This document shows, one piece after another, positions 1 to 64,000 of a stretch of DNA of 64,000 nt (position 1 is its first letter; the number at the start of each line of letters is the position of its first letter). The stretch comes from Agromyces protaetiae (GTDB taxonomy: Bacteria; Actinomycetota; Actinomycetes; Actinomycetales; Microbacteriaceae), in assembly GCF_030866785.1 (NCBI RefSeq), contig NZ_CP133018.1, positions 2,728,001 through 2,792,000 of the forward strand, written 5' to 3'. The translations under genes and the position numbers were made by a program. Below the pieces are notes generated by a model. That model ran no database searches. It had not been told where the DNA came from and saw only the letters and a program-made list of their open reading frames with translations.

Positions 1-3000
1 TCGTACGATCCGTCGCGAACTCGGCGGTGCCCGAGCCGAGGTCGAACTCGCCGCTGGTCTCACCGCTCCACTCGGCGGAGACCACCGTGATCGGGCCGCC
101 GAAGTCGAGCGTGTCGGTGAGCGAGTACTTCGTCGTGTAGTCGGCGTTGCCGGTCACCACGACGCGGTACTCGATGGCCCAGCTCCCGTCGGGCTGCTGC
201 GTCGTCGAGGTCACGGTCTTCGCCACGCTCGGCACGCCGCCGTCCGTGATCGGACCGCACGCGTCGTCGGTGACCCGGTCGTTGCCCGCGGTGAGCACGG
301 CCGTGTTGAAGAAGCCGTTGCCCGGCTCACCCGTGCACGCCGCATCGGCGACGCCCGCGGGGACCCGGACTTCGAAGACGACCGTGTAGACGTCGGTCGC
401 ACCGGCCGCGATCGCGCGCTGCGCATCCGCCGGCACGATCACGCCGTCACCGAAGGGGCCGGTGACGACCGTCGCGCCGTCGAGGCTCACGGTCCAGCCG
501 AGCACCTCGGCGTCGGCCGCGAACGCCGTCTCGTCGGAGAGCGCGTAGTACGCGTCCCGGGCGCCGGCCGAGGTGTTGTCGACCGTGATCGTGTAGGTGA
601 CGTCCCACGTGCCGTCCGTCGCGTCCTGCGCCGAGGACACGAAGTCCTTCGCGATCGCGGGGCGCGTCGGCGCGGCGCACGCCGCGTCGTCGGCCTCGGT
701 GCCGCCGCTGATCAGCGTCGCCACGTTGTTGAACGCGCCGTCGGCGGTCGAGCCGTCGGCCGGGCAGGCGCCGGCGGGCGTGCTGCCCACGACCCCTTCC
801 GCGACCGTGACGTTGCGCACGGTCACCTCGTAGACGGCCGATTCGTCCGCGGCGAGCGGCTGGTCGGCGGCGACGAGGGTGTCGGCGTCGCCGTTCCACT
901 CGGCGCGCGCGCCGGGGCCGGTCACGGTGGCGTCGGCGGCGTCATAGGTGATGCCCGCGCCGAAGGCGGTGGCATCCCGCAGCGTGTAGACGCCGGGGAC
1001 GTCGCCGTCGTTCGTGACCTCGATGCCGTACACGATCGTCCAGCGGCCGTCGGCCTGCTGGCTCGCACTCGACACGGTCTTCTCGTGCGACAGCACAGGG
1101 AGCTCGATCGTGACGCACGCGTCATCCGTGCGCTCCTGGCCGCTCGACACGATACGGCCGACGTTGCGGATGCCGCCGTCCTCCGTCGTGCACTCGAGTG
1201 CCTCGCCGTCGGCCTCGGCCGTCACCTGCACGCGCACGACCACCTGGTAGCTGAAGGTGGTGTTCGCGGGCAGTGCGACGCCCGTGAGGTTCGCGGGGGC
1301 GGGTGCGACCGGGGTGATCGTCGGTTCGCCGACGACCGTGACGCCCGCCGGCACGGCCGGCGTGTCCGTCAGGTCGAAGTAGACCGGCGTCGACGTGCCG
1401 TTGGTGACGGCGATCGTGTATGCCGCGTCCCACTGACCGGGCTGACCGTCGACCGGCGTCGAGCCGACCGCGGTCTTGGTGACCGTCGGCAGCGCCGGCT
1501 CGGCGCACGCGGTGCGGTCGGTGGTGCCGTTGAGCGTCGCGACGTTCGAGAACGCGGTCGACGAGCCGGGCTCACCGCACTCGAGGCTCGCTTCGCCGGC
1601 TCCGGGCTTGAGCGACGTGTTCACCGTGATCGTGAACGTGTGCGTCGTGTTCGCGGCGATCGCCGTGCCCGAGGGGGCGAGGGTCGTCGCGCTCACACCG
1701 TTCCACGAGGTCGTGTCGAGCCCGGCGTCGTTCGTCGCGACGGCGCTGCCGTCCGTGATCACCACGTCCGGGCCGAAGCGGAACGCGTCGGTCAGCGAGT
1801 AGGCGCCCGCGATCGCGCGGCTGGCGTTGGTCACCTTCACGTCGTAGGTGACGTTCCAGGTGCCGTCGGCCTGCGCCTCGGCGCTGGTGACCGCCTTGGT
1901 GTGGGTCACCTGGGCCGGCTTGGCCGTGTTCGTGATCGAGCAGGTCACGTGCTGGCCGAGCTTGATCGGCGTCAGCGTGACCGCCGAGCCGTTCGAGCCC
2001 TGCACGAGGACGTTGCTGTCACAGCTCCAGCTGCCGTTGGTGAACTCGTCACCGTACTGCGCGGCGACCTCGGTGAGCGAGAACGTCTCGCCCGCGAGCA
2101 CGTTCACCGGGCCGGCGCCGCCGGGGCCGGTGACGACCGAGCCCTTGTCGCCGGTCGCGGTGAGCGTCCAGTTCGAGGCGGGCACGGCCGAGCCGGAGAC
2201 CGTCTTGACGAGCGTCAGGGTCGGCGCGAGGTCGCGGTTCGTGAAGGTACACGTCGCGGCCTGCTGGCCGGTGAGGGTCACCGAACCGGTGTCACCGTTG
2301 TAGGTGGCACCGACGCACTGCACGCCGACGAGCTCGTAGCCCTCGCGCTGGGTCTCGCTCAGCGCGTAGGTGCCCGGCGCGACGCGCTTGGTCTCACCCG
2401 TGTTGAAGGCGGTCTGGTTCGCGCGCAGGTTGCCGTTCCAGTCGGATGCCACGGCGGTGCCGCCGTGCGCGTTCTCGACCTTCTTCACGAGCGTGAGGCT
2501 CGCGTCGCAGGTCACGGTGTTCGTGACGGTGTACTCGTTCGCGCCTCCGGCGAGCGCGTTCACGACTCCGGCTGCGGTGATGTCGCCGCCTGCGACCTTC
2601 GAGAAGGTCGCACCCGTGAGCGTGCAGAGAGCCGGAACCGTGACGTTCTTCTCGCCGAGCGTGACCTTCTGGCCCTGCGCGTAGCCGCCGACCACCGTGT
2701 CCCACGCGATGGCCGTGGAGCCCGCGGGCGTCGCCGTCGGAGCGGCCTGGAAGCCGGCCGGGAACTGGTTGAGCGGTGAGGCGACACCGTTCACGACCCA
2801 CTGCTTGTTCAGCTCGACCGTCGAGGGTGCTTGCACGTTGGTGACGGTGCACTCGAGCTTGTCGCCGGGCTCGACGCCCGGGATCTGGAACGTCGTGCCC
2901 TGCACCGAGGCCGGCACGTTCGCGCCATTGCTCGTGCAGACGACGCTCTCGAGCGACCAGCCCGGCTTCGCCGTCTCGGTGAAGCTCAGGTTCGTGCTCT

Positions 3001-4669
3001 GGGCGCGGTCGGAGAACTGGAGGTTCCAGTTGGCGACACCCTGCGCGTTCGTCGACTGCGCGCCCGGGGTGAGCGTTCCGGCGCTCGGCGTCGCCGGGGT
3101 GAACGTCCAGTTCGCCCCGGCCGAGGTGCTGCCGTTGAGCGCCTTCTCGACCTTCTTGACCGTGACCGGCACGTTGCAGGTGACGGACTTGGCGAAGTCC
3201 GCGAGCAGCGGCTCGAGGTCTTCCCAGTCGGTGTTGAAGTAGTCGGCGTCGTTCAGCGTGTCGCCGGTCTGGTAGCCGCGCGGGCCCGAGATCGCGCTCA
3301 GGTTCGACGGCGCGAGCCCCGAGCCGATGCCGACGGTGATGACGCGCTTGCTTTGGTTCTTGATGGCGTTGGCCGAGAAGACGGCCTGCTCGAGCTCACG
3401 GAAGTACGTGCTGCTGCCGGGTCCGGTCGGGCCCGTGCCCGAGAACGTCGGGTTGCCGTCGGTGAGCACGACCACGAGGTCGTACTGGCTCGCGTTCTGG
3501 GCGACGGCCCAGAGGCCGCGGTCCCAGTTGGTGCCGTTGGAGTCGTAGCCAGGAGCGGTGAACGAGGCGATGTATCCGTCGATGCGGCTCTTGAGCGTGT
3601 TCTGGTTGTTGCCCGAGTCGATGGCGAGCGCCGTGCCGTAGTTCGACGTCGTGGCACGCGGCGAGAGGTCGCCGAACGAGTAGAGCGCGACCGACGAGCT
3701 CGTACCCGCGAGCGCGTCGACGAATCCCTTGCCCGCCTGGCCGAGGGTGCCGGCTGCGCCGGCGTTCTTCACCGAGCCGGAGAGGTCGAAGAGGAGCGCG
3801 ACGCGCACACCCGCGGTGCACTGCTGCGGCAGCTCGGGGTTCTTGAGCTTGTTCGCCCACATCCCGCTGGTCGTGTAGGCGCTGCTGTCTGCGACCTCGT
3901 CGGTCGGCATGTTCACCGTGTTGTTCGCCTGGAGTTGCGGCGTGAGGTACGCGTAGGCGCGCTCGGTGCCCGAGTTGCCGGCCCCGCCCGTGCGGAACGT
4001 CGTCACGATGTCGTAGTTCTGCGCCGCAGGCGTGCCCGGCGCGGGAGCGATCTCCTGCACCCAGAGCCGCTCATTGCGGTTCGCACCGCTCGAGTTGGTG
4101 CCCGGAACCGAGAAGTAACAGAAGCCGTCGTCACCCGCGACGATGGTGCACTGCGCCCACGGCTCGTTGATCACGGCGCCGGGGCTGCCACCGGTGCCGC
4201 CCGAGGTGTTACGGAGGAGCTGGAACCGCGCGCCCTCGGCGTAGGTGTACGCGACGGCGCTGGCACCCGAAGCGGTGCGCACGTCACGCTTGGCGACCTT
4301 GATGATCGTCGTCGTGCTGGTCGGCGTCTTCGCGACCGTCTGCCCGGCGCCGTTCACGCTGAACGGCGTCATCAGGCCGGCCGGCGGTCCGGTCGAGTCG
4401 GGGTTCGCCGGGGCATCCGTCGCCGGTTCCTCCGCCGCGGGCGCCTCGGGCGCCGGCGCATCCGGCGCGGGCGCCTCGGGCGCCGGCGTCTCGGTCGCGG
4501 GCGTCTCGCTCTCAGGAGCCTCGGGCGCCGTCGTCTCAGGCGACGACGTCGTCGGCGGCGTGCTCGGGTCGACCGGCGCGGCGACGGCGACCGACGGCAC
4601 GCCGACGGTCAGCAGGGCGCCGATCGTGAGGGCCGCGAGGGTCGAGCCGAGCCGGCCGATGCGGAGCAT
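1..4669 (-). CDS. VWA-domain surface adhesin with prealbumin-like and DUF11-like repeats (3' end outside window)
   Basis: The frame is open for 1556 codons and runs off the left edge. From the ATG at 4669 the protein has a signal peptide (basic start, hydrophobic core, AVA-AP cleavage region). A Pro/Ala/Glu-rich linker follows, then a von Willebrand A domain at about residues 285-480 whose MIDAS begins FDLSGS. Next come about four prealbumin-fold (SpaA/Cna-B-like) modules ending in CTVTN, CTFTN or CSITN motifs. At least five DUF11-like modules of about 140 residues follow from residue 920, most closing with a TDDAC-like motif. This is the architecture of large cell-wall-attached adhesins of Gram-positive bacteria. 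The anchor lies outside the window. The domain calls are from motif recognition. A TTG start at 4747 would add 26 basic residues and cannot be excluded. Confidence 0.85.
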   Translation of the reverse strand, partial: MLRIGRLGSTLAALTIGALLTVGVPSVAVAAPVDPSTPPTTSSPETTAPEAPESETPATETPAPEAPAPDAPAPEAPAAEEPATDAPANPDSTGPPAGLMTPFSVNGAGQTVAKTPTSTTTIIKVAKRDVRTASGASAVAYTYAEGARFQLLRNTSGGTGGSPGAVINEPWAQCTIVAGDDGFCYFSVPGTNSSGANRNERLWVQEIAPAPGTPAAQNYDIVTTFRTGGAGNSGTERAYAYLTPQLQANNTVNMPTDEVADSSAYTTSGMWANKLKNPELPQQCTAGVRVALLFDLSGSVKNAGAAGTLGQAGKGFVDALAGTSSSVALYSFGDLSPRATTSNYGTALAIDSGNNQNTLKSRIDGYIASFTAPGYDSNGTNWDRGLWAVAQNASQYDLVVVLTDGNPTFSGTGPTGPGSSTYFRELEQAVFSANAIKNQSKRVITVGIGSGLAPSNLSAISGPRGYQTGDTLNDADYFNTDWEDLEPLLADFAKSVTCNVPVTVKKVEKALNGSTSAGANWTFTPATPSAGTLTPGAQSTNAQGVANWNLQFSDRAQSTNLSFTETAKPGWSLESVVCTSNGANVPASVQGTTFQIPGVEPGDKLECTVTNVQAPSTVELNKQWVVNGVASPLNQFPAGFQAAPTATPAGSTAIAWDTVVGGYAQGQKVTLGEKNVTVPALCTLTGATFSKVAGGDITAAGVVNALAGGANEYTVTNTVTCDASLTLVKKVENAHGGTAVASDWNGNLRANQTAFNTGETKRVAPGTYALSETQREGYELVGVQCVGATYNGDTGSVTLTGQQAATCTFTNRDLAPTLTLVKTVSGSAVPASNWTLTATGDKGSVVTGPGGAGPVNVLAGETFSLTEVAAQYGDEFTNGSWSCDSNVLVQGSNGSAVTLTPIKLGQHVTCSITNTAKPAQVTHTKAVTSAEAQADGTWNVTYDVKVTNASRAIAGAYSLTDAFRFGPDVVITDGSAVATNDAGLDTTSWNGVSATTLAPSGTAIAANTTHTFTITVNTSLKPGAGEASLECGEPGSSTAFSNVATLNGTTDRTACAEPALPTVTKTAVGSTPVDGQPGQWDAAYTIAVTNGTSTPVYFDLTDTPAVPAGVTVVGEPTITPVAPAPANLTGVALPANTTFSYQVVVRVQVTAEADGEALECTTEDGGIRNVGRIVSSGQERTDDACVTIELPVLSHEKTVSSASQQADGRWTIVYGIEVTNDGDVPGVYTLRDATAFGAGITYDAADATVTGPGARAEWNGDADTLVAADQPLAADESAVYEVTVRNVTVAEGVVGSTPAGACPADGSTADGAFNNVATLISGGTEADDAACAAPTRPAIAKDFVSSAQDATDGTWDVTYTITVDNTSAGARDAYYALSDETAFAADAEVLGWTVSLDGATVVTGPFGDGVIVPADAQRAIAAGATDVYTVVFEVRVPAGVADAACTGEPGNGFFNTAVLTAGNDRVTDDACGPITDGGVPSVAKTVTSTTQQPDGSWAIEYRVVVTGNADYTTKYSLTDTLDFGGPITVVSAEWSGETSGEFDLGSGTAEFATDRT

Positions 4670-4892
4670 TCCGCGACGTCCGGGAGGGGTCGAGAGGGCA
4701 GGGGTGAGCGCGCGCGAACGATCGCGCCGCCGTTTCGGGTTCGGCAACGTCTCGTAACTTTCGGGTAATTGGTGCTGGGGTGGGGCTTGGGTGTGTGCTT
4801 CGCGGTTCCGGCAGAATTCGGGGTAATGCCGGACGGGTATCCGCGAATCCCTGGCAGTCAAGCAGGTGGAGTCGGTCCTCCGGAAGGGGGAC

Positions 4893-4914
4893 ATGACCCC
4901 AATGCGGGGGTCAT
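4893..4914. terminator. perfect hairpin between the two surface-protein genes
   Basis: ATGACCCC and GGGGTCAT (8-bp arms) flank a 6-nt loop. The hairpin lies in the 331-bp gap between the end of one surface-protein gene (5001) and the start of the next (4669). It could end the upstream transcript or act as an operator. A GGCGG/CCGCC stem lies nearby at about 4961-4975. The rest of the gap shows no gene. Confidence 0.4.
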
Positions 4915-5000
4915 TTCTACGTTTCTTTGCGCGGGCTATGAACGGCGTCGGGCAAGGGGACGGCGGTCGAGCCGCCGCCGCCCCCAGGCTTCACGACCGG

Positions 5001-7787
5001 TCAGATCCGCCCGTTCCGGCGCCGGATTGCGAGCGCCGTGGCGAGTCCGCCCACGAGGAGCAACGCGCCTCCCGCCCAGAGCAGGGGGCCTCCGTCGAAG
5101 CCGCTCTTCGCGAGCGCCTTCCCACCACCGCCACCGGCCGGCGTGGCCGCGTGCTGCGGCACGGTGATCGTCACGGAGTCCTCCTCGCACTGCACCACAC
5201 CGGGCTCGTCGTCACCGGGCGCCGCATCCCAGCACACCTCCCCGGTGTTGACCACACTCGTCGCGGTCGTACTCTCGTTGAGATGCACGCCGAGTGTGAC
5301 CGGTGGCGCTGCGGTCAAGTTCGGCCCGAGCACGCCGAGCAGGTCGCACCGCAGCGTACCGCCATAGCCCGCGCTGTTCTGCCCGGTCACCGTGCAGTTC
5401 TCCCAGCGCGGGAACGCCGGCTCGGGTGCGGTCGCGATCGAGTCGACCCGCAGGTCTGACGGGATCTCGTCGATCAGCTCGACGGGCTCCGCCGCACCGG
5501 TGCCGACCGACGAGACCTGCAGCGTGTACGAGAAGTTCGACCCGGGCGCCGCGTTCGTGACGTTCGACGTCTTGTCGATGACGAGCTCGTCGGGACGCTC
5601 GATCTCGCAGCTCGGCATGGCCATTGGATACACGGCGAGCACCGTCTGCGACGGGTTGACCGAGAACGTGATCTGCGCCGGCGTCTCCATGTCGCGCCAT
5701 GGATAGGTCGGGACGGTCTCGTCGAGGATCAGGTCGAGGAACCGCTCACCGGGAACGGGCGGGTTGGTGAGGTCCTCCTCGGTGAGCGGCCGCCAGCCCG
5801 GCCACTGGTACGGGATGCCGTCGGCGTCGACCGCGGCGCCGGGCCAGAGGAGCCGGCCCGTGAGCCCGTCGACCGGGATCGGCTCCGTCGTGAGCGTGCC
5901 GTCGCCCGACGTCCAGGTCACCGTCACGGGACCGGGCGGCACCGAGTCCGTCGTCTGGATCGAGTAGTACAGCCACGGCACGTCGTTCACGCACCGCACG
6001 TAGGCACCCGCGTCGATGCGCTTCACCGGGATCTCGTCGTCGTCGCAGACGGGTGCGGCGACCCAGCCCGGCACGGTCACGCAGGCCTCGTTCGGCAGCG
6101 GGGACTCATCGAGCGGCGGCAGCACGGGCGCCGGGTCGTCCGGCCCGACCGCGGGCGGCGTCTCCGCCGGCTCCGGATCGAGCATCCGAACCGGGATGAA
6201 GATCGTCGCAACCGCTCCGGTGTCGAACACGCCGCTGAACGTCGCCAGGAAGTTCGGATCGGAGACGTCGGAGAGCTGCGTCCAGCCTTCGGCCGGCTCG
6301 AAGGTCGCCGGACCGGTCTGCTCGAGCTGCTCGTCGATCAGGTCGCTGACATCGAGGCCGGCCAGCGGCATGCCGGTGTTGGTGACCGTCACCTGCCAGG
6401 CGAACGAGTCGCCGGCCTCGACGGCGTCGCCACTCCCGGGCGGCAGCTGGTGGCTCTTCACGAGCTCGAGCGAGACATCCGGCTCGGCCGTGTTGGTGAT
6501 CTCGCAGCTCACGCGATGGCCGGCTTTGAGCCGGACGGATGCCCCATCGACCTGGGCCCGCCCACACGACCAGTCGGATGCCGCGTACCAGTCGGGCACG
6601 AGCGGGTTCGTCGACACGGGCGAGACGATCTCATGCAGGTTCCAGGTGTCGGCCGGGACGATGAGGCTCACACCATCCTCATTGCCGGTCGCCTCGAACC
6701 TTTGCGGGTTCAGGCCGACGGTCTCGGCGACGAGCAGCCAGTCGGCGGCGTCGGCCGGGTCGACCGCGAGTCCCTCGATCGGGGTGTTGTCGACGTGCTT
6801 GATCAACGTGAGCTCGGCGACCTCGGGCGTGGCGCAGTCGCTCGCGGTGCGCCACCCACCGGCGAACTCGAGGATCGCGGTGTTGCGGAAGCCACCGGCG
6901 GACTTCTCATGCCTCTGGCACTTCCAGGTGCGCCCGTCGAACGACTCCTGGGTCACCGTGGCGAACACGCGAACCGTGTACTCGTGACTCGTGCCGGATG
7001 CGATCTGCACGTCGTCCGCGAGCTCGGTCTCGAGCTCGTTCGGCAGGTTCGTCCACTCGCCACTGGTGCCGTTCGGGCCGGTCCACTCCGCAGCCTCGAA
7101 CCCGATGTCGTCGCCGAAACGCGCCAGTGAGTCCGAGAGATCGTACTTCGCGGCGTACCACCCGTTGTTCTCCACGGTCACGGTGTACTCGACGCGCCAT
7201 CCGGCATCGCCGAGCGGTACGAGGTCTGCCACCTCCTTGAGCACCGCGAGGTTCGCCTTCGAGCCGTGACCATCGTCGTCGTCATCGTCGTCGTCGTCGT
7301 GCCCGCCCCCTCGTGGCTCGGAGCCGGTTCGAGCGGTGTCCCCGCTCGGCGCAGGCTCGGCGGGCACGTCGGCCGGCGGCGATACCTCTTCGGCCGGCGG
7401 CACCTCGTCGGCCGGCGGCGGTGCGGCCGGCGCCTCGGCCGGCGGAGTCTCGGACGCGGGCGCCGCCGGCGGCTCGCCGGCGGCCTCCGCGCCCGCGGCG
7501 CTGCCTGCGGGGGTCGCCGGCTCCGCCTCGGCCGGTGGGGCTTCCGGCGGCGGGCTCGGCGTCTCCTCGGCACCGGCGTCGGCGCCGGTGGCATCCGCCT
7601 GCGTCGCGGCGACGCTCGCGGGCTCGACGGGCACCTCCTCGGCCGCGGCCAGCGTCGGGAGGCCGAGCACGAGCAACGCACCGGCGGTGGCCGCGGCGAG
7701 CGCTGGTACCAGGCCGGTTCGGCGACGCCGGGGTCGGGTCGGGTCGGTCGGGTCTGAGGTGGAAAGGGTCCGTGTACGGAGGAACAT
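5001..7787 (-). CDS. secreted surface protein with DUF11-like domains and a sortase-like C-terminal sorting signal
   Basis: The protein has 928 residues. The ATG at 7787 is chosen because AGAAAG lies 6 nt upstream; an in-frame start at 7853 would add 22 residues. The N-terminus is a signal peptide with a twin-basic run (RPRRRR) and the cleavage region LAAAEE. A long Ala/Pro/Glu linker follows, then nine consecutive aspartates near residue 165 flanked by Gly and His. DUF11-like and prealbumin-like modules follow (repeated KTSNVTNAAPGSNFSYTL-type starts and CEITNTA ends). The C-terminus is LAKSG, a hydrophobic stretch and RRRNGRI, the layout of a cell-wall sorting signal. LAKSG differs from LPXTG and is closer to the LAXTG of class E sortases. 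It lies 331 bp from the adhesin on the same strand and may be its partner. Confidence 0.85.
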   Translation of the reverse strand: MFLRTRTLSTSDPTDPTRPRRRRTGLVPALAAATAGALLVLGLPTLAAAEEVPVEPASVAATQADATGADAGAEETPSPPPEAPPAEAEPATPAGSAAGAEAAGEPPAAPASETPPAEAPAAPPPADEVPPAEEVSPPADVPAEPAPSGDTARTGSEPRGGGHDDDDDDDDDGHGSKANLAVLKEVADLVPLGDAGWRVEYTVTVENNGWYAAKYDLSDSLARFGDDIGFEAAEWTGPNGTSGEWTNLPNELETELADDVQIASGTSHEYTVRVFATVTQESFDGRTWKCQRHEKSAGGFRNTAILEFAGGWRTASDCATPEVAELTLIKHVDNTPIEGLAVDPADAADWLLVAETVGLNPQRFEATGNEDGVSLIVPADTWNLHEIVSPVSTNPLVPDWYAASDWSCGRAQVDGASVRLKAGHRVSCEITNTAEPDVSLELVKSHQLPPGSGDAVEAGDSFAWQVTVTNTGMPLAGLDVSDLIDEQLEQTGPATFEPAEGWTQLSDVSDPNFLATFSGVFDTGAVATIFIPVRMLDPEPAETPPAVGPDDPAPVLPPLDESPLPNEACVTVPGWVAAPVCDDDEIPVKRIDAGAYVRCVNDVPWLYYSIQTTDSVPPGPVTVTWTSGDGTLTTEPIPVDGLTGRLLWPGAAVDADGIPYQWPGWRPLTEEDLTNPPVPGERFLDLILDETVPTYPWRDMETPAQITFSVNPSQTVLAVYPMAMPSCEIERPDELVIDKTSNVTNAAPGSNFSYTLQVSSVGTGAAEPVELIDEIPSDLRVDSIATAPEPAFPRWENCTVTGQNSAGYGGTLRCDLLGVLGPNLTAAPPVTLGVHLNESTTATSVVNTGEVCWDAAPGDDEPGVVQCEEDSVTITVPQHAATPAGGGGGKALAKSGFDGGPLLWAGGALLLVGGLATALAIRRRNGRI

Positions 7788-7940
7788 CGTCGAACTTTCT
7801 GCGATCGGGATGGACACACCGGCACTCTCAGGGGCATTTCGGGTGCTCAGCATCGTCGAGTCAACTCCTCAGCGCCGAAACCCGACAGATCCTCACTGTC
7901 ACCAGTACGGGGGGCAAGCCGCGTGAGGAACTCCACCCTG

Positions 7941-7957
7941 ATCTGGGGTTCCCAGAT
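7941..7957. promoter_or_regulatory. palindrome in the divergent gap upstream of the surface protein and yihY genes
   Basis: ATCTGGG GTT CCCAGAT is a perfect 7-bp inverted repeat in the 265-bp gap between the surface protein (start 7787, minus) and the YihY gene (start 8053, plus). It could be an operator for either gene. No regulator is nearby. Confidence 0.3.
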
Positions 7958-8052
7958 GCATGTCCCTCGAAGTGGGGGTACACCTTAGTCGGGCTCGCCC
8001 CGAGCGCCCCTCACGTTCTCATCCCACCGGGCGTCCTCGATAGGGTGACGGT

Positions 8053-9387
8053 GTGGGCGATCCGGCACCTGGCTCCGACCGACGCGACGGCACCGACGAC
8101 GTCGGCGATCGCGAGCACGCCACACCGACCGGCCGGGTGCGCGACCAGCTCAACGACGCAGGCCGCGACGCGAAGGACCGCATCGACGACCTCCGTGAAC
8201 GGTTCGACCCGCAGATCCAGCGGGTGGCCTCGCTCACGGAGCGCACGCTCGCGTTCTTCCCGGTGCGGGTGTGGCGGCGGTTCCTCGCCCAGAACGGGTT
8301 CATCCTCTCCGCCGGGATGAGCTATCAGGCGCTGTTCGCGGTGTTCGCCGCGGTCTACGTCATCTTCGCCGTCGCCGGCATCTGGCTGACCGGCAACGCC
8401 GATGCGATGCAGGCGTTCATCGCCCTCGTGAACACCTACGCGCCCGGGCTGATCGGTGAGGACGGCGTCATCACCGACCAGGACCTGCAAGAGGTCGCGA
8501 CGGCGTCGACGAGCCTGTTCGGGCTCACCGGCGCCGTCGCGCTCGGCGGCCTGATCTGGACCGCGATCAGCTGGATCACCTATGCGCGCATGGCGGTGCG
8601 GTCGATGTTCGGCCTCCCCAAAGACATGCGCAACTACGTGCTGCTGAAGACGCGCGACTTCCTCGCGGGGTTCGCCTTCGGTCTGGTACTCCTGCTCGCC
8701 GCCGTGCTCTCGATCGCGACGACGTCGTTCCTCGACTGGCTCGTGGGATTGCTCGGCTGGGACCTCAGCTCGAGCTGGTCGAACGCCCTGGTGCAGTTCG
8801 GCGCGCTCCTCGTCGTGTTCATCATCGACACACTCGCGCTCGCGGTGATGTTCCGGTTCCTCTCGAACGCGGCCATGGCCTGGCGACGCATGTGGGTGGG
8901 CTCCCTGCTCGGCTCGGCAGGTCTCTCGGTGCTGCAGATCTTCGGCGGGCTCCTGCTCACCGGCGCCGGCAAGAACCCGTTGCTCGCGACGTTCGCGGTC
9001 TTCATCGGTCTGCTGCTCTGGTTCCGCCTGACCAGCATCGTGATCCTCGTCGCCGCCGCCTGGATCGCGGTCGAGGCCGCCGACGCGAACGAGTCGCTCC
9101 GGCGCCTCACACCGGAGCAGCGCGAGGCCGAGCGTCGCCGGCGCGAGCAGGAGGCGCTGCTGGTCGCCGCGAAGGTCAGGGTGCGGATGTCTCGCGAGGA
9201 GCTGGACAGCGCGAACTGGTTCGAACGCCCGCTCGCCAAACGCCGTCTCGCCAAGGCGGAGAGCGAACTCGCGAAGATCGAGGCGGCCCAAGCCGCGCAG
9301 GTCGAGCGGACGGGCGCGTCGGGCGCCGCACGGAACGGACGCAAGCCTGCGCCCGACCGGCAGGAGCATGTCGGCGGGCTCCCCTAG
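8053..9387 (+). CDS. YihY/BrkB-family inner membrane protein
   Basis: The protein has 444 residues. The N-terminal 60 residues are polar, followed by the family entry WRRFLAQNGFILSAGMSYQ. About six membrane segments lie between residues 90 and 350. The last 95 residues are a charged, helical cytoplasmic tail rich in Glu, Arg and Ala. The family (once misnamed ribonuclease BN) has no firm function; a transport or envelope role is usual speculation. The GTG start has no Shine-Dalgarno sequence. Instead TAGGGT ends exactly 6 nt before it, suggesting a leaderless mRNA. The gene stops 10 bp before exonuclease III. Confidence 0.88.
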   Translation: MGDPAPGSDRRDGTDDVGDREHATPTGRVRDQLNDAGRDAKDRIDDLRERFDPQIQRVASLTERTLAFFPVRVWRRFLAQNGFILSAGMSYQALFAVFAAVYVIFAVAGIWLTGNADAMQAFIALVNTYAPGLIGEDGVITDQDLQEVATASTSLFGLTGAVALGGLIWTAISWITYARMAVRSMFGLPKDMRNYVLLKTRDFLAGFAFGLVLLLAAVLSIATTSFLDWLVGLLGWDLSSSWSNALVQFGALLVVFIIDTLALAVMFRFLSNAAMAWRRMWVGSLLGSAGLSVLQIFGGLLLTGAGKNPLLATFAVFIGLLLWFRLTSIVILVAAAWIAVEAADANESLRRLTPEQREAERRRREQEALLVAAKVRVRMSREELDSANWFERPLAKRRLAKAESELAKIEAAQAAQVERTGASGAARNGRKPAPDRQEHVGGLP

Positions 9388-9397
9388 GATCGAATCC

Positions 9398-11270
<1,873 letters not shown>

Positions 11271-11271
11271 C

Positions 11272-12036
11272 ATGCCGCGCGTCGATCCGGTGCAGGCGGA
11301 TGTGCCTTCCCCGGTCGTGCTGTTCGACCTCGACGACACGCTCATGGCGCACCGCGAGGCGGTCGAGGCGGGCATCGTCCAGCACATGCGCGCGCTCGCG
11401 TACGAGGGCGATGAGGCCGAGGCCCGGCGGTTGTGGCACGCCCTCGAGGAGGAGCACTATCACGCATACCTCGCGGGTGAGCTGACCTTCGAGGGTCAGC
11501 GCCGGGCTCGGGCCGCCGCCTTCGCCGCGGCGCACGGTCACGAGCTCGCCGACGATGCGTCCGGCGACTGGTTCGCCCGCTACTTGGAGCACTACCGGGC
11601 GTCGTGGGCGCTGCACGCCGACACGCTGCCCGCGCTCGACGAGCTCGCGCGCGTCGTGCCGGGCGTACGGTTCGGCATCATCACGAACGGCGAGCTCGAC
11701 TTCCAGACCGCGAAGCTCGTCCAACTCGAGCTCCCCGGCCGGTTCGCTCACGTGATCGCCTCGGGCGCCGTCGGCTCGACGAAACCCGACGCGGCCATCT
11801 TCCGGCACGCGCTCGACGTGTTCGAGGCCGACGCCCCGGTCCGCGCCTCCGTGTACATTGGCGACCGCCTACGCACCGACGCGATCGGCGCCGCCCGGGC
11901 CGGGCTCATCGGCGTATGGCTGAACCGCCGCGGCGACACCCCAACGCCCGACGACGACGCTGACGCCGAGGCGGCCGGCGTCATCGAGATCACCAGCCTC
12001 GCTCAGCTCCCCGCGCTCCTCGCGCCTCGCCTCTGA
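11272..12036 (+). CDS. HAD-superfamily hydrolase
   Basis: The protein has 254 residues. HAD motif I is FDLDDT (Asp19 nucleophile, Asp21 acid/base), motif II is IITNG, motif III is the lysine of GSTKPD, and motif IV is GDRLRTD. The cap sequence between residues 25 and 110 is helical, as in subfamily I phosphatases such as YjjG-type enzymes. The substrate cannot be read from the sequence. The start is one base after the trpS stop, indicating translational coupling. Confidence 0.88.
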   Translation: MPRVDPVQADVPSPVVLFDLDDTLMAHREAVEAGIVQHMRALAYEGDEAEARRLWHALEEEHYHAYLAGELTFEGQRRARAAAFAAAHGHELADDASGDWFARYLEHYRASWALHADTLPALDELARVVPGVRFGIITNGELDFQTAKLVQLELPGRFAHVIASGAVGSTKPDAAIFRHALDVFEADAPVRASVYIGDRLRTDAIGAARAGLIGVWLNRRGDTPTPDDDADAEAAGVIEITSLAQLPALLAPRL

Positions 12037-12296
12037 GTTCATCCGGTGCCGCGGTGTCGCGCATCCGGCTCGCAACGCGCCCAAGCGACGACCGTTCACG
12101 ACACCCCGGTCGATGAGGTCGCTCATACGAACGCCGGCCGCCCTGGCAGCCATCCGTTCCCGGCACACCGCGACGCAGCGTCGCGCGAATGCCCACCGCT
12201 TGGTCTGGATATTGGAATACGCGCTCCTGAGCGAATGGTCCGCGCAGTGCAGCAGGAGGATGCGGGTCGGGCCCGGATGGCGCACGAAGGACCCGG
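12037..12296. other. intergenic stretch without a recognisable gene
   Basis: Downstream of the HAD gene and of the convergent DUF998 gene. Short open frames exist on both strands but none has a ribosome site, typical codon use or a known motif. Base composition around 12180-12240 is less GC-rich than the flanks, so a decayed gene is possible but not demonstrable. Confidence 0.4.
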
Positions 12297-12893
12297 TCAG
12301 GCGGCGATGCCGGTCACGCCGATGAGCAGCAGGAAGCCGAGGAATCCGACGTAAATGATGCGCTCGGCCAGGCCGAACAGCGCGAAGCGCTTGGTCACGA
12401 CGCAGATCAGCACGCCGACCGATCCGATCGCGGCGATCACCCCGAACACGGTGGACCAGGTCGCCGCATCGGGATGCCCGCCGTCGTGCAGCGCACCTCC
12501 AGTGACGAAGGCCGCCGCGGTCGCCGCCCCGAACGCGAGGAACGCGAGCACGTTGTGAATGCGCCCGACCGCCGTGACTGGTGTCCCCGGGGCATCCATC
12601 CGGAGGAAAGGGATGAGCAGGCGCGCGGCAGCGAAGATCGCGAGCAGCACGGCCGGGACGACGACACGATCCCCGACGAGGCCCGCCAGTGCAATGATCG
12701 CCGCGATGCCGGCGAGGCCGGCCGCGATCGTCGAGACGGCGATCCACGGCCGATATCGCGTCAGGTGATACTGACTGACCGGGTCGCGCAGCGGATTGAG
12801 TCCGGTCGGCGCAACGTGGACGACCACGAGCCCGACGATCGTCACCGCCGTCAGCGCGAGGGTGAGCCACCCTCCCGCGATCTCGAGGCTCAC
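12297..12893 (-). CDS. DUF998-family membrane protein
   Basis: From the GTG at 12893 the protein has 198 residues and six predicted membrane helices. Family-type motifs are NPLRDPVSQY after helix 1 and RIHNVLAFLAF before helix 4. Function is unknown; members are small integral membrane proteins. An ATG at 12986 would add 31 residues with Cys and Trp that look non-membranous, so I prefer the internal GTG although its ribosome site is weak. It lies downstream of glpD on the same strand with a 145-bp gap and is probably a separate unit. Confidence 0.75.
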   Translation of the reverse strand: MSLEIAGGWLTLALTAVTIVGLVVVHVAPTGLNPLRDPVSQYHLTRYRPWIAVSTIAAGLAGIAAIIALAGLVGDRVVVPAVLLAIFAAARLLIPFLRMDAPGTPVTAVGRIHNVLAFLAFGAATAAAFVTGGALHDGGHPDAATWSTVFGVIAAIGSVGVLICVVTKRFALFGLAERIIYVGFLGFLLLIGVTGIAA

Positions 12894-13038
12894 GCGGCCG
12901 GATCCAATGCCTGGCTCACGCTGCGCGGCACACCACCAGTCTTCACACGACCCTCCAGATCGGACCGTCGAACGACCCGCGACCATTCACGCACGAAACG
13001 GAGACTCGCCGCAACTACATGCCGTCCGGCCACGCGGC

Positions 13039-14787
13039 CTACCCGGCGACGGATACCTCGGTGAGGCGCATGCCGTGCCACTCGCTCAGCACACGCGCGG
13101 TCTCGGCGACCTCGGCCGCGCGACGCTCGGCATCCCAGCCGAGCTCGTCGCCCGCGATCTCGGCGAGCTCAGCGAGCAGGGGCGCACTCACCGCGCCCGT
13201 GAAGGCGAGGCTCGTCCGGCGCTGCACCACGTCGAGCAGGTGCACGACGCGCTCGTGGCGCACGAGCCAGGCGATCTCGCCGCGCGTGTACCCGTCGTGG
13301 TGCGCCAGCACCGGGTCATCCGTGCCCTCGAGGTCCGCGATGATCGTCTCGGCGCGCGTGCCGTAGCGCTTGAGCAGCACCTCGGCGCGCTCACGGCCGA
13401 TCTCGTCGCGGTGCGCGACGACCCAGACGCGGCGCGCGTCGTCGGTCGCCGGGTAGCCGGCTCCGCCGCCGATCGCGAGGCCCGCGGTCGAGCGCACACG
13501 CTCGCGACCGAGTAGGCCGAGCACGTCGTTCGTGAGGTGCTCGGCGAGCGCGCGGAACGTCGTCCACTTGCCGCCAACGAGGCTGAGCAGCTTCGTGCCG
13601 GGGCGCTCCGGGACATCCGTCTCTTCGATGCGGTAGTCCCGCGAGACGAACCCGGGCTGCGTGTCGTCGTGCCGTGGCAGCGGCCGCACCCCCGAGAACC
13701 GGTAGACGATCTGCGACCGGTCGACGTGGATGTCGGGGAAGACGTGCCGCACGAGGTCGAAGAAGTAGTCGACCTCCGCCTCGGTGCAGACCGCCGGCTC
13801 GCGCATGTCGTGCTCGAGGTCGGTCGTGCCGACCATGACCCGCCCCTTGAGCGGGTAGATCAGCACGATACGGCCGTCCTCGTGCTCGAAGAAGATCTCG
13901 CGGCCGTCGGTCGCGGCGAGCAGCTCGGGGTGGTCGAGCACGATGTGCGAACCCTTCGTGCCGCCCATGAACTGCGAGGGCCGGCCGAGCTCGGCGTTCG
14001 TGAGGTCGGTCCAGGGCCCCGACGTGTTCACGACCACGTCGGCGGCGAGGTCGAACTCGGCGCCCGTCTCGCGGTCGCGCACGCGTACTCCGGCCGCCCC
14101 GAGGCCGATCGCCTCGACGAAGTTCACGGCGCGCGCGTGCGGCCCGGCGGCGAGCCCGTCGTGCAGCACGTCGAGGGCGAGTCGCTCGGGGTCGTGCATG
14201 CTCGCGTCGTAGTACGTCGCGGTGTACTTCACGCCCGGGTTGAGCGCGGGCAGCTCGGCGCGGGATCGATTCGCACCGAGGAACCGGTGCCGCGGCACGC
14301 TGCCGCCGTCGCGCGAGAACGAGTCGTAGATCGTGAGCCCGGTCTTGATGAGCAGCGCCCCGCGCTCGGTCGGCTTGCCCTGCTTGTGGGTGAGGAACCG
14401 CAACGGCGCCGACAGGATGCCGGAGAACGTCGAGAAGATCGGCACGGTCGTGCGCAGCGGCTTCACGTAGTGCGGGGCGATCTTGATGAGCGCGTTGCGC
14501 TCGGTGACCGATTCCTGCACGAGCCGGAACTCGCCGTTCTCGAGGTAGCGCACGCCGCCGTGGATCATGTGCGACGACGCGGCGGATGCCCCGGAGACGA
14601 AGTCGTTTCGCTCGACGAGCACGACGGGCACGCCCTGGAGCGCGAGATCCCGGAATGTCGCGATGCCGTTGATGCCGCCACCGATGATGACGACGGAGGC
14701 CGAGGGTTCGGCGCGGAGCGCGGTGACCTCGGCGCGTTCGCCGGCGGGTGCGACGCCGTCGCCGGCGAGGGGCATCGTGGAGGACAT
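13039..14787 (-). CDS. glpD: glycerol-3-phosphate dehydrogenase (FAD)
   Basis: The protein has 582 residues. It oxidises sn-glycerol 3-phosphate to dihydroxyacetone phosphate at the membrane and feeds electrons to quinone. The FAD dinucleotide motif VVIIGGGINGIAT lies near residues 32-44. The family signature ASSHMIHGGVRYLE follows near residue 70, and the C-terminal DAO_C-type domain starts near residue 430. The ATG at 14787 has GAAAGGA 7 nt upstream. The gene is divergent from a SorC-type regulator with a palindrome between them, suggesting local control by glycerol phosphate or a related sugar phosphate. Confidence 0.95.
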   Translation of the reverse strand: MSSTMPLAGDGVAPAGERAEVTALRAEPSASVVIIGGGINGIATFRDLALQGVPVVLVERNDFVSGASAASSHMIHGGVRYLENGEFRLVQESVTERNALIKIAPHYVKPLRTTVPIFSTFSGILSAPLRFLTHKQGKPTERGALLIKTGLTIYDSFSRDGGSVPRHRFLGANRSRAELPALNPGVKYTATYYDASMHDPERLALDVLHDGLAAGPHARAVNFVEAIGLGAAGVRVRDRETGAEFDLAADVVVNTSGPWTDLTNAELGRPSQFMGGTKGSHIVLDHPELLAATDGREIFFEHEDGRIVLIYPLKGRVMVGTTDLEHDMREPAVCTEAEVDYFFDLVRHVFPDIHVDRSQIVYRFSGVRPLPRHDDTQPGFVSRDYRIEETDVPERPGTKLLSLVGGKWTTFRALAEHLTNDVLGLLGRERVRSTAGLAIGGGAGYPATDDARRVWVVAHRDEIGRERAEVLLKRYGTRAETIIADLEGTDDPVLAHHDGYTRGEIAWLVRHERVVHLLDVVQRRTSLAFTGAVSAPLLAELAEIAGDELGWDAERRAAEVAETARVLSEWHGMRLTEVSVAG

Positions 14788-14895
14788 GGATCGTCCTTTC
14801 GCAAGGGCTCGGCCGGGTCAGGGCGCGGTTGCGACGATGGTCCCGGATGTGGATGAATACATGGTGAACCGAGCCGAACACTCTTTCAAGCCAGT

Positions 14896-14909
14896 TGCAC
14901 ATACGTGCA
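14896..14909. promoter_or_regulatory. candidate operator between glpD and the SorC regulator
   Basis: TGCAC ATAC GTGCA is a perfect 5-bp inverted repeat with a 4-bp spacer, centred 29 bp before the regulator start and about 115 bp before glpD. Its position fits autoregulation and control of glpD. Assignment to the neighbouring protein is inference. Confidence 0.45.
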
Positions 14910-14931
14910 GGCGCACGCAGGGGATGCACCC

Positions 14932-15912
14932 ATGACCGATCGTCAGGCCGACCGCGAGGCACTCGATCCGAAGACCCGCGAGGCGCTCCGCGCCGCGCAG
15001 CTCTACTACATGCAGGACCTCACGATGGATGCGATCGCGAAGGAGCTCGGCACGTCGCGCTCCTCGGTCTCACGCCTCCTCAGCCGTGCGCGCGAGAGCG
15101 GACTGGTCGAGATCACCATCCACTCGCCGCTCGACTCCCCCGGCCGGCTCGAGCACGACCTGCTGCAGGCCCACGGCATCACGGCACACGTCGTGCCGGT
15201 CCCCGATCACATCACCGACATCGACCGGCTCGAGCGCGTCGCCCTCTCGGCTGCACGGATTCTCGGGCGCTTCGTCGACTCGAACCAGGCGGTCGGGGTC
15301 GCGTGGGGATCGACGATGGGGGCGCTGAGCCGGCACCTCGTGCCGAAACCCACGCACAACACGGAGATCGTGCAGCTGAACGGCGCGGGCAACGTGCGCA
15401 CGACCGGCATCGTCTATGCAAGCGAGATCCTGCGCCGGTTCGGCGACGCGTTCGGCGCGCACGTGCAACAGTTCCCGGTGCCCGCGTTCTTCGACGACCC
15501 GGCGACGAAGGAGGCGTTCTGGCGCGAGCGCAGCACCCGGCGCCTGCTCGCGCTGCAGGCACGGCTCGATCTCGCGGTGTTCGGTCTCGGTTCTCCGTTC
15601 GCCGAGGTGCCGAGTCACGTCTACCAGGGCGGGTATCTCGAGCGCGCCGACTATCAGGCGCTGAGCCGCGACGGCGTCGTCGGCGACGTCGCGACGGTGT
15701 TCTTCCGGGCGGACGGGTCCACCGACGGCATCGCACTGAACGCCCGGGCGACCGGCCCCGACTTCCGCGTGCTGCGCCGGGCGCCCCGGCGCATCTGCGT
15801 GGTGTCGGGTCCCGCGAAGCTCGCGAGCCTGCGCGGCGCGCTCGCCGCAGACCTCATCACCGACCTCATCGTCGATGAGAGCACCGCACGCGCCCTCGTG
15901 GACGCGCCCTGA
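14932..15912 (+). CDS. SorC/DeoR-type sugar-binding transcriptional regulator
   Basis: The protein has 326 residues. An N-terminal helix-turn-helix (residues 15-60, with MDAIAKELGTSRSSVSRLLSRA) is followed by a sugar-phosphate-binding domain related to CggR/SorC. That domain contains GVAWGSTM and LAVFGLGSP segments and the late DGIALNARATG loop. Such proteins bind phosphorylated sugars and usually control the adjacent operon, here most likely glpD. The ATG at 14932 is preferred to an in-frame GTG at 14905, which lies inside the candidate operator. Confidence 0.88.
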   Translation: MTDRQADREALDPKTREALRAAQLYYMQDLTMDAIAKELGTSRSSVSRLLSRARESGLVEITIHSPLDSPGRLEHDLLQAHGITAHVVPVPDHITDIDRLERVALSAARILGRFVDSNQAVGVAWGSTMGALSRHLVPKPTHNTEIVQLNGAGNVRTTGIVYASEILRRFGDAFGAHVQQFPVPAFFDDPATKEAFWRERSTRRLLALQARLDLAVFGLGSPFAEVPSHVYQGGYLERADYQALSRDGVVGDVATVFFRADGSTDGIALNARATGPDFRVLRRAPRRICVVSGPAKLASLRGALAADLITDLIVDESTARALVDAP

Positions 15913-16026
15913 CGGATGCCTCATCCGGACCCCGCCCGCGTCGAGTCGTGAACGCGCGGACGACGGGGAAACCGGGAAGCGTCGCCGGATGACACGGGGA
16001 ATACCACGCCGGTTCGCGCGTTGACC

Positions 16027-16032
16027 TAGAAT
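16027..16032 (+). promoter_or_regulatory. -10 box of the riboflavin operon
   Basis: TAGAAT lies about 12 bp upstream of the first paired bases of the FMN riboswitch, so transcription would start just before the aptamer. No good -35 box is seen at the matching distance. Confidence 0.5.
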
Positions 16033-16043
16033 CGACACGACAA

Positions 16044-16182
16044 CGTGCTCCGGGGTCGGTGAAAATCCGAGCCGGCGGTGACAGTCCGCGAGCCGGGAAG
16101 TCGCGACCGCAGGTCGCGAACGAACGGTTGAGCCGGTGAAATTCCGGCACCGACGGTGAAAGTCCGGATGGGAGGCGGCACG
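16044..16182 (+). ncRNA. FMN riboswitch (RFN element)
   Basis: Conserved aptamer blocks are present in order: GGGGTCGGTGAAAATCCGA, GCCGGCGGTGACAGTCCGCGA, a variable hairpin (GTCGCGACCGCAGGTCGCGA), GCCGGTGAAATTCCGGC, and ACGGTGAAAGTCCGGATGGG ending in AGGCGGCAC. This is the six-stem FMN-binding fold that represses riboflavin genes when FMN is abundant. It is followed by 75 nt to ribD. The AGGA ribosome site of ribD lies downstream, so control could be at translation; no clear intrinsic terminator is visible before ribD. Confidence 0.95.
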
Positions 16183-16257
16183 TGTCGGCGATGCTCGGCG
16201 TCGCCGACGTCCGGCGTAGCCGGAGCCATCCCCGGAGCCTTACGACAGGACCTTCGG

Positions 16258-17358
16258 ATGACCCCGAGCACCGCACGCACGGCCACGGCGCCCACGGCCG
16301 ATGGCGACGCGATGCGCCGCGCACTCGAGCTCGCCGCGCTCGGGCCGGCGCGCGGGGTGAACCCCCGCGTCGGCTGTGTCCTGCTCGGCCCCGACGGCAC
16401 CACGCTCGCCGAAGGCTGGCACCGCGGCGCCGGCACCGCGCACGCCGAGGTCGACGCGCTGAGCAAGCTCGCCCCCGGCGAGGCGATCGGTGCGACCGCC
16501 GTCGTGACGCTCGAACCGTGCAACCACACCGGGCGCACGGGGCCATGCTCGGAGGCGCTGATCGACGCGGGCGTCGCGCGCGTCGTGTACGGCGTCTCGG
16601 ACCCGGGTGACCGATCGGCCGGCGGCGCCGAGCGGCTGCGTGCCGCGGGCGTCGAGGTCGTGCCGCTCCACGACCTCGACCAGGCGCTCGCCAACGAGGT
16701 CGAGGCCTTCCTCGCCGACTGGCTCTTCACGGTCCGCCACGCCCGCCCGCGAGTCGTCGTCAAGTGGGCGTCGACGCTCGACGGCCGCGCCGCGGCGGCC
16801 GATGGCAGCTCGCAATGGATCACGGGCGCGGCGGCCCGCGCCGACGTGCACCGCCGGCGCGCAGACGCCGACGCGATCGCGGTCGGCACCGGCACGCTCC
16901 TCGCCGACGACCCCGCGCTCACCGCGCGCGCCACCGACGGCGACCTGCTCGCGCACCAGCCGGTGCCGGTCGTGTTCGGACGACGTCATGTGCCGGCCGA
17001 CGCGCGCGTGACGAGGCATCCGGAGTCCGTGATCCAGCTCGACGGACGCGACCTCGCCGCCGACCTCGCGCTCCTCGCCCGGCGGGGCGTCCGCTCCCTC
17101 TTCGTCGAGGGCGGCCCGACGCTCGCGAGCGCCTTCCTCGCCGCCGGGTTCGCCGACGAGCTGCTCGTCTACCTCGCGCCCGCCCTCCTCGGTGGACCGC
17201 GCCTCGCACTCGGCGACCTCGGCGTGCCGACCATCGCCGAGGCTCTCAGATTCGACTTCGCCGCCATCGAGCGGCTGGGCGACGACCTGCTGGTCGTCGC
17301 CAACCCGGTCGCGGCCCGCGCCACGCGCGACGCGACCGACCCTACGGAAGGGAACTGA
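16258..17358 (+). CDS. ribD: bifunctional diaminohydroxyphosphoribosylaminopyrimidine deaminase / 5-amino-6-(5-phosphoribosylamino)uracil reductase
   Basis: The protein has 366 residues. It performs the second and third steps of riboflavin synthesis. The N-terminal zinc deaminase carries the HAE motif (AHAEVDAL) and the PC-x9-C zinc ligands in EPCNHTGRTGPCSEAL. The C-terminal reductase has KWASTLDGR, the SSQWITG segment and the EGGPTLASAFL nucleotide-binding loop. The ATG at 16258 with AGGACC upstream is preferred to the frame-open start at 16156, which is inside the riboswitch. It is the first gene of the rib operon; ribE starts one base after its stop. Confidence 0.95.
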   Translation: MTPSTARTATAPTADGDAMRRALELAALGPARGVNPRVGCVLLGPDGTTLAEGWHRGAGTAHAEVDALSKLAPGEAIGATAVVTLEPCNHTGRTGPCSEALIDAGVARVVYGVSDPGDRSAGGAERLRAAGVEVVPLHDLDQALANEVEAFLADWLFTVRHARPRVVVKWASTLDGRAAAADGSSQWITGAAARADVHRRRADADAIAVGTGTLLADDPALTARATDGDLLAHQPVPVVFGRRHVPADARVTRHPESVIQLDGRDLAADLALLARRGVRSLFVEGGPTLASAFLAAGFADELLVYLAPALLGGPRLALGDLGVPTIAEALRFDFAAIERLGDDLLVVANPVAARATRDATDPTEGN

Positions 17359-17359
17359 C

Positions 17360-18025
17360 ATGTTCACCGGAATCATCGAGGAGCTCGGCGTCGTCACGCG
17401 CGTCGAGCGCAGCGCCGACGCGGCCCGGCTCACCGTGCGCGGCCCGCTCGCGGTCGAGGGCGTCCGCCACGGCGACTCGATCGCCGTCTCCGGAGTGTGC
17501 CTCACGGTCGTCGACTCCGACGCCGAGTCCTTCACCGCGGACGTCATGGCACAGACCCTGACCATGTCCACGCTGGATGCGGCGCGCGAGGGACTCGCGG
17601 TGAACCTCGAGCGCGCGGCGCTCGTCGGCGACCGCCTCGGCGGCCATATCGTCCAGGGTCACATCGACGGCACCGCGCGTGTGCTCGAGGTCCGCCCCGG
17701 CGAGGCATGGCGGGTGCTGCGCTTCTCGCTCGACGACGCGCACGCGGCGCTCGTGGTCGACAAGGGCTCGATCGCGGTCGACGGCGTCTCGCTCACGGTC
17801 AGCGCGATCGGCGACGAGCTCGACGGCTCCTGGTTCGAGGTGTCGCTCATCCCCGAGACGCTCGCCGCGACGACGCTCGGCGAGCGCGTCGTGGGTGACC
17901 AGGTCAACATCGAGACCGACATCCTGGCCAGGCACGTCGAGCGGATGCTCCGGCTCGAGGGGCACCGGTCGCTGCCTTCGTCCGTCGCCGAGCCGGCGAT
18001 CGCCGCGGCGGGAGGTGCGGCGTGA
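17360..18025 (+). CDS. ribE: riboflavin synthase alpha chain
   Basis: The protein has 221 residues and dismutates two 6,7-dimethyl-8-ribityllumazine molecules to riboflavin. It starts with the family hallmark MFTGIIEELG. Two lumazine-binding repeats are seen: residues 1-90 with SGVCLTV, and residues 98-185 with GHIVQGHIDG and DGVSLTV. GGAAGGGAA precedes the ATG. Its TGA overlaps the GTG of ribBA by 4 bp. Confidence 0.96.
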   Translation: MFTGIIEELGVVTRVERSADAARLTVRGPLAVEGVRHGDSIAVSGVCLTVVDSDAESFTADVMAQTLTMSTLDAAREGLAVNLERAALVGDRLGGHIVQGHIDGTARVLEVRPGEAWRVLRFSLDDAHAALVVDKGSIAVDGVSLTVSAIGDELDGSWFEVSLIPETLAATTLGERVVGDQVNIETDILARHVERMLRLEGHRSLPSSVAEPAIAAAGGAA

Positions 18026-19335
18026 GTCTCGCGGGCATGCCTGAGGTGCTCGACGCGCTCCGCGCCGGCAAGCCGGTGATCGTGGCCGACGACGAGGCGC
18101 GTGAGAACGAGGGCGACGCGATCATGGCCGCCCAGTTCGCGACCCAGGAATGGATCGCGTGGATGGTGCGGCACACGAGCGGCTACCTCTGCGCGCCCAT
18201 GCCGAACGCCCTCGCCGACCGGCTCGAGCTGCCGATCATGGTCGAGCGCAGTGAAGACGTGCGCGGCACCGCGTACACGATCTCGGTCGACGCCGCCGAT
18301 CGCACGTCCACCGGTATCTCCGCGGCCGACCGGGCGCACACGCTGCGCGTGCTCGCCGACCCGACGGCGACGCCCGACCGGCTCATCCGCCCCGGCCACA
18401 TCCTGCCGCTGCGCGCGGTCGACGGCGGCGTCGTCGAACGTGCGGGGCACACCGAGGCCGCGGTCGACCTGATGCGCCTCGCGGGGCTCGCGCCCGTCGG
18501 CGTCATCGGCGAGATCGTCGCCGACGACGGCGAGATGATGCGCCTGCCCGGCCTGATCGAGCTCGGCGAGCGCGACGGACTGCCCGTGACGACCGTCGCG
18601 GCCCTCGTCGACTGGATCCGCGAGCACGGCATCGCCGGCGAGGCATCCGGTGCCGCGGCGGCGAACGCCGCCCCCACGATCGACGAGTCCTCCCCCGTGC
18701 GGTTCGAGGTCGAGACCAGGCTGCCGACCGAGCACGGCTCGTTCCGGGTGCGGGCCTACCGCGACCGGCAGACCGGTGCCGACCACGTCGCGATCATCGC
18801 GGGCCACCCCGAGGCCGACCCCGAAGGCGCGGTCGTCCGTGTGCACTCCGAGTGCCTGACCGGCGAGGCGTTCGGCTCCCTGAAGTGCGAGTGCGGGCCG
18901 CAGCTCGACACCGCGCTGGAGCAGATCCAGCGCACGGGCGGCGTCGTCGTCTACCTGCGCGGGCACGAGGGCCGCGGCATCGGGCTCATCAACAAGCTGC
19001 GCGCGTACCGGCTGCAGGAGGGCGGCCTCGACACGCTCGACGCGAACCTCGCCCTCGGCCTGCCGATCGACAGCCGCGACTACGGCGCGGCGAGCGCGAT
19101 CCTCGCCGACCTCGGCATCCGCCGGGTGCGGCTGCTCACCAACAACCCTGAGAAGGTCGCCGGACTCGAAGCGCACGGCATCGAGGTGGCCGAGCGGCTG
19201 CCGCTCGTCGTCGGCGTCGGTGCCGGGAACCAGGGCTACCTCGAGACCAAGCGTCGCCGCATGGGCCACGCGATCGATGACGGTCAGCTGGCGGATGCCT
19301 CGGCCGCGACCCTGCTGGAAGGACACGCCTCATGA
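18022..19335 (+). CDS. ribBA: 3,4-dihydroxy-2-butanone 4-phosphate synthase / GTP cyclohydrolase II
   Basis: The protein has 437 residues and supplies both branches of riboflavin synthesis. The RibB half (residues 1-205) has the acidic [10 protein letters not shown] loop, the TGISAADR segment and [10 protein letters not shown]. The RibA half (225-437) has the zinc site [18 protein letters not shown], the [10 protein letters not shown] motif and the TNNPEKV segment. The GTG start overlaps ribE by 4 bp and the gene overlaps ribH by 4 bp, giving tight translational coupling. Confidence 0.96.
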
Positions 19336-19802
19336 GCGGAACAGGCTCCCCCACCCTCGACGTCGACGGCACCGGGCTCGAGGTGGTGATCGTCGCCGGC
19401 AGCTGGCACGACGAGATCACCGACGGCCTCATCGCCGGCGCGACGACCACGCTCGACGAGGCGGGTGCGTCACACACGCTCGTGCGCGTGCCCGGCAGCT
19501 TCGAGCTGCCCGTTGTGGCGAAGGCCGCACTCGAGGCGGGGGCCGACGCGGTCGTCGCGCTGGGCGTGATCATCCGCGGCGGCACGCCGCACTTCGAGTA
19601 CGTGTCGTCCGCGGCGACCGACGGGCTCACGCGGGTCGCGCTGGACACCGGCAAGCCGGTCGGGTTCGGCGTGCTCACGCTGGACGACGAACAGCAGGGC
19701 CTCGACCGCGCCGGCCTCCCCGGCTCGAAGGAGGACAAGGGCCGTGAGGCGGCCGAGGCCGCGGTGGCCACCGTGCGCGCGCTTCGCGCGCTGCGCGCGT
19801 AG
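19332..19802 (+). CDS. ribH: 6,7-dimethyl-8-ribityllumazine synthase
   Basis: The protein has 156 residues, the usual length of the capsid-forming lumazine synthase. It condenses the RibD-derived pyrimidine with dihydroxybutanone phosphate. Visible signatures are [25 protein letters not shown] and [10 protein letters not shown]. The ATG overlaps the ribBA stop by 4 bp. It is the last rib gene. The following 180 bp contain a 20-bp imperfect direct repeat (GCATCCG plus CGCTCGTCGC) but no clear hairpin. Confidence 0.96.
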
Positions 19803-19986
19803 CATCCGCCGCTCGTCGCAGCATCCGTACCGCTCGTCGCGCCAGGCTCGCCGGCCGGGCGCGACGCGCGTAGGGTGATGCGGTTGCCACAAGCGACGAT
19901 TCCTTCGCTCCGCTGCCCGGACCACGCCTGACCGACGTTCCCCGCGGCGGGCACGTCCCACCAGCACCACGGAGTCATTGCAGGCG

Positions 19987-21357
19987 ATGTCCTCACCCAC
20001 CACCGCGGCCACGGCCGCGAGCACCGGTTCCGCCCCGGCCAACCCGCGCAGCCGGGTCATCCTGGCCAGCCTCATCGGCACGACGATCGAGTTCTACGAC
20101 TTCTACGTCTATGCCACGGCGGCGGTTCTCGTCTTCCCGCACCTGTTCTTCCCGACCGGTGACGCCACCACGGCGCTGCTGTCGTCGTTCGCCGTGTTCG
20201 GCGCGGCGATGGTCGCGCGCCCGCTCGGCGCCGTCATCTTCGGGCACCTCGGTGACAAGCACGGCCGCAAGGCGACGCTCGTCGGCGCACTGCTCACGAT
20301 GGGCATCGCGACGTTCCTGATCGGCGTCCTGCCGACCTATCAGCTCGTGGGCTGGTTCGCCCCGCTGCTGCTCGTGATCCTGCGCATCGGCCAGGGCTTC
20401 GCGCTGGGCGGCGAGTGGTCGGGTGCGGCGCTCGTCGCGACCGAGAACGCGCCGAAGGGCAAGCGTGCCTGGTACGGCACGTTCCCGCAGCTGGGGGCGC
20501 CGATCGGCTTCATCATCGCGAACGGGCTGTTCCTCATCATCGCGGCACTGTTGCCCTCGGACGACCCGTCGATGCCGTCGCAGGCATTCCTCGACTGGGG
20601 CTGGCGCATCCCGTTCCTGTTCTCGATCGTCATGGTCGCCGTCGGCCTGTGGGTGCGGTTGCGCCTCGTCGAGTCGACCGCGTTCTCGAAGGCGACGAAG
20701 CAGGGCAAGATCCAGCGTCTGCCGCTCGCGACCGTGTTCAAGGGGTACTGGAAGCAGCTCATCCTCGGCACGTTCTTCATGCTCGCGACGTACGTGCTCT
20801 TCTACCTGATGACCACGTTCTCGCTCTCGTACGGCCGCGCGCCGGTCGAGGCCGCCGAGGGCGCGCTGCCGGGCCTCGGCTACTCGTACAACACGTTCGT
20901 GCTCATGCTCATCGGCGGCGTGGTGTTCTTCGGCATCTTCACGCTGCTGTCCGGCCCGTGGGCCGACCGCTGGGGCCGTCGCCGCACGCTCATCTGGGTC
21001 ACGCTCGGCATCATCGTGTTCGGGCTCGTCTGGGTGCCGATGCTCGGCGCCGGGTTCTGGGGCGTCATGGCGTGGCTCATCGTGGGCTTCGCGCTCATGG
21101 GCATGACCTTCGGCCCGATGGGCGCGCTGCTGCCCGAGCTGTTCCCGACGAACGTGCGCTACACGGGCTCGGGCATCTCATACAACGTGTCGTCGATCCT
21201 CGGCGCCGCGGTCGCGCCGTTCATCGCGGTCGCGCTGTGGCAGGCCGGCGGCGGCAGCCCGTTCTGGGTCGGCATCTATCTGTCGTCCATGGCCGTGCTC
21301 ACCCTCATCGCGCTCTTCGTCTCCAAGGAGACGAAGGACGTCGACATGGACGCGTAA
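19987..21357 (+). CDS. MFS transporter, metabolite:H+ symporter (MHS) type
   Basis: The protein has 456 residues with about 12 membrane helices. MFS signature loops are GHLGDKHGRK after helix 2 and GPWADRWGRRR after helix 8. The N-terminal SLIGTTIEFYDFYVYATAA and RIGQGFALGGEWSGA segments are typical of the MHS branch (shikimate, alpha-ketoglutarate and betaine symporters). Substrate unknown. The start is the ATG at 19987, with GGAG upstream, rather than the TTG at 19978. The last 171 bp (21187-21357) recur at 22718-22888 with six base differences. Confidence 0.9.
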   Translation: MSSPTTAATAASTGSAPANPRSRVILASLIGTTIEFYDFYVYATAAVLVFPHLFFPTGDATTALLSSFAVFGAAMVARPLGAVIFGHLGDKHGRKATLVGALLTMGIATFLIGVLPTYQLVGWFAPLLLVILRIGQGFALGGEWSGAALVATENAPKGKRAWYGTFPQLGAPIGFIIANGLFLIIAALLPSDDPSMPSQAFLDWGWRIPFLFSIVMVAVGLWVRLRLVESTAFSKATKQGKIQRLPLATVFKGYWKQLILGTFFMLATYVLFYLMTTFSLSYGRAPVEAAEGALPGLGYSYNTFVLMLIGGVVFFGIFTLLSGPWADRWGRRRTLIWVTLGIIVFGLVWVPMLGAGFWGVMAWLIVGFALMGMTFGPMGALLPELFPTNVRYTGSGISYNVSSILGAAVAPFIAVALWQAGGGSPFWVGIYLSSMAVLTLIALFVSKETKDVDMDA

Positions 21358-21376
21358 CGCACCTCACCTCTTGACG

Positions 21377-21412
21377 ACGGGGAGCGGATGCCACGAGGCA
21401 TCCGCTCCCCGT
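21377..21412 (+). terminator. terminator of the MFS gene
   Basis: A perfect 16-bp stem, ACGGGGAGCGGATGCC paired with its complement around an ACGA loop, lies 19 bp after the stop codon. Confidence 0.8.
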
Positions 21413-21429
21413 TCGTGTGCTCGATGGCG

Positions 21430-21966
21430 TCAACCTCGAATGCGGGGGATGTCGCTGAGCCCGACTGCGAGGCTGGGTGGGCTCGGGAAGTTGTCGGCAA
21501 AACCGACCACAGTCACGACGTCGCCGAGCCTGTACTGGGCCGCGCGGATATCCCCGAGCGCCAGCGTCCCCGCAGATCGCCCCGGCCGCTGCAGCGCTTC
21601 TGTGATTTCGGCAACGCCGTACTCGAAGTCGAAGTCGCCGCCCTTCCGTTCGAACATGAAATCGTGGACATGAGGAGCGAGATACGGCTCTGCGGCGAAC
21701 GCGACGCGTGCCAGGGGCGCGCGTAGCCAGGTACGCACGGCGACATCGGCGTATCCGATCGGCCGAACAGAACGTCGGTACAGGGTGTCGATGTAACGCT
21801 CGTAAGGCGGCGAGCCCGGATCATTCGAACTCGCCCAAGCGAGACCGACGAACTCCATACCTGCGAAGGCGTTAAGGCCAGCGATGCGGTCGCGGTACTT
21901 TGCGATCAGCCGGGATTCGCGACCCGATGCATCGTCGGCTGGATCCATATCCGCCCGTGTCTCCAT
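21430..21966 (-). CDS. hypothetical protein (partner of a secreted orphan)
   Basis: The protein has 178 residues from the ATG at 21966; an ATG six codons later is also possible. No domain is recognised. It is soluble and mixed alpha/beta in appearance, with an aromatic-rich centre (EPYLAPHVHDFMFERKGGDFDFEYG) and no signal peptide or membrane helix. It starts 14 bp after the stop of the secreted orphan gene at 21980, so the two look like an operon. Codon use and base composition are less GC-rich than the flanking transporter and rib genes. The pair sits exactly between two copies of a transporter 3' end, consistent with acquisition or rearrangement. Confidence 0.6.
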   Translation of the reverse strand: METRADMDPADDASGRESRLIAKYRDRIAGLNAFAGMEFVGLAWASSNDPGSPPYERYIDTLYRRSVRPIGYADVAVRTWLRAPLARVAFAAEPYLAPHVHDFMFERKGGDFDFEYGVAEITEALQRPGRSAGTLALGDIRAAQYRLGDVVTVVGFADNFPSPPSLAVGLSDIPRIRG

Positions 21967-21979
21967 TATCCGCCCCACC

Positions 21980-22582
21980 CTATGAGCCTGCTGTCGGTCC
22001 ACCTGAAAAGCACACCGCGCCATTGACCAAGGTCGCGTAGGAGCCAGGCGTCACCTGAGCGCTCACTCCATGACTACTTCGTATGTACTTCTCGTGTGTG
22101 GCATCCCAGGTACCGGTCGTTGGGCCACCATCGAAATTCTCGTTCCAGCCGCCGTAGGAGTTGACGAGGGAGACGTTCCAGACATGCCAGAGAGTCGGCG
22201 CGTATACGCGGAACGCGGTGCCGATCCGTACCGCTTCGGGGCCATTTCGCGCGAGCAGAAGCGTCGATGTTCCACACGGTCCCTTGACCGTGCCCATCGT
22301 CCTGACCTCACCGCTCGCAGCACCAGCGCTCGTTTTCGCAGCTTCCGTGACCGGAACCGAGTACTCGCGACCCGAGTCATCGATTCGAATCTCGAAGCCG
22401 TGGGCAGCAGCGACATCATGATCGAAGTATGCAATGGTCATCGGCGCACTGATGCTGACTTCCTGCGACAGCTCATCATCGGGAGACGCGATAGCGGGTG
22501 TACCTCCACTCATGACGGCCAGTATTGAGGCACAGAGGATGGTGGCCCCCGTGATCCGCGCGGCTCGTCCGGTACTGATCAT
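21980..22582 (-). CDS. hypothetical secreted protein
   Basis: The protein has 200 residues. A clear signal peptide covers residues 1-32 (basic start, ATILCASILAVMSGG core, AIAS cleavage). The mature part has two cysteines (GPCGTST and AVCFSGG) that could form a disulphide, and an aromatic centre (WHVWNVSLVNSYGGW). No family recognised. GAAAGGA lies 8 nt before the ATG, a strong ribosome site. It is the first gene of a two-gene unit with the orphan at 21430. Lower GC than its neighbours suggests foreign origin. Confidence 0.7.
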   Translation of the reverse strand: MISTGRAARITGATILCASILAVMSGGTPAIASPDDELSQEVSISAPMTIAYFDHDVAAAHGFEIRIDDSGREYSVPVTEAAKTSAGAASGEVRTMGTVKGPCGTSTLLLARNGPEAVRIGTAFRVYAPTLWHVWNVSLVNSYGGWNENFDGGPTTGTWDATHEKYIRSSHGVSAQVTPGSYATLVNGAVCFSGGPTAGS

Positions 22583-22717
22583 GTGCCGATTCCTTTCACT
22601 TAGCTACACGCACGCGTCGACCTGCGGGAGCGTGCGCCCGTGGGACATGAGCTTTCACGCGCTACAGGCGCCACACCAGTCGGCATTTTGCAGGACTAAT
22701 ATTTTGCTGGAGTCATT

Positions 22718-22888
22718 GTGTCGTCGATCCTCGGCGCCGCGGTCGCGCCGTTCATCGCGGTCGCGCTGTGGCAGGCCGGCGGCGGCAGCCCGTTCTGGGT
22801 CGGCATCTACCTCTCGGCCATGGCCGTGCTCACCCTCATCGCGCTCATCGTCTCCAAGGAGACGAAAGACGTGGACATGGACGCGTAA
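22718..22888 (+). pseudogene. 3' fragment of an MHS transporter gene
   Basis: 171 bp coding for 56 residues plus stop match the last 171 bp of the intact transporter gene with six substitutions. Four are silent; two change residues (Ser to Ala, Phe to Ile). Similarity begins abruptly at GTGTCGTCGATCC, and the sequence to the left is unrelated AT-richer DNA. It has no ribosome site and could encode less than two membrane helices. It is followed by its own terminator, different from the one after the intact gene. This suggests it is the remnant of a paralogous transporter rather than a recent copy. Confidence 0.85.
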
Positions 22889-22908
22889 GCGAGCCGCACG
22901 GACCAGTT

Positions 22909-22964
22909 GCGGGGACGCAGACGGGTCGCGCCGCCACGGCGGGAGCGACCGTCTGCGTCCCCGC
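22909..22964 (+). terminator. terminator after the transporter remnant
   Basis: GCGGGGACGCAGAC pairs with GTCTGCGTCCCCGC (14 bp), with further pairing of GTCGC and GCGAC inside the loop. It lies 21 bp after the remnant's stop codon. Confidence 0.75.
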
Positions 22965-22973
22965 GGCGCATCA

Positions 22974-23021
22974 TTTGGTATATCGGAAGTGCGGTGTATC
23001 AGTATGGATGGCTACGATACT
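22974..23021 (+). promoter_or_regulatory. AT-rich promoter region of secreted SH3b-like copy 1
   Basis: An island of low GC contains TTTGGTATATC, GTGTATCAG, AGTATGG and CGATACT within 48 bp, between a terminator and copy 1. TGGTATA resembles an extended -10 box, and related boxes precede copies 3 and 4. Which one is used cannot be decided. Confidence 0.4.
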
Positions 23022-23063
23022 TTGCGGTCGGCCAACGGCGCCGGCCGCGAAGGAGAGCACACC

Positions 23064-23774
23064 ATGCAACGTTCCAGCCCACGTGTCTTGAGCGGCCTGT
23101 GCGCCGTGGCCTTGAGCGCAGCTGCGCTCGGCGCGGCCACCCCCGCGCTGGCGAGCGAGACGATGCCGGCCACCCCGCAGGCGGACATCCTGATCGTCGA
23201 GGATGCCGTCGCCTATAGCTCGCCCCGCCTGGACACCGCCGTCGCCGCGGAACTCCAGGCCGGTGACGTGGCCCCGGCGTACTGCGTCTTCACGAACGCC
23301 GGCCTCGAGTGGGTGAAGATCTTCGCCGACGACGTGTTCGGCTACGTGCAGAGCACGAGCGTGGAGGACGGAGTCGGCTTCTTCCTCCCCCGCCAGTGCG
23401 CGAGCGAGATCGAGACGTTCACCCTCCCCGCACCCGGCATGACCTTCGCGACGCCGGCGTGGGGCGTGCCACTCGAAGGATTCACCTGCCCTCCATCCTT
23501 CCCCTTCCTCGACGGTCGGGTGAGATTCCGCTGGACTCCGTTCGTTGACTTCATCAACAACTGGAACATCCCGGGCGTGCAGGCCCAGCGACCGGACTCG
23601 ATCGGCATCGATCTCGGCACTCCCGTTGCCGTCGACGACCCGCACGGATCAGGCAGCTACATCGGCGGGTACACCGGCGGGTCGATGACCAACTCCGTGC
23701 TGTGGTCGGCGAGCGCCAAGCTCACGGCGACCTGCACGAACAATGCGACGTTCGCCGTTCTCGCCCCGAACTAG
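23064..23774 (+). CDS. secreted SH3b-like protein, array copy 1
   Basis: The protein has 236 residues; the ATG has AAGGAG 8 nt upstream. Residues 1-31 are a signal peptide ending ALAS. Residues 45-95 resemble a bacterial SH3b domain (AYSSPRLDTAVAAELQAG, then LEWVKIF and FGYVQS). Residues 110-236 form a second domain shared by all copies: an EIETFTLP start, a VPLEGFTCP-x3-PFL core, a GYTGGS turn and a CTNN ending, with two conserved cysteines. SH3b domains often bind peptidoglycan; the second domain is unknown to me. This copy and the one at 24621 are the closest pair. Confidence 0.85.
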   Translation: MQRSSPRVLSGLCAVALSAAALGAATPALASETMPATPQADILIVEDAVAYSSPRLDTAVAAELQAGDVAPAYCVFTNAGLEWVKIFADDVFGYVQSTSVEDGVGFFLPRQCASEIETFTLPAPGMTFATPAWGVPLEGFTCPPSFPFLDGRVRFRWTPFVDFINNWNIPGVQAQRPDSIGIDLGTPVAVDDPHGSGSYIGGYTGGSMTNSVLWSASAKLTATCTNNATFAVLAPN

Positions 23775-23787
23775 TGCGTGCGCGGGC

Positions 23788-23808
23788 GGGGAGCGGATGC
23801 CGCGGAGG
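23788..23808 (+). other. broken terminator (left arm only)
   Basis: GGGGAGCGGATGCC plus a short loop and GGC match the left half of the MFS terminator (21379-21399). The right arm is missing and replaced by the end of the P-loop gene. This marks a likely rearrangement breakpoint near 23809. Confidence 0.45.
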
Positions 23809-23818
23809 CGCGAACGAT

Positions 23819-24349
23819 TCAGGGCTCCCAGGTGAGGACGGCGTCTCGGAGCTCTGCAGGCGACCTGCTGCTGTCGAGCCGAAGTACGGGTTGTTCGAGT
23901 TGCGCGAGCCACGCTTCATGCCCGGCGCGGCTTCTGCCAGTGAACTCGGGATCGTCGTAGCTGCTCGCCCACGCCATGAACGCGCCCCAAGCCGCTTCGT
24001 CGATGGCCTCGCCCGATCGCCGCTGGGCCTCGCGTGCTTCCAGCCGGCGCAACCGTTCCGTCTGGTCCAGGGTCAGGAAGACCACCGCATCGCAGTCCGC
24101 GACGATGGCCTCACCCCAGCCGAGCATCGAACCGGATAGCACCCACGCTTCTCGCGGGACGAACACCTCACGCATCAGCGTCAGCCGGGCGCTTTGCGGG
24201 CGTTTGGTGACGTACGGCGGGATGGACGGGGTCCAGAAGTAGTCGTCCGCATCGGCGTGCGGTACCGCCCAGTGGTCAGCGAGTGCTCGGGCGAGCGTCG
24301 TCGTGCCGCTGCCACTCGCGCCCATCACGTGCAGTCTGGAACGTCGCAT
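23819..24349 (-). CDS. P-loop NTPase, adenylate-kinase-like
   Basis: The protein has 176 residues. The N-terminal P-loop is GASGSGTTTLA: a Walker A in which the usual lysine is threonine, a variant I associate with a family of small kinase-like proteins. A Walker-B-like strand (DAVVFLTLD) is followed by an Arg-rich LID-like segment (RLRRLEAREAQRRSG). Substrate unknown; nucleotide or small-molecule kinase is the best guess. It points against the flanking secreted genes and separates copies 1 and 2, with one end inside a broken terminator. The ribosome site is weak. Confidence 0.7.
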   Translation of the reverse strand: MRRSRLHVMGASGSGTTTLARALADHWAVPHADADDYFWTPSIPPYVTKRPQSARLTLMREVFVPREAWVLSGSMLGWGEAIVADCDAVVFLTLDQTERLRRLEAREAQRRSGEAIDEAAWGAFMAWASSYDDPEFTGRSRAGHEAWLAQLEQPVLRLDSSRSPAELRDAVLTWEP

Positions 24350-24489
24350 CCATCAATGATGGCCTGAACCGGAGGCCGCGCGAGATCGCAGACGTCGTGT
24401 CAGGCTGTGGCCGCGGCCCTTCCCGTTTCGCATGCGGTCGCACAGTTCCGGTCGGCGACCGTGTGAACATGCTAATATACCTATCTCCG

Positions 24490-24573
24490 TCGGCCACCCC
24501 GGCCGCCTGGGGCGTGCCACTGCGGGGGTTCGCGTGCCCCGCGGCCTTCCCGTTCCTACCGGATGCAGCCGGG
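24490..24573 (+). pseudogene. fragment of a fifth secreted SH3b-family gene
   Basis: 84 bp encode SATPAAWGVPLRGFACPAAF and PFLP, matching the VPLEGFTCP-x3-PFL core of copies 1 and 2; the bases TGGGGCGTGCCACT are identical to copy 1. Neither the signal peptide nor the SH3b part is present. The fragment lies 48 bp before the start of copy 2 and reads on into it in another frame. It is a relic of gene loss or recombination in the array. Confidence 0.75.
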
Positions 24574-24620
24574 AGTGCACACTTCGCGCTCGCCGCAACA
24601 ACAACCAAGGAGGACACCCC

Positions 24621-25322
24621 ATGCAGCGTCGGATCACCACACGGGTCTTGCCCGGCCTGTGCGCCGTCGTCCTGGGTGCATGTGCGCTCGGGTCGGCGGC
24701 GCCGGCACAGGCTGCCGAAACCACCCCGCCGGCGCCGCCACGGGTGGCCACCGTCAATGCAGCCGGGCCGGCATACAGTTCGCCGCGCCTGAACACGGCA
24801 GTGGCGGCGCAGCTTCAGGCTGGCGAACTGGTCTCGGTATTCTGCGGATTCACGAACGCGGGTCTCGAGTGGGTGAAGATCTTCGCACATGACTCGTTCG
24901 GTTTCGTTCAGAGTTCACGCGTGGCCGGCGGCGCCTCCGGTCTTCCCGGCGAGTGCCCGAACGAGATCGAGTCGATCGACCTCCCGGCGCCCGGCATGAG
25001 CTTCGGCTCACCGGCGTGGGGGGTCCCTCTTGAGGGTTTCACCTGTCCGTCGTCCTACCCGTTCCTCGACAACCGCCCACACACGCCGCCCGAGTTCTTG
25101 GACGGCGTGCTCACGACCTTCCTCCGAGGTGTGCAAATCGAACGAACGACCGGGGTCGCCGTCGACCTCGGTCGCGTGGTACCGGTGAACGACCCTCTGG
25201 GAACCGGCGAATACGTCGGCGGCTACACCGGAGGGTCGATCACCAACTATGTGGCCTGGGTGGCAAGCGCCAAGATCACGGCGACCTGCACGAAGAACGT
25301 GATCCACGCGCAGCGCGCGTGA
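24621..25322 (+). CDS. secreted SH3b-like protein, array copy 2
   Basis: The protein has 233 residues; AAGGAGG precedes the ATG. The signal peptide ends AQAAE near residue 33. The SH3b-like domain (AYSSPRLNTAVAAQLQAG, LEWVKIF, FGFVQS) is nearly identical in places to copy 1. The C-terminal domain has PNEIESIDLP, VPLEGFTCPSSYPFL, GYTGGS and CTKN. The middle of that domain (residues 155-185) diverges most between copies, which may be the specificity region. A strong terminator follows. An AT-rich box (GCTAATATACC, 24471-24481) lies about 140 bp upstream. Confidence 0.85.
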   Translation: MQRRITTRVLPGLCAVVLGACALGSAAPAQAAETTPPAPPRVATVNAAGPAYSSPRLNTAVAAQLQAGELVSVFCGFTNAGLEWVKIFAHDSFGFVQSSRVAGGASGLPGECPNEIESIDLPAPGMSFGSPAWGVPLEGFTCPSSYPFLDNRPHTPPEFLDGVLTTFLRGVQIERTTGVAVDLGRVVPVNDPLGTGEYVGGYTGGSITNYVAWVASAKITATCTKNVIHAQRA

Positions 25323-25350
25323 GCTGTCCCACTCTCGTTTCTTCGCGAGG

Positions 25351-25382
25351 AGCGGGGCGGATGCTGCAGCATCCGCCCCGCT
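25351..25382 (+). terminator. terminator of copy 2
   Basis: A perfect 14-bp stem (AGCGGGGCGGATGC with its complement) around TGCA lies 28 bp after the stop. The next gene starts 247 bp later; that stretch holds only the regulatory site at 25482. Confidence 0.8.
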
Positions 25383-25481
25383 TCTGCGCGTCGCGGGCAG
25401 TCGTGGCGCAGCCCGTGCAGGATCGAAGCGACGCTTCTCGCATTCTCATATTCTGAGCGAGCCGACCACCTGCCCCGCGTC

Positions 25482-25501
25482 ATTCCCATGCCATGGGGTA
25501 T
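25482..25501. promoter_or_regulatory. CsoR-like palindrome upstream of the copper-storage gene
   Basis: ATTCCC-N8-GGGTAT resembles the copper-sensor operator ATACCC-N8-GGGTAT with one mismatch, and its centre CCCATG C CATGGG is a perfect palindrome. A possible -10 box (TAACAT, 25553-25558) lies downstream, so the site would be upstream of the promoter, unusual for a repressor. No csoR gene is in the window. Confidence 0.35.
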
Positions 25502-25628
25502 CCGCCGCCTGTTCGGGTGTGGCAACCCCTTCAGGACGCGCGACCGCGCGCCTAACATGGCTCGCGGAGGGGTGGCCGAGTCGCAGTCGGCATCGTCGAC
25601 GCTCGTCACCCGGTGTGGGAGTGCGCGG

Positions 25629-26051
25629 ATGATGAACACCACGATGGACATGATGAAGGACGCCATGTCGACGACCCAGATGAAGGGCATGGACATGGCG
25701 ATGATGCAGGAGTGTATCGAGGCCCTCTCCGCGTGCGAGCAGGCGTGCGTCATGTGCGCCGACGCCGATGCGGGCGAGGGCATGGCGCGCTGCGCCGGCA
25801 TGTGCGCGAACTGCGCCGACCTCTGCGGCACCATGATGCGCATGATGCTCCGGCCGAACGGCTGGGACATGGCCGTCATGATGTCGACCATGGAGAGCAC
25901 CATGGCCATGTGCCGTGCGTGCTCGGCCGAGTGCATGATGCACGCGGAGATGAGCGAGCACTGCCGCATGTGCGCGATGGCCTGCGACCAGGCCGCCATG
26001 GCGCTCGAGAAGATGCTCGGCTCCATGCGTGGGATGATGCCCGCGATGTGA
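25629..26051 (+). CDS. Met/Cys-rich four-helix copper-storage-type protein (Csp/DUF326-like)
   Basis: The protein has 140 residues with about 30 Met and 13 Cys. Cysteines are spaced for helix-lining copper binding: CEQACVMC, CAGMCANCADLC, CRACSAEC and CRMCAMAC. This is the pattern of the Csp family, four-helix bundles that store many Cu(I) ions in the bundle core. No signal peptide, so it is likely the cytosolic type. The start is ATG 25629 (or the next codon) after GGGAG. It lies convergent to a His-rich small protein with a shared hairpin between them. Confidence 0.85.
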   Translation: MMNTTMDMMKDAMSTTQMKGMDMAMMQECIEALSACEQACVMCADADAGEGMARCAGMCANCADLCGTMMRMMLRPNGWDMAVMMSTMESTMAMCRACSAECMMHAEMSEHCRMCAMACDQAAMALEKMLGSMRGMMPAM

Positions 26052-26060
26052 CGCGCCTTG

Positions 26061-26114
26061 GAGAGCCGGTTCGGTTCCCGACGTTCAGGCGTCGGCGACG
26101 CTGAACCGGCTCTC
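26061..26114. terminator. bidirectional hairpin between convergent genes
   Basis: GAGAGCCGGTTC and GAACCGGCTCTC form a perfect 12-bp stem with a 30-nt loop. The right arm is inside the last codons of the minus-strand gene that ends at 26085. Confidence 0.6.
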
Positions 26115-26435
26115 GGCGTGCGCGAGCACGCCGTAGACACCGTGCACCGCGACCGGATCGCCGACGGTGAGCACGTCGTCGAGCGGCGCGTGATGCCAGA
26201 GGCGACGGATGCCTCCCCCGAGGTCGGCCACGGTGACGAAGCCCGCCCGGTCCACGTCGACGACGATCGCGTCGACCCACTTGCTCGGGGTTGCGTGCGC
26301 GAGGCGCGCCTGCACCGCATTCACGCCGTGCCCGGGCCGGTCGCTCACGCACGCCTCGTGCGACTCGCACCCGCGCATGACCATGACCCGGCCGGCGTGC
26401 GGCTGGGTGGCGGCGTGCGGTTCGGGGTGCGACAT
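26085..26435 (-). CDS. hypothetical small His-rich protein
   Basis: The protein has 116 residues from the ATG at 26435, chosen for the GGAG 6 nt upstream; the open frame extends to 26546. The first 35 residues are rich in His and contain one CESHEAC motif, a possible metal site. The rest looks like a compact beta-rich domain (WVDAIVVDVDRAGFVTVADL, then VGDPVAVHGVYGVL). No family recognised. Convergence with the copper-storage gene and the His/Cys segment hint at metal handling, which is inference only. Confidence 0.65.
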   Translation of the reverse strand: MSHPEPHAATQPHAGRVMVMRGCESHEACVSDRPGHGVNAVQARLAHATPSKWVDAIVVDVDRAGFVTVADLGGGIRRLWHHAPLDDVLTVGDPVAVHGVYGVLAHAESRFSVADA

Positions 26436-26558
26436 GAGAGCTCCTTGGATCGGTGCGAGCGACGATACGCCTGCCGCGCCGGCATGTCGCCGTGCGGCGT
26501 CACACACGGCAACACACCGGCCATCGGTGAGATCAGCGCCATGCATTTCCCTATCTAG

Positions 26559-26578
26559 TATACTGTTATGGTTATACT
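26559..26578 (+). promoter_or_regulatory. twin TATACT boxes upstream of copy 3
   Basis: AGTATACTG and GTTATACTG repeat at a 14-bp interval (TATACT at 26559-26564 and 26573-26578), in a short AT-rich island 65-84 bp before the ATG. Either could be a strong -10 box; the repeat could also be a regulator site. Confidence 0.5.
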
Positions 26579-26642
26579 GCTTCGTCCACGAAACCCGATG
26601 TTCATGATCGCGAAGCGACGTTCGAGCAAGAAGGGCACCTGT

Positions 26643-27320
26643 ATGAATCGCACCATCCGCCGCACCATCACCGGCCTGTGCGCAGCACTCGTCGGCGCGA
26701 CCGTGTTCGCGGCCGCGGCACCGGCGAACGCCGCCGACTCCGCGTTCGAAGGGCCGGCGGGCCAGCTCCGCGCGGTCGTCGAGCGTGGGGACCTCTTCCC
26801 TACACCGCGCCCCGTCGGCGCGATCGGTGCGGTCGACGCGGGCACGTCGGTCGAGGCCTACTGCGGGTTCGTCAACGACGGCGCCGAATGGGTCAAGGTG
26901 AACCAGGGGGGCAAGATCGGCTTCATCAGAAGCAACGCGCTGGACACGCGTGCGCGCGGCCTGCCGACGACCTGCCCGAGCGAGGTCGAAACCGTACAGA
27001 TCCCGACATTCGGGTACGACTTCGAGGTCACGGAGTCACTGGTCCCGGTGCCGGGGTTCACCTGCCCGGCCGGGTACCCCTACCTCCGCGACTTCCAGGC
27101 GCACGACACCCTCGAGCGCATCACACCCGGCGTGACGGTCAAACGCGATGAGGGCCGGGGCATCATCGTCGACACCGGGCTTCCGATCCACACCGTCGGA
27201 AACGGGTGGCGAATCCTCGGCTACACGGGTGGTTCGATGAGCAACTATGGCGGGGCGCAAACCGCCGGATTGATCGCCAGCTGCACAAGCAACCCTGACA
27301 AGGCCGCCACGTTTTGGTGA
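26643..27320 (+). CDS. secreted SH3b-like protein, array copy 3
   Basis: The protein has 225 residues; AGAAGGG precedes the ATG. The signal peptide ends ANAAD near residue 31. The SH3b-like part is residues 45-95 (VEAYCGFVNDGAEWVKVNQGGKIGFIRS). The C-terminal domain has PSEVETVQIP, VPGFTCPAGYPYL, GYTGGSMSNYG and SCTSN. It keeps both conserved cysteines and the GYTGGS turn, but the centre is unlike copies 1 and 2. A row of 14-bp repeats begins at its stop codon. Confidence 0.85.
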   Translation: MNRTIRRTITGLCAALVGATVFAAAAPANAADSAFEGPAGQLRAVVERGDLFPTPRPVGAIGAVDAGTSVEAYCGFVNDGAEWVKVNQGGKIGFIRSNALDTRARGLPTTCPSEVETVQIPTFGYDFEVTESLVPVPGFTCPAGYPYLRDFQAHDTLERITPGVTVKRDEGRGIIVDTGLPIHTVGNGWRILGYTGGSMSNYGGAQTAGLIASCTSNPDKAATFW

Positions 27321-27375
27321 GCAGAGCCTGGTGAGCAGACCTGGTGAGCAGAGCCTGGTGAGCAGAGCCTGGTGA
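27316..27375 (+). repeat. 14-bp direct repeats beginning at the copy 3 stop codon
   Basis: GGTGAGCAGAGCCT occurs about four times in a row, the second copy one base shorter. The first unit supplies the TGA stop of copy 3, so slippage would add sequence after the gene without changing the protein. Confidence 0.85.
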
Positions 27376-27391
27376 CCTGACCGTCGCCACC

Positions 27392-27430
27392 GGTGCCCGG
27401 CGTCCCGCAGCGTGCGGGGCGCCGGGCACC
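27392..27430 (+). terminator. terminator of copy 3
   Basis: GGTGCCCGGCG pairs with CGCCGGGCACC, with CCCGC/GCGGG pairing inside. Confidence 0.75.
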
Positions 27431-27461
27431 GTCGCGTTTCGCGCCGACTCGGCCCTCCGCC

Positions 27462-27505
27462 GTCAATATCAGTTGACGATCGGATCCGCGTCAACTACGG
27501 TTGAC
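27462..27505 (+). promoter_or_regulatory. promoter with twin operators before the small HTH gene
   Basis: TTGACG (27473-27478), a 17-bp spacer and TACGGT (27496-27501) form a good promoter. Two 16-bp palindromes share the pattern GTCAA-N6-TTGAC: GTCAATATCAGTTGAC (27462-27477) overlaps the -35 box and GTCAACTACGGTTGAC (27490-27505) overlaps the -10 box. The ATG follows the -10 box by 6 nt. The layout fits autorepression by the gene's own product. Confidence 0.75.
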
Positions 27506-27507
27506 GC

Positions 27508-27732
27508 ATGGACTCGACGATCCGCACCGCGATCGCCGCCGCCGACGGCGACGACCCGTACCGCGCCCTCCGCCAGCTGCACCACGCCCGAATCGAGCTC
27601 ACGCGCGAGCTCGACCGCGCTGAAGCCCTCGCCGTGCGTCGCGCCCGCACCGCGGGCGCGAGCTGGCAGGTCATCGCCATGGCCCTCGAGGTCAGCAAGC
27701 AGGCCGTGCACAAGAAGTACGGGCGCGGCTGA
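27508..27732 (+). CDS. small helix-turn-helix protein
   Basis: The protein has 74 residues. The N-terminal 45 residues are a charged helix (RQLHHARIELTRELDRAEALAVRRAR). The C-terminus is a helix-turn-helix of the GASWQVIAMALEVSKQAVHK type seen in small actinobacterial regulators. The start codon has no ribosome site and follows the -10 box by 6 nt, so the mRNA is probably leaderless. It lies between copies 3 and 4 of the secreted array, but its palindromes were not seen before those genes, so control of the array is not supported. Confidence 0.75.
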   Translation: MDSTIRTAIAAADGDDPYRALRQLHHARIELTRELDRAEALAVRRARTAGASWQVIAMALEVSKQAVHKKYGRG

Positions 27733-27757
27733 CCCCGCACATCGTCGCACAACATTC

Positions 27758-27766
27758 TGGTATACT
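27758..27766 (+). promoter_or_regulatory. extended -10 promoter of copy 4
   Basis: TGGTATACT matches an extended -10 box (TG, one base, TATACT), 76 bp before the start of copy 4. No clear -35 box, as expected for this promoter class. Confidence 0.5.
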
Positions 27767-27841
27767 GGGAGGCCATCGGCTCCGATCGGGCCGAGACGCA
27801 CCGTTCCGGGCGAACCACGCTCGGTTCAGAAAGGGCATCCA

Positions 27842-28552
27842 GTGCAGTCACTCGCGCATCGCGCACTCATCGGGCTCTCCGTCGCGGCCATCGGGGCCGG
27901 CGTGCTCACCGCGGGCACGCCGGCGTTCGCCGCCACCTCCGAATCCGTCGCCTCAGTGCAGGAGAGCGAAGTCCAGACCACGGGTCAATGGCGGAAGGCC
28001 TTGCACGACGTCGGACTGGTGAACACCCCGCGTCGCGGCGTCCCGCCCGTCGCCCAGATCCCGGCCGGATCCCCACTCGAGGCGTTCTGCGCCTTCGCGC
28101 ACGACGGGCAAGAGTGGGTGAAGGTTCAGCACGTCGGTCAGTTCGGGTTCGTGCCGAATACCTCGATCACGGGCGGCAGCGCCGGACTCCCCCGCGAGTG
28201 CCCGAGCGAGATCGAGACCATCGACATCCCCGTGTTCAACCACGACTTTGCGTGGGGTGAGCACGGGGTGCCGCTCACGGGATTCACCTGCCCCACGAGC
28301 CAGCCCTTCCTTCTGGATCACAAATACCACCTCAACCCGTTCATGCTCGTGCCGAAGGGCGTCCGCGTGACGAACGAGGACAAGCTCATCCACGCGAACG
28401 CCGGCAACCCGACGTCGACCACGCACCACGGGGTCCAGTTCATCAACGGATTCGAGGGCGGCAGCGTCAGCCACTGGGGCAGCATGCTGCAGCAGAACGG
28501 CCAGGTCTGGGTCAGCTGCACCAACAACGTCGACAAGGCGTACCAGCACTGA
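27842..28552 (+). CDS. secreted SH3b-like protein, array copy 4
   Basis: The protein has 236 residues from a GTG start with AGAAAGGG upstream. The signal peptide ends AFAAT near residue 31. The SH3b-like part (LEAFCAFAHDGQEWVKVQ, QFGFVPN) spans residues 60-105. The C-terminal domain has PSEIETIDIP, VPLTGFTCPTSQPFL and SCTNN; the GYTGGS turn is replaced by GFEGGS. The most diverged of the four copies. The function of the family is not known to me. Confidence 0.83.
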   Translation: MQSLAHRALIGLSVAAIGAGVLTAGTPAFAATSESVASVQESEVQTTGQWRKALHDVGLVNTPRRGVPPVAQIPAGSPLEAFCAFAHDGQEWVKVQHVGQFGFVPNTSITGGSAGLPRECPSEIETIDIPVFNHDFAWGEHGVPLTGFTCPTSQPFLLDHKYHLNPFMLVPKGVRVTNEDKLIHANAGNPTSTTHHGVQFINGFEGGSVSHWGSMLQQNGQVWVSCTNNVDKAYQH

Positions 28553-28565
28553 TCGTCGGTCACCC

Positions 28566-28610
28566 CGGGCGCCGCCCAGCCACGGCGCGTATGCTGCATG
28601 GCGGCGCCCG
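28566..28610 (+). terminator. terminator of copy 4
   Basis: CGGGCGCCGCC and GGCGGCGCCCG form an 11-bp stem with a 23-nt loop, 14 bp after the stop. Confidence 0.6.
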
Positions 28611-28658
28611 AGGCATCCGCACCTGTCCTTTCCGGCGCCGCGCCCCCAGGAAGAGGAC

Positions 28659-30554
28659 ATGACCGACAGCTCGACCCCCGCCGCCCGCCGTTCCCTGTTC
28701 CCGCGTCGCGACCGGACCGCGCCCACCGGGCCGCGTGCGACCGTGCGCCAGCTCGTGCCCTACCTGCTCGAGCACAAGGGCGTCATCGCGTTCGTGATCG
28801 TGCTGAGCCTGCTGCTGGCCGCCGCGAGCCTCGCGCAGCCACTCGTCGTCGGCCAGGTCATCTCGCTCGTCGAAGACGGGCAGCCGCTCGACGGGCTCAT
28901 CTGGCTGCTCGTCATCCTCGTCATCGCGCAGGGCGTGATCAGCGGGTATCAGCACTACCTCTTGCAGCGCACGGGTGAGGGCATCGTGCTCGCGAGCCGC
29001 AAGCGGCTCATCGCGCGCATCTTGAACCTCCCGATCGCCGAGTTCGACACCCGCCGCACCGGCGACCTCGTCTCGCGCGTCGGCAGCGACACGACCCTGC
29101 TGCGCGCGGTGCTCACCCAGGGCGGCGTCGAAGCGATCGGCGGCATCGTCACCTTCGTCGGCGCGCTCGTCGCGATGCTCATCCTCGACGCCGTGCTGCT
29201 CGGGCTCACCGTGCTCGTGGTCGCGATCGCGCTCGGCACGGCGACCGTGCTCTCGATGCGGATCCGGGAGGCCTCGCAGCAGGCGCAGACCAAGGTCGGC
29301 GCGCTCGCGTCGTCGGTCGAGCGCGCGATCAGCTCGGTGCGCACCATCCGCGCGGCGGGTGCGACCAAGCGCGAGATCGAGGCCACCAACGCCGACGCCG
29401 AGGGCGCGTGGCAGCTCGGCGTGCGCGTCGCGAAGATCTCGGCGCTCGTGGTGCCCGTCGCAGGCATCGCCATGCAGGTGTCGTTCCTCGTCGTGCTCGG
29501 CGTCGGCGGGTACCGCGTCGCCGACGGGTCGACCTCGATCGCGAACCTCGTCGCGTTCATCCTGTTCCTGTTCCTCATGATCATGCCGCTCGGTCAGATC
29601 CTCGGCGCGCTCATGGCGATCAACCAGGCGCTCGGCGCGCTCGGCCGCATCCAAGAGGTGCTCGACCTGCCCGACGAGCAGCAGCACGACCGTGAGCTCG
29701 CCCCGCTCGCCGTCATCGTGGGCCCCGCGAACGAGGGCCTGCTGCCCGACGCACCCGCGCTCGCGTTCGACGACGTGTCGTTCGCGTACGCGAAGACCAC
29801 GCCGAACGATCCGGCGGATCCCGGCAACGAGTCGGCCGACGAGCACGAGCCCGAACCGAACGTGACCGACACGCAGCCGGTGCTGCGCGGGGTGTCGTTC
29901 GAGGTGCCGCGCGGCGAGCGCGTCGCGCTCGTCGGGCCATCGGGTGCGGGCAAGTCCACGATCCTCGCGCTCATCGAGCGCTTCTACGACCCGAGCGTCG
30001 GCGCGGTGCGCCTCGGCGGGCTGGACCTGCGCTCGCTCGACCGCGACGATCTGCGCGCCCAGATCGGCTACGTCGAGCAGGATGCCCCGGTGCTGGCCGG
30101 GACCATCCGCGACAACCTCAAGCTGGGCAGCCCCGACGCGTCCGACGACGAGTGCGAGCACGTGCTCCGCACGGTCAACCTCGACCGGGTGCTCGACCGC
30201 GACCCCGCAGGGCTCGACGCGCAGGTCGGTGAAGACGGCATCATGCTCTCCGGCGGTGAGCGTCAGCGGCTCGCGATCGCACGGGCGCTGCTCGCCGCAC
30301 CGCCGATCCTGCTGCTCGACGAGTCCACGTCGTCGCTCGACGGTGTGAACGAGCGGCTCATGCGTGAGGCGATCGACGCCGTCTCGGCCGGGCGGACCCT
30401 GATCGTGATCGCGCACCGCTTGTCGACCGTCATCGACTCCGACCGCATCATCGTGCTCGACGAGGGTCGTGTCATCGGCGAGGGCACGCACGCCCAACTC
30501 GTCGAGACCGTGCCGCTGTACCGTTCGCTCGCGGAGCACCAGCTGCTCGTCTGA
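28659..30554 (+). CDS. ABC exporter, fused membrane and ATPase domains
   Basis: The protein has 631 residues. The type-IV exporter membrane domain covers residues 30-320 with six helices and the FDTRRTGDLVSRV coupling segment. The ATPase domain starts near residue 360. It has Walker A GPSGAGKST near 427, signature LSGGERQR, Walker B ILLLDES with the catalytic Glu, and switch His (IAHRL). An acidic insert (NDPADPGNESADEHEPEPN) lies before Walker A, replacing part of the first beta sheet loop. It is a half-transporter of the multidrug or lipid type and should act as a homodimer. AGGAAGAGG precedes the ATG. No partner gene is adjacent. Confidence 0.9.
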   Translation: MTDSSTPAARRSLFPRRDRTAPTGPRATVRQLVPYLLEHKGVIAFVIVLSLLLAAASLAQPLVVGQVISLVEDGQPLDGLIWLLVILVIAQGVISGYQHYLLQRTGEGIVLASRKRLIARILNLPIAEFDTRRTGDLVSRVGSDTTLLRAVLTQGGVEAIGGIVTFVGALVAMLILDAVLLGLTVLVVAIALGTATVLSMRIREASQQAQTKVGALASSVERAISSVRTIRAAGATKREIEATNADAEGAWQLGVRVAKISALVVPVAGIAMQVSFLVVLGVGGYRVADGSTSIANLVAFILFLFLMIMPLGQILGALMAINQALGALGRIQEVLDLPDEQQHDRELAPLAVIVGPANEGLLPDAPALAFDDVSFAYAKTTPNDPADPGNESADEHEPEPNVTDTQPVLRGVSFEVPRGERVALVGPSGAGKSTILALIERFYDPSVGAVRLGGLDLRSLDRDDLRAQIGYVEQDAPVLAGTIRDNLKLGSPDASDDECEHVLRTVNLDRVLDRDPAGLDAQVGEDGIMLSGGERQRLAIARALLAAPPILLLDESTSSLDGVNERLMREAIDAVSAGRTLIVIAHRLSTVIDSDRIIVLDEGRVIGEGTHAQLVETVPLYRSLAEHQLLV

Positions 30555-30730
30555 GGCGGCTCTGCCTGCTCATCTGAGCACGGCGCTGGTCAGTTGGCTT
30601 TTTCTGCGGAATGTCCTGAGCACTTCTCAGGGATGATACGGATGTCGCATCGGCGCCGCATCCGTACCGTGGCGTCATCCGTTTGATCCCTGCCGGTCGC
30701 GCTGCGTCCGGCCGAACGAAGGCCCAGCCC

Positions 30731-31705
30731 ATGACCCTCATCCACGCCGAACCCCAGACCGCGGTGGCGCAGACCGCGGAGGTGCAGACCGCGGAGGCGC
30801 AGACCACCGAGGCGCAGACCTCCGATCTCGACCACGCCCAGCCCGAGGCGTCCGGCATCGCCCAGCCCGAGGCATCCGGCACCGCCGTCATCACCGACAC
30901 CGACCGTACCGAGGCGACCCGCGTCGCGACCTTCGCGGTCGAGCCGCCGTACGCCGTGATCGCGGCACTCGGCCGGCCCGACCAGATCGCGGCGACCGAC
31001 ACCCTTCCGGCCGAGACCCTCGGCGACGGGTTCGACGGCATGGGCCGTCGGATGCGTGCGTGGTTGCGGCAGTGGGAGCCCGTCGCGGTGCCCGCGTTCG
31101 AGGCGGTCCGCGATGCGTACCCGGAGGCGGAGCGCCGCAGCTCGCTGCGCTCCCCCGAGTGTCGCCCCGACGGTGCCGTGCGCGTGACCGCGAGCCTGTA
31201 CGACCCGCCGACCCGCACCGGTGCGCCGCTCGCCTGGTCGCGCAATTGGGTGAGCGTCGTGACCCTCCCCCGGGTCACCGAGCCCGGCCGGCTGCACTAC
31301 CGGTTCAGTGTCGGCAGCCGGCTCGTGCTCGACGGCCAGGCCGAGACCAGCCTCGTCTCGACGAGCCTCAACTTCGGCATCGTGGCCGATGTCGCCACGG
31401 CGAGCCCGTTCGACGCGCCTGGCTTCGCGACGCCGATCGCGCGCCCGCTCGTCGCCGTGCAGTGCCGTGAGGACGCCGACGTCGGTGCCGCCCAGGAGTT
31501 CGAGGGATCGATCGACGTCGAAGCCGGCGACACGCCCGCCATGGCGTTCGTGATCGGCACCGACCTGCTCTTCCGCGACGGCTGGGTGCGCGTGCACGAA
31601 GGGTCGAGCTCGTGGGTCGGCCCGGCCGGCGCCGGCGCCTCGGGCACGGTCGAGACCCGCTTCACGCCCACCGCCCTGCTCGCCATGTTCGGCGAGCAGG
31701 CCTGA
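30731..31705 (+). CDS. hypothetical protein with repeat-rich N-terminus
   Basis: The protein has 324 residues from the ATG at 30731. The first 60 residues are low complexity, with QTAEVQTAEAQTTEAQT and two AQPEASG units. The remainder looks like a globular enzyme-sized domain with WLRQWEP, RNWVSVVTLPRV and RFTPTALLAMFGE segments. No signal peptide, helices or known motif. The ribosome site is weak. It stands alone between an exporter and a 2H phosphoesterase, with a terminator on its 3' side. Confidence 0.6.
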   Translation: MTLIHAEPQTAVAQTAEVQTAEAQTTEAQTSDLDHAQPEASGIAQPEASGTAVITDTDRTEATRVATFAVEPPYAVIAALGRPDQIAATDTLPAETLGDGFDGMGRRMRAWLRQWEPVAVPAFEAVRDAYPEAERRSSLRSPECRPDGAVRVTASLYDPPTRTGAPLAWSRNWVSVVTLPRVTEPGRLHYRFSVGSRLVLDGQAETSLVSTSLNFGIVADVATASPFDAPGFATPIARPLVAVQCREDADVGAAQEFEGSIDVEAGDTPAMAFVIGTDLLFRDGWVRVHEGSSSWVGPAGAGASGTVETRFTPTALLAMFGEQA

Positions 31706-31760
31706 TTCTTCCGCCCCGGTTACCCGAAACGAAGTACCCGTTCCACCGCACCACCCCCAG

Positions 31761-31793
31761 ACGCGGCCCGGCGACCCGAACGCCGGGCCGCGT
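31761..31793 (+). terminator. terminator of the hypothetical gene
   Basis: A perfect 13-bp GC stem (ACGCGGCCCGGCG with its complement) around a 7-nt loop, 55 bp after the stop. Confidence 0.75.
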
Positions 31794-31820
31794 CGTCGCG
31801 CGCATCCGCTCGGCCCTTTC

Positions 31821-31879
31821 GCCGAACGGTCGCAGATGGCGGGTGCTGCGCTCGGACGCACCATCTGCGACCGCTCGGC
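31821..31879. other. long imperfect hairpin of unknown role
   Basis: GCCGAACGGTCGCAGATGG can pair with the segment ending CTCGGC at 31879: 19 bp with one mismatch. The 21-nt loop contains its own TGCG/CGCA stem. It comes 28 bp after a terminator and 60 bp before the 2H phosphoesterase gene, so it is not needed as a second terminator. It may be a small RNA, attenuator or repeat element. Confidence 0.5.
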
Positions 31880-31939
31880 GGGTGTGATGCCGGGGTTGCG
31901 GCGGGCCGGGCGGATGCCTCGGGCGCATACACTCGCGAC

Positions 31940-32422
31940 ATGGCGAGGTACGTCGTGGTTCTGCCGCTCGCCGCGCTCGAGCGCGGCGACGAGTTCACGG
32001 TCGCGGACTGGCCGCTGCACGTGACCGTGGTCGAGCCGTTCGAATCGGACGCACCCCCCGGCGAGTTGGTGGCTGCATTGGCGCCCGTCGCCGCCGGTGC
32101 GCACGTGGTGCGCACCACCGCGGGCGAGGATGCCATGTTCGGGCGGCGACGGGACGTGACCGTCAGCCTGATCCGCGACGGCGGTGAGATCACCGCGCTC
32201 CGCGACGCAGCGCTGACCGCGCTCGCGCCCACGGGACTCGACCTCCGGCGCGTGCGGCCAGACTTTCGCCCGCACGTGACCGAGAAACGCCACGGCCGGC
32301 TGTATGCGGGCGATCATGTGACGTTCGACCGACTGGCGCTGATCGACATGCGCCCGCCCGCCGGCTCACATCACCGCGCGGTGGTCGGGGTGCTCGGGCT
32401 CGGGGCGCCCGAGTCTCGTTGA
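31940..32422 (+). CDS. 2H phosphoesterase, 2'-5' RNA ligase-like
   Basis: The protein has 160 residues. It carries the two HxT motifs of the 2H superfamily, HVT at residues 27-29 and HVT at 112-114, the latter in RPHVTEKRHGR. Members act on 2',3'-cyclic phosphates or 2'-5' linkages in RNA; the substrate here is unknown. TACACT ends 6 nt before the ATG and there is no ribosome site, so the message is probably leaderless. It overlaps the convergent DUF1622 gene by 52 bp. Confidence 0.85.
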   Translation: MARYVVVLPLAALERGDEFTVADWPLHVTVVEPFESDAPPGELVAALAPVAAGAHVVRTTAGEDAMFGRRRDVTVSLIRDGGEITALRDAALTALAPTGLDLRRVRPDFRPHVTEKRHGRLYAGDHVTFDRLALIDMRPPAGSHHRAVVGVLGLGAPESR

Positions 32423-32817
32423 GCATCTGTGGCGGCGGGCTCGGCGAGGACACCCTCGTCCGATTCGTCTGCGCGCCCGCCGCGCCACTTCTGCCACGGC
32501 CACCGGCCCGTGATCTCGAGCTCGAGCGACCAGCTCAGGAACGTCCGGATGAGCACGATGATCCCGAGCACCGCGACCGACTCGAGCGTCGGCGTGACCG
32601 CGACCGTCTTGATGATGTCGGCGGCGACGAGCAGTTCCAGGCCGAGCAGGATGGCCCGGCCGAGCACCCGCCGGAACCGTGTGTAGAGCGGACCGGACCG
32701 ACGCAGGCGCCGCACCGCGGCGTCGCCGAGCGCGAAGAGCACGCCGATGACGATCGCGATGACGCCGATCACATCGATGACCGTGCCGACCGTCTCGATC
32801 GTCCGCCCGAAGTCCAT
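32371..32817 (-). CDS. DUF1622-family membrane protein
   Basis: The protein has 148 residues with three membrane helices. The family core is present: GRAILLGLELLVAADIIKTV, then TLESVAVLGIIVLIRTFLSWSL and the WPWQ end of the core. The last 35 residues are a disordered acidic tail. Function unknown. GAGGGG precedes the ATG. The tail-coding part overlaps the convergent 2H gene. Confidence 0.85.
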   Translation of the reverse strand: MDFGRTIETVGTVIDVIGVIAIVIGVLFALGDAAVRRLRRSGPLYTRFRRVLGRAILLGLELLVAADIIKTVAVTPTLESVAVLGIIVLIRTFLSWSLELEITGRWPWQKWRGGRADESDEGVLAEPAATDAQRDSGAPSPSTPTTAR

Positions 32818-32914
32818 GCCGCCGCCCCTCGTCGTTCGCGCTCACGTTAGCGCTGCGAACCCGCCGCTCCGCGGCAACCCGCCGCAACGGCCCACGAGAC
32901 GACGCCGCTCACCG

Positions 32915-32960
32915 CGCACACCGATGCGTCGCGGCGGTCGCCGCGACGCATCGGCGTGCG
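32915..32960 (-). terminator. terminator of pckG
   Basis: CCGATGCGTCGCGGCG pairs with its exact complement. CGCAC/GTGCG extends the stem to about 21 bp with one mismatch. It lies 45 bp after the pckG stop on the minus strand. Confidence 0.75.
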
Positions 32961-33004
32961 AGTGACATCGTGCATGCCTCACACCCTCGAACCGCCCGCC
33001 GATC

Positions 33005-34858
33005 TCAGGCGGGCATGCGCTCCAGGTGGTAGCGCAGGCTCGCGAGCTCGGCGTTCAGCGCGGCGGGCACCCGGTCGCCGAACTGGGCGAAGTACTCCTC
33101 GGTGAGGCGGCACTCGTCGAGCCAGGAGTCGCGGTCGACGTCGAAGAGGTGCGCCACGGTCTCGTCGCTGAGCTCGAGCCCGTCGAGGTCGAGCGATCCG
33201 GTGGCGGGAAGCATCCCGATCGGCGTCTCCACCGCGGCCGATTCGCCCTCGAGCCGCCCGACGATCCACTCGAGCACGCGCGAGTTCTCGCCGAAGCCGG
33301 GCCAGAGGAACGAGCCGTCCGCGCCCTTCCGGAACCAGTTGACCTGGAAGATCCGCGGCGCCCGCTCACCGAGCACTCGACCCATCTTGACCCAGTGACC
33401 CCAGTAGTCGGCCATGTTGTAGCCGCAGAACGGCAGCATCGCGAACGGGTCGCGACGGAGTTCCCCGACGGTCCCTTCGGCGGCCGCGGTCTGCTCCGAC
33501 GAGATTGTCGCGCCCATGAACACGCCGTGCTTCCAGGAGCGCGCCTCGGCTACCAGAGGGACGTTCGTGGCCCGTCGGCCGCCGAACAGGATCGCGTCGA
33601 TGGGCACGCCGTCGTGGGCGTCCCAGTCGTCCGAGATCTGCGGGCACTGGTCGGCCGCGACGGTGAAGCGCGAGTTCGGGTGCGCGGCAGGCCGGCCGGA
33701 CTCCGGCGTCCACGGGTTGCCCTCCCAGTCGGTCAGCTCGGCGGGCGGCGTGTCGGTGAGGCCCTCCCACCACACGTCGCCATCGGGCCGCAGCGCCACA
33801 TTGGTGAAGATCGTGTTGCCCCAGAGCGTCTGCACGGCGGTCGGGTTCGTCGTCTCGCCGGTGCCCGGCGCGACGCCGAAGAATCCCGCCTCCGGATTGA
33901 TCGCGTACAGCCGGCCATCGTCGCCGGGACGCATCCAGGCGATGTCGTCGCCGATCGTCTCGACGGCCCATCCCGGGATGGTCGGCTGCAGCATCGCGAG
34001 GTTGGTCTTGCCGCACGCGGACGGGAAGGCCGCGGCGACGTGGTACGCCTTGCCGGTCGGCGCGGTGATCTTGATGAGCAGCATGTGCTCGGCGAGCCAG
34101 CCCTCGTCGCGAGCCATGACGCTCGCGATGCGCAGCGCGAAGCACTTCTTCGCGAGCAGCGCATTGCCGCCGTAGCCCGAGCCGTACGACCAGATCTCAC
34201 GCGAGTCCGGGAACTGCACGATGTACTTCGTGTCACTGCACGGCCAGTCGACCTCGGCGCGAGGATGGCCGACGCCGTCGACGAGTGGGTAGCCGACGGA
34301 GTGCACGGTGCGCACCCACGGCTCGCCGGCCTCGATGAGTCGCAGCACCTGTTCGCCCATGCGGGTCATGATCCCCATGGACAGCACGACGTACGGCGAG
34401 TCCGTGATCTCGACGCCGAGCTGCGAGATGGGCCCGCCGAGCGGCCCCATCGAGAACGGCACGACGTACATCGTGCGGCCCTTCATCGAACCGTCGAACA
34501 CGTCGGTGAGCTCTTCGCGCATCTCGCGCGGGTCGCGCCAGTTGTTCGTGGGGCCGGCATCCTCTTCGTAGGTCGAGCAGATGAACGTGCGGTCTTCGAC
34601 GCGCGCGACGTCGGACGGGTCGGTGCGCGCGAGGTAGCTGTTCGGGCGCCACTCGGGATTCAGCTTGATGAGCTTGCCTTCGGCGACGAGCTGTTTGGTC
34701 AGGAGGTCGGCCTCGTGGCGCGATCCGTCGCACCAGACGATCTCGTCGGGCTTCGTGAGCGCGGCGATGTCGGCGACCCAGGCGGCGAGCGCAGGATCGG
34801 TCGTGCCGCGACGAGCGGCGCCGGAGTCGGTCGGAGTCGAGAGCTCGGAAAGGGTCAT
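33005..34858 (-). CDS. pckG: phosphoenolpyruvate carboxykinase (GTP)
   Basis: The protein has 617 residues, normal for the GTP-dependent class used by actinobacteria. It converts oxaloacetate and GTP to phosphoenolpyruvate, the entry step of gluconeogenesis. The P-loop kinase motif [15 protein letters not shown] is clear near residue 280. The [12 protein letters not shown] start and the FGGRR substrate loop are also present. The ATG at 34858 has AGGA upstream and is preferred to longer in-frame starts that would cross the regulator. It is divergent from a RamB-like regulator, the relation expected for acetate or gluconeogenic control. Confidence 0.96.
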
Positions 34859-34998
34859 CGTCGTCCTGTTTCGTCTGTCCGGCGGCACCGGATGCGTGGT
34901 GGTGGTCCCAGGCTGTGTTAACAGCATGCGCCGGTTCGAGGCATCCGCACCACGAAATAAGCCGTTAAGAACCGGAATTCTTTCGCTATGTTTAAACC

Positions 34999-36441
34999 AT
35001 GAAGGCCGGTAGCGCAGATCTCGCCATCCTCGGACAACGCATCCGCCACTTCCGCGGCGAGCGTGGCTTGACCCTCGACCAGGTCGGCGAGGCGGTCGGC
35101 CTGGCGGGCAGCCAGCTCTCCCTGATCGAGAACGGCAAACGCGAACCGAAGCTGTCGGTGCTCGACGCACTTGCGGCCGCACTCGGTGTCGAGCTGTCGG
35201 CGCTGCTTGCGCGCGAGGCGCCGAGCCCGCGCGCGGCGCTCGAGCTCGAGCTCGCGCGCGCCCAGGCCAGCCCCCTGTACGCGAGCCTCGGCCTGCCGTC
35301 GATCAAGCCCGGCCGCGGCGTGGGCGATGAGACGCTGCGCGTGATCGTCGGACTCCATCACGAGCTGCAACGCCGGGCGAGCGAGGCGATCGCCACGCCC
35401 GAGGAGGCGCGTCGTGCCAACACCGAGCTCCGCGAACGGCTGCGTGCACGCGACAACTACCTTCCGCACATCGAGCAACTCGCCGAGGATCGCGTGCGCG
35501 CCTCAGGCCACCGCGTCGGCGCGCTCACGCACCGCGAGGTGAGCGTCATGGCCGAGCAGCTCGGGTTCCAGCTCATCTACGTGAACGACCTGCCCGATTC
35601 GACGCGTTCGATCACGGACCTCGCGAACGGACGGATCTACCTGCCGCCGGCGTCGATCCCCGGCGGTCACGGCCTACGCGCCATGGCCCTGCAGGCCCTC
35701 GCGCACCGGCTGCTCGGGCACACGCCGCCCGCGAGCTACGACGAGTTCCTGCAGCAGCGCCTCGAGATCAACTACTTCGCGGCCGCGTGCCTCATGCCTC
35801 GCGAGGCATCCGTCGCCTTCCTCCAGGAGGCGAAGAAAGAGAAGCGGCTCGCCATCGAGGACTTCCGCGACGCCTTCGGCGTCACCCATGAGGCCGCCGC
35901 ACTGCGGTTCACGAACCTCGCGACGAGCCACCTCGACATGACGCTGCACTTCCTCCGCGTCAACGGTGACGGTGCGCTGCTGAAGGGGTACGAGAACGAC
36001 GGGCTGCCACTGCCGACCGATGTCACCGGCTCGATCGAGGGTCAGTGGGTCTGCAAGAGGTGGAGCGCCCGGACGGCGTTCGAGCACACGAACCGCACGA
36101 CCGAGAACTACCAGTACACGGACACGCCGGCCGGCACGTTCTGGTGCGCCACGCAGACGGGCCGGGCGGAGCCTTCCGAGTTCTCCATCACGGTCGGCGT
36201 GCCGTTCAACCAGGCCAAGTGGTTCCGCGGGCGCGAGACGAACGTCCGGGTGTCGTCCACGTGCCCGGATGACGCGTGCTGTCGCCGCGCGCCGGCCGAT
36301 CTGTCCGAACGCTGGGCGGGGCAGGCATGGCCGAGCGCGCGCCTGCACGCGCACGTGCTGTCGCCGTTGCCGTCAGGCACGTTCCCGGGCGTGGACGACG
36401 TCGAGGTCTACAGCTTCCTGGAGGCGCACGCGGGCGAGTAG
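34999..36441 (+). CDS. XRE-family regulator, RamB/ScfR-like
   Basis: The protein has 480 residues. An N-terminal Xre helix-turn-helix (residues 10-65, [23 protein letters not shown]) precedes an IrrE/peptidase-M78-like region. Its zinc motif is degenerate (ALAHRLLGH). The C-terminal ScfR-like domain is rich in cysteine ([21 protein letters not shown]). The architecture matches RamB of Corynebacterium, which controls acetate and gluconeogenic genes; assignment here is by architecture and by divergence from pckG. TATGTT ends 6 nt before the ATG and no ribosome site is present, suggesting a leaderless mRNA. TGTTAACA at 34916-34923 is a possible site in the shared gap. Confidence 0.85.
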
Positions 36442-36587
36442 CGCATGCGACCGCCGTCCCGGGTCGACGAGTCGTCGGTGATCCTCGGCGACTCGCCGTG
36501 CTCGGGCGCCGTTACTCGGCGTGTCGCTCGGAATTGCCGACGACTCGCATCGGGCTGCGCTCACACGATGACGTGCGTGTTGCAATA

Positions 36588-36612
36588 GTGTGTGTCACAC
36601 AGTATCGTGTGT
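36588..36612 (+). promoter_or_regulatory. PadR operator with three half-sites
   Basis: TGTGTG-T-CACACA-GTATCG-TGTGTG reads as two perfect inverted repeats sharing the central half-site. A possible -10 box (TAGTGT, 36585-36590) overlaps the first half-site, and the ATG of padR follows the last by 3 bp. The position fits autorepression. Confidence 0.6.
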
Positions 36613-36615
36613 GCC

Positions 36616-36957
36616 ATGAGCGCGGATGAGATCACCGGCGGACATCAGCAGGAGCTGCGTCGCGGCACCGCGGTACTGGCCTGCCTGATCCGGCTTCGCA
36701 CGCCCGACTACGGGTATGCGCTGCTGGAGTCGCTGAACGGGCTCGGCATCGCCGTCGATGCGAACACGCTCTACCCGCTGCTGCGCCGACTCGAGAAGCA
36801 GGGGCTCCTCACGAGCGAGTGGAACACCGACGAGGCACGGCCCCGCAAGTTCTACCGCACGAGCCCCGACGGCGAACGCCTTGCCGGCGTGCTGACCGCG
36901 GACTGGAAGCTGATCGACCAGGCGCTCACGCGCCTCACCGAGGGAGACGAACGATGA
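36616..36957 (+). CDS. PadR-family transcriptional regulator
   Basis: The protein has 113 residues and a winged-helix fold. PadR features are the DYGYALLESLNGLGI segment, the NTLYPLLRRLEKQGLL recognition helix and wing, and the RKFYRTSPDGERL strand. The ATG at 36616 avoids overlap with the operator. Its TGA overlaps the ATG of the membrane protein by 4 bp; this regulator-plus-membrane-protein pairing is common in actinobacteria. Confidence 0.9.
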   Translation: MSADEITGGHQQELRRGTAVLACLIRLRTPDYGYALLESLNGLGIAVDANTLYPLLRRLEKQGLLTSEWNTDEARPRKFYRTSPDGERLAGVLTADWKLIDQALTRLTEGDER

Positions 36958-37940
36958 CCACGGCATCTCTGACCGACCGTTACGTGTACGCGGCCGCGCG
37001 CACGGTTCCCGAGGCGCAGCGCGCCGAGGTCGAGCGCGAGCTCCGTGAACGTATCGGCGACGAGACCGACGCACTGATCGAGACCGGCCACGCGCCCGAC
37101 GAGGCGGAGCGCGCCGCGCTCACCGAGCTCGGCGACCCGCTGGTCGTGGCAGCCGACTACGTCGACCGGCCCTTGCGACTCATCGGCCCGCGGTACTACC
37201 CCATGTGGCTGAGGCTGCTCAAGCTGCTGTACGCCATCGTGCTGCCGATCGCGGCCGGCGGCGTGCTGCTCGGGCAGATCATCTCGGGGGCGCCGATCGG
37301 TGCCGCCATCGGCACGACGGTCGTCACCGCGATCCAGGTCACGGTGAACATCGGGTTCTGGACGACGCTCGTGTTCGCGGTTCTGGAGCGAACGACGAGC
37401 GGGCACGACCTCACGCTCACGTGGACACCCGACCAGTTGCCCGAGCTGCCGCACCCGACGAGCGGGAACCGGTCGAACCGGCTCAGCGAGCTCATCGGGT
37501 CGCTGGTGTTCCTCGGGCTCTTCGCGGTCGCGCTCGTCGTACAGCAGTTCGGCATGGCCTTCCGCGGCGGCCCCGACGGCGGCGCCGTCCCGGTGCTGAA
37601 CCCCGAGCTGTGGAGCTTCTGGATTCCGTTCTTCCTCGCGCTGATCGCGCTCGAGATCCTGTTCGCCGTCGCGGTGTACGCGTGGGGCTGGAACTGGTGG
37701 CTCGTCGCCGGGAACCTCGCGCTCAACGTCGCGTTCACGGTTCCCGCGCTCTGGCTCCTGCTCACCGGGCAGCTCTTCAGCGACGCATTCATCGAGCTCA
37801 TCCGCTGGCCGTGGGGCGACGCGGGCCCGATCGTGATCGCGTTCGTCGTCGTCGCGACGATCGGCGTCGCGATCTGGGACGTGGTCGACGGTGCCATCAA
37901 GGCGTACCGCGCGTCCCGCGCCCGCACGCGCACTGCCTGA
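36954..37940 (+). CDS. membrane protein with permease-prefix (HAAS-like) N-terminus
   Basis: The protein has 328 residues. The first 80 residues are a charged helical prefix (VPEAQRAEVERELRERI, ERAALTELGDPLVVAADYVDRP) typical of the permease-prefix/HAAS domain found next to PadR regulators. About seven membrane helices follow. It probably responds to envelope stress or antibiotics through the PadR partner; this is inference from context. Coupled to padR by a 4-bp overlap. Confidence 0.8.
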   Translation: MTTASLTDRYVYAAARTVPEAQRAEVERELRERIGDETDALIETGHAPDEAERAALTELGDPLVVAADYVDRPLRLIGPRYYPMWLRLLKLLYAIVLPIAAGGVLLGQIISGAPIGAAIGTTVVTAIQVTVNIGFWTTLVFAVLERTTSGHDLTLTWTPDQLPELPHPTSGNRSNRLSELIGSLVFLGLFAVALVVQQFGMAFRGGPDGGAVPVLNPELWSFWIPFFLALIALEILFAVAVYAWGWNWWLVAGNLALNVAFTVPALWLLLTGQLFSDAFIELIRWPWGDAGPIVIAFVVVATIGVAIWDVVDGAIKAYRASRARTRTA

Positions 37941-38155
37941 CCCCCTCCCGTCCTCCCGTCCGTCCTCCCTCCCCGCCTCCGTCCCCCCATCCCCCCATCT
38001 CTCCTCCCTCCCCGAGTGTTAACGAAACGGCTCGGATGCACCGCCGAATCGTCATCACTCGGAGCGTTTCGTCATCACTCGACGGGGTCGGTGGGGTGGG
38101 GTGGGGTGGGTGGGGTGGGGTGGGTGGGTGGGTGGGCGGGCGGGCGGGGGCGGGG
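37941..38155. repeat. C-rich then G-rich low-complexity spacer between convergent genes
   Basis: The + strand is almost pure C/T from 37941 to 38013, then after 70 bp almost pure G/T from 38085 to 38155 (many GGGGT and GGGT units). Between them are an 11-bp inverted repeat (ACGAAACG at 38022 with CGTTTCGT near 38064) and a direct repeat of TCGTCATCACTCG. The G-rich run could form several stacked G-quadruplexes. The spacer separates the 3' ends of two convergent genes and contains no gene. Confidence 0.85.
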
Positions 38156-38944
38156 TTACTTGGGTTGCATGCGGATGGCGCCGTCGAGGCGGATGGTCTC
38201 GCCGTTCAGCATCGGGTTGGCGATGATCGAGCGGACCAGCGCGGCGTACTCGGTCGGGTGCCCGAGGCGGGACGGATGCGGCACCTGGGCACCGAGCGAG
38301 TCCTGCAGCTCCTGCGGCATCCCGGCCATCATCGGAGTCTCGAAGATGCCCGGCGCGATCGTGACCACGCGGATCAACAGCTTCGACAGGTCCCGCGCGA
38401 GCGGGAGCGTCATGCCGACCACGCCGGCCTTGGACGCGGCGTAGGCCGCCTGCCCGATCTGCCCGTCGAACGCCGCGACCGATGCGGTGTTCACAATGAC
38501 CCCGCGCTCGGCGGTGGCGGGTCCGCCCGGCAGGGCGGCCGTGACGGGTTCGGTCTCGGCGATGGCCGCGGCGGCGAGCCTGGTCACGTTGAACGTGCCG
38601 ACGAGGTTCACCCGGATGGTCCGCTCGAACGCCTCCAGCGGCGCCGGCCCCTCACGGCCGACCGTGCGGTTCGCCGTCACGATGCCCGCACAGTTCACCA
38701 CCACGCGGAGCGGCCCGAGTGCGGCCGCGGCCTCGATCGCCGTGCGCACCTGTGCCTCATCCGAGACATCCGCCCCGACGAAGCGCGCCCGCTCGCCGAG
38801 CTCCCGCGCCGCCGTCTCACCGCGATCGCCGGGCAGATCCACGAGCACGACGCTCGCGCCGCCCTCGACGAGCGCCGCCGCCGTCGCGCGGCCCAGCCCT
38901 GACGCCGCGCCCGTGACGATCGCCGATACCCCGCTCAGATCCAT
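38156..38944 (-). CDS. short-chain dehydrogenase, 3-hydroxyacyl-CoA dehydrogenase type
   Basis: The protein has 262 residues. NAD(P) motif TGAASGLGR lies near residues 12-20, NCAG near 86, and the catalytic YAASK with upstream Ser near 165-170. The long insert with [10 protein letters not shown] and the GIFETPMM loop resemble type-II 3-hydroxyacyl-CoA dehydrogenases (HSD17B10-like). AAGGAG precedes the ATG. It is 46 bp downstream of a thiolase on the same strand, which supports a role in fatty or branched-chain acyl-CoA breakdown. Confidence 0.88.
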
Positions 38945-38990
38945 GCACGTTCTCCTTGTCTGGGTGCCGCTCGTCGAGGAACGGTCGCGG

Positions 38991-40166
38991 TCACACGCGC
39001 TCGATGATGGTCGCGTTGGCCATGCCGCCGCCCTCACACATGGTCTGCAGACCGTACCGGCCGCCGGTCGCCTCGAGCTGCGCGACCAGTGTGGTCAAGA
39101 GGCGGGTGCCGCTCGACCCGAGCGCGTGCCCGAGCGCGATGGCGCCGCCGCGCGGGTTCAGCTTGGCTTCGTCGGCGCCGGTCTCGGCGAGCCAGGCGAG
39201 CGGGACCGACGCGAACGCCTCGTTGACCTCGTACGCGTCGATGTCGTCGTGGCCGAGGCCGGCGCGCGCCAGCACGCGCTCGGTCGCCGGGATGACGCCG
39301 GTCAGCATCAGCATCGGGTCGCTGCCGACGACCGCGAACGAGCGGAAGCGGGCGCGCGGTTCGAGGCCGAGTCGCTCAGCGGCCTCGGCGCTCATGATCA
39401 AGGCGGCGGATGCCCCGTCGGTGAGCGGTGACGACGACCCCGCCGTGATCCGCCACTCGAGCTCAGGGAACCGGGCTGCGAGCTCGTCGGTGCGGAACGC
39501 CGGCGGGAGCTCGGCGAGCCCGTCGACCGTGGTGCCGGGCCGCACCGTCTCGTCGGTGAGCGAGTCGACGCCGGGCACCGGGATGACCTCGGCCGCGAAT
39601 GCGCCCGCCTCCGCCGCGTCCGCCGCGAGGCGATGCGACCGGGCCGCGAACGCATCGAGCACCTCGCGCGTGAGCCCCCACTTCGCGGCGATGAGCTCGG
39701 CCGAGACACCCTGCCCGACCAGTCCGTCGGGGTACCGGCCGCGCAGCCGCGCGCCGTACGGATCGGCACCGGCGAGGCTCGATCCGAGCGGGACCCGGCT
39801 CATCGACTCGACGCCGCACGCGATCACGATGTCGGCCTGCCCGGCCAGCACGGCCTGGGCCGCGAACGTCGCGGTCTGCTGACTCGAGCCGCACTGCCGG
39901 TCGACCGTCGTGCCCGGCACCGTCTCGGGGAAGCCGGCGGCGAGCACGGCGTTCCTCGTCACGTTGAACGACTGCTCGCCGACCTGGCTGACGCAGCCGC
40001 CGATGACGTCGTCGATCAGTCCGGGGTCGAGGTCGTTGCGGTTGACGATCGTGTCGAGCACGCTCGCGAGCAGGTCGACCGGGTGGGTGCCGGACAGCCT
40101 GCCGCCGGGCTTCCCGCGCCCGACCGGCGTGCGCACGACGTCGACGATGACGGCTTCGGTGCTCAT
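38991..40166 (-). CDS. acetyl-CoA acyltransferase (thiolase)
   Basis: The protein has 391 residues. Active-site elements are the nucleophile Cys in [11 protein letters not shown] near residue 91, His in GHALGSSG near 346, and the second Cys in MCEGGGMAN near 377. The [12 protein letters not shown] segment is also typical. It cleaves 3-ketoacyl-CoA or condenses acyl-CoA; pairing with the dehydrogenase suggests beta-oxidation. Confidence 0.92.
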
Positions 40167-40180
40167 ACCTCAACCCTACG

Positions 40181-40285
40181 AGGCTCCGCACTCCGCTGGT
40201 CGGGAAGCGCCCGACAAAGAGGACGGGTATCGGGTCTCGAGACGCTCCCTCCTCGACCGGCGAGGACGCTACTCGACCAACGAGG
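40181..40285 (-). repeat. intergenic repeat that supplies the gapB stop codon
   Basis: Read on the minus strand, TCGTTGGTCGAGTAGCGTCC leads into CCGGTCGAGGAGGGAGCGTC and TCGAGACCCGATACCCGTCC. The first block encodes the last residues (SLVE) and stop of gapB. I recognise TGGTCGAGTAGCG...TCGAGACC as a dispersed repeat common in Micrococcales chromosomes, from memory rather than from a search. It probably also forms the transcription end of gapB. Confidence 0.5.
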
Positions 40286-41765
40286 CGCGCTCGACCCGCA
40301 CGGGTTCGCGCTCGGGCAGCACCATCGGGTGCGCGCCCGCCATCGCCTCGAGGACGCGGACGACCTGGCACGAGTAGCCGAACTCGTTGTCGTACCAGAC
40401 GTAGAGCACGACATCGGTGCCGTCGGCGATGGTCGCGAGCCCGTCGACGATGCCCGCACGGTTCGAGCCGACGAAGTCGGTCGAGACGACATCGGCCGAC
40501 TCGATGTAGTCGACCTGCTGCCGCAGCGGCGACGTCAGCGAGACGCGGCGCAGGTAGCCGTTCAGCTCCGACTTCTCGGTGGGCCGCTCGAGCTGCAGGT
40601 TCAAGATCGCGAGCGAGACATCCGGCGTCGGAACACGGATCGCGCTCCCCGTGAGCCGGCCGGCGAGCTGCGGCAGCGCCTTCGCGACCGCCTTCGCCGC
40701 CCCGGTCTCGGCGATCACCATGTTCAGCACCGCGGACCGGCCACGGCGGTCGCCCTTGTGGAAGTTGTCGATCAGGTTCTGGTCGTTCGTGAACGAGTGC
40801 ACGGTCTCGACATGCCCACGGACGACGCCGTAGGCGTCGTCGATCGCGGCCAGCACGGGCGTGATCGCGTTCGTCGTGCACGACGCCGCCGACAGGATCG
40901 CATCGCCCGGCGTGATGGCATCGTGGTTGATGCCGTGCACGATGTTCTTGATCGCGCCCTTGCCGGGCGCCGTGAGCAGCACGCGGGCGACGCCCGGCGC
41001 CCGCAGGTGCTGCGAGAGCCCCGCCTCGTCACGCCACCGACCCGTGTTGTCGACCACGATCGCGTCGCTGATGCCGTACGCCGTGTAGTCGACCGAGGCC
41101 GGGTCGTCGGAGTAGATGACCTGGATCAGCGTGCCGTTCGCGAGGATCGTGTTCCGCTCCTCGTCGACCTCGATCGTGCCGGCGAACGGCCCGTGCACCG
41201 AATCACGGCGCAGCAGACTCGCGCGCTTCTGCAGGTCGTTCTCGGCCCCCCGGCGCACGACGATCGCGCGCAGCCGCAGGCCGTGCCCGTTGCCCGCATG
41301 CGCGATCAGGATGCGCGCGAGCAGCCGGCCGATGCGGCCGAACCCGTAGAGCACGACGTCGGCGCCCGCCGGCGCCGCGTCGCCATCGGCGTCAGCGACG
41401 AGCACCGGCGCGAGCTCACTGCGCAGGAAGTCCACGAGATCGGATGCCCCGCCCGCGGCCACGGTGTCACGGTACCGCTGCACGAGCCGCGCCACATCGA
41501 TCGAGGCCGGCCCCGGGCCCACCTCGCGCAGCGCCTCGAGGAGGCGGATCGTGTCTTCCGGGTCGAGCTCGACGTCCTCGGCCTGCCGGGCGAAGCGATG
41601 CGCCTTCAGCAGGTCGACCGGCGACCGGTTGATCAGCCGGCGACCGTGGATCGAGGTCACCACCCCGAACTCGCGGTACAGACCGCCGATCAGCGGGATC
41701 ATGCGCTCGGCGAGTTCCTCCCGGGCGATCCAGTCTCGGCGTCGGGCATCGAACTCGTCATTCAC
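40269..41765 (-). CDS. gapB: glyceraldehyde-3-phosphate dehydrogenase, long GapB type
   Basis: The protein has 498 residues, about 160 longer at the N-terminus than glycolytic GAPDH. The nucleotide fold starts with LYGFGRIGRLLARIL near residue 140. The catalytic Cys is in SAASCTTNAITP near 298, and the C-terminal WYDNEFGYS is intact. The extended form matches the actinobacterial GapB class, considered gluconeogenic and NADP-preferring in Corynebacterium; the cofactor cannot be read here. The nearby pckG and RamB-like genes fit a gluconeogenic role. Its last codons lie in an intergenic repeat. Confidence 0.92.
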   Translation of the reverse strand: MNDEFDARRRDWIAREELAERMIPLIGGLYREFGVVTSIHGRRLINRSPVDLLKAHRFARQAEDVELDPEDTIRLLEALREVGPGPASIDVARLVQRYRDTVAAGGASDLVDFLRSELAPVLVADADGDAAPAGADVVLYGFGRIGRLLARILIAHAGNGHGLRLRAIVVRRGAENDLQKRASLLRRDSVHGPFAGTIEVDEERNTILANGTLIQVIYSDDPASVDYTAYGISDAIVVDNTGRWRDEAGLSQHLRAPGVARVLLTAPGKGAIKNIVHGINHDAITPGDAILSAASCTTNAITPVLAAIDDAYGVVRGHVETVHSFTNDQNLIDNFHKGDRRGRSAVLNMVIAETGAAKAVAKALPQLAGRLTGSAIRVPTPDVSLAILNLQLERPTEKSELNGYLRRVSLTSPLRQQVDYIESADVVSTDFVGSNRAGIVDGLATIADGTDVVLYVWYDNEFGYSCQVVRVLEAMAGAHPMVLPEREPVRVERASLVE

Positions 41766-41847
41766 GTGCGCGTCCTCTCAGCCGAGCCACCGGTGGGCAG
41801 CGTCGACCACACTCGTTGAAGGGATGCTTCGATCCTAGAGGGACGCG

Positions 41848-42180
41848 TCAGGCCGGGGCGACCTCAGCGTCGACGGCGACGTCGTCCACGAACGAGATGT
41901 TGTAGACCGCGATGCGCTGCGGCACACCGTCGAAGGCGGCCGCTCGCGCGTCGGATGCGAGGTAGGCCTGCTCGAGCTCGGCGAACCGCTCACGGTCGCC
42001 CTCGGCGCTGACGGCCCACACGAACTCGTTCGTCTCACGGAGTCCGTACGCGAACTCGATCGCGAAGCCCGCCGCGGGCCGCACGGTGGGCATGGTGCCG
42101 TCGAACCAGGCGAGGAAGGCGTCGTATTCCCCGTCGACGAGCGTGTACCGGCGCAGCTGAATCGTCTTCACGCGGTCCAT
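41848..42180 (-). CDS. NIPSNAP/dimeric alpha-beta-barrel-like small protein
   Basis: The protein has 110 residues. The pattern IQLRRYTLVDGEYDAFLAWF, a central FAYGLRETNEFVWAVSAEG strand pair and a late helix fit the ferredoxin-like NIPSNAP or ABM-type fold. No catalytic residue is evident and the role is unknown. The ATG at 42180 gives the natural length; the open frame upstream belongs to the shadow of the lipase gene. TAGGAT lies between this gene and gapB and may be gapB's own -10 box. Confidence 0.65.
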   Translation of the reverse strand: MDRVKTIQLRRYTLVDGEYDAFLAWFDGTMPTVRPAAGFAIEFAYGLRETNEFVWAVSAEGDRERFAELEQAYLASDARAAAFDGVPQRIAVYNISFVDDVAVDAEVAPA

Positions 42181-42239
42181 CTTGCCAGGAGCGCGCGGGG
42201 CCTCCGTGCCAGACGATAGGCAGGACGAGCGCGCCGCGG

Positions 42240-43523
42240 TCAGTTCAGTGCGCCGGGCACCGCGAGGGCGTCGATCCACTCGAGCAGGCGTGGCACGGCA
42301 CGGTACCCGATCGCGCCGTGGTCGATGTCGGGATACTCGACGTACTCGACGGCGTTGCCGTTCGCCGCGAGCCCGTCGGCGTACGCCTTCGTCTCGGCCG
42401 GGTCGATGAGCTCGTCGGCGAGGCCCTGCGCGACGAAGACCGGCAGGTCGGCGGGCACCGCGTCGGGCACGTTCTCGGCGAGCAACGTCGCCCATGGCTC
42501 GGTCGCCGCCGGGTCCGCGGTCATGAACCCTCCGACGAGCGGCCGGGCGAGATCGTGCAGCTCGGTCGATTGCGTGGCGAGGCACAGGTCGTTCATGGCC
42601 GGCACGGCGGCGACGCCCGCGGGCGAGAGGATCGACTCGAGCGTCGCACCCGGCGTGGTCGGCCCGTAGACCTCGGCGTATGCGGCGAACGCGTAGGCGC
42701 CGATCGTGACGCCCGAGATATCGTCGAGGTGCGCATCGATGAGCTTCGGCAGGTTCGCGGCGGGCGCGGCGACCGCCACCCCGTGCACCTCGAGCTCGGG
42801 CGCGTACGAGGACGCGGCGGATGCGGCGAAGAGCGCCGCCTGCCCGCCCTGCGAGTGGCCCCACGTGACGAGGTCGTCACCCGCGTCGGTCTCGGGCAGG
42901 TGCTGCGCCGCGCGCACGGCGTCGAGCACCGCGGTGGCCGCCGTCGCGCCGACGAGGTAGGAGTTCGGGCCGTCGACACCGCCGCCGACGTAGTCGGTCG
43001 CGGCCACCACGAAGCCGCGGTCGAGCAGGTCGCCGAGCCCCTCCATGAGCAGGAACGGGTCGATCCACCTGGACGGGGCGCAGTCGGGCGCGGTGCCGGT
43101 CGTGGGGTGGCCCCAACCGACGACCGGTCGACCGCCGTCGGGCGCCGAGCCGGTCGGGGCGACGACCAGGCCCGAGGAGAGCACGGGATCGCCGGCCTGA
43201 TCGGTCGTGTGATAGATCACACGCCAGGCGCGCGCATCGTCGGGCGCGCCGACGATCTCCTGCGAGCGCACGAGCGTGCCGGGGTCGCCGGATGCCACGT
43301 CGTCGGGCAGCTCGTAGAAGCCCTCGATCGTGGGCTCCTCGACCTCGTCCTCGATGAGCCGGTCGGCGAAGCTGCAGCCGCCGAGCAGCACCGCGAGGCA
43401 TCCGGCCGCGATCGCGGTGCCGAGCCGGCGCCCACGGCGCGAGGCAGCGTGGGACGCGGGGGGAACCGACGACCACGCGTCACCGCGGTCGATGACCCGC
43501 GGGACGGGATCGGGTGCGGTCAC
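42240..43523 (-). CDS. secretory lipase family lipoprotein
   Basis: The protein has 427 residues. It has a basic start (SRRGRRLGT), hydrophobic core and lipobox LLGGC, so it should be a membrane-anchored lipoprotein. The alpha/beta-hydrolase domain has the nucleophile GHSQGG near residue 221 and the GWGHPTTGTAPDC segment typical of the LIP family. The late Asp (GLADELIDP) and His (DIDHGAIGY) complete the triad. The GTG at 43523, preceded by AAAGGGA, is preferred; an ATG at 43538 would add five residues. Likely extracellular ester or lipid hydrolysis. Confidence 0.85.
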   Translation of the reverse strand: MTAPDPVPRVIDRGDAWSSVPPASHAASRRGRRLGTAIAAGCLAVLLGGCSFADRLIEDEVEEPTIEGFYELPDDVASGDPGTLVRSQEIVGAPDDARAWRVIYHTTDQAGDPVLSSGLVVAPTGSAPDGGRPVVGWGHPTTGTAPDCAPSRWIDPFLLMEGLGDLLDRGFVVAATDYVGGGVDGPNSYLVGATAATAVLDAVRAAQHLPETDAGDDLVTWGHSQGGQAALFAASAASSYAPELEVHGVAVAAPAANLPKLIDAHLDDISGVTIGAYAFAAYAEVYGPTTPGATLESILSPAGVAAVPAMNDLCLATQSTELHDLARPLVGGFMTADPAATEPWATLLAENVPDAVPADLPVFVAQGLADELIDPAETKAYADGLAANGNAVEYVEYPDIDHGAIGYRAVPRLLEWIDALAVPGALN

Positions 43524-43594
43524 GGCGGTCCCTTTCATGCTGCTCTCACTGTGCCACACGTGGCCCGCGTCACTCCGTCTCGACGGGACGCAGA

Positions 43595-43628
43595 ACGCCG
43601 GGGCCGACGTGTGCGTCGGCCCCGGCGT
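43595..43628 (-). terminator. terminator of the small lipoprotein gene
   Basis: A perfect 14-bp stem (ACGCCGGGGCCGAC with its complement) around a 6-nt loop, just after the stop at 43657 on the minus strand. CACTCC/GGAGTG extend it on the outside. Confidence 0.8.
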
Positions 43629-43656
43629 CCGGAGTGCGGAAAGCGCGGTGCGGGGA

Positions 43657-44154
43657 TCAGCCCGCGGCGCACACCTCGCCGATGGCGGTGAGCTCGGTCT
43701 GCACATTCTGGGTGGTCTCCATGAACGCGTTCATGTCGAGCGCGGCCGGATCGGCGGCGGCGGCCTGGGCCTGCGCGACGAGCTCCTCGAACGCGACGCC
43801 TGCCGAGTCGGCCTGCGCCTTCACCTCGGCGTTGCCGAGGCCGTTGCGGACCTCGGCGAACTCGACGACGAACGCGTTGAGCTTCTCGACGGCGGCATTC
43901 GGATCGGCGCTGAGCTCGGACACACCCTCCTGGAGCGCGCTGGTGGATGCCGAGAGCCCCTCCTGCAGGTCGGCGCACGCCTCGGCGACGGTCTGGTCGG
44001 TGGCGGTGTTCATGTCACGCGAGTTCGAGTCGGAGCCGGAGCTGCCGGACTCGTCGGGCCCGCCGGAGGACGAGGAGTCCGCAGCGCAGCCGGTGAGCAG
44101 AAGCCCACCGAGCGCGAGCACGGCGAGCGCGGATACGTGGCGGCGAGAAGGCAT
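43657..44154 (-). CDS. hypothetical lipoprotein
   Basis: The protein has 165 residues. The lipobox LLLTGC puts the lipidated Cys at residue 23. A Ser/Gly/Asp-rich linker follows to residue 48. The rest is a helical domain with two cysteines near its ends (EACADL and GEVCAAG), probably a disulphide-closed helical bundle. No known family. A single-gene unit with its own terminator. Confidence 0.75.
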   Translation of the reverse strand: MPSRRHVSALAVLALGGLLLTGCAADSSSSGGPDESGSSGSDSNSRDMNTATDQTVAEACADLQEGLSASTSALQEGVSELSADPNAAVEKLNAFVVEFAEVRNGLGNAEVKAQADSAGVAFEELVAQAQAAAADPAALDMNAFMETTQNVQTELTAIGEVCAAG

Positions 44155-44305
44155 AGGGAAGCGTCTCCTTGACGGTGAGGTGGGTTGGACAGCGATGCTG
44201 CGCTTCCACGCTACCGATGAGGACTGCGGATTCCGATTCGGAGCCCCGGGGTTGATTTTGTGCCGCGCGTGAGGGTCAGATCTGCACGGCCGTCACGTGC
44301 GCTCG

Positions 44306-45127
44306 TCAGGCGAGGAAGCCGAGGGCGGCGGCCTTGAACTCGCGGCTCGTGAGCGTTGAGACGTGGTCGCGGCCGGCGATGCGCAGGACGTCGCTGCCCC
44401 GCGCCGCAGCGAACTCCTCCACGCCGTCGGGCACAGGGTCGAGCTCGCCGGCCACGAAGAGCACGGGCACCTCGGCCGGGATGACCAGCGGCGCCCCCGC
44501 GACGCCCTCGATGCACGCGAGCAATGCGGCCCGGTCGGCGCCGGCGTCCACGGCCGGGCGGAGGACCTGCTCGATGACCGGGTTCCTCGCCGGCTCGCCG
44601 CGCAGCAGCACGCCGCGCGCGTCATCGAGATCCCACGACGCGAACAGCTCGTTCGGCCCGGCTCCGCCCACGATCGCGCGGCGCAGCCGCCCCGGTGCCG
44701 CCGTCGCGAACGCCGACAGCGCGCGATTGCCCATCGAGTAGGCGACGAGGTCGACCCGGTCGACTCCGGCCGAGTCGAGCACGGCGACGAGGTCGTCGCC
44801 GAACCGCTCCGGGAGATAGGCGGATGCCTCGGCCGGCTTGTCGCTCTCGCCGTGCCCACGCAGATCGACGGTCAGCACGGCGTGCCCAGCCGCCTGCAGC
44901 GCGTTCACCCACCCGGTGCCCTCCCAGGTGATCCGCGCGTTCGACGCGAAGCCGTGCACGAGCAGCACCGGCACCGTCAGAATGTCCGCGGACTCCGAGG
45001 CATCCGCCCCGCCCGAGGCATCCGCCCCACCCTGCGTCGCCGCCTCGAAGACGCGGTACGCGATCAACGCGCCGTCGGGGCTGTCGGCGTACAGGACCGG
45101 CGCCTCGGGCGCCGACGCCTGCCTCAC
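44306..45127 (-). CDS. alpha/beta hydrolase
   Basis: The protein has 273 residues. The oxyanion strand is VLLVHGFAS; the nucleophile elbow is AYSMGN, a variant of GxSxG with Ala in the first position. The acid is in the FVAGELDPVP segment and the catalytic His in RDHVST. A repetitive insert (GGADASGGADASESAD) lies near residue 40. Substrate unknown. The GTG start overlaps the nicotinamidase stop by 4 bp, so the two are translated together. Confidence 0.85.
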   Translation of the reverse strand: MRQASAPEAPVLYADSPDGALIAYRVFEAATQGGADASGGADASESADILTVPVLLVHGFASNARITWEGTGWVNALQAAGHAVLTVDLRGHGESDKPAEASAYLPERFGDDLVAVLDSAGVDRVDLVAYSMGNRALSAFATAAPGRLRRAIVGGAGPNELFASWDLDDARGVLLRGEPARNPVIEQVLRPAVDAGADRAALLACIEGVAGAPLVIPAEVPVLFVAGELDPVPDGVEEFAAARGSDVLRIAGRDHVSTLTSREFKAAALGFLA

Positions 45128-45729
45128 TCGCGGGCCTCGCCGAGGCTGCTGGAGTCGGCCAGCACGGCGCCCGCATGCGCGAGCTCGGCGAGCGCCGCCT
45201 CGCTGGACTCGGGCGCCACGCCCGCGATGAGGTCGGTGAAGATCCGCACGTGACGGCCGTGTTCGACGGCGTCGAGGCCACTCGCCCGCACGCAGTAGTC
45301 GGTCGCGATGCCGACGAGGTCGACCTCGGTCACGCCGTGGTCGTCGAGGATCTGGGCGACGGTCCGGCCGTCGTCGGCGACGCCCTCGAAGGCCGAGTAC
45401 GCGGCCTCGCCCTGCCCCTTGCGGATGTGCACGTCGACGCCGCTGTGGTCGAAGTCTGGGTGGTACTCGGCGCCCGGGGTGCCGGCGACGCAGTGGTCGG
45501 GCCAGGTCTCGACGAAGTCGGGGTCGCCGTCTTCACCCGCGAAATGGCCGCCATTGTCGTTGTCGGCGTCGTGCCAGTCTCGGGAGGCGATGACGACGCC
45601 GTAGGCGTCGCGGTGCTCGGCGAGCAGCTTCGAGACACCCTGAGCAACCGCATTCCCGCCTGCGACCCCGAGCGCGCCGCCCTCGGTGAAGTCGTTCTGC
45701 ACGTCGACGATCATAAGCGCCCGGGTCAT
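45124..45729 (-). CDS. pncA: nicotinamidase
   Basis: The protein has 201 residues. The Asp-Lys-Cys triad is Asp9 (VDVQNDF), Lys104 (IRKGQGE) and Cys146 (ATDYCV). Metal ligands are in the DWHDADNDNGGHF segment. It hydrolyses nicotinamide to nicotinate in NAD salvage. The ATG at 45729 is taken as start; an in-frame codon three residues earlier is possible. Operon with the downstream hydrolase. Confidence 0.93.
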   Translation of the reverse strand: MTRALMIVDVQNDFTEGGALGVAGGNAVAQGVSKLLAEHRDAYGVVIASRDWHDADNDNGGHFAGEDGDPDFVETWPDHCVAGTPGAEYHPDFDHSGVDVHIRKGQGEAAYSAFEGVADDGRTVAQILDDHGVTEVDLVGIATDYCVRASGLDAVEHGRHVRIFTDLIAGVAPESSEAALAELAHAGAVLADSSSLGEARE

Positions 45730-45834
45730 GTGGACCACCCTTCCCTCACCCCCATTCTCATCCCAAATCCGTCGCGTCTGGGGTGGTTCTCTGCGGTTCG
45801 GGTCGAGGCGCGCGTGCGCCGGGTGGGCAGAACC

Positions 45835-45852
45835 GGCCGGATGTCTCCGGCC
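45835..45852 (-). terminator. hairpin after the carboxypeptidase gene
   Basis: GGCCGGA TGTC TCCGGCC, a 7-bp stem, directly follows the stop codon of the PBP4-type gene on the minus strand. Confidence 0.45.
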
Positions 45853-45858
45853 AGCGGG

Positions 45859-47469
45859 TCACGCGTTGCCGAGGTTGTCCCCGCAGAGGAAGAACCCCGT
45901 CGTGAGCGTGTCGATCGCCTGCTTCGCGGCATCCGTGACGTCGCCGAGCGCGTAGATCGCGAACGTGAGGGTCGAGCCGTCCTGGGCCCGGATGACACCG
46001 GAGAGGGTGTACCCGGTCTCGATCCAGCCGGTCTTGGCGGAGACCGCCCCGTCGGCGACGGCGTTGTCGCCTGCGAACCGATCGCTGTACGACAGCGAGC
46101 CGCGTTGCCCGGAGACGGGCAGTCCGTCCATGAGGACGCCGAGGTTGGCCTCGCGGGCGTTGATCTTGACGAAGAGGCGCGTGAGGTACGACGGCGGGAC
46201 CGCATTGAAGTCGGAGAGACCGGAGCCGTCGACGACGTGGATGCCGGCCGGGTCGACGCCGTACGCGGCGAGGCCCTGGAGCACCCCCGCGTTGATCGCG
46301 TCGAACGAGTTGCCGGCGCCGGTGCGGATCGCGACCAGGCGCGCCAGCATCTCGGCCGCGGTGTTGTCGGAGACGATCAATGACTTGTCGACCAGTTGCG
46401 CGACGGTCGGCGAGCCGACCTGGCCGAGCTGCGCGGCTCCCGCGGGCGCCGTGCCGCGTTCGATGGCCGCGATGCCGCCGAGCTCCCCCGCGAACGCCTC
46501 ACCGGCCCGGCCGATCGGATCGGTGCTGCGGGCCGAGGTGTTCGCGGTGGGATCGTCGCGGTCGCCGTCGACCATGAGCGCGGTGATGTGGGACATGTAT
46601 CCGAGGTCGCGCTCGACGGTATCCCAGCTGTCGTGCCATTCGGGCCCGCCGAAGTAGCTCGCGTCGAGGATGAGCTTGGTGAGCGGAGGGTTCGACGGGT
46701 CGGCGTTCCAGGCCGCGCGGACCTGCGCGGCGAGGTCGTCGAGGTGCGCGGCGCCCGGGTAGACGGTCTCGGTGCCGCTCGGTGTGCGCGAGAGCGTCAC
46801 GTCGCCGCCCCCGACGAGCACGGCCGAGCCCGGTTCAGCACCCTTCACGACCGTGGTCGTCGCTCGGTACTCGGGTCCGAGCACATTGAGCGCGGCGGCC
46901 GCGGTGAGCACCTTCATGACGCTCGCCGTGCGCGACGGCGTGGTGCCACCTCGGTCGTAGAGCACCTCGCCGGTCGCGGTGTTCATCACCTGGGCCTGCA
47001 GGTTCGCGAGCCGCGGATCGGCGGCCCTCTCCGCCACCGAGCAGGTACGGACCCGACTCGCGGCGACCGCCGCGGCCGGCGCCGGGCGGGCGGGATCGAC
47101 CGTCGGAACCGGTGCGGCGGTCGCCGCCGCCGTCGTCGTGTCGTCCGGGCGCGGCGGGGCGGACTGGGTTCCCGCGAAGACGGCACCCGTGCCGAGCAGC
47201 ACGAACGCGAGGCTCGCGCCGACGATGGTCAGCGGCAGCCGATGCCGGCGTGCGCTCCGGGTCAGGCGGGAGACGAACGTGCCGTGACGGGTCGCGTGGC
47301 CGGCACGGTCGCCGGGCGTCGGGTCGGCGGTCGTCGGGTCGGCGGTCGTCGGGTCGGCGGTCGTCGGGTCGGCAGCCGTCGGCTCGGCGTCCGTGAGCTC
47401 GGCGTCCACGAACTCGCCGTCCATGCGCTCGCTGCCCATGGACCCGTCATTCTCGTCACCCCGCACCAC
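45859..47469 (-). CDS. dacB: D-alanyl-D-alanine carboxypeptidase/endopeptidase (PBP4 type)
   Basis: The protein has 536 residues. The N-terminal 65 are cytoplasmic and contain four ADPTT-type repeats. One membrane helix follows (residues 77-100, LPLTIVGASLAFVLLGTG), then the S13 peptidase domain with SVMK near 184, SDN near 367 and KTG near 477. It trims peptidoglycan peptides outside the cell. Start: TACAAT (47476-47481) ends 6 nt before the GTG at 47469 and no ribosome site is present, so a leaderless start is likely; an ATG at 47439 is the alternative. Confidence 0.92.
   Translation of the reverse strand: MVRGDENDGSMGSERMDGEFVDAELTDAEPTAADPTTADPTTADPTTADPTPGDRAGHATRHGTFVSRLTRSARRHRLPLTIVGASLAFVLLGTGAVFAGTQSAPPRPDDTTTAAATAAPVPTVDPARPAPAAAVAASRVRTCSVAERAADPRLANLQAQVMNTATGEVLYDRGGTTPSRTASVMKVLTAAAALNVLGPEYRATTTVVKGAEPGSAVLVGGGDVTLSRTPSGTETVYPGAAHLDDLAAQVRAAWNADPSNPPLTKLILDASYFGGPEWHDSWDTVERDLGYMSHITALMVDGDRDDPTANTSARSTDPIGRAGEAFAGELGGIAAIERGTAPAGAAQLGQVGSPTVAQLVDKSLIVSDNTAAEMLARLVAIRTGAGNSFDAINAGVLQGLAAYGVDPAGIHVVDGSGLSDFNAVPPSYLTRLFVKINAREANLGVLMDGLPVSGQRGSLSYSDRFAGDNAVADGAVSAKTGWIETGYTLSGVIRAQDGSTLTFAIYALGDVTDAAKQAIDTLTTGFFLCGDNLGNA
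47318..47377 (-). repeat. 15-bp in-frame tandem repeat within dacB
   Basis: Four units of GTCGGGTCGGCGGTC encode the pentapeptide repeat ADPTT in the cytoplasmic N-terminus, ahead of the membrane helix. In-frame unit number could vary between strains. Confidence 0.9.
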
Positions 47470-47526
47470 CCGGGCATTGTACGAGCCGATTCCGGGCGGA
47501 GACCGGGCGGCGCCTGATCATCCGCC

Positions 47527-48510
47527 TCACTCGCCGGGGTACCGCAGGCCGATCTGCTCGCGGATGGCGTCGAGCGTGCCCATGATCGCGACGGTCTCCT
47601 CGATGGGCAGGATGTCGCCCGCGAGGTTGCCCTCGGCAACGAGCCGTTCGAGCGCCTCGGCCTGGAAGTACATGCCTCGGCCGTTCACCTCCGAGCGGTA
47701 TTCCTCGAGCACGCTGCCGTCGTGCGACACCACCCGGAACGTCGTCGGCGTGTACCAGACGTCGTCGATGTCGATGCGGGCCTCCGTGCCGACGACCGTG
47801 GCGGTGTCGGGACCTCGCGCATCGCTCGCGGAGAGGGTCAGGGCGATGCGCGAGCCCTCGTACCCGAAGATGGTCGCGACCTGCGCGTCGGCCCCCGTGG
47901 GCTTGAAGGTCGCCGTCGCCTGAATGGTCGAGGGCGCACCGAACAGGTCCCACGCGAACGAGATCGGGTAGATGCCGAGGTCGAGCAGCGCCCCTCCCCC
48001 GAGCTCGAGCGCGTTGAGGCGGTGCGACGGGTCATCGGGGAGCTTCTGCGTATGATCGGCGATCAACGTGCGCAGATCGCCGATCGTGCCCTCCGCGATG
48101 ATCTCGCGGATGCGGACCATATGCGGCAGATACCGCGTCCACATCGCCTCGAGCACCAGCAGCCCCTTCGCCGCCGCAAGGTCGGCGACCCGGCGTGCCT
48201 CGGCCTGGTTGAGCGTGAACGCCTTCTCGACGAGCACGTGCTTGCCGCCCTCGAGCGCCAGCATCGCGCCCTCGGCGTGGAACGGATGCGGCGTCGAGAT
48301 GTAGATCACATCGATCTCGGGATCGGCCGCGAGCTGTTCATAGCTGCCGTATGCCGTCGGGATGCCGAACTCGGCCGCGAACGCGTCCGCCGATCGCTGA
48401 TTCCGAGAGCCCACCGCGCGAACATCGAATCCGTTGAGCGTGAGGTCGCTGGTGAACGCGTGGGCGATGCCGCCGGTCGCGAGGATGCCCCATCGCAGTC
48501 GTTCCGTCAT
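47527..48510 (-). CDS. Gfo/Idh/MocA-family oxidoreductase
   Basis: The protein has 327 residues. An N-terminal Rossmann fold with LATGGIAHAF is followed by the family motif EKAFTLN near residue 95. The C-terminal beta-sheet domain has DLGIYPI with its conserved His/Tyr region. Such enzymes oxidise or epimerise sugars and cyclitols with NAD(P). The substrate is unknown and no sugar operon is adjacent. The ATG at 48510 is the first that leaves the Rossmann motif near the N-terminus. Confidence 0.9.
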   Translation of the reverse strand: MTERLRWGILATGGIAHAFTSDLTLNGFDVRAVGSRNQRSADAFAAEFGIPTAYGSYEQLAADPEIDVIYISTPHPFHAEGAMLALEGGKHVLVEKAFTLNQAEARRVADLAAAKGLLVLEAMWTRYLPHMVRIREIIAEGTIGDLRTLIADHTQKLPDDPSHRLNALELGGGALLDLGIYPISFAWDLFGAPSTIQATATFKPTGADAQVATIFGYEGSRIALTLSASDARGPDTATVVGTEARIDIDDVWYTPTTFRVVSHDGSVLEEYRSEVNGRGMYFQAEALERLVAEGNLAGDILPIEETVAIMGTLDAIREQIGLRYPGE

Positions 48511-48550
48511 ACAGGCCAGCCTAGGGGCCGCGACCGAGACCTCGCGGCCG

Positions 48551-49048
48551 TCAGGCATACGAGTCGTTGACGTCGGAGGTGCAGTGCACGTCCACGCGGT
48601 AGGACACGGCACCGTCGCCACTGCCGCCGCCCTCGCCCTCGCTGGTCAGCGTCACCCGATTCAGACCGTACGGGCCGAGGCCGACCGCCGTCTTGTCCTC
48701 GAGCCTCGTGAGCACCGCACGGATGTCGACGGCGAGCTCACCGGGACCGCCCGCCCCGATCGTCACCTCCACTCCCGGCGTGAGCCGCCAGGGAGGACCC
48801 CCGTACATCTCGTTGAACACAAACGGATGCGACTCGGGGCATCGCACCTCCTCGACGAGCTGGGTCTCGCCGGCCCCGATCGTTCGCCAGTGCCCCTCGA
48901 TCGTGATGCGTTCGGACGTCGACGGTGCGATGGCGACCGAAGCCGCAGCGGCACCGCCGCCACCGATGCCCACTCCGCCGAACAGCAGGGTCGTGGTCGC
49001 GGCTGCCGCCGCGACCGTTCTCGCCGTCGCCAGACACCGTGCCCACAT
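48551..49048 (-). CDS. secreted protein, distant relative of the SH3b-array C-terminal domain
   Basis: The protein has 165 residues; GGAGGGGAAGG precedes the ATG. The signal peptide is residues 1-37, ending AAAAS. The mature part has VRCPESHPFVFNE, PGVEV and VDVHCTSDVNDSYA. These align in order and spacing with the CP-x3-PFL core, the GV-V strand and the CTNNVDKAY end of copies at 23064-28552. The SH3b half is absent. It is the same domain alone, 20 kb from the array. Function unknown. Confidence 0.7.
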   Translation of the reverse strand: MWARCLATARTVAAAAATTTLLFGGVGIGGGGAAAASVAIAPSTSERITIEGHWRTIGAGETQLVEEVRCPESHPFVFNEMYGGPPWRLTPGVEVTIGAGGPGELAVDIRAVLTRLEDKTAVGLGPYGLNRVTLTSEGEGGGSGDGAVSYRVDVHCTSDVNDSYA

Positions 49049-49201
49049 CGTCAGACCTTCCCCTCCAGAGCAGACGGGGTGCCCGCCCGGAACGAACGTA
49101 GGCCGCCGACGTCGTCGCCCTCGCGTCGATGGGCGGATCCGTGGACGAGTGACGCGCCGCTCGACCTGGGGAGAGAGCTTCGGCGGCCGGCGCGAAACAG
49201 C

Positions 49202-49230
49202 GAACGCCCCTCCCGAAAGGAGGGGCGTTC
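49202..49230 (-). terminator. terminator of tRNA-Thr
   Basis: GAACGCCCCTCC and GGAGGGGCGTTC form a perfect 12-bp stem around a 5-nt loop, 9 bp after the tRNA. Confidence 0.8.
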
Positions 49231-49238
49231 ACACTCGG

Positions 49239-49311
49239 AGCCGCCTGTCGGAATCGAACCGACGACCTATTCATTACGAGTGAATCGCTCTACCGACTGA
49301 GCTAAGGCGGC
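49239..49311 (-). tRNA. tRNA-Thr (anticodon CGT)
   Basis: The 7-bp acceptor stem GCCGCCT/AGGCGGC closes the molecule. TAGCTCAGTCGGTAGAGC is the D-arm. The anticodon loop CTCGTAA on an ATTCA/TGAAT stem gives CGT, reading ACG. GTCGTCGGTTCGATTCCGAC holds the variable loop and T-arm. CCA is not encoded. TAGTAT at 49350-49355 on the minus strand is a likely -10 box. Confidence 0.96.
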
Positions 49312-49393
49312 GTGTCCCGGGCGCTGAGGCGTCCGCGGCACGAGCACCAATACTAGCGGGTTTTCGGCGAACGAATGACCACTCGCCGAGCGG

Positions 49394-50917
49394 TCAGCAG
49401 TTCGTCTCGCCCTCGGGCACGACGCCGTCGATGAGATAGCGCTCGACCGCGTCGGACACGCACTGATTCGACTTGTTGTACGCGGTGTGCCCCTCGCCGT
49501 CGTACGTCACGAGCACGCCGGAGTCGAGCTGTTCGGCGAGCGCGACGGACCATTCATAGGGCGTCGCCGGGTCGCCGGTCGTGCCGACCACGAGGATCGG
49601 GGCGGCGCCCTCGGCGTGGATCGGCGCGCGCTCCGCCTCACTCGGCACCGGCCAGTCGAGACAGCCGAGGTCGCCGTAGCCGAAGTACGGCCCGATGATG
49701 GGGGCCGCCTCCGCGATGCCGGCCGCCTTCTCGCGCATGACGGCGACGTCGGACTGGTACTCGTAGTCGAGGCAGTTGATCGCGCTGAACGCCTCCGTCG
49801 AGTTGTCGAGGTAGCTGCCGTCGGGGTTCCGGCCGTTGTACCCGTCGGCGAGCTGCAGCGCGAGGTCGGCGTCGCCGAACTGCACGGACGTGAAGAGCTG
49901 GTCCAGCGCCGGCCAGCTCTGCTGAGAGTAGAGCGGATAGATGATCGCCGTGATCAGCGTGTCGGCGCCGACCTGACGGCCGTCGGTGCCACGCAACGGG
50001 CTCGCCTCGACCGACGCGAGCAGCTCTGCGATCTCCGCCAGCGCGTCGTCGGCCGTGCCCGAGAAGGGGCATTCCTCGCCGGTCAGACAGTTCTCGAGGT
50101 ACGCGCGGAGCGCGCGCTCGAACCCGACGGCCTGCGCCGACGTGACGTCGCTCTCGCTGGACGACGGGTCGAGTGCGCCGTCGAGGACCAACCGCCCCAC
50201 GTGCTCGGGGTAGAGCCCGGCGAAGGTCGCGCCGAGGAGCGTGCCGTACGAGAAGCCGAGATAGTTGAGCTTCTCGTCGCCGAGGACCGCTCGCAACAGG
50301 TCGAGGTCGCGTGCCGCGCTGACCGTGTCGACATTCGCCAGCAACTCCCCGGTCTTCGACTCGCACGCCGCGCCGAACGCCGCCCGAGCCTCCCGCACCT
50401 CCTGCATCCATGCGTCACTGCCGCGCGGCGACTCGGGCAGCGAGTAGAGGTACTCGTCCATCTGCGCGGGGTCGTAGCAGGCGACGGCCGACGACCGCCC
50501 GACCCCACGAGGATCGAAGCCGACGACGTCGAATCGTTCCTGCAGCGGCGCGCCAACCGCGAAGTCGAGCGAGTTCGCCACGAAGTCGTAGCCCGATCCG
50601 CCGGGGCCGCCCGGGTTCACGAGCAAGGAACCGATGCGGTCACCGGTCGCCGCGTGGCGGACAAGCGCGAGCTCGGCCTCGCCGGCCGGCGGGTCGTCCC
50701 AGTCGAGCGGAGCGGTCGCCGTGGCGCACTGCATGCCGTCGCCGCAGCTCTCCCACTCGAGCACCTGCGAGTAGAAGGGCTCGAGTTCGGGCGAGACCGA
50801 CTCACCGGTCGGCGTCGAGGTCGGCGACGGTTGCGATCCGGGCACGCACCCGGCCAGCAGGAGGGCGCTCGCCGCCACGGTCGCGAGCACCGAGCCCAAC
50901 GTCGATCGCCGGCTCAT
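49394..50917 (-). CDS. secreted alpha/beta hydrolase, tripeptidyl aminopeptidase (TAP)-like
   Basis: The protein has 507 residues. The lipobox LLLAGC places the lipidated Cys near residue 23. The oxyanion region is VNPGGPGGSG, the nucleophile GFSYGT lies near residue 220, and the C-terminal TAP-like segment carries the GTTGDPATPYEW acid and the GEGHTAYN His. It resembles SCO7095/TAP-type exported peptidases of actinobacteria. The ATG overlaps the holB stop by 4 bp although the functions are unrelated. Confidence 0.9.
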   Translation of the reverse strand: MSRRSTLGSVLATVAASALLLAGCVPGSQPSPTSTPTGESVSPELEPFYSQVLEWESCGDGMQCATATAPLDWDDPPAGEAELALVRHAATGDRIGSLLVNPGGPGGSGYDFVANSLDFAVGAPLQERFDVVGFDPRGVGRSSAVACYDPAQMDEYLYSLPESPRGSDAWMQEVREARAAFGAACESKTGELLANVDTVSAARDLDLLRAVLGDEKLNYLGFSYGTLLGATFAGLYPEHVGRLVLDGALDPSSSESDVTSAQAVGFERALRAYLENCLTGEECPFSGTADDALAEIAELLASVEASPLRGTDGRQVGADTLITAIIYPLYSQQSWPALDQLFTSVQFGDADLALQLADGYNGRNPDGSYLDNSTEAFSAINCLDYEYQSDVAVMREKAAGIAEAAPIIGPYFGYGDLGCLDWPVPSEAERAPIHAEGAAPILVVGTTGDPATPYEWSVALAEQLDSGVLVTYDGEGHTAYNKSNQCVSDAVERYLIDGVVPEGETNC

Positions 50918-52137
50918 GCGGCCCCCCGTTCGTGATCTGGTCGTCGGATGGCGGAGACGAGCATCGCCTCGAGCGCCAGCACCGGCTGGACATTGCCCTC
51001 GATGCGGGTGCGCGCCTCTTGGATGGCGTCGAGCGTCGCGAGCGAGTCCGAGGGCGTGGCGGATGCCGCGGAGACCCGCAGCTCGGGCTCGAGCTCGCGG
51101 TTGACCAGCGGGACGCCCGCATCGAGCTGCAGCACGAGCAGATCCCGGAACAGGGAGGCGAGGTCGACGAGGATCCGGTCGATGCCGTCACGCAGACTCC
51201 TGGTCGCGCGCCGTTTCTGGTCGTCTTCGAGCGCCTTCAGCTGGGCACGGAGCGCCGGCGGGACCGCCTGGCCCGGGCTCAGCCCGAGGGAACGGAGCGC
51301 GTGCTCGCGCTCTTCGGTGTCACGCAGTTCGGTGATCGCCTTCGCGTCTTCGCCCGCGATCTCGAGGAGCCGGGCGGCGGTACGCACCGCGCCCGACGCC
51401 GAACGCACCCCCAGGGTGAGCCTGAGGGTCTCTTCGCGGCGGCTCCGGGCCTCGTCGCTGGTCGCGAGCCGGTGCGCCATGCCGATGTGGCTCTGCGCCT
51501 CGCGCGCCGCGCGTTCCGCCAGGACCGGGTCGACCCCGTCGCGCCGAATGAGCAGGGCGGCCACATCGTCGATCGACGGCACCTGCAGGCGCACCGTGCG
51601 CACCCGGGATCGGATCGTGGGGATCAGGTCGGCGTCGCTCGGTGCGCAGAGCAGCCAGACCGTGCGCTCGGGGGGCTCTTCGAGCTCCTTGAGCAGCACA
51701 TTGGAGGTGTGCTCGGTCATGCGGTCGGCGTCTTCGACGATGATGACGCGGTGCCGGCCGACCGAGGGTGCGTAGTGCGACCGCCGGACGATCTCGCGCA
51801 CGTCGTGCACACGGATGATGACGCCTTCGGTCGAGAGCACGTGGAGATCGGGGTGGCTGCGCGCCTCGACCTGGGTGCGCGTCGCCTCGTCGCCGTCGGG
51901 ATCGCCCGAGATGAGCGCGGTCGCGAAGGCGTAGGCGAGATTGGAGCGCCCCGACCCGGGCGGACCCGTGATCAGCCACGAATGCGTCATCTGCTGCGCC
52001 GACGGCGCCGCCGAGGCATCCGTCTGGGTGCCGGGCGCGCCCGTCGCGCCAGTCGCGACCGACGCCGCGGCAGCGTGCCGCAACATCGCGATCGCCGCGT
52101 CTTGCCCGGTCAGCTCACTCCACGCCGTCACGTCCAT
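50914..52137 (-). CDS. holB: DNA polymerase III subunit delta prime
   Basis: The protein has 407 residues. It belongs to the AAA+ clamp-loader family. Walker A is GPPGSGRSNLA, with Arg in place of Lys, as expected for a subunit that need not bind ATP. VIIVEDADRMTEHTSNVLLKELEEPP is the Walker B and sensor region. A zinc-binding cysteine cluster is not apparent. The ATG at 52137 is taken; a GTG one codon earlier is equally possible. Coupled with the TAP-like gene; tmk is 29 bp upstream. Confidence 0.9.
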   Translation of the reverse strand: MDVTAWSELTGQDAAIAMLRHAAAASVATGATGAPGTQTDASAAPSAQQMTHSWLITGPPGSGRSNLAYAFATALISGDPDGDEATRTQVEARSHPDLHVLSTEGVIIRVHDVREIVRRSHYAPSVGRHRVIIVEDADRMTEHTSNVLLKELEEPPERTVWLLCAPSDADLIPTIRSRVRTVRLQVPSIDDVAALLIRRDGVDPVLAERAAREAQSHIGMAHRLATSDEARSRREETLRLTLGVRSASGAVRTAARLLEIAGEDAKAITELRDTEEREHALRSLGLSPGQAVPPALRAQLKALEDDQKRRATRSLRDGIDRILVDLASLFRDLLVLQLDAGVPLVNRELEPELRVSAASATPSDSLATLDAIQEARTRIEGNVQPVLALEAMLVSAIRRPDHERGAA

Positions 52138-52166
52138 CACGCTACCCGGCTCCCCTGACGCGAAGC

Positions 52167-52787
52167 TCAGAGGAGCCCGCGAACCCGCTCGCGGATCGCC
52201 GCGGCGATCTCCTCGACCGGGCGGGTCGCATCGATCACGAGGAACCGGTCGGGCTCGGCCGCGGCCAGGTCGAGGTACGCGCCGCGCACGCGGTCGTGGA
52301 ATGCGGATGCCTCGGCCTCGAGCCGGTCGTACCGCGTGCGTGCGACGTCGAGTCGGGCGCGCGCCGCGGCCGAGTCGAGATCGAGCAGCACGGTCAGGTC
52401 GGGCAGCAGCCCCTCGGCCGCCCAGTCGGAGAGGCGTCGCACCTCGCCGGGGTCGAGCACGCGACCGGCACCCTGGTACGCGACGGATGAATCGAGGTAG
52501 CGGTCTTGCACGACCACCTCGCCGCGCGTGAGCGCGGGGCGCACGAGGGTGGCCACGTGGTGGGCGCGATCGGCGGCGTAGAGCAGCGCTTCGGCCCGCG
52601 GCGAGATGTCGCCCCGATGGTGCAGCACGAGCTCGCGGATCTCGACGCCCACCTCGGTGCCGCCCGGCTCGCGCGTGCGCACGACGGTGCGCCCCTCGCC
52701 GGTGAGCCATTCGCGGAGCAGCTCGGCTTGCGTCGATTTGCCGGACCCGTCGCCGCCCTCGAGGGTGATGAAGAGCCCGCGCGTCAC
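52167..52787 (-). CDS. tmk: thymidylate kinase
   Basis: The protein has 206 residues and phosphorylates dTMP to dTDP. Walker A is EGGDGSGKST at residues 10-19, the DR-x motif is QDRYLDSSVAYQG near 95, and the REPGGT segment is near 39. The GTG start overlaps the topA stop by 4 bp. Confidence 0.95.
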   Translation of the reverse strand: MTRGLFITLEGGDGSGKSTQAELLREWLTGEGRTVVRTREPGGTEVGVEIRELVLHHRGDISPRAEALLYAADRAHHVATLVRPALTRGEVVVQDRYLDSSVAYQGAGRVLDPGEVRRLSDWAAEGLLPDLTVLLDLDSAAARARLDVARTRYDRLEAEASAFHDRVRGAYLDLAAAEPDRFLVIDATRPVEEIAAAIRERVRGLL

Positions 52788-55576
52788 GCGGAGCTCTTCT
52801 TCGGGGTCGTCTTCTTCGCTGCGGGCTTCTTGGCCGTGGTCTTCTTGGCCGTGGTCTTCGCCGCGCCGCGCTTCGCGCGGGGAGCGGCCGGGCCCTTGTC
52901 GCGCTTGATCTGCAGGAGCTCGATCGCACGCTCGAACGTGAGCTCCTCGACGTTCTCACTGCGTGGGATCGTCGCGTTCGTGGTGCCGTCGGTGACGTAC
53001 GGGCCGAAGCGGCCGTCTTTCACCTTGACCGGCTTGCCGCTCACGGGGTCGGCCTCGAACTCTTTCAACGCGCTCGACTCGCGTCGCCCACCGTACTTCG
53101 GCTGGCTGAGCAGCTCGAGCGCACCGGGGAGGTCGATCTCGAAGATCGCATCCTCGCTCGGCAGCGTACGCGTCTCGGTGCCCTTCTTCAGGTAAGGGCC
53201 GTACCGGCCGTTCTGCGCGGTGATCTCGGTGCCCGACTCGGGGTCGAGGCCGACGACGCGCGGAAGGTCGAGGAGCTGCAGCGCGATCTGCAGGTCGACC
53301 TCTTCGGGCTGCATGGTCTTGAACAGCGAGGCCGTGCGCGGCTTGGGTGCTGCGGCCTTCTTGGTCCCGCGCTTCGGCTTCGCCGGCTCGACGACCTCGC
53401 CGGTCGCAACGTCGACGGATGCTTCGGGCTCGGGGTCGACCTCGGTCACGTACGGGCCGAACCGGCCGTCTTTCAGGACGATCTGCTTGCCGTTCTCGGG
53501 GTGGCTGCCGAGTACGCGGTCGCTCTGCACGGGCGCCTCGACGAGCTCGATCGCCTTCTCCGCGGTGAGCTCGTCGGGCGCGAGGCCCTCGGGGAGGTTC
53601 ACGCGCTTGGGCGGGGCATCCGGCCCGGCGGCCTCGTCGACCTGCTCGAGGTAGGGGCCGTACTTGCCGATGCGCAGCGTGATACCGGGCGCGACCTCGA
53701 CCGAGTTGATCTCGCGCGCATCGATCTCGCCCAGGTTGTCGACGATCTGTCGCAGGCCCTTGTGCTTGTCGCCGCCGAAGTAGAACTCGTTGAGCCAGTC
53801 GACCCGGTCGGCCTCGCCCGAGGCGATGCGGTCGAGGTCATCTTCCATCTCGGCGGTGAAGTCGTACTGGACGAGGTCGCCGAAGTGCTCCTCGAGCAGC
53901 CGCACGACCGAGAACGCGGTCCAGCTCGGGACGAGCGCCTGGCCGCGCTGCGACACGTACCCACGGTCGAGGATCGTGGAGATGATCGAGGCGAACGTCG
54001 ACGGGCGGCCGATGCCGAGCTCTTCGAGGCGCTTCACGAGGCTCGCCTCGGTGTACCGCGGCGGCGGGCTGGTCTCGTGGCCCTTGGCCTCGAGCTCGTC
54101 GAGCGAGACCGTCTGGCCCTCTTCGAGCGGCGGCAGCTTGGCCTCGCCGGGCGAGTCGTCGGCGTTGCGCTCTTCGTCACGACCCTCTTCGTACGCGGCG
54201 AGGAAGCCGCGGAACGTGATGACCGTGCCGCTCGCCGTGAACTCCGCGGTCGTGTTCGCGACCGGAGCGGTGGCCTGCTCGGGCGCCGCGGCGTCGGCGG
54301 CGGTCGGCCCGACCGCGATCGTGACGGTCGCGGTCTGCCCCTTCGCGTCGGCCATCTGCGACGCGACCGTGCGCTTCCAGATGAGGTCGTAGAGCTTGAA
54401 CTCGCTGCCGCGCAGCTGCCCCTCGACCGACGCGGGCGTGCGGAAGACCTCGCCCGACGGGCGGATGGCCTCGTGCGCCTCCTGGGCGTTCTTCGACTTG
54501 CCCGCGTAGCTGCGCGGCTTCTCGGGGATCGAATCGGCGCCGTAGAGCTTCGTGGCCTGGTCGCGCGCCGCCTTGATCGCCTGCTGCGAGAGCGACGACG
54601 AGTCGGTTCGCATATAGGTGATGTACCCGTTCTCATACAGCGACTGCGCGACGCGCATGGTGTCCCGGGCCGAGAGCCGGAGCTTGCGCGCCGCCTCCTG
54701 CTGGAGCGTCGAGGTCGTGAACGGCGCGGCGGGACGCCTGGAGTACGGCTTGGACTCGACCTTGGACACGCGGCGGGCGACGGTATCGTCGCGCAGCGCT
54801 GCGGTGAGCGCGTTGGCGGTCGCCTCGTCGAGGACCGCGGCCGTGCCCTTCAGCCGGCCGCTGTCGTCGAAGTCACGGCCGGTGGCGACGCGCTCGCCGC
54901 CGACGCGGACGAGGCGTGCCTCGAACGACGTGCCGGCGCCCGCGAACCGCGCGATGAGGTCCCAGTAGGACGCGGCGACGAAGGCGAGCCGCTCGCGCTC
55001 GCGGTCGACGACGAGCCGGGTCGCGGCGGACTGCACCCGACCTGCGGACAGGCCGGGGCCGACCTTGCGCCAGAGCACGGGCGACACCTCGTAGCCGTAG
55101 AGGCGGTCGAGGATGCGGCGCGTCTCCTGCGCGTCGACGAGGGAGGTGTCGAGTTCGCGCGTGTGGTCTTTCGCGGCGAGGATCGCGTCTTTGGTGATCT
55201 CGTGGAAGACCATGCGGCGCACGGGCACCTTGGGCTTCAGCTCCTGCAGCAGGTGCCACGCGATGGCTTCGCCCTCGCGGTCTTCATCGGTGGCGAGGAG
55301 GAGTTCGTCGGCGTCTTTGAGTGCGCGCTTGAGCTCAGCGACGGTCTTCTTCTTCGCGTCGGACACGACGTAGTACGGCTCGAAGCCGTTCTCGACATCG
55401 ACCGAGAACTTGCCGAGCGAGCCCTTCTTGAGCTCGGGTGGAAGGTTCTTGGGCTCGATCAGATCACGGATGTGCCCCACGGAGGACAGCACCTGATAGC
55501 CGTCGCCGAGGTATTGCGCGATCGACTTCATCTTCGTCGGCGACTCGACGATGACCAACTTCTTCGTGCCTGCCAC
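52784..55576 (-). CDS. topA: DNA topoisomerase I
   Basis: The protein has 930 residues. The TOPRIM domain begins KLVIVESPTK near residue 5, and the nucleophilic Tyr is in YITYMRTDSS near residue 320. Four C-terminal GxxGPY repeats (KYGPYLEQ, RFGPYVTE, RYGPYLKK, RFGPYVTD) replace the zinc fingers of the enterobacterial enzyme. A Lys/Ala/Thr-rich tail of about 30 residues ends the protein; both features are typical of actinobacteria. The GTG at 55576 is chosen because the protein then starts directly at the TOPRIM strand. Confidence 0.95.
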   Translation of the reverse strand: MAGTKKLVIVESPTKMKSIAQYLGDGYQVLSSVGHIRDLIEPKNLPPELKKGSLGKFSVDVENGFEPYYVVSDAKKKTVAELKRALKDADELLLATDEDREGEAIAWHLLQELKPKVPVRRMVFHEITKDAILAAKDHTRELDTSLVDAQETRRILDRLYGYEVSPVLWRKVGPGLSAGRVQSAATRLVVDRERERLAFVAASYWDLIARFAGAGTSFEARLVRVGGERVATGRDFDDSGRLKGTAAVLDEATANALTAALRDDTVARRVSKVESKPYSRRPAAPFTTSTLQQEAARKLRLSARDTMRVAQSLYENGYITYMRTDSSSLSQQAIKAARDQATKLYGADSIPEKPRSYAGKSKNAQEAHEAIRPSGEVFRTPASVEGQLRGSEFKLYDLIWKRTVASQMADAKGQTATVTIAVGPTAADAAAPEQATAPVANTTAEFTASGTVITFRGFLAAYEEGRDEERNADDSPGEAKLPPLEEGQTVSLDELEAKGHETSPPPRYTEASLVKRLEELGIGRPSTFASIISTILDRGYVSQRGQALVPSWTAFSVVRLLEEHFGDLVQYDFTAEMEDDLDRIASGEADRVDWLNEFYFGGDKHKGLRQIVDNLGEIDAREINSVEVAPGITLRIGKYGPYLEQVDEAAGPDAPPKRVNLPEGLAPDELTAEKAIELVEAPVQSDRVLGSHPENGKQIVLKDGRFGPYVTEVDPEPEASVDVATGEVVEPAKPKRGTKKAAAPKPRTASLFKTMQPEEVDLQIALQLLDLPRVVGLDPESGTEITAQNGRYGPYLKKGTETRTLPSEDAIFEIDLPGALELLSQPKYGGRRESSALKEFEADPVSGKPVKVKDGRFGPYVTDGTTNATIPRSENVEELTFERAIELLQIKRDKGPAAPRAKRGAAKTTAKKTTAKKPAAKKTTPKKSSA

Positions 55577-55773
55577 AGGCTCCTCAAATTCTTCAACGCG
55601 TCGGATGCACGTGAACCGCGCCCCGAGCGGCGTGCCGTCACCGTACGACGTGCCGGTGACAGCCACACGATACACATATGAACCGGGATCGCGCCTGTCG
55701 GGCGCTGGACGGTGGTGTGCGAGACGCGCGCGCGGAGGGGTCGACGCCGGTCGACGAGAGCCATTCATATTCA

Positions 55774-55802
55774 TTGACTTGTGGCTCTAATCAATAGACA
55801 AT
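55774..55802 (+). promoter_or_regulatory. promoter of the small membrane protein gene
   Basis: TTGACT (55774-55779), a 17-bp spacer and GACAAT (55797-55802) end 6 nt before the ATG at 55809. The region is unusually AT-rich for this chromosome. Confidence 0.6.
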
Positions 55803-55808
55803 CAGCCT

Positions 55809-56264
55809 ATGAAATTTCTTGTGTGGTGGTTTCGCATCGTCGGCATCGTCAACATCACCCTCGGGGTGATGTGGCTGCCGTTCCTCAACGCCGCTCGCCT
55901 CGAGCTGAGCGTGCCCGGATGGGACGCGCCGATCGGCGGCGCGGCCTACCGCGGCTTTCTGGACTACATGCTGCTGTTCGGCTTGGACCTGATCGTCCTC
56001 GGCGTCTTCCTGGTGATCGCGTCGTTCCGCCCTGAGCAGAGCCGTATCCTCGCCTGGCTCGCGATCGGGCTCTCCGCCGTACGCGGGGTCCTCGATGACG
56101 TCTACATGATCGCGGCGGGCTATCCGCTCGGTGCCATGCTCGCGTTCATCGCCGTGCACCTCACGATCATCGCCACCGGGATCCTCGCCTTGCGCTCCGC
56201 GTCGCGCGCCGCAGTCGGCCCGACGCGGGCGCGCGCAACGCACGCGCCGCAGCCGACCGTCTGA
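55809..56264 (+). CDS. BphX-like small membrane protein
   Basis: The protein has 151 residues and four membrane helices. FRIVGIVNITLGVMWLPF starts the first, a YRGFLDYMLLFGLDLIVLG stretch forms the second, and SAVRGVLDDVYMI precedes the last two. This resembles the BphX-like family, whose function is unknown. No ribosome site; the ATG is 6 nt after the -10 box, so a leaderless mRNA is likely. The C-terminal tail is short and charged. Confidence 0.75.
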   Translation: MKFLVWWFRIVGIVNITLGVMWLPFLNAARLELSVPGWDAPIGGAAYRGFLDYMLLFGLDLIVLGVFLVIASFRPEQSRILAWLAIGLSAVRGVLDDVYMIAAGYPLGAMLAFIAVHLTIIATGILALRSASRAAVGPTRARATHAPQPTV

Positions 56265-56352
56265 GACGAGCGCGGTGGAGCGCACTGGAGGCCGCCGCTC
56301 CGCCGGGCCGCTCCGCCGGGCCGCGCCGCCGGGCCGCTCCGCGCCACTTACG

Positions 56353-56772
56353 CAGCTCCGCGCCAGCAAAGGTGGCGCGCAGCTGCGCCAAGTGGCGCGG
56401 AGCCGGGAGCGGTGGCCATCGCACGGCAGCGCCCGGTCAGTGCGCGTGAGCGGCGGTGCGCGCGGGCGCCTCGGTACCCGCGCGGACTGCCGCTCCGACC
56501 CTCCGCGCGCTCCGCGCCAGTTCGGCAGCTCCGCGCCAGCAAAGGTGGCGCGCAGCTGCGCCAAGTGGCGCGGAGCCGGGAGCGGTGGCCATCGCACGGC
56601 AGCGCCCGGTCAGTGCGCGTGAGCGGCGGTGCGCGCGGGCGCCTCGGTGCCCGCGCGGACTGCCGCTCCGACCCTCCGCGCGCTCCGCGCCAGTTCGGCA
56701 GCTCCGCGCCAGCAAAGGTGGCGCGCAGCTGCGCCAAGTGGCGCGGAGCCGGGAGCGGTGGTCATCGCACGG
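56353..56772. repeat. 173-bp tandem repeat, about 2.4 copies
   Basis: Units start at CAGCTCCGCGCCAGCAAAGG: 56353, 56526 and 56699, a constant 173-bp period, with the last unit cut at about 56772. Units 1 and 2 differ at one or two positions. Each contains the inverted repeat GCTCCGCGCCA/TGGCGCGGAGC around GCGCAGCTGCGC, itself a 12-bp palindrome, so a cruciform or long RNA hairpin can form. Open frames through it are artefacts of the repeat. It fills the 528-bp space (56265-56792) between the 3' ends of two genes; nothing else is seen there. Confidence 0.9.
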
Positions 56773-56792
56773 GAGCGATGGCCGGTGCGCGG

Positions 56793-58091
56793 TCAGCGCG
56801 CTGGCGACCTGACGGATGCCTCGGCCAGATGCCGCGCGATCTCGCCCAGCGCGTCGTGGCCGGCGACGTCCGCCGCGATGCGGCGGGCGTTGGCGCGATA
56901 CCCGGGATCGGTGAGGACGGAATCGACAGCACGGCGTACGGCATCCGCGTCAGGCGTCCCCGTCGCGAGGTCGATGCCGGCGCCCGACCACGCGACGCGG
57001 GCGGCGACCTCTGGCTTGTCCTCGGTGTCCCCGGCCACGACGACCGGCACGCCCGCGGCGAGCGCCGCCTGAACGCCGCCGAACCCGCCGTTGGTGACGA
57101 ACACGTCGGTACGCGGCAGCAGCTCGTCGTAAGAGAGGAAACTCGCGACTCTCGCGTTCTCGGGAACCGGGCCGACCGCCTCGGCCGGTCGGCCGCCGGC
57201 GGTGACGACGACGATCACGTCGCGGTCGGCGAGCGCCTGGAGCGTAGGCCGGACGAGACGCCCGAAGTCGTGGTTGTCGATGGTGCCCTGCGTGACGTGC
57301 ACGACCGGCCGGCGGCCGTCGAGCTCGTGCCACCACGCCGGAGGCGGGCCGGCCGCGCCCGCCTGGGGAAGCACGCCGACGAAGTGCGTGTTCGCGTCGA
57401 GATCGGGGCGCGGATACTCCATGCTGGCGGGCCCCGTCTGCAGGAAGCGGTCGAACCGTCGCGAGGCGTCCATGACGAAGCCGTCGAGCCGGGCGCCGCT
57501 CTCCGCGAACGCCCTGGCGCCGGCACGTTGGGTGGGCCGGAAGATCAGCTGCTTGGCGATGACGTTCATCGCGGCGTACCGCGCCCGGGTGTACGCGTCG
57601 CTCGCGGGCGGAAGCGACAGGCCGTGCGGGCCGAGGACCCGTGAAGACTGGGTGAGCGGGGTGACGCCGAGCGCGAGGATCGGCGGCCGGTTCGTCGTCT
57701 GCGCGATGAGCGGCAGCGCACCGCCGAACGCACTGTCCACGAGCACAGTGTCGGGATCCACGGCGTCGATCGTCTCCCGCAGGGTGCGGTACTGATCGGG
57801 GATGGTCTCGACGAAGATCGTGCGGATGTCGTACTGCGCCCGGCGGACGCCGCGGAAGCGGTGGCGGTCGGGAAGGTAGGTGTCGGGCAGGCGGTCGTCG
57901 TAGTCGGCTGCACCCCGCAAGGAAACGAAGTCGGCGCCTGCGGCCTCGACCCGCGCCCGGAAACGGCTGCCCGTCATGACCGTCACGCGATGGCCCTCGC
58001 CCACCAGATGCGCGGCGACCTGCGTGACCGGGCCGGCATGCCCGTGGATCGGGTTCGAGGCGAGGAGGTAGGTGGCCACGGGCGCATCCAT
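56793..58091 (-). CDS. glycosyltransferase, GT1/MGT type
   Basis: The protein has 432 residues with the two Rossmann domains of GT-B enzymes. The N-terminal acceptor domain starts LLASNPIHGHAGPV. The C-terminal donor domain has HVTQGTIDNHD and the sugar-nucleotide loop FVTNGGFGGVQAAL, where the common HGG is NGG. It likely transfers a sugar to a small lipophilic acceptor. It is divergent from a TetR-type regulator with a palindrome between the starts, suggesting induction by its acceptor, as for drug- or phenol-glycosylating enzymes. The ATG at 58091 has no ribosome site. Confidence 0.88.
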   Translation of the reverse strand: MDAPVATYLLASNPIHGHAGPVTQVAAHLVGEGHRVTVMTGSRFRARVEAAGADFVSLRGAADYDDRLPDTYLPDRHRFRGVRRAQYDIRTIFVETIPDQYRTLRETIDAVDPDTVLVDSAFGGALPLIAQTTNRPPILALGVTPLTQSSRVLGPHGLSLPPASDAYTRARYAAMNVIAKQLIFRPTQRAGARAFAESGARLDGFVMDASRRFDRFLQTGPASMEYPRPDLDANTHFVGVLPQAGAAGPPPAWWHELDGRRPVVHVTQGTIDNHDFGRLVRPTLQALADRDVIVVVTAGGRPAEAVGPVPENARVASFLSYDELLPRTDVFVTNGGFGGVQAALAAGVPVVVAGDTEDKPEVAARVAWSGAGIDLATGTPDADAVRRAVDSVLTDPGYRANARRIAADVAGHDALGEIARHLAEASVRSPAR

Positions 58092-58093
58092 TC

Positions 58094-58112
58094 GTTAGAT
58101 TTGAACTCTAAC
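58094..58112. promoter_or_regulatory. TetR operator between the glycosyltransferase and regulator genes
   Basis: GTTAGA-TTTGAAC-TCTAAC, perfect 6-bp arms, lies in the 39-bp gap between the two starts and would block both promoters. Confidence 0.65.
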
Positions 58113-58130
58113 CATAGTGGGAAGGATCCT

Positions 58131-58778
58131 GTGACCCCGCGAAGCTACTCATCTCCCTTGCGTCAGGCGGAGGCCGAGCGCACCCGTTCGGCGATCCTGG
58201 ATGCGGCCGCGGTCCGGTTCTCCCGCGAGGGGTATCCGGCGACGACGATGAAGGACATCGCCCTCGAGGCGGGCGTGTCGGTGCAGTCAGTCCACCTCGC
58301 CGGCCCGAAAGCCGCACTGCTGATCTCCGCCTTCGAGCGCGCGTTCGCCGGCGACGAAGGACGGCACAGCCTCAGCGAGCGCCCCGCGATGGCCGAGATC
58401 ATGTCCCGCGCCGACCCACTGGATGCGATGCGTGGATGGCTCGACTACGTCACACACGCCAATACCCGCACCGCTGGGCTCGTCCGCGCCATGACCGTCG
58501 CTGCGGAGACGGACACGATCGCCGCCGACGCCGTGGCCGATCTGGATCGTCGCCGTCGATCCGACATCCGCATCGCCGCGCAGTGGCTCGTCGAACGTGG
58601 GATGCTCCGCCAGGAGGGGATCGAACAGGCCACCGACGAGCTCAACCATCTCGTCGGGCCCGAGACCTATGCGTTCTTCGTGATGCGGTCGGGATGGAGC
58701 GAGGCGACGTACCGCCAGTGGCTCGAGACCACGATGCTCGGGCTTCTGGAACGATGGCGCTCGGAGCTCACCGACTGA
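58131..58778 (+). CDS. TetR-family regulator
   Basis: The protein has 215 residues. The N-terminal HTH (residues 12-58) has RSAILDAAAVRFSREGYPATTMKDIA and SVQSV; the usual Phe/Tyr-His of the recognition helix end is replaced by HLAGPKAALL. The C-terminal ligand domain is helical. The GTG start has GGAAGGA 5 nt upstream. It probably represses itself and the divergent glycosyltransferase. Confidence 0.9.
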   Translation: MTPRSYSSPLRQAEAERTRSAILDAAAVRFSREGYPATTMKDIALEAGVSVQSVHLAGPKAALLISAFERAFAGDEGRHSLSERPAMAEIMSRADPLDAMRGWLDYVTHANTRTAGLVRAMTVAAETDTIAADAVADLDRRRRSDIRIAAQWLVERGMLRQEGIEQATDELNHLVGPETYAFFVMRSGWSEATYRQWLETTMLGLLERWRSELTD

Positions 58779-58836
58779 AGGACGCCCCGGTGCTGAGATC
58801 GCTTGCGATTGCGCGGCAGCGGAGGAGAATGACCGC

Positions 58837-59073
58837 ATGGACACGTCATCCGCCGGCTCCTACACGGCCAAGTTGATCGACGGACCGCTCGAGGGCAAGA
58901 CCGTCGCGACCAGCTTCCTCGATTCGGGCGACCCGCAACCGCGCATCTCGCTCACCGCAGAAGCGGGCAAACGCTACATCTATTCGCGGGGCGGGGGCCT
59001 CGAGTTCGAGAGCGCGGGCTCGTCGAAGCCGAGCGCGGTGGAGTATCGCTTCATCGAGACCGTCTTCGACTGA
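58837..59073 (+). CDS. small hypothetical protein
   Basis: The protein has 78 residues; GGAGGAG lies 11 nt before the ATG. Beta-rich, with the pattern YTAKLIDGPLEGKTVATSF and a C-terminal VEYRFIETVFD. Cytoplasmic, no known family. It follows the TetR gene by 58 bp on the same strand and may be co-transcribed. Confidence 0.6.
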   Translation: MDTSSAGSYTAKLIDGPLEGKTVATSFLDSGDPQPRISLTAEAGKRYIYSRGGGLEFESAGSSKPSAVEYRFIETVFD

Positions 59074-59194
59074 CCCGCCGCCCGGCGGCGCAGGTCGGCG
59101 GGCGGTCAGGTGCGCCGAAATCCGGTAGGACCGCGCCCACGTCGGCACCATCCAAGCTTCGCTGATACCGGGCGAGTGCCGTGCTGCGCAGACG

Positions 59195-59242
<48 letters not shown>

Positions 59243-59368
59243 CAGACGCCAACGCCGACACCCGCCGCAGCCGAGGGGACGGGCGGCGGCAGGTCGCGTT
59301 CATGATGCACTGCAGCATGCCACGGGCCGGGCCGACTATTTCGCGGGGGTAACAAGTCAGTTTCAGGC

Positions 59369-59427
59369 TTGTCGTAGACAGCCCTGTTCACGTAGGGTCG
59401 TGCAAAGCGATTTGGCAAAGCGCTTTG
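59369..59427 (+). promoter_or_regulatory. promoter and twin LacI-type operators
   Basis: TTGTCG (59369-59374), an 18-bp spacer and TAGGGT (59393-59398) form a promoter. Downstream lie CAAAGCGATTTG (59403-59414) and the perfect palindrome CAAAGCGCTTTG (59416-59427), both with the central CG of LacI-family sites, 13 bp apart. They would block transcription of the lacI-ABC-hydrolase unit. Confidence 0.75.
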
Positions 59428-59438
59428 GAGGGAACGAC

Positions 59439-60476
59439 ATGGTCTCGATTGCGGACGTTGCGGCGCGCGCCGGAGTGAGTCCCACCACGGTCTCGCACGC
59501 TCTCAGCGGAAAGCGCAAGGTGAGCGACGAGGTGCGTGCGCGGGTGCAGACGGCCATGTCCGAGCTCGGCTATGTGCCCAGCCGGTCGGCGCAGAGTCTG
59601 GCAAGCGGTCGCACGCGCATCATCGGACTCATCGTGCCCGACATCAGCAACGAATTCTTCGCCGAACTCACCCGCGGCGTCGAAGAGGCCGCGGTCGATC
59701 GTGGCTACAACGTCATCCTCTGCACGACCGGATTCGACCACGCTCGCGAGGTGCACTACCTCACGATGATCCGATCGCGCGCCGTCGACGGCCTCGTCTA
59801 TGCGGCGGGCTCGCCACCCACGACGTCCGAGCTCGGAGACATCCTCGGCGACCTCCCCCTCGTGCTCGTCGACGAAGAGGTGCCCGGCTCATCCGCCCCC
59901 TCGTTCGTCTCCGACAACGTCGCCGGCGGCCGCCTCGTCGCCGAACACCTGCTCGAGCTCGGGCACCGTGATGCGGTCGTGCTGGCGGCCGAGGGCGACC
60001 TCGTCAGCAGCGCCCAGCGCGTCGAGGGGTTCCGCGAGACCTGGGCCGGCACGACCGGTGTCGTCCCGGCCGTGTACACCGGCGCGTTCACCGCAGAAGG
60101 TGGGCGCACGGCGATCGCAGGCCACCTGCCTCAGCTGCTCGACTCAGGGGCCACGGCGGTGTTCGCCGCGAACGACCTCATGGCCCTGGGCGCGATCGAG
60201 GAGCTCGAGCGCGCCGGTGCACGCGTCCCCGATGACGTCTCGGTCGTCGGTTTCGACGACATCACCGCCGGCCGGTTCGCCCGCCCGCGTCTCACGACTG
60301 TTCGCCAGAACATCGCGGAGCTCGGTGCCCGTGCCGTCGAGTCCCTCGTCGCTGCACTCGAGGACGAGACGGCGATCGACCCGCCTTCCCCATCGCAGTC
60401 ATCCCGCAGCGTGCTCCCCGTCACGCTGACCGTCCGCGAATCGACAGCGCCGGCCCGGCGCGGAAAGGAGCGATGA
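59439..60476 (+). CDS. LacI-family transcriptional regulator
   Basis: The protein has 345 residues. The HTH and hinge helix occupy residues 1-55 (SIADVAARAGVSPTTVSHALSG and VPSRSAQSLASG). The periplasmic-binding-protein-like domain follows, with IGLIVPDISNEFFAEL and VSVVGFDD. GGAGGG precedes the ATG at 59439; the longer open frame upstream reads through the microsatellite. The ABC ATPase gene starts one base after its stop, so it heads the transporter operon. The ligand is probably the imported compound. Confidence 0.93.
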   Translation: MVSIADVAARAGVSPTTVSHALSGKRKVSDEVRARVQTAMSELGYVPSRSAQSLASGRTRIIGLIVPDISNEFFAELTRGVEEAAVDRGYNVILCTTGFDHAREVHYLTMIRSRAVDGLVYAAGSPPTTSELGDILGDLPLVLVDEEVPGSSAPSFVSDNVAGGRLVAEHLLELGHRDAVVLAAEGDLVSSAQRVEGFRETWAGTTGVVPAVYTGAFTAEGGRTAIAGHLPQLLDSGATAVFAANDLMALGAIEELERAGARVPDDVSVVGFDDITAGRFARPRLTTVRQNIAELGARAVESLVAALEDETAIDPPSPSQSSRSVLPVTLTVRESTAPARRGKER

Positions 60477-60477
60477 C

Positions 60478-61248
60478 ATGTCCGAGATCATCGTCGACCA
60501 GGTCTCGAAGGTCTTCGCAACCGCTCGCAAGCGCACCGTAGCGCTCAACGAGACCACGCTCACGATCAAGACCAACGAGACGGTCTGCATCGTCGGCCCG
60601 AGCGGCTGCGGCAAGACCACACTGCTCAACCTGATTGCAGGATTCCTCGCACCCACGAGCGGCACCATCCAGGTCGGCGGCCGGGCCGTCGACGGCCCGG
60701 GGGCAGATCGTGCGGTCGTGTTCCAGGCCGACGCGGTGTTCCCCTGGCTGACCGTCGCCGACAACGTCGCCTACGGCATGCGCATGCAGCGCGTCGCCGG
60801 CGCCGAACGGCGCGAACGCGTCGAGCACTACCTCGAACTCGTCGGCCTCGCCGACTTCCGCAAGGCGTACCCCAAAGAGCTGTCCGGCGGCATGCGCAAG
60901 CGCGTCGACCTCGCGCGCGCGTACGCGAGCGGGCCCGGTGTGCTACTCCTCGACGAGCCGTTCGGCGCGCTCGACCTCTTCACCAAGGAGGCGATGTGGC
61001 TCGCGCTCGCCGGCGTCGTCGCTGCCGAACCGAAGACCAGCGTGTTCGTCACGCATGACATCGAGGAGGCGCTCTTCCTCGGCGACCGCGTCATCGTCAT
61101 GACCCCGCGGCCCGCGCGCGTCCACAGCATCCTCGAGGTGCCGTTCGGCGCGAACCGCGGCCTCGATCTCCGCGCCACTCCTGCATTCCAGTCCTTGCGC
61201 AACGAGATCGCGCACACCCTTCGGGAGGTCCACGATGACGCAGCTTGA
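60478..61248 (+). CDS. ABC transporter ATP-binding protein, NitT/TauT type
   Basis: The protein has 256 residues. Walker A GPSGCGKTTLL lies near residues 40-50, Q-loop FQADAVFPWL near 82, signature LSGGMRKRVDLARA near 138, Walker B LLLDEPFGALD near 158, and HDIEEALFL near 195. Closest in pattern to SsuB/TauB-like ATPases of sulfonate, nitrate and pyrimidine importers. Overlaps the permease gene by 14 bp. Confidence 0.93.
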   Translation: MSEIIVDQVSKVFATARKRTVALNETTLTIKTNETVCIVGPSGCGKTTLLNLIAGFLAPTSGTIQVGGRAVDGPGADRAVVFQADAVFPWLTVADNVAYGMRMQRVAGAERRERVEHYLELVGLADFRKAYPKELSGGMRKRVDLARAYASGPGVLLLDEPFGALDLFTKEAMWLALAGVVAAEPKTSVFVTHDIEEALFLGDRVIVMTPRPARVHSILEVPFGANRGLDLRATPAFQSLRNEIAHTLREVHDDAA

Positions 61249-62065
61249 ATCGCCGGTCACGCCCACGGGAGCGATGCCGTCACCGGATGCCTCGCCGGCC
61301 AGCGCCGGCCGCAACCGCAACTTCGGGCCACTGCTGAGTGTGCTCTCGGTCGTCGTGCTGCTCGTTCTGTGGTGGGTCTTCACCACCGGCACAGGCACCA
61401 TCCGTGAGCTGTACTTCCCCAGCCCCGAGTCGCTCTGGTCGGCGGTCACCACGCTGAACACGCAACTCGCGAGCGACGCACTCGCAACGCTCGTGCGCGT
61501 GCTCGTATCGTGGATCGGCGGTTCGGCGCTCGGCGTAGTGGTCGGTCTCCTCATGGCCCGAAGCCGCTGGTTCTTCTACATCGTCAACCCGATCATCGAG
61601 GCCGTGCGCCCGGTGCCGCCGGTCGCGCTCATCCCGTTCGTCATCCTCTGGTTCGGCATCGGGGACGACGGCAAGATCTTCCTCGGAGCGCTCGCCTGCT
61701 TCATGGTCATGGTCGTCAACACCACGGTCGCCTGCGGCAACGTCCCGCCGGTGTACATCCAGGCCGCGGCGTCCCTCGGCGCAGGCCGCAACCAGGTGTA
61801 CCGCACCGTCGTGCTGCCGGCGATCGTGCCCGAGATCCTCTCTGGCTTCCGGATCGGCAGCGCGCTTGCCTTCGCCGTCGTCGTCGCGGCCGAGTTCCAG
61901 GGCGCCGATGTCGGAATCGGCCGACTGATCATGCAGGCCAGCCGCACATTGAACACCCCGGTCGTGCTGCTCGGCACCGTCGTGATCGCCATCATGGCCG
62001 TGCTCCTCGATGTCGCCATCTCGCGTCTCAGCGCCTACATCACGCGATGGTCGGCGCAGCGCTGA
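61235..62065 (+). CDS. ABC transporter permease, NitT/TauT type
   Basis: The protein has 276 residues with six membrane helices. The coupling (EAA) loop is AAASLGAGRNQVYRTVVLPAIVPEI near residue 180. PIIEAVRPVPPVALIPFVILWFG is the usual family segment. A homodimer with the adjacent ATPase is expected. The start overlaps the ATPase gene. Confidence 0.92.
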   Translation: MTQLESPVTPTGAMPSPDASPASAGRNRNFGPLLSVLSVVVLLVLWWVFTTGTGTIRELYFPSPESLWSAVTTLNTQLASDALATLVRVLVSWIGGSALGVVVGLLMARSRWFFYIVNPIIEAVRPVPPVALIPFVILWFGIGDDGKIFLGALACFMVMVVNTTVACGNVPPVYIQAAASLGAGRNQVYRTVVLPAIVPEILSGFRIGSALAFAVVVAAEFQGADVGIGRLIMQASRTLNTPVVLLGTVVIAIMAVLLDVAISRLSAYITRWSAQR

Positions 62066-62164
62066 CCGCGCCCAAGAACCCACTCCACTCCCCTGCACCA
62101 CTCGCGCACCACTCGACACCACCTCGCGACCGCATCCAGGAGCGGAAGCATGGAAGGACACGAA

Positions 62165-63283
62165 ATGAAGAAGACGCAGATCGCGGCTGCCGTTCCGGCT
62201 GCCGTGCTCGTCGTCGCGCTGGCCGGTTGCGCCGGCGGCGACGCAGACTCCGGCACCGGCGCCGGGGGGCTCACCAAGCTCGCCGTCGGCATCTCGCCGT
62301 TCCAGGACACCTACCTGCCGATCATCGGCCAGGAAAAGGGCTGGTTCGAAGAGGCCGGCCTCGACGTGCAACTCCGTTCGCTCGCCTGGAACGCGACGAT
62401 GCCCGCGCTCATCTCGGGCGACGTCGACATCGTGGTCAACAACACGACCGGCGTGGTCTCGGTCGCGAACGCCGAGCCCGACGTCGTCTACGCCTACGGC
62501 TGGAACCCGTTCACCGAAGGCTCGGCGCTCATGATCCGACCCGACGGCGATCTCGAGACGATCGACGATCTCGAAGAGGCATCCGGCGACCGCGAAGCGG
62601 CCCGCACTGAGGTGATCGAGTCACTCGCGGGCAAGACGATCGTGACGACCTTGTCGACCGACATGGGCAAGCAGATCGTCGACGCGCTCGCATCGGTCGG
62701 CATGGACGAAAGCGACGTGACCTTCGTCGACATGGACCCCGACGCCGGGCTCGCCGCGTTCATCACCGGCACCGGCGACGCCTATCTTGGCGGTATCCCG
62801 CAACGCGCCAAGGCGCTCGATGAAGGCATGCTCATCGGGCTCTCCGGCCCCGACCTCGCTGCGCCGCCCATCAACGGTGCCGTCACGACGCGGACGTTCG
62901 TCGACGAGCACGAGGACGCGATGCTGTCGTTCATCGACGTCATGCACCGGATCATCCGATACTGCGACGCAGAGACCGAGGCGTGCGGTCAGACCATCAC
63001 GGATCGCCTCAACGAGGAGACCGCAGCCGGACTCACCGTCGACGGCTTCATGGACTACTGGCAGAACATCGAGCTGTACGCCCCGAACGCGCACGCGGCC
63101 GACGAGATGATCCTCGCCGAGGACGGTGTCTCCTATTGGAAGACCACGTGGGACAGCGACAACGCCTATCTGTTCGGTTCGGGCGAGATCCCGGCCGAGG
63201 TCCCGTCGGACGATCACTTCCTGATGCCTCAGATCTGGGAGGCGTACGTCGCGAAGTACGGCGCCGACCAGACCGACTACTGA
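62165..63283 (+). CDS. ABC transporter substrate-binding lipoprotein
   Basis: The protein has 372 residues. The lipobox is ALAGC with Cys22. The binding domain has the NMT1/SsuA-like start KLAVGISPFQDTYLPIIGQEKGWFEEAGL and the SGDVDIVVNNTTG loop. Substrate is not evident; aromatic residues in the second lobe (FMDYWQNIELYAPN) could line the pocket. The ATG at 62165 with AAGGACA upstream is preferred to one five codons earlier. Third gene of the importer, 99 bp after the permease. Confidence 0.92.
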   Translation: MKKTQIAAAVPAAVLVVALAGCAGGDADSGTGAGGLTKLAVGISPFQDTYLPIIGQEKGWFEEAGLDVQLRSLAWNATMPALISGDVDIVVNNTTGVVSVANAEPDVVYAYGWNPFTEGSALMIRPDGDLETIDDLEEASGDREAARTEVIESLAGKTIVTTLSTDMGKQIVDALASVGMDESDVTFVDMDPDAGLAAFITGTGDAYLGGIPQRAKALDEGMLIGLSGPDLAAPPINGAVTTRTFVDEHEDAMLSFIDVMHRIIRYCDAETEACGQTITDRLNEETAAGLTVDGFMDYWQNIELYAPNAHAADEMILAEDGVSYWKTTWDSDNAYLFGSGEIPAEVPSDDHFLMPQIWEAYVAKYGADQTDY

Positions 63284-63304
63284 TCCCGTCGAAAGGAGCG
63301 TGTG

Positions 63305-64000
63305 ATGAGCGTCAAGATCCACCACATCGTCACGGGTGAGCTCGAGAGCTCACTGCCGGTCTCGCTGCTCAACTCGGGCATCCACCCGGATGTCCCGCAT
63401 GAGCACCGTTTGCCCTTCGGGTTCCGCGACGACATCGTCCGCAAAGACGGTTCGGTGCACGAGGGGGTGATGGTGCCCGTGCCCGTGTGGCTCATCCAAG
63501 GCACCGAGCAGACCATCCTCATCGACACCGGCCTGGGCGACATCGACGAGGTGTCCGAGATGCAGAGCCGCTACGGCGTGGACTTCGTCGCCTCACGCTC
63601 CGAAGATCAGGATCTGGTGGCTGGGTTGGCCAGACACGGTGTCCGGCCGGAAGACGTCGACGTCGTCGTACTGACCCACCTGCACTTCGACCATGTGGGC
63701 AACAACGAGCTCTTCCCGAACGCCACGTTCATCGTGCAGAAGGACGAGCTGCCGCAGGCCACCCAGCCACCGCACTTCTGCATGTTCTACTACCCCGAGT
63801 ACGCCTACAAGGTCGACGCCGTGCGCGACCGCCTGCAGGTGATCGACGGTGACGTGGAGATCGACCCGGCCGTGCGGCTGGTGAAGATCGGCGGGCACAC
63901 GCCCGGCTGCATGGTGGTCATGGTCAAGACCGACGTCGGCACCGTCTGCTTGACCAGCGACGTGATGTACAACTACCGAAATCTCGAGCTCAACTGGCCA
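63305..64000 (+). CDS. metallo-beta-lactamase-fold hydrolase, lactonase-like (3' end outside window)
   Basis: 232 codons are visible and the frame stays open to the right edge. The zinc motif HLHFDH is at residues 125-130. IDTGLGD precedes it and GGHTPG follows with the next ligand; the lysine/tyrosine segment beyond is cut off. The long N-terminal part and spacing resemble N-acyl-homoserine lactonases and related AttM/AiiB enzymes rather than beta-lactamases. AAAGGAG precedes the ATG; a GTG one codon earlier is possible. It is 21 bp after the binding-protein gene and so belongs to the LacI-controlled uptake operon, suggesting it opens a lactone or ester after import. Confidence 0.88.
   Translation, partial: MSVKIHHIVTGELESSLPVSLLNSGIHPDVPHEHRLPFGFRDDIVRKDGSVHEGVMVPVPVWLIQGTEQTILIDTGLGDIDEVSEMQSRYGVDFVASRSEDQDLVAGLARHGVRPEDVDVVVLTHLHFDHVGNNELFPNATFIVQKDELPQATQPPHFCMFYYPEYAYKVDAVRDRLQVIDGDVEIDPAVRLVKIGGHTPGCMVVMVKTDVGTVCLTSDVMYNYRNLELNWP

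Follow-up and report, generated by a model that had tools for sequence, protein, structure and literature searches.

Four tandem genes of Agromyces protaetiae encode proteins in which an SH3b domain is joined to a C-terminal domain (C-domain) that represents a real, undescribed family, by prediction an exported one. A usable profile and a confident structural model now define the domain, and about 27 genes carry it in this genome and few in congeners. Judged from sequence, the family most likely binds the cell envelope or its glycans, and it is possibly deployed together with an arsenal of Rhs toxin-like genes. The promoter box that the two gene sets have in common offers a testable clue to the way in which toxin genes dispersed over the genome of a monoderm actinobacterium might be operated without being clustered. 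Should C-domains prove to bind walls or glycans, they would reveal the recognition targets of such an arsenal.

Structure and age of the array

The window analysed here is the whole stretch of 64,000 nucleotides. Its features are listed below; boxes were scored with a motif derived from Rhs upstream regions (see below), and the copies are supported by ORF and alignment, with a predicted structure for copy 2 and a tree for copies 1, 3 and 4.

23064..23774, forward strand: copy 1, signal peptide, SH3b domain and C-domain, 236 aa
24468..24481, forward strand: AT-rich box CATGCTAATATACC, 14.6 bits, before the remnant and copy 2
24499..24567, forward strand: remnant of a fifth copy (C-domain core), between the box at 24468-24481 and copy 2
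24621..25322, forward strand: copy 2, signal peptide, SH3b domain and C-domain, 233 aa
25344..25390, forward strand: hairpin after copy 2, z -5.5, candidate terminator without a T run
26559..26572, forward strand: AT-rich box TATACTGTTATGGT, 17.9 bits, 70 nt before copy 3
26643..27320, forward strand: copy 3, signal peptide, SH3b domain and C-domain, 225 aa
27391..27431, forward strand: hairpin after copy 3, z -4.3
27753..27766, forward strand: AT-rich box CATTCTGGTATACT, 12.5 bits, 75 nt before copy 4
27842..28552, forward strand: copy 4, signal peptide, SH3b domain and C-domain, 236 aa, GTG start at 27842
28563..28613, forward strand: hairpin after copy 4, z -2.7
48551..49048, reverse strand: stand-alone C-domain gene elsewhere in the window (profile match at 48557-48865)

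All four paralogous ORFs of the original prediction were found at their proposed positions, and their translations can be aligned end to end with 47 invariant columns, identity to copy 1 being 58, 36, and 34 percent for the other three copies. The motifs said to be common to the copies co-align, with some variants per copy: GFTCP is exact in all four, VPLxG reads VPVPG in copy 3, GYTGGS reads GFEGGS in copy 4, and CTN reads CTKN in copy 2 and CTSN in copy 3. Both cysteines described as conserved in the C-domain, Cys 142 and 224 in the numbering of copy 1, are invariant, and so are Cys 74 and 112 around the SH3b domain; this set of four suggests one disulfide at the SH3b domain or linker and one within the C-domain. 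A conserved Trp is seen in the SH3b domain of the four copies.

The claim that each copy has its own promoter-like box holds for copies 3 and 4, while the best site of copy 2 precedes the remnant, copy 1 reaches only 6.1 bits (plus a reverse-strand site at 22993-23005), and on the coding strand of the array a simple search for -35/-10 pairs detects no promoter. Terminators had been assigned to copies 2-4 only; hairpins do follow these three copies and none lies 3' of copy 1 (z +1.3), but a strict scan requiring a T run detects no terminator on the array's coding strand.

A tree of the 15 full-length proteins (P0001-P0015; the partial P0016 was left out), in which 4 of 12 inner branches are drawn open, places copy 1 with P0010 (100/99), copy 2 with P0007 (100/100), copy 3 with P0006, P0008, and P0012 (100/99), and copy 4 with P0005 and P0009 (97/97); the relatives P0008 and P0015 are named Agromyces aerolatus. 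Because every copy of the array clusters with a different set of foreign relatives, the duplications seem to be older than the lineages of these relatives, and the four copies are probably not recent. Divergence, said to peak in the centre of the C-domain as in families under diversifying selection, is uneven within ortholog groups but inconsistent between them: identity is lowest in the centre (GV..GYxGG, 0.63) in the copy-3 group and in CP..GV (0.41) in the copy-1/2 group, and there is little contrast (0.50-0.56 outside signal and tail) in the copy-4 group.

Several minor features accompany the array. Short repeats of TGGTGAGCAGAGCC lie at the very end of copy 3 (27315-27380, forward strand). 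Between copies 2 and 3, positions 25629-26051 (forward strand) encode a Cys/Met-rich protein of 140 aa, preceded by a weak box (8.4 bits) and lacking a Pfam match, which we take to resemble four-helix copper-storage proteins; between copies 3 and 4, a 74-aa protein (27508-27732, forward strand), likewise lacking a Pfam match, is presumably helix-turn-helix-like, judged by eye. The 3' end (171 nt, 21187-21357) of an MFS-transporter-like gene (19978-21357) is repeated 1.5 kb downstream at 22718-22888 with 96% identity, enclosing minus-strand ORFs 21430-22023 and 21980-22582 without Pfam matches, the latter with a signal-peptide-like start; this arrangement beside the array looks like an insertion with duplication.

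Domain identity, family size and distribution

The second domain was said to match no known family, and searches of Pfam, NCBIfam, and PHROGs indeed give no curated match above cut-off. A Pfam scan of 29 C-domain members returned a single match, DUF1133 (E 0.0066), which in a separate scan reached 14.5 bits, short of its cut-off of 23.1; NCBIfam had no match, the best PHROGs hit of the four copies had E 0.21, and a PDB sequence search yielded no relative (best E 0.25). Structure prediction and fold comparison, the check named beforehand, produced no Foldseek match for the C-domain at E 0.001 or better. Its weak fold neighbours are a mixed set, with lectins, tail fibres, pilins, and adhesins among them as well as enzyme domains, DsbD, and viral coats. 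Comparison with H-type lectins (Helix pomatia agglutinin) and pyocin or phage fibre knobs gave no significant match, the Pfam scans listed no lectin family for the C-domain, and we do not claim membership. Among the papers listed by searches of open-licence PMC, none was recognisable as dealing with the C-domain family.

The predicted folds place the SH3b region among bacterial SH3 domains, although its sequence falls below every gathering cut-off of Pfam SH3_3 (PF08239), SH3_4, and SH3_16 (best 17.8 bits vs 27). Unlike the SH3b domains of NlpC/P60 proteins and muramidases, that of the array is fused to an undescribed domain and has no recognised catalytic partner.

From one profile to the next, the number of places matched in the own genome rose from 7 (four-copy alignment as profile, remnant included) to 14 (17-row profile), 22 (15-row C-domain alignment), and 27 (29-row C-domain alignment). 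Twenty-five of these 27 are rows of the last query and therefore match by construction, the two new ones lying at 1.795 and 3.687 Mb; 22 of the 25 rows came from earlier profile searches, one at 2.120 Mb was first met through the promoter box, and two at 3.650 Mb were picked by eye beside another member. The 27 places correspond to 26 genes, one having two domains, and a neighbour added by eye alone (L122, 8073-8489) brings the family to 27 genes in 15 loci: the four SH3b array genes, one two-domain gene, one whose product carries five He_PIG repeats and ends in the C-domain, and 21 small stand-alone genes. A crude export rule passes 21 of the 27. Identity to copy 2 is 16-29% for members outside the array, and many members are single genes set between core genes, as called outside the window by a simple codon-based script rather than taken from annotation.

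Within the genus sample, 3 of 60 genomes (own, G328, and G340) gave family matches; the successive searches of this sample scored up to 48, 85, and 86 candidates per genome. Broader searches matched 1 of 299 genomes of the family-level sample and 2 of 396 of the phylum sample (own and G677), absences here being soft because few candidates were scored per genome (at most 9 with the four-copy profile, 17 in the family sample, and 13 in the phylum sample). G677, an actinobacterium of another family, holds six C-domain places (L116-L120), an expansion outside the genus, and an (A/S)-x-N-W-like motif occurs in four of the five proteins read.

Matches confined to positions 1 to 35-53, roughly the signal peptide, were set aside (G231 with the four-copy profile; the congeners G321, G142, G336, and one of two in G328). 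A phage or plasmid origin was rejected (copy 2 without match in phages, copy 4 in plasmids, and the copy-1/2 group in viral contigs), as were anti-phage defence (PADLOC assigned no family to any of the four copies, nor to two stand-alone members or two Rhs proteins) and recent foreign islands (GC content 0.63-0.72 in the 24 family genes checked vs 0.70 in the window). The copy-3 group had no match in GTDB r220 contigs, where records of the own genome may be absent.

A promoter box common to family and Rhs genes

Many family genes have TATACT a few bases before the start codon. The own genome contains 15 sites of TATACT-N4-9-ATG against 3 for the reversed pattern, five of them before family genes and six before Rhs-like genes. 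Because the first Rhs genes were met through this box, Rhs N-termini were then searched by protein, which located 25 places in the own genome (4.18 Mb), one a short fragment and one weak (E 1.2e-5). Rhs repeats (PF05593) exceed the Pfam cut-off in two of three proteins scanned and fall below it in the third. The nine Rhs C-termini examined look unlike each other. In the leaderless form, an in-frame start codon follows TATNCT at a distance of 4-9 nt; 10 of 27 family genes and 7 of 25 Rhs genes show it, whereas 12 of the 25 Rhs genes have TATNCT within 260 nt.

A 14-column motif, tATAcTGATATgCT, was learned from the 25 Rhs upstream regions alone and applied at a threshold of 10 bits. It fits 23 of the 25 Rhs regions (its own training set) and 15 of 27 family genes against 8 of 269 other genes at the same loci (p 9.8e-13), or 14 of 26 (p 7e-12) when the family gene first met through the box is left out; the 12 family genes without it include copy 1. 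The background rate is itself raised, since some loci had been picked for their box and four of the eight motif-bearing background genes have their intergenic region in common with a gene of the family or of the Rhs set. Two hundred column-permuted motifs reached a mean of 1.3 and a maximum of 6 of the 27 family genes. The motif also scores on the reverse strand (11/27 family and 12/269 other regions) and is therefore partly palindromic.

Across the own genome, ATAYTGATATNCT with up to 2 mismatches occurs at 66 sites (reversed pattern, 5), of which a manual count placed 26 before Rhs or family genes and 40 elsewhere. The latter include sites close to genes for regulators, lipoproteins, or other exported proteins, and some fall within genes. 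Allowing no more than 1 mismatch leaves 16 sites, seven before Rhs genes, five before family genes, and four before neither. The other 59 congeners together have 13 sites at this stringency in 9 genomes, about the level of the reversed pattern (11), and a 150-residue query of the own Rhs type matches 1 of 60 genus genomes and none of the 59 congeners; on these grounds the box and the Rhs type are confined to the own genome within the genus sample, and the C-domain family nearly so. Among the 13 congener sites, one stands 59 nt upstream of an SH3b-only relative in G349, an exported protein of 104 aa; in G340, a leaderless variant of the box precedes the only family gene.

The motif contains TGNTATNCT, an extended -10, and the box may simply be a strong -10. 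TGNTANNNT is nonetheless found in 13/27 family and 10/25 Rhs regions as against 5/269 neighbouring regions, the box precedes only 3 of 48 exported-like background genes (p 3e-6 vs family) and 5 of 221 others, and conservation reaches upstream of the TG. These counts tell against a doubtful but serious alternative, namely that an extended -10 (TGNTANNNT) suits some fast-evolving genes without special regulatory meaning and that C-domain proteins are functionally unrelated to Rhs. Consistent with that alternative are the position of TATNCT where a leaderless -10 would lie, the 40 box-like sites preceding neither gene set, a description of TGNTANNNT as an extended -10 of Mycobacterium tuberculosis in a passage of PMC3898074, and the lack of clustering between Rhs and family loci: the nearest of the 25 Rhs places lies 4.6 to 374 kb from each of the 15 family loci, no closer than expected by chance (p 0.15; 3/15 loci within 25 kb, 3.0 expected).

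Proposed envelope binding and a possible link to the Rhs arsenal

Our best explanation, held tentatively, is a lineage-specific repertoire of exported envelope- or glycan-binding proteins under the same programme as the Rhs toxin-like genes; the original interpretation of the array as wall-binding, competition or recognition proteins is partly supported. The members would be small beta-domain proteins, exported and held together by disulfides, with the cell envelope or its glycans as their binding partner; in the four array proteins the N-terminal SH3b domain would provide a tether to peptidoglycan, and the C-domain would serve as a variable binding module. Many members have AT-rich promoters with an extended -10, in many cases leaderless, that resemble those of the own Rhs genes; because promoters of the same kind precede both gene sets, the Rhs programme is the most likely setting for the family. 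Family and Rhs proteins could then act together at the cell surface, either in competition by contact or in the recognition of kin, the former as adhesin, decoy, or shield. Weighing against this reading are the lack of clustering between the loci, the 12 family genes without the motif, the 40 box-like sites elsewhere, the C-domain genes of G328 and G340, where the own Rhs type has no match, the SH3b scores below the Pfam cut-offs, and the mixed set of fold neighbours.

A passage of PMC7614798 describes TagV, an exported SH3b lipoprotein accessory to the Serratia T6SS that aids contact toxin delivery and is a proposed peptidoglycan binder. The array proteins resemble it as putatively exported SH3b proteins, whereas TagV is a lipoprotein of a diderm with a T6SS; the likeness is one of description. 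With Rhs polymorphic toxins (PF05593) the family has the AT-rich box and the lineage in common; the array copies, in contrast, contain no Rhs repeat by Pfam scan, and the loci are not adjacent.

Immunity genes normally adjoin their toxin gene. No family gene directly follows any of the nine Rhs genes whose surroundings were inspected, and an operon of family genes with Rhs was not seen. Together with the distances given above and with G328 and G340, which keep a C-domain gene while the own Rhs type has no match there, this makes it quite improbable that C-domain proteins are exported immunity or inhibitor proteins acting at the envelope against Rhs-type toxins or bacteriocins of kin, despite the similar numbers of the two gene sets, their common box and lineage, and the existence of an immunity family with a signal peptide (Imm65, in a passage of PMC3482391). 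A housekeeping role at the wall, for instance in the non-catalytic regulation of peptidoglycan hydrolases, would suit the SH3b domain, the signal peptides, and the many single genes between core genes, but is more improbable still given the few genomes with matches (few candidates scored in the family sample) and the low identity of members outside the array.

Returning to the repertoire run with the Rhs genes, its fullest form, which as a whole we regard as unlikely, is a single-lineage contact-competition programme in which some 25 Rhs proteins, all secreted, are joined by about 27 exported proteins that bind walls or glycans. Its genes, spread over the chromosome one by one or in small groups, would be linked mainly by the common extended -10 box, and the C-domain family would be its recognition or surface-protection half. 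Box-like sites also lie upstream of other proteins of the own genome with signal-peptide-like starts (L170, L176, L186, and L197), including a protein of 628 aa that is RCC1-like as judged by eye, and these may belong to the same set.
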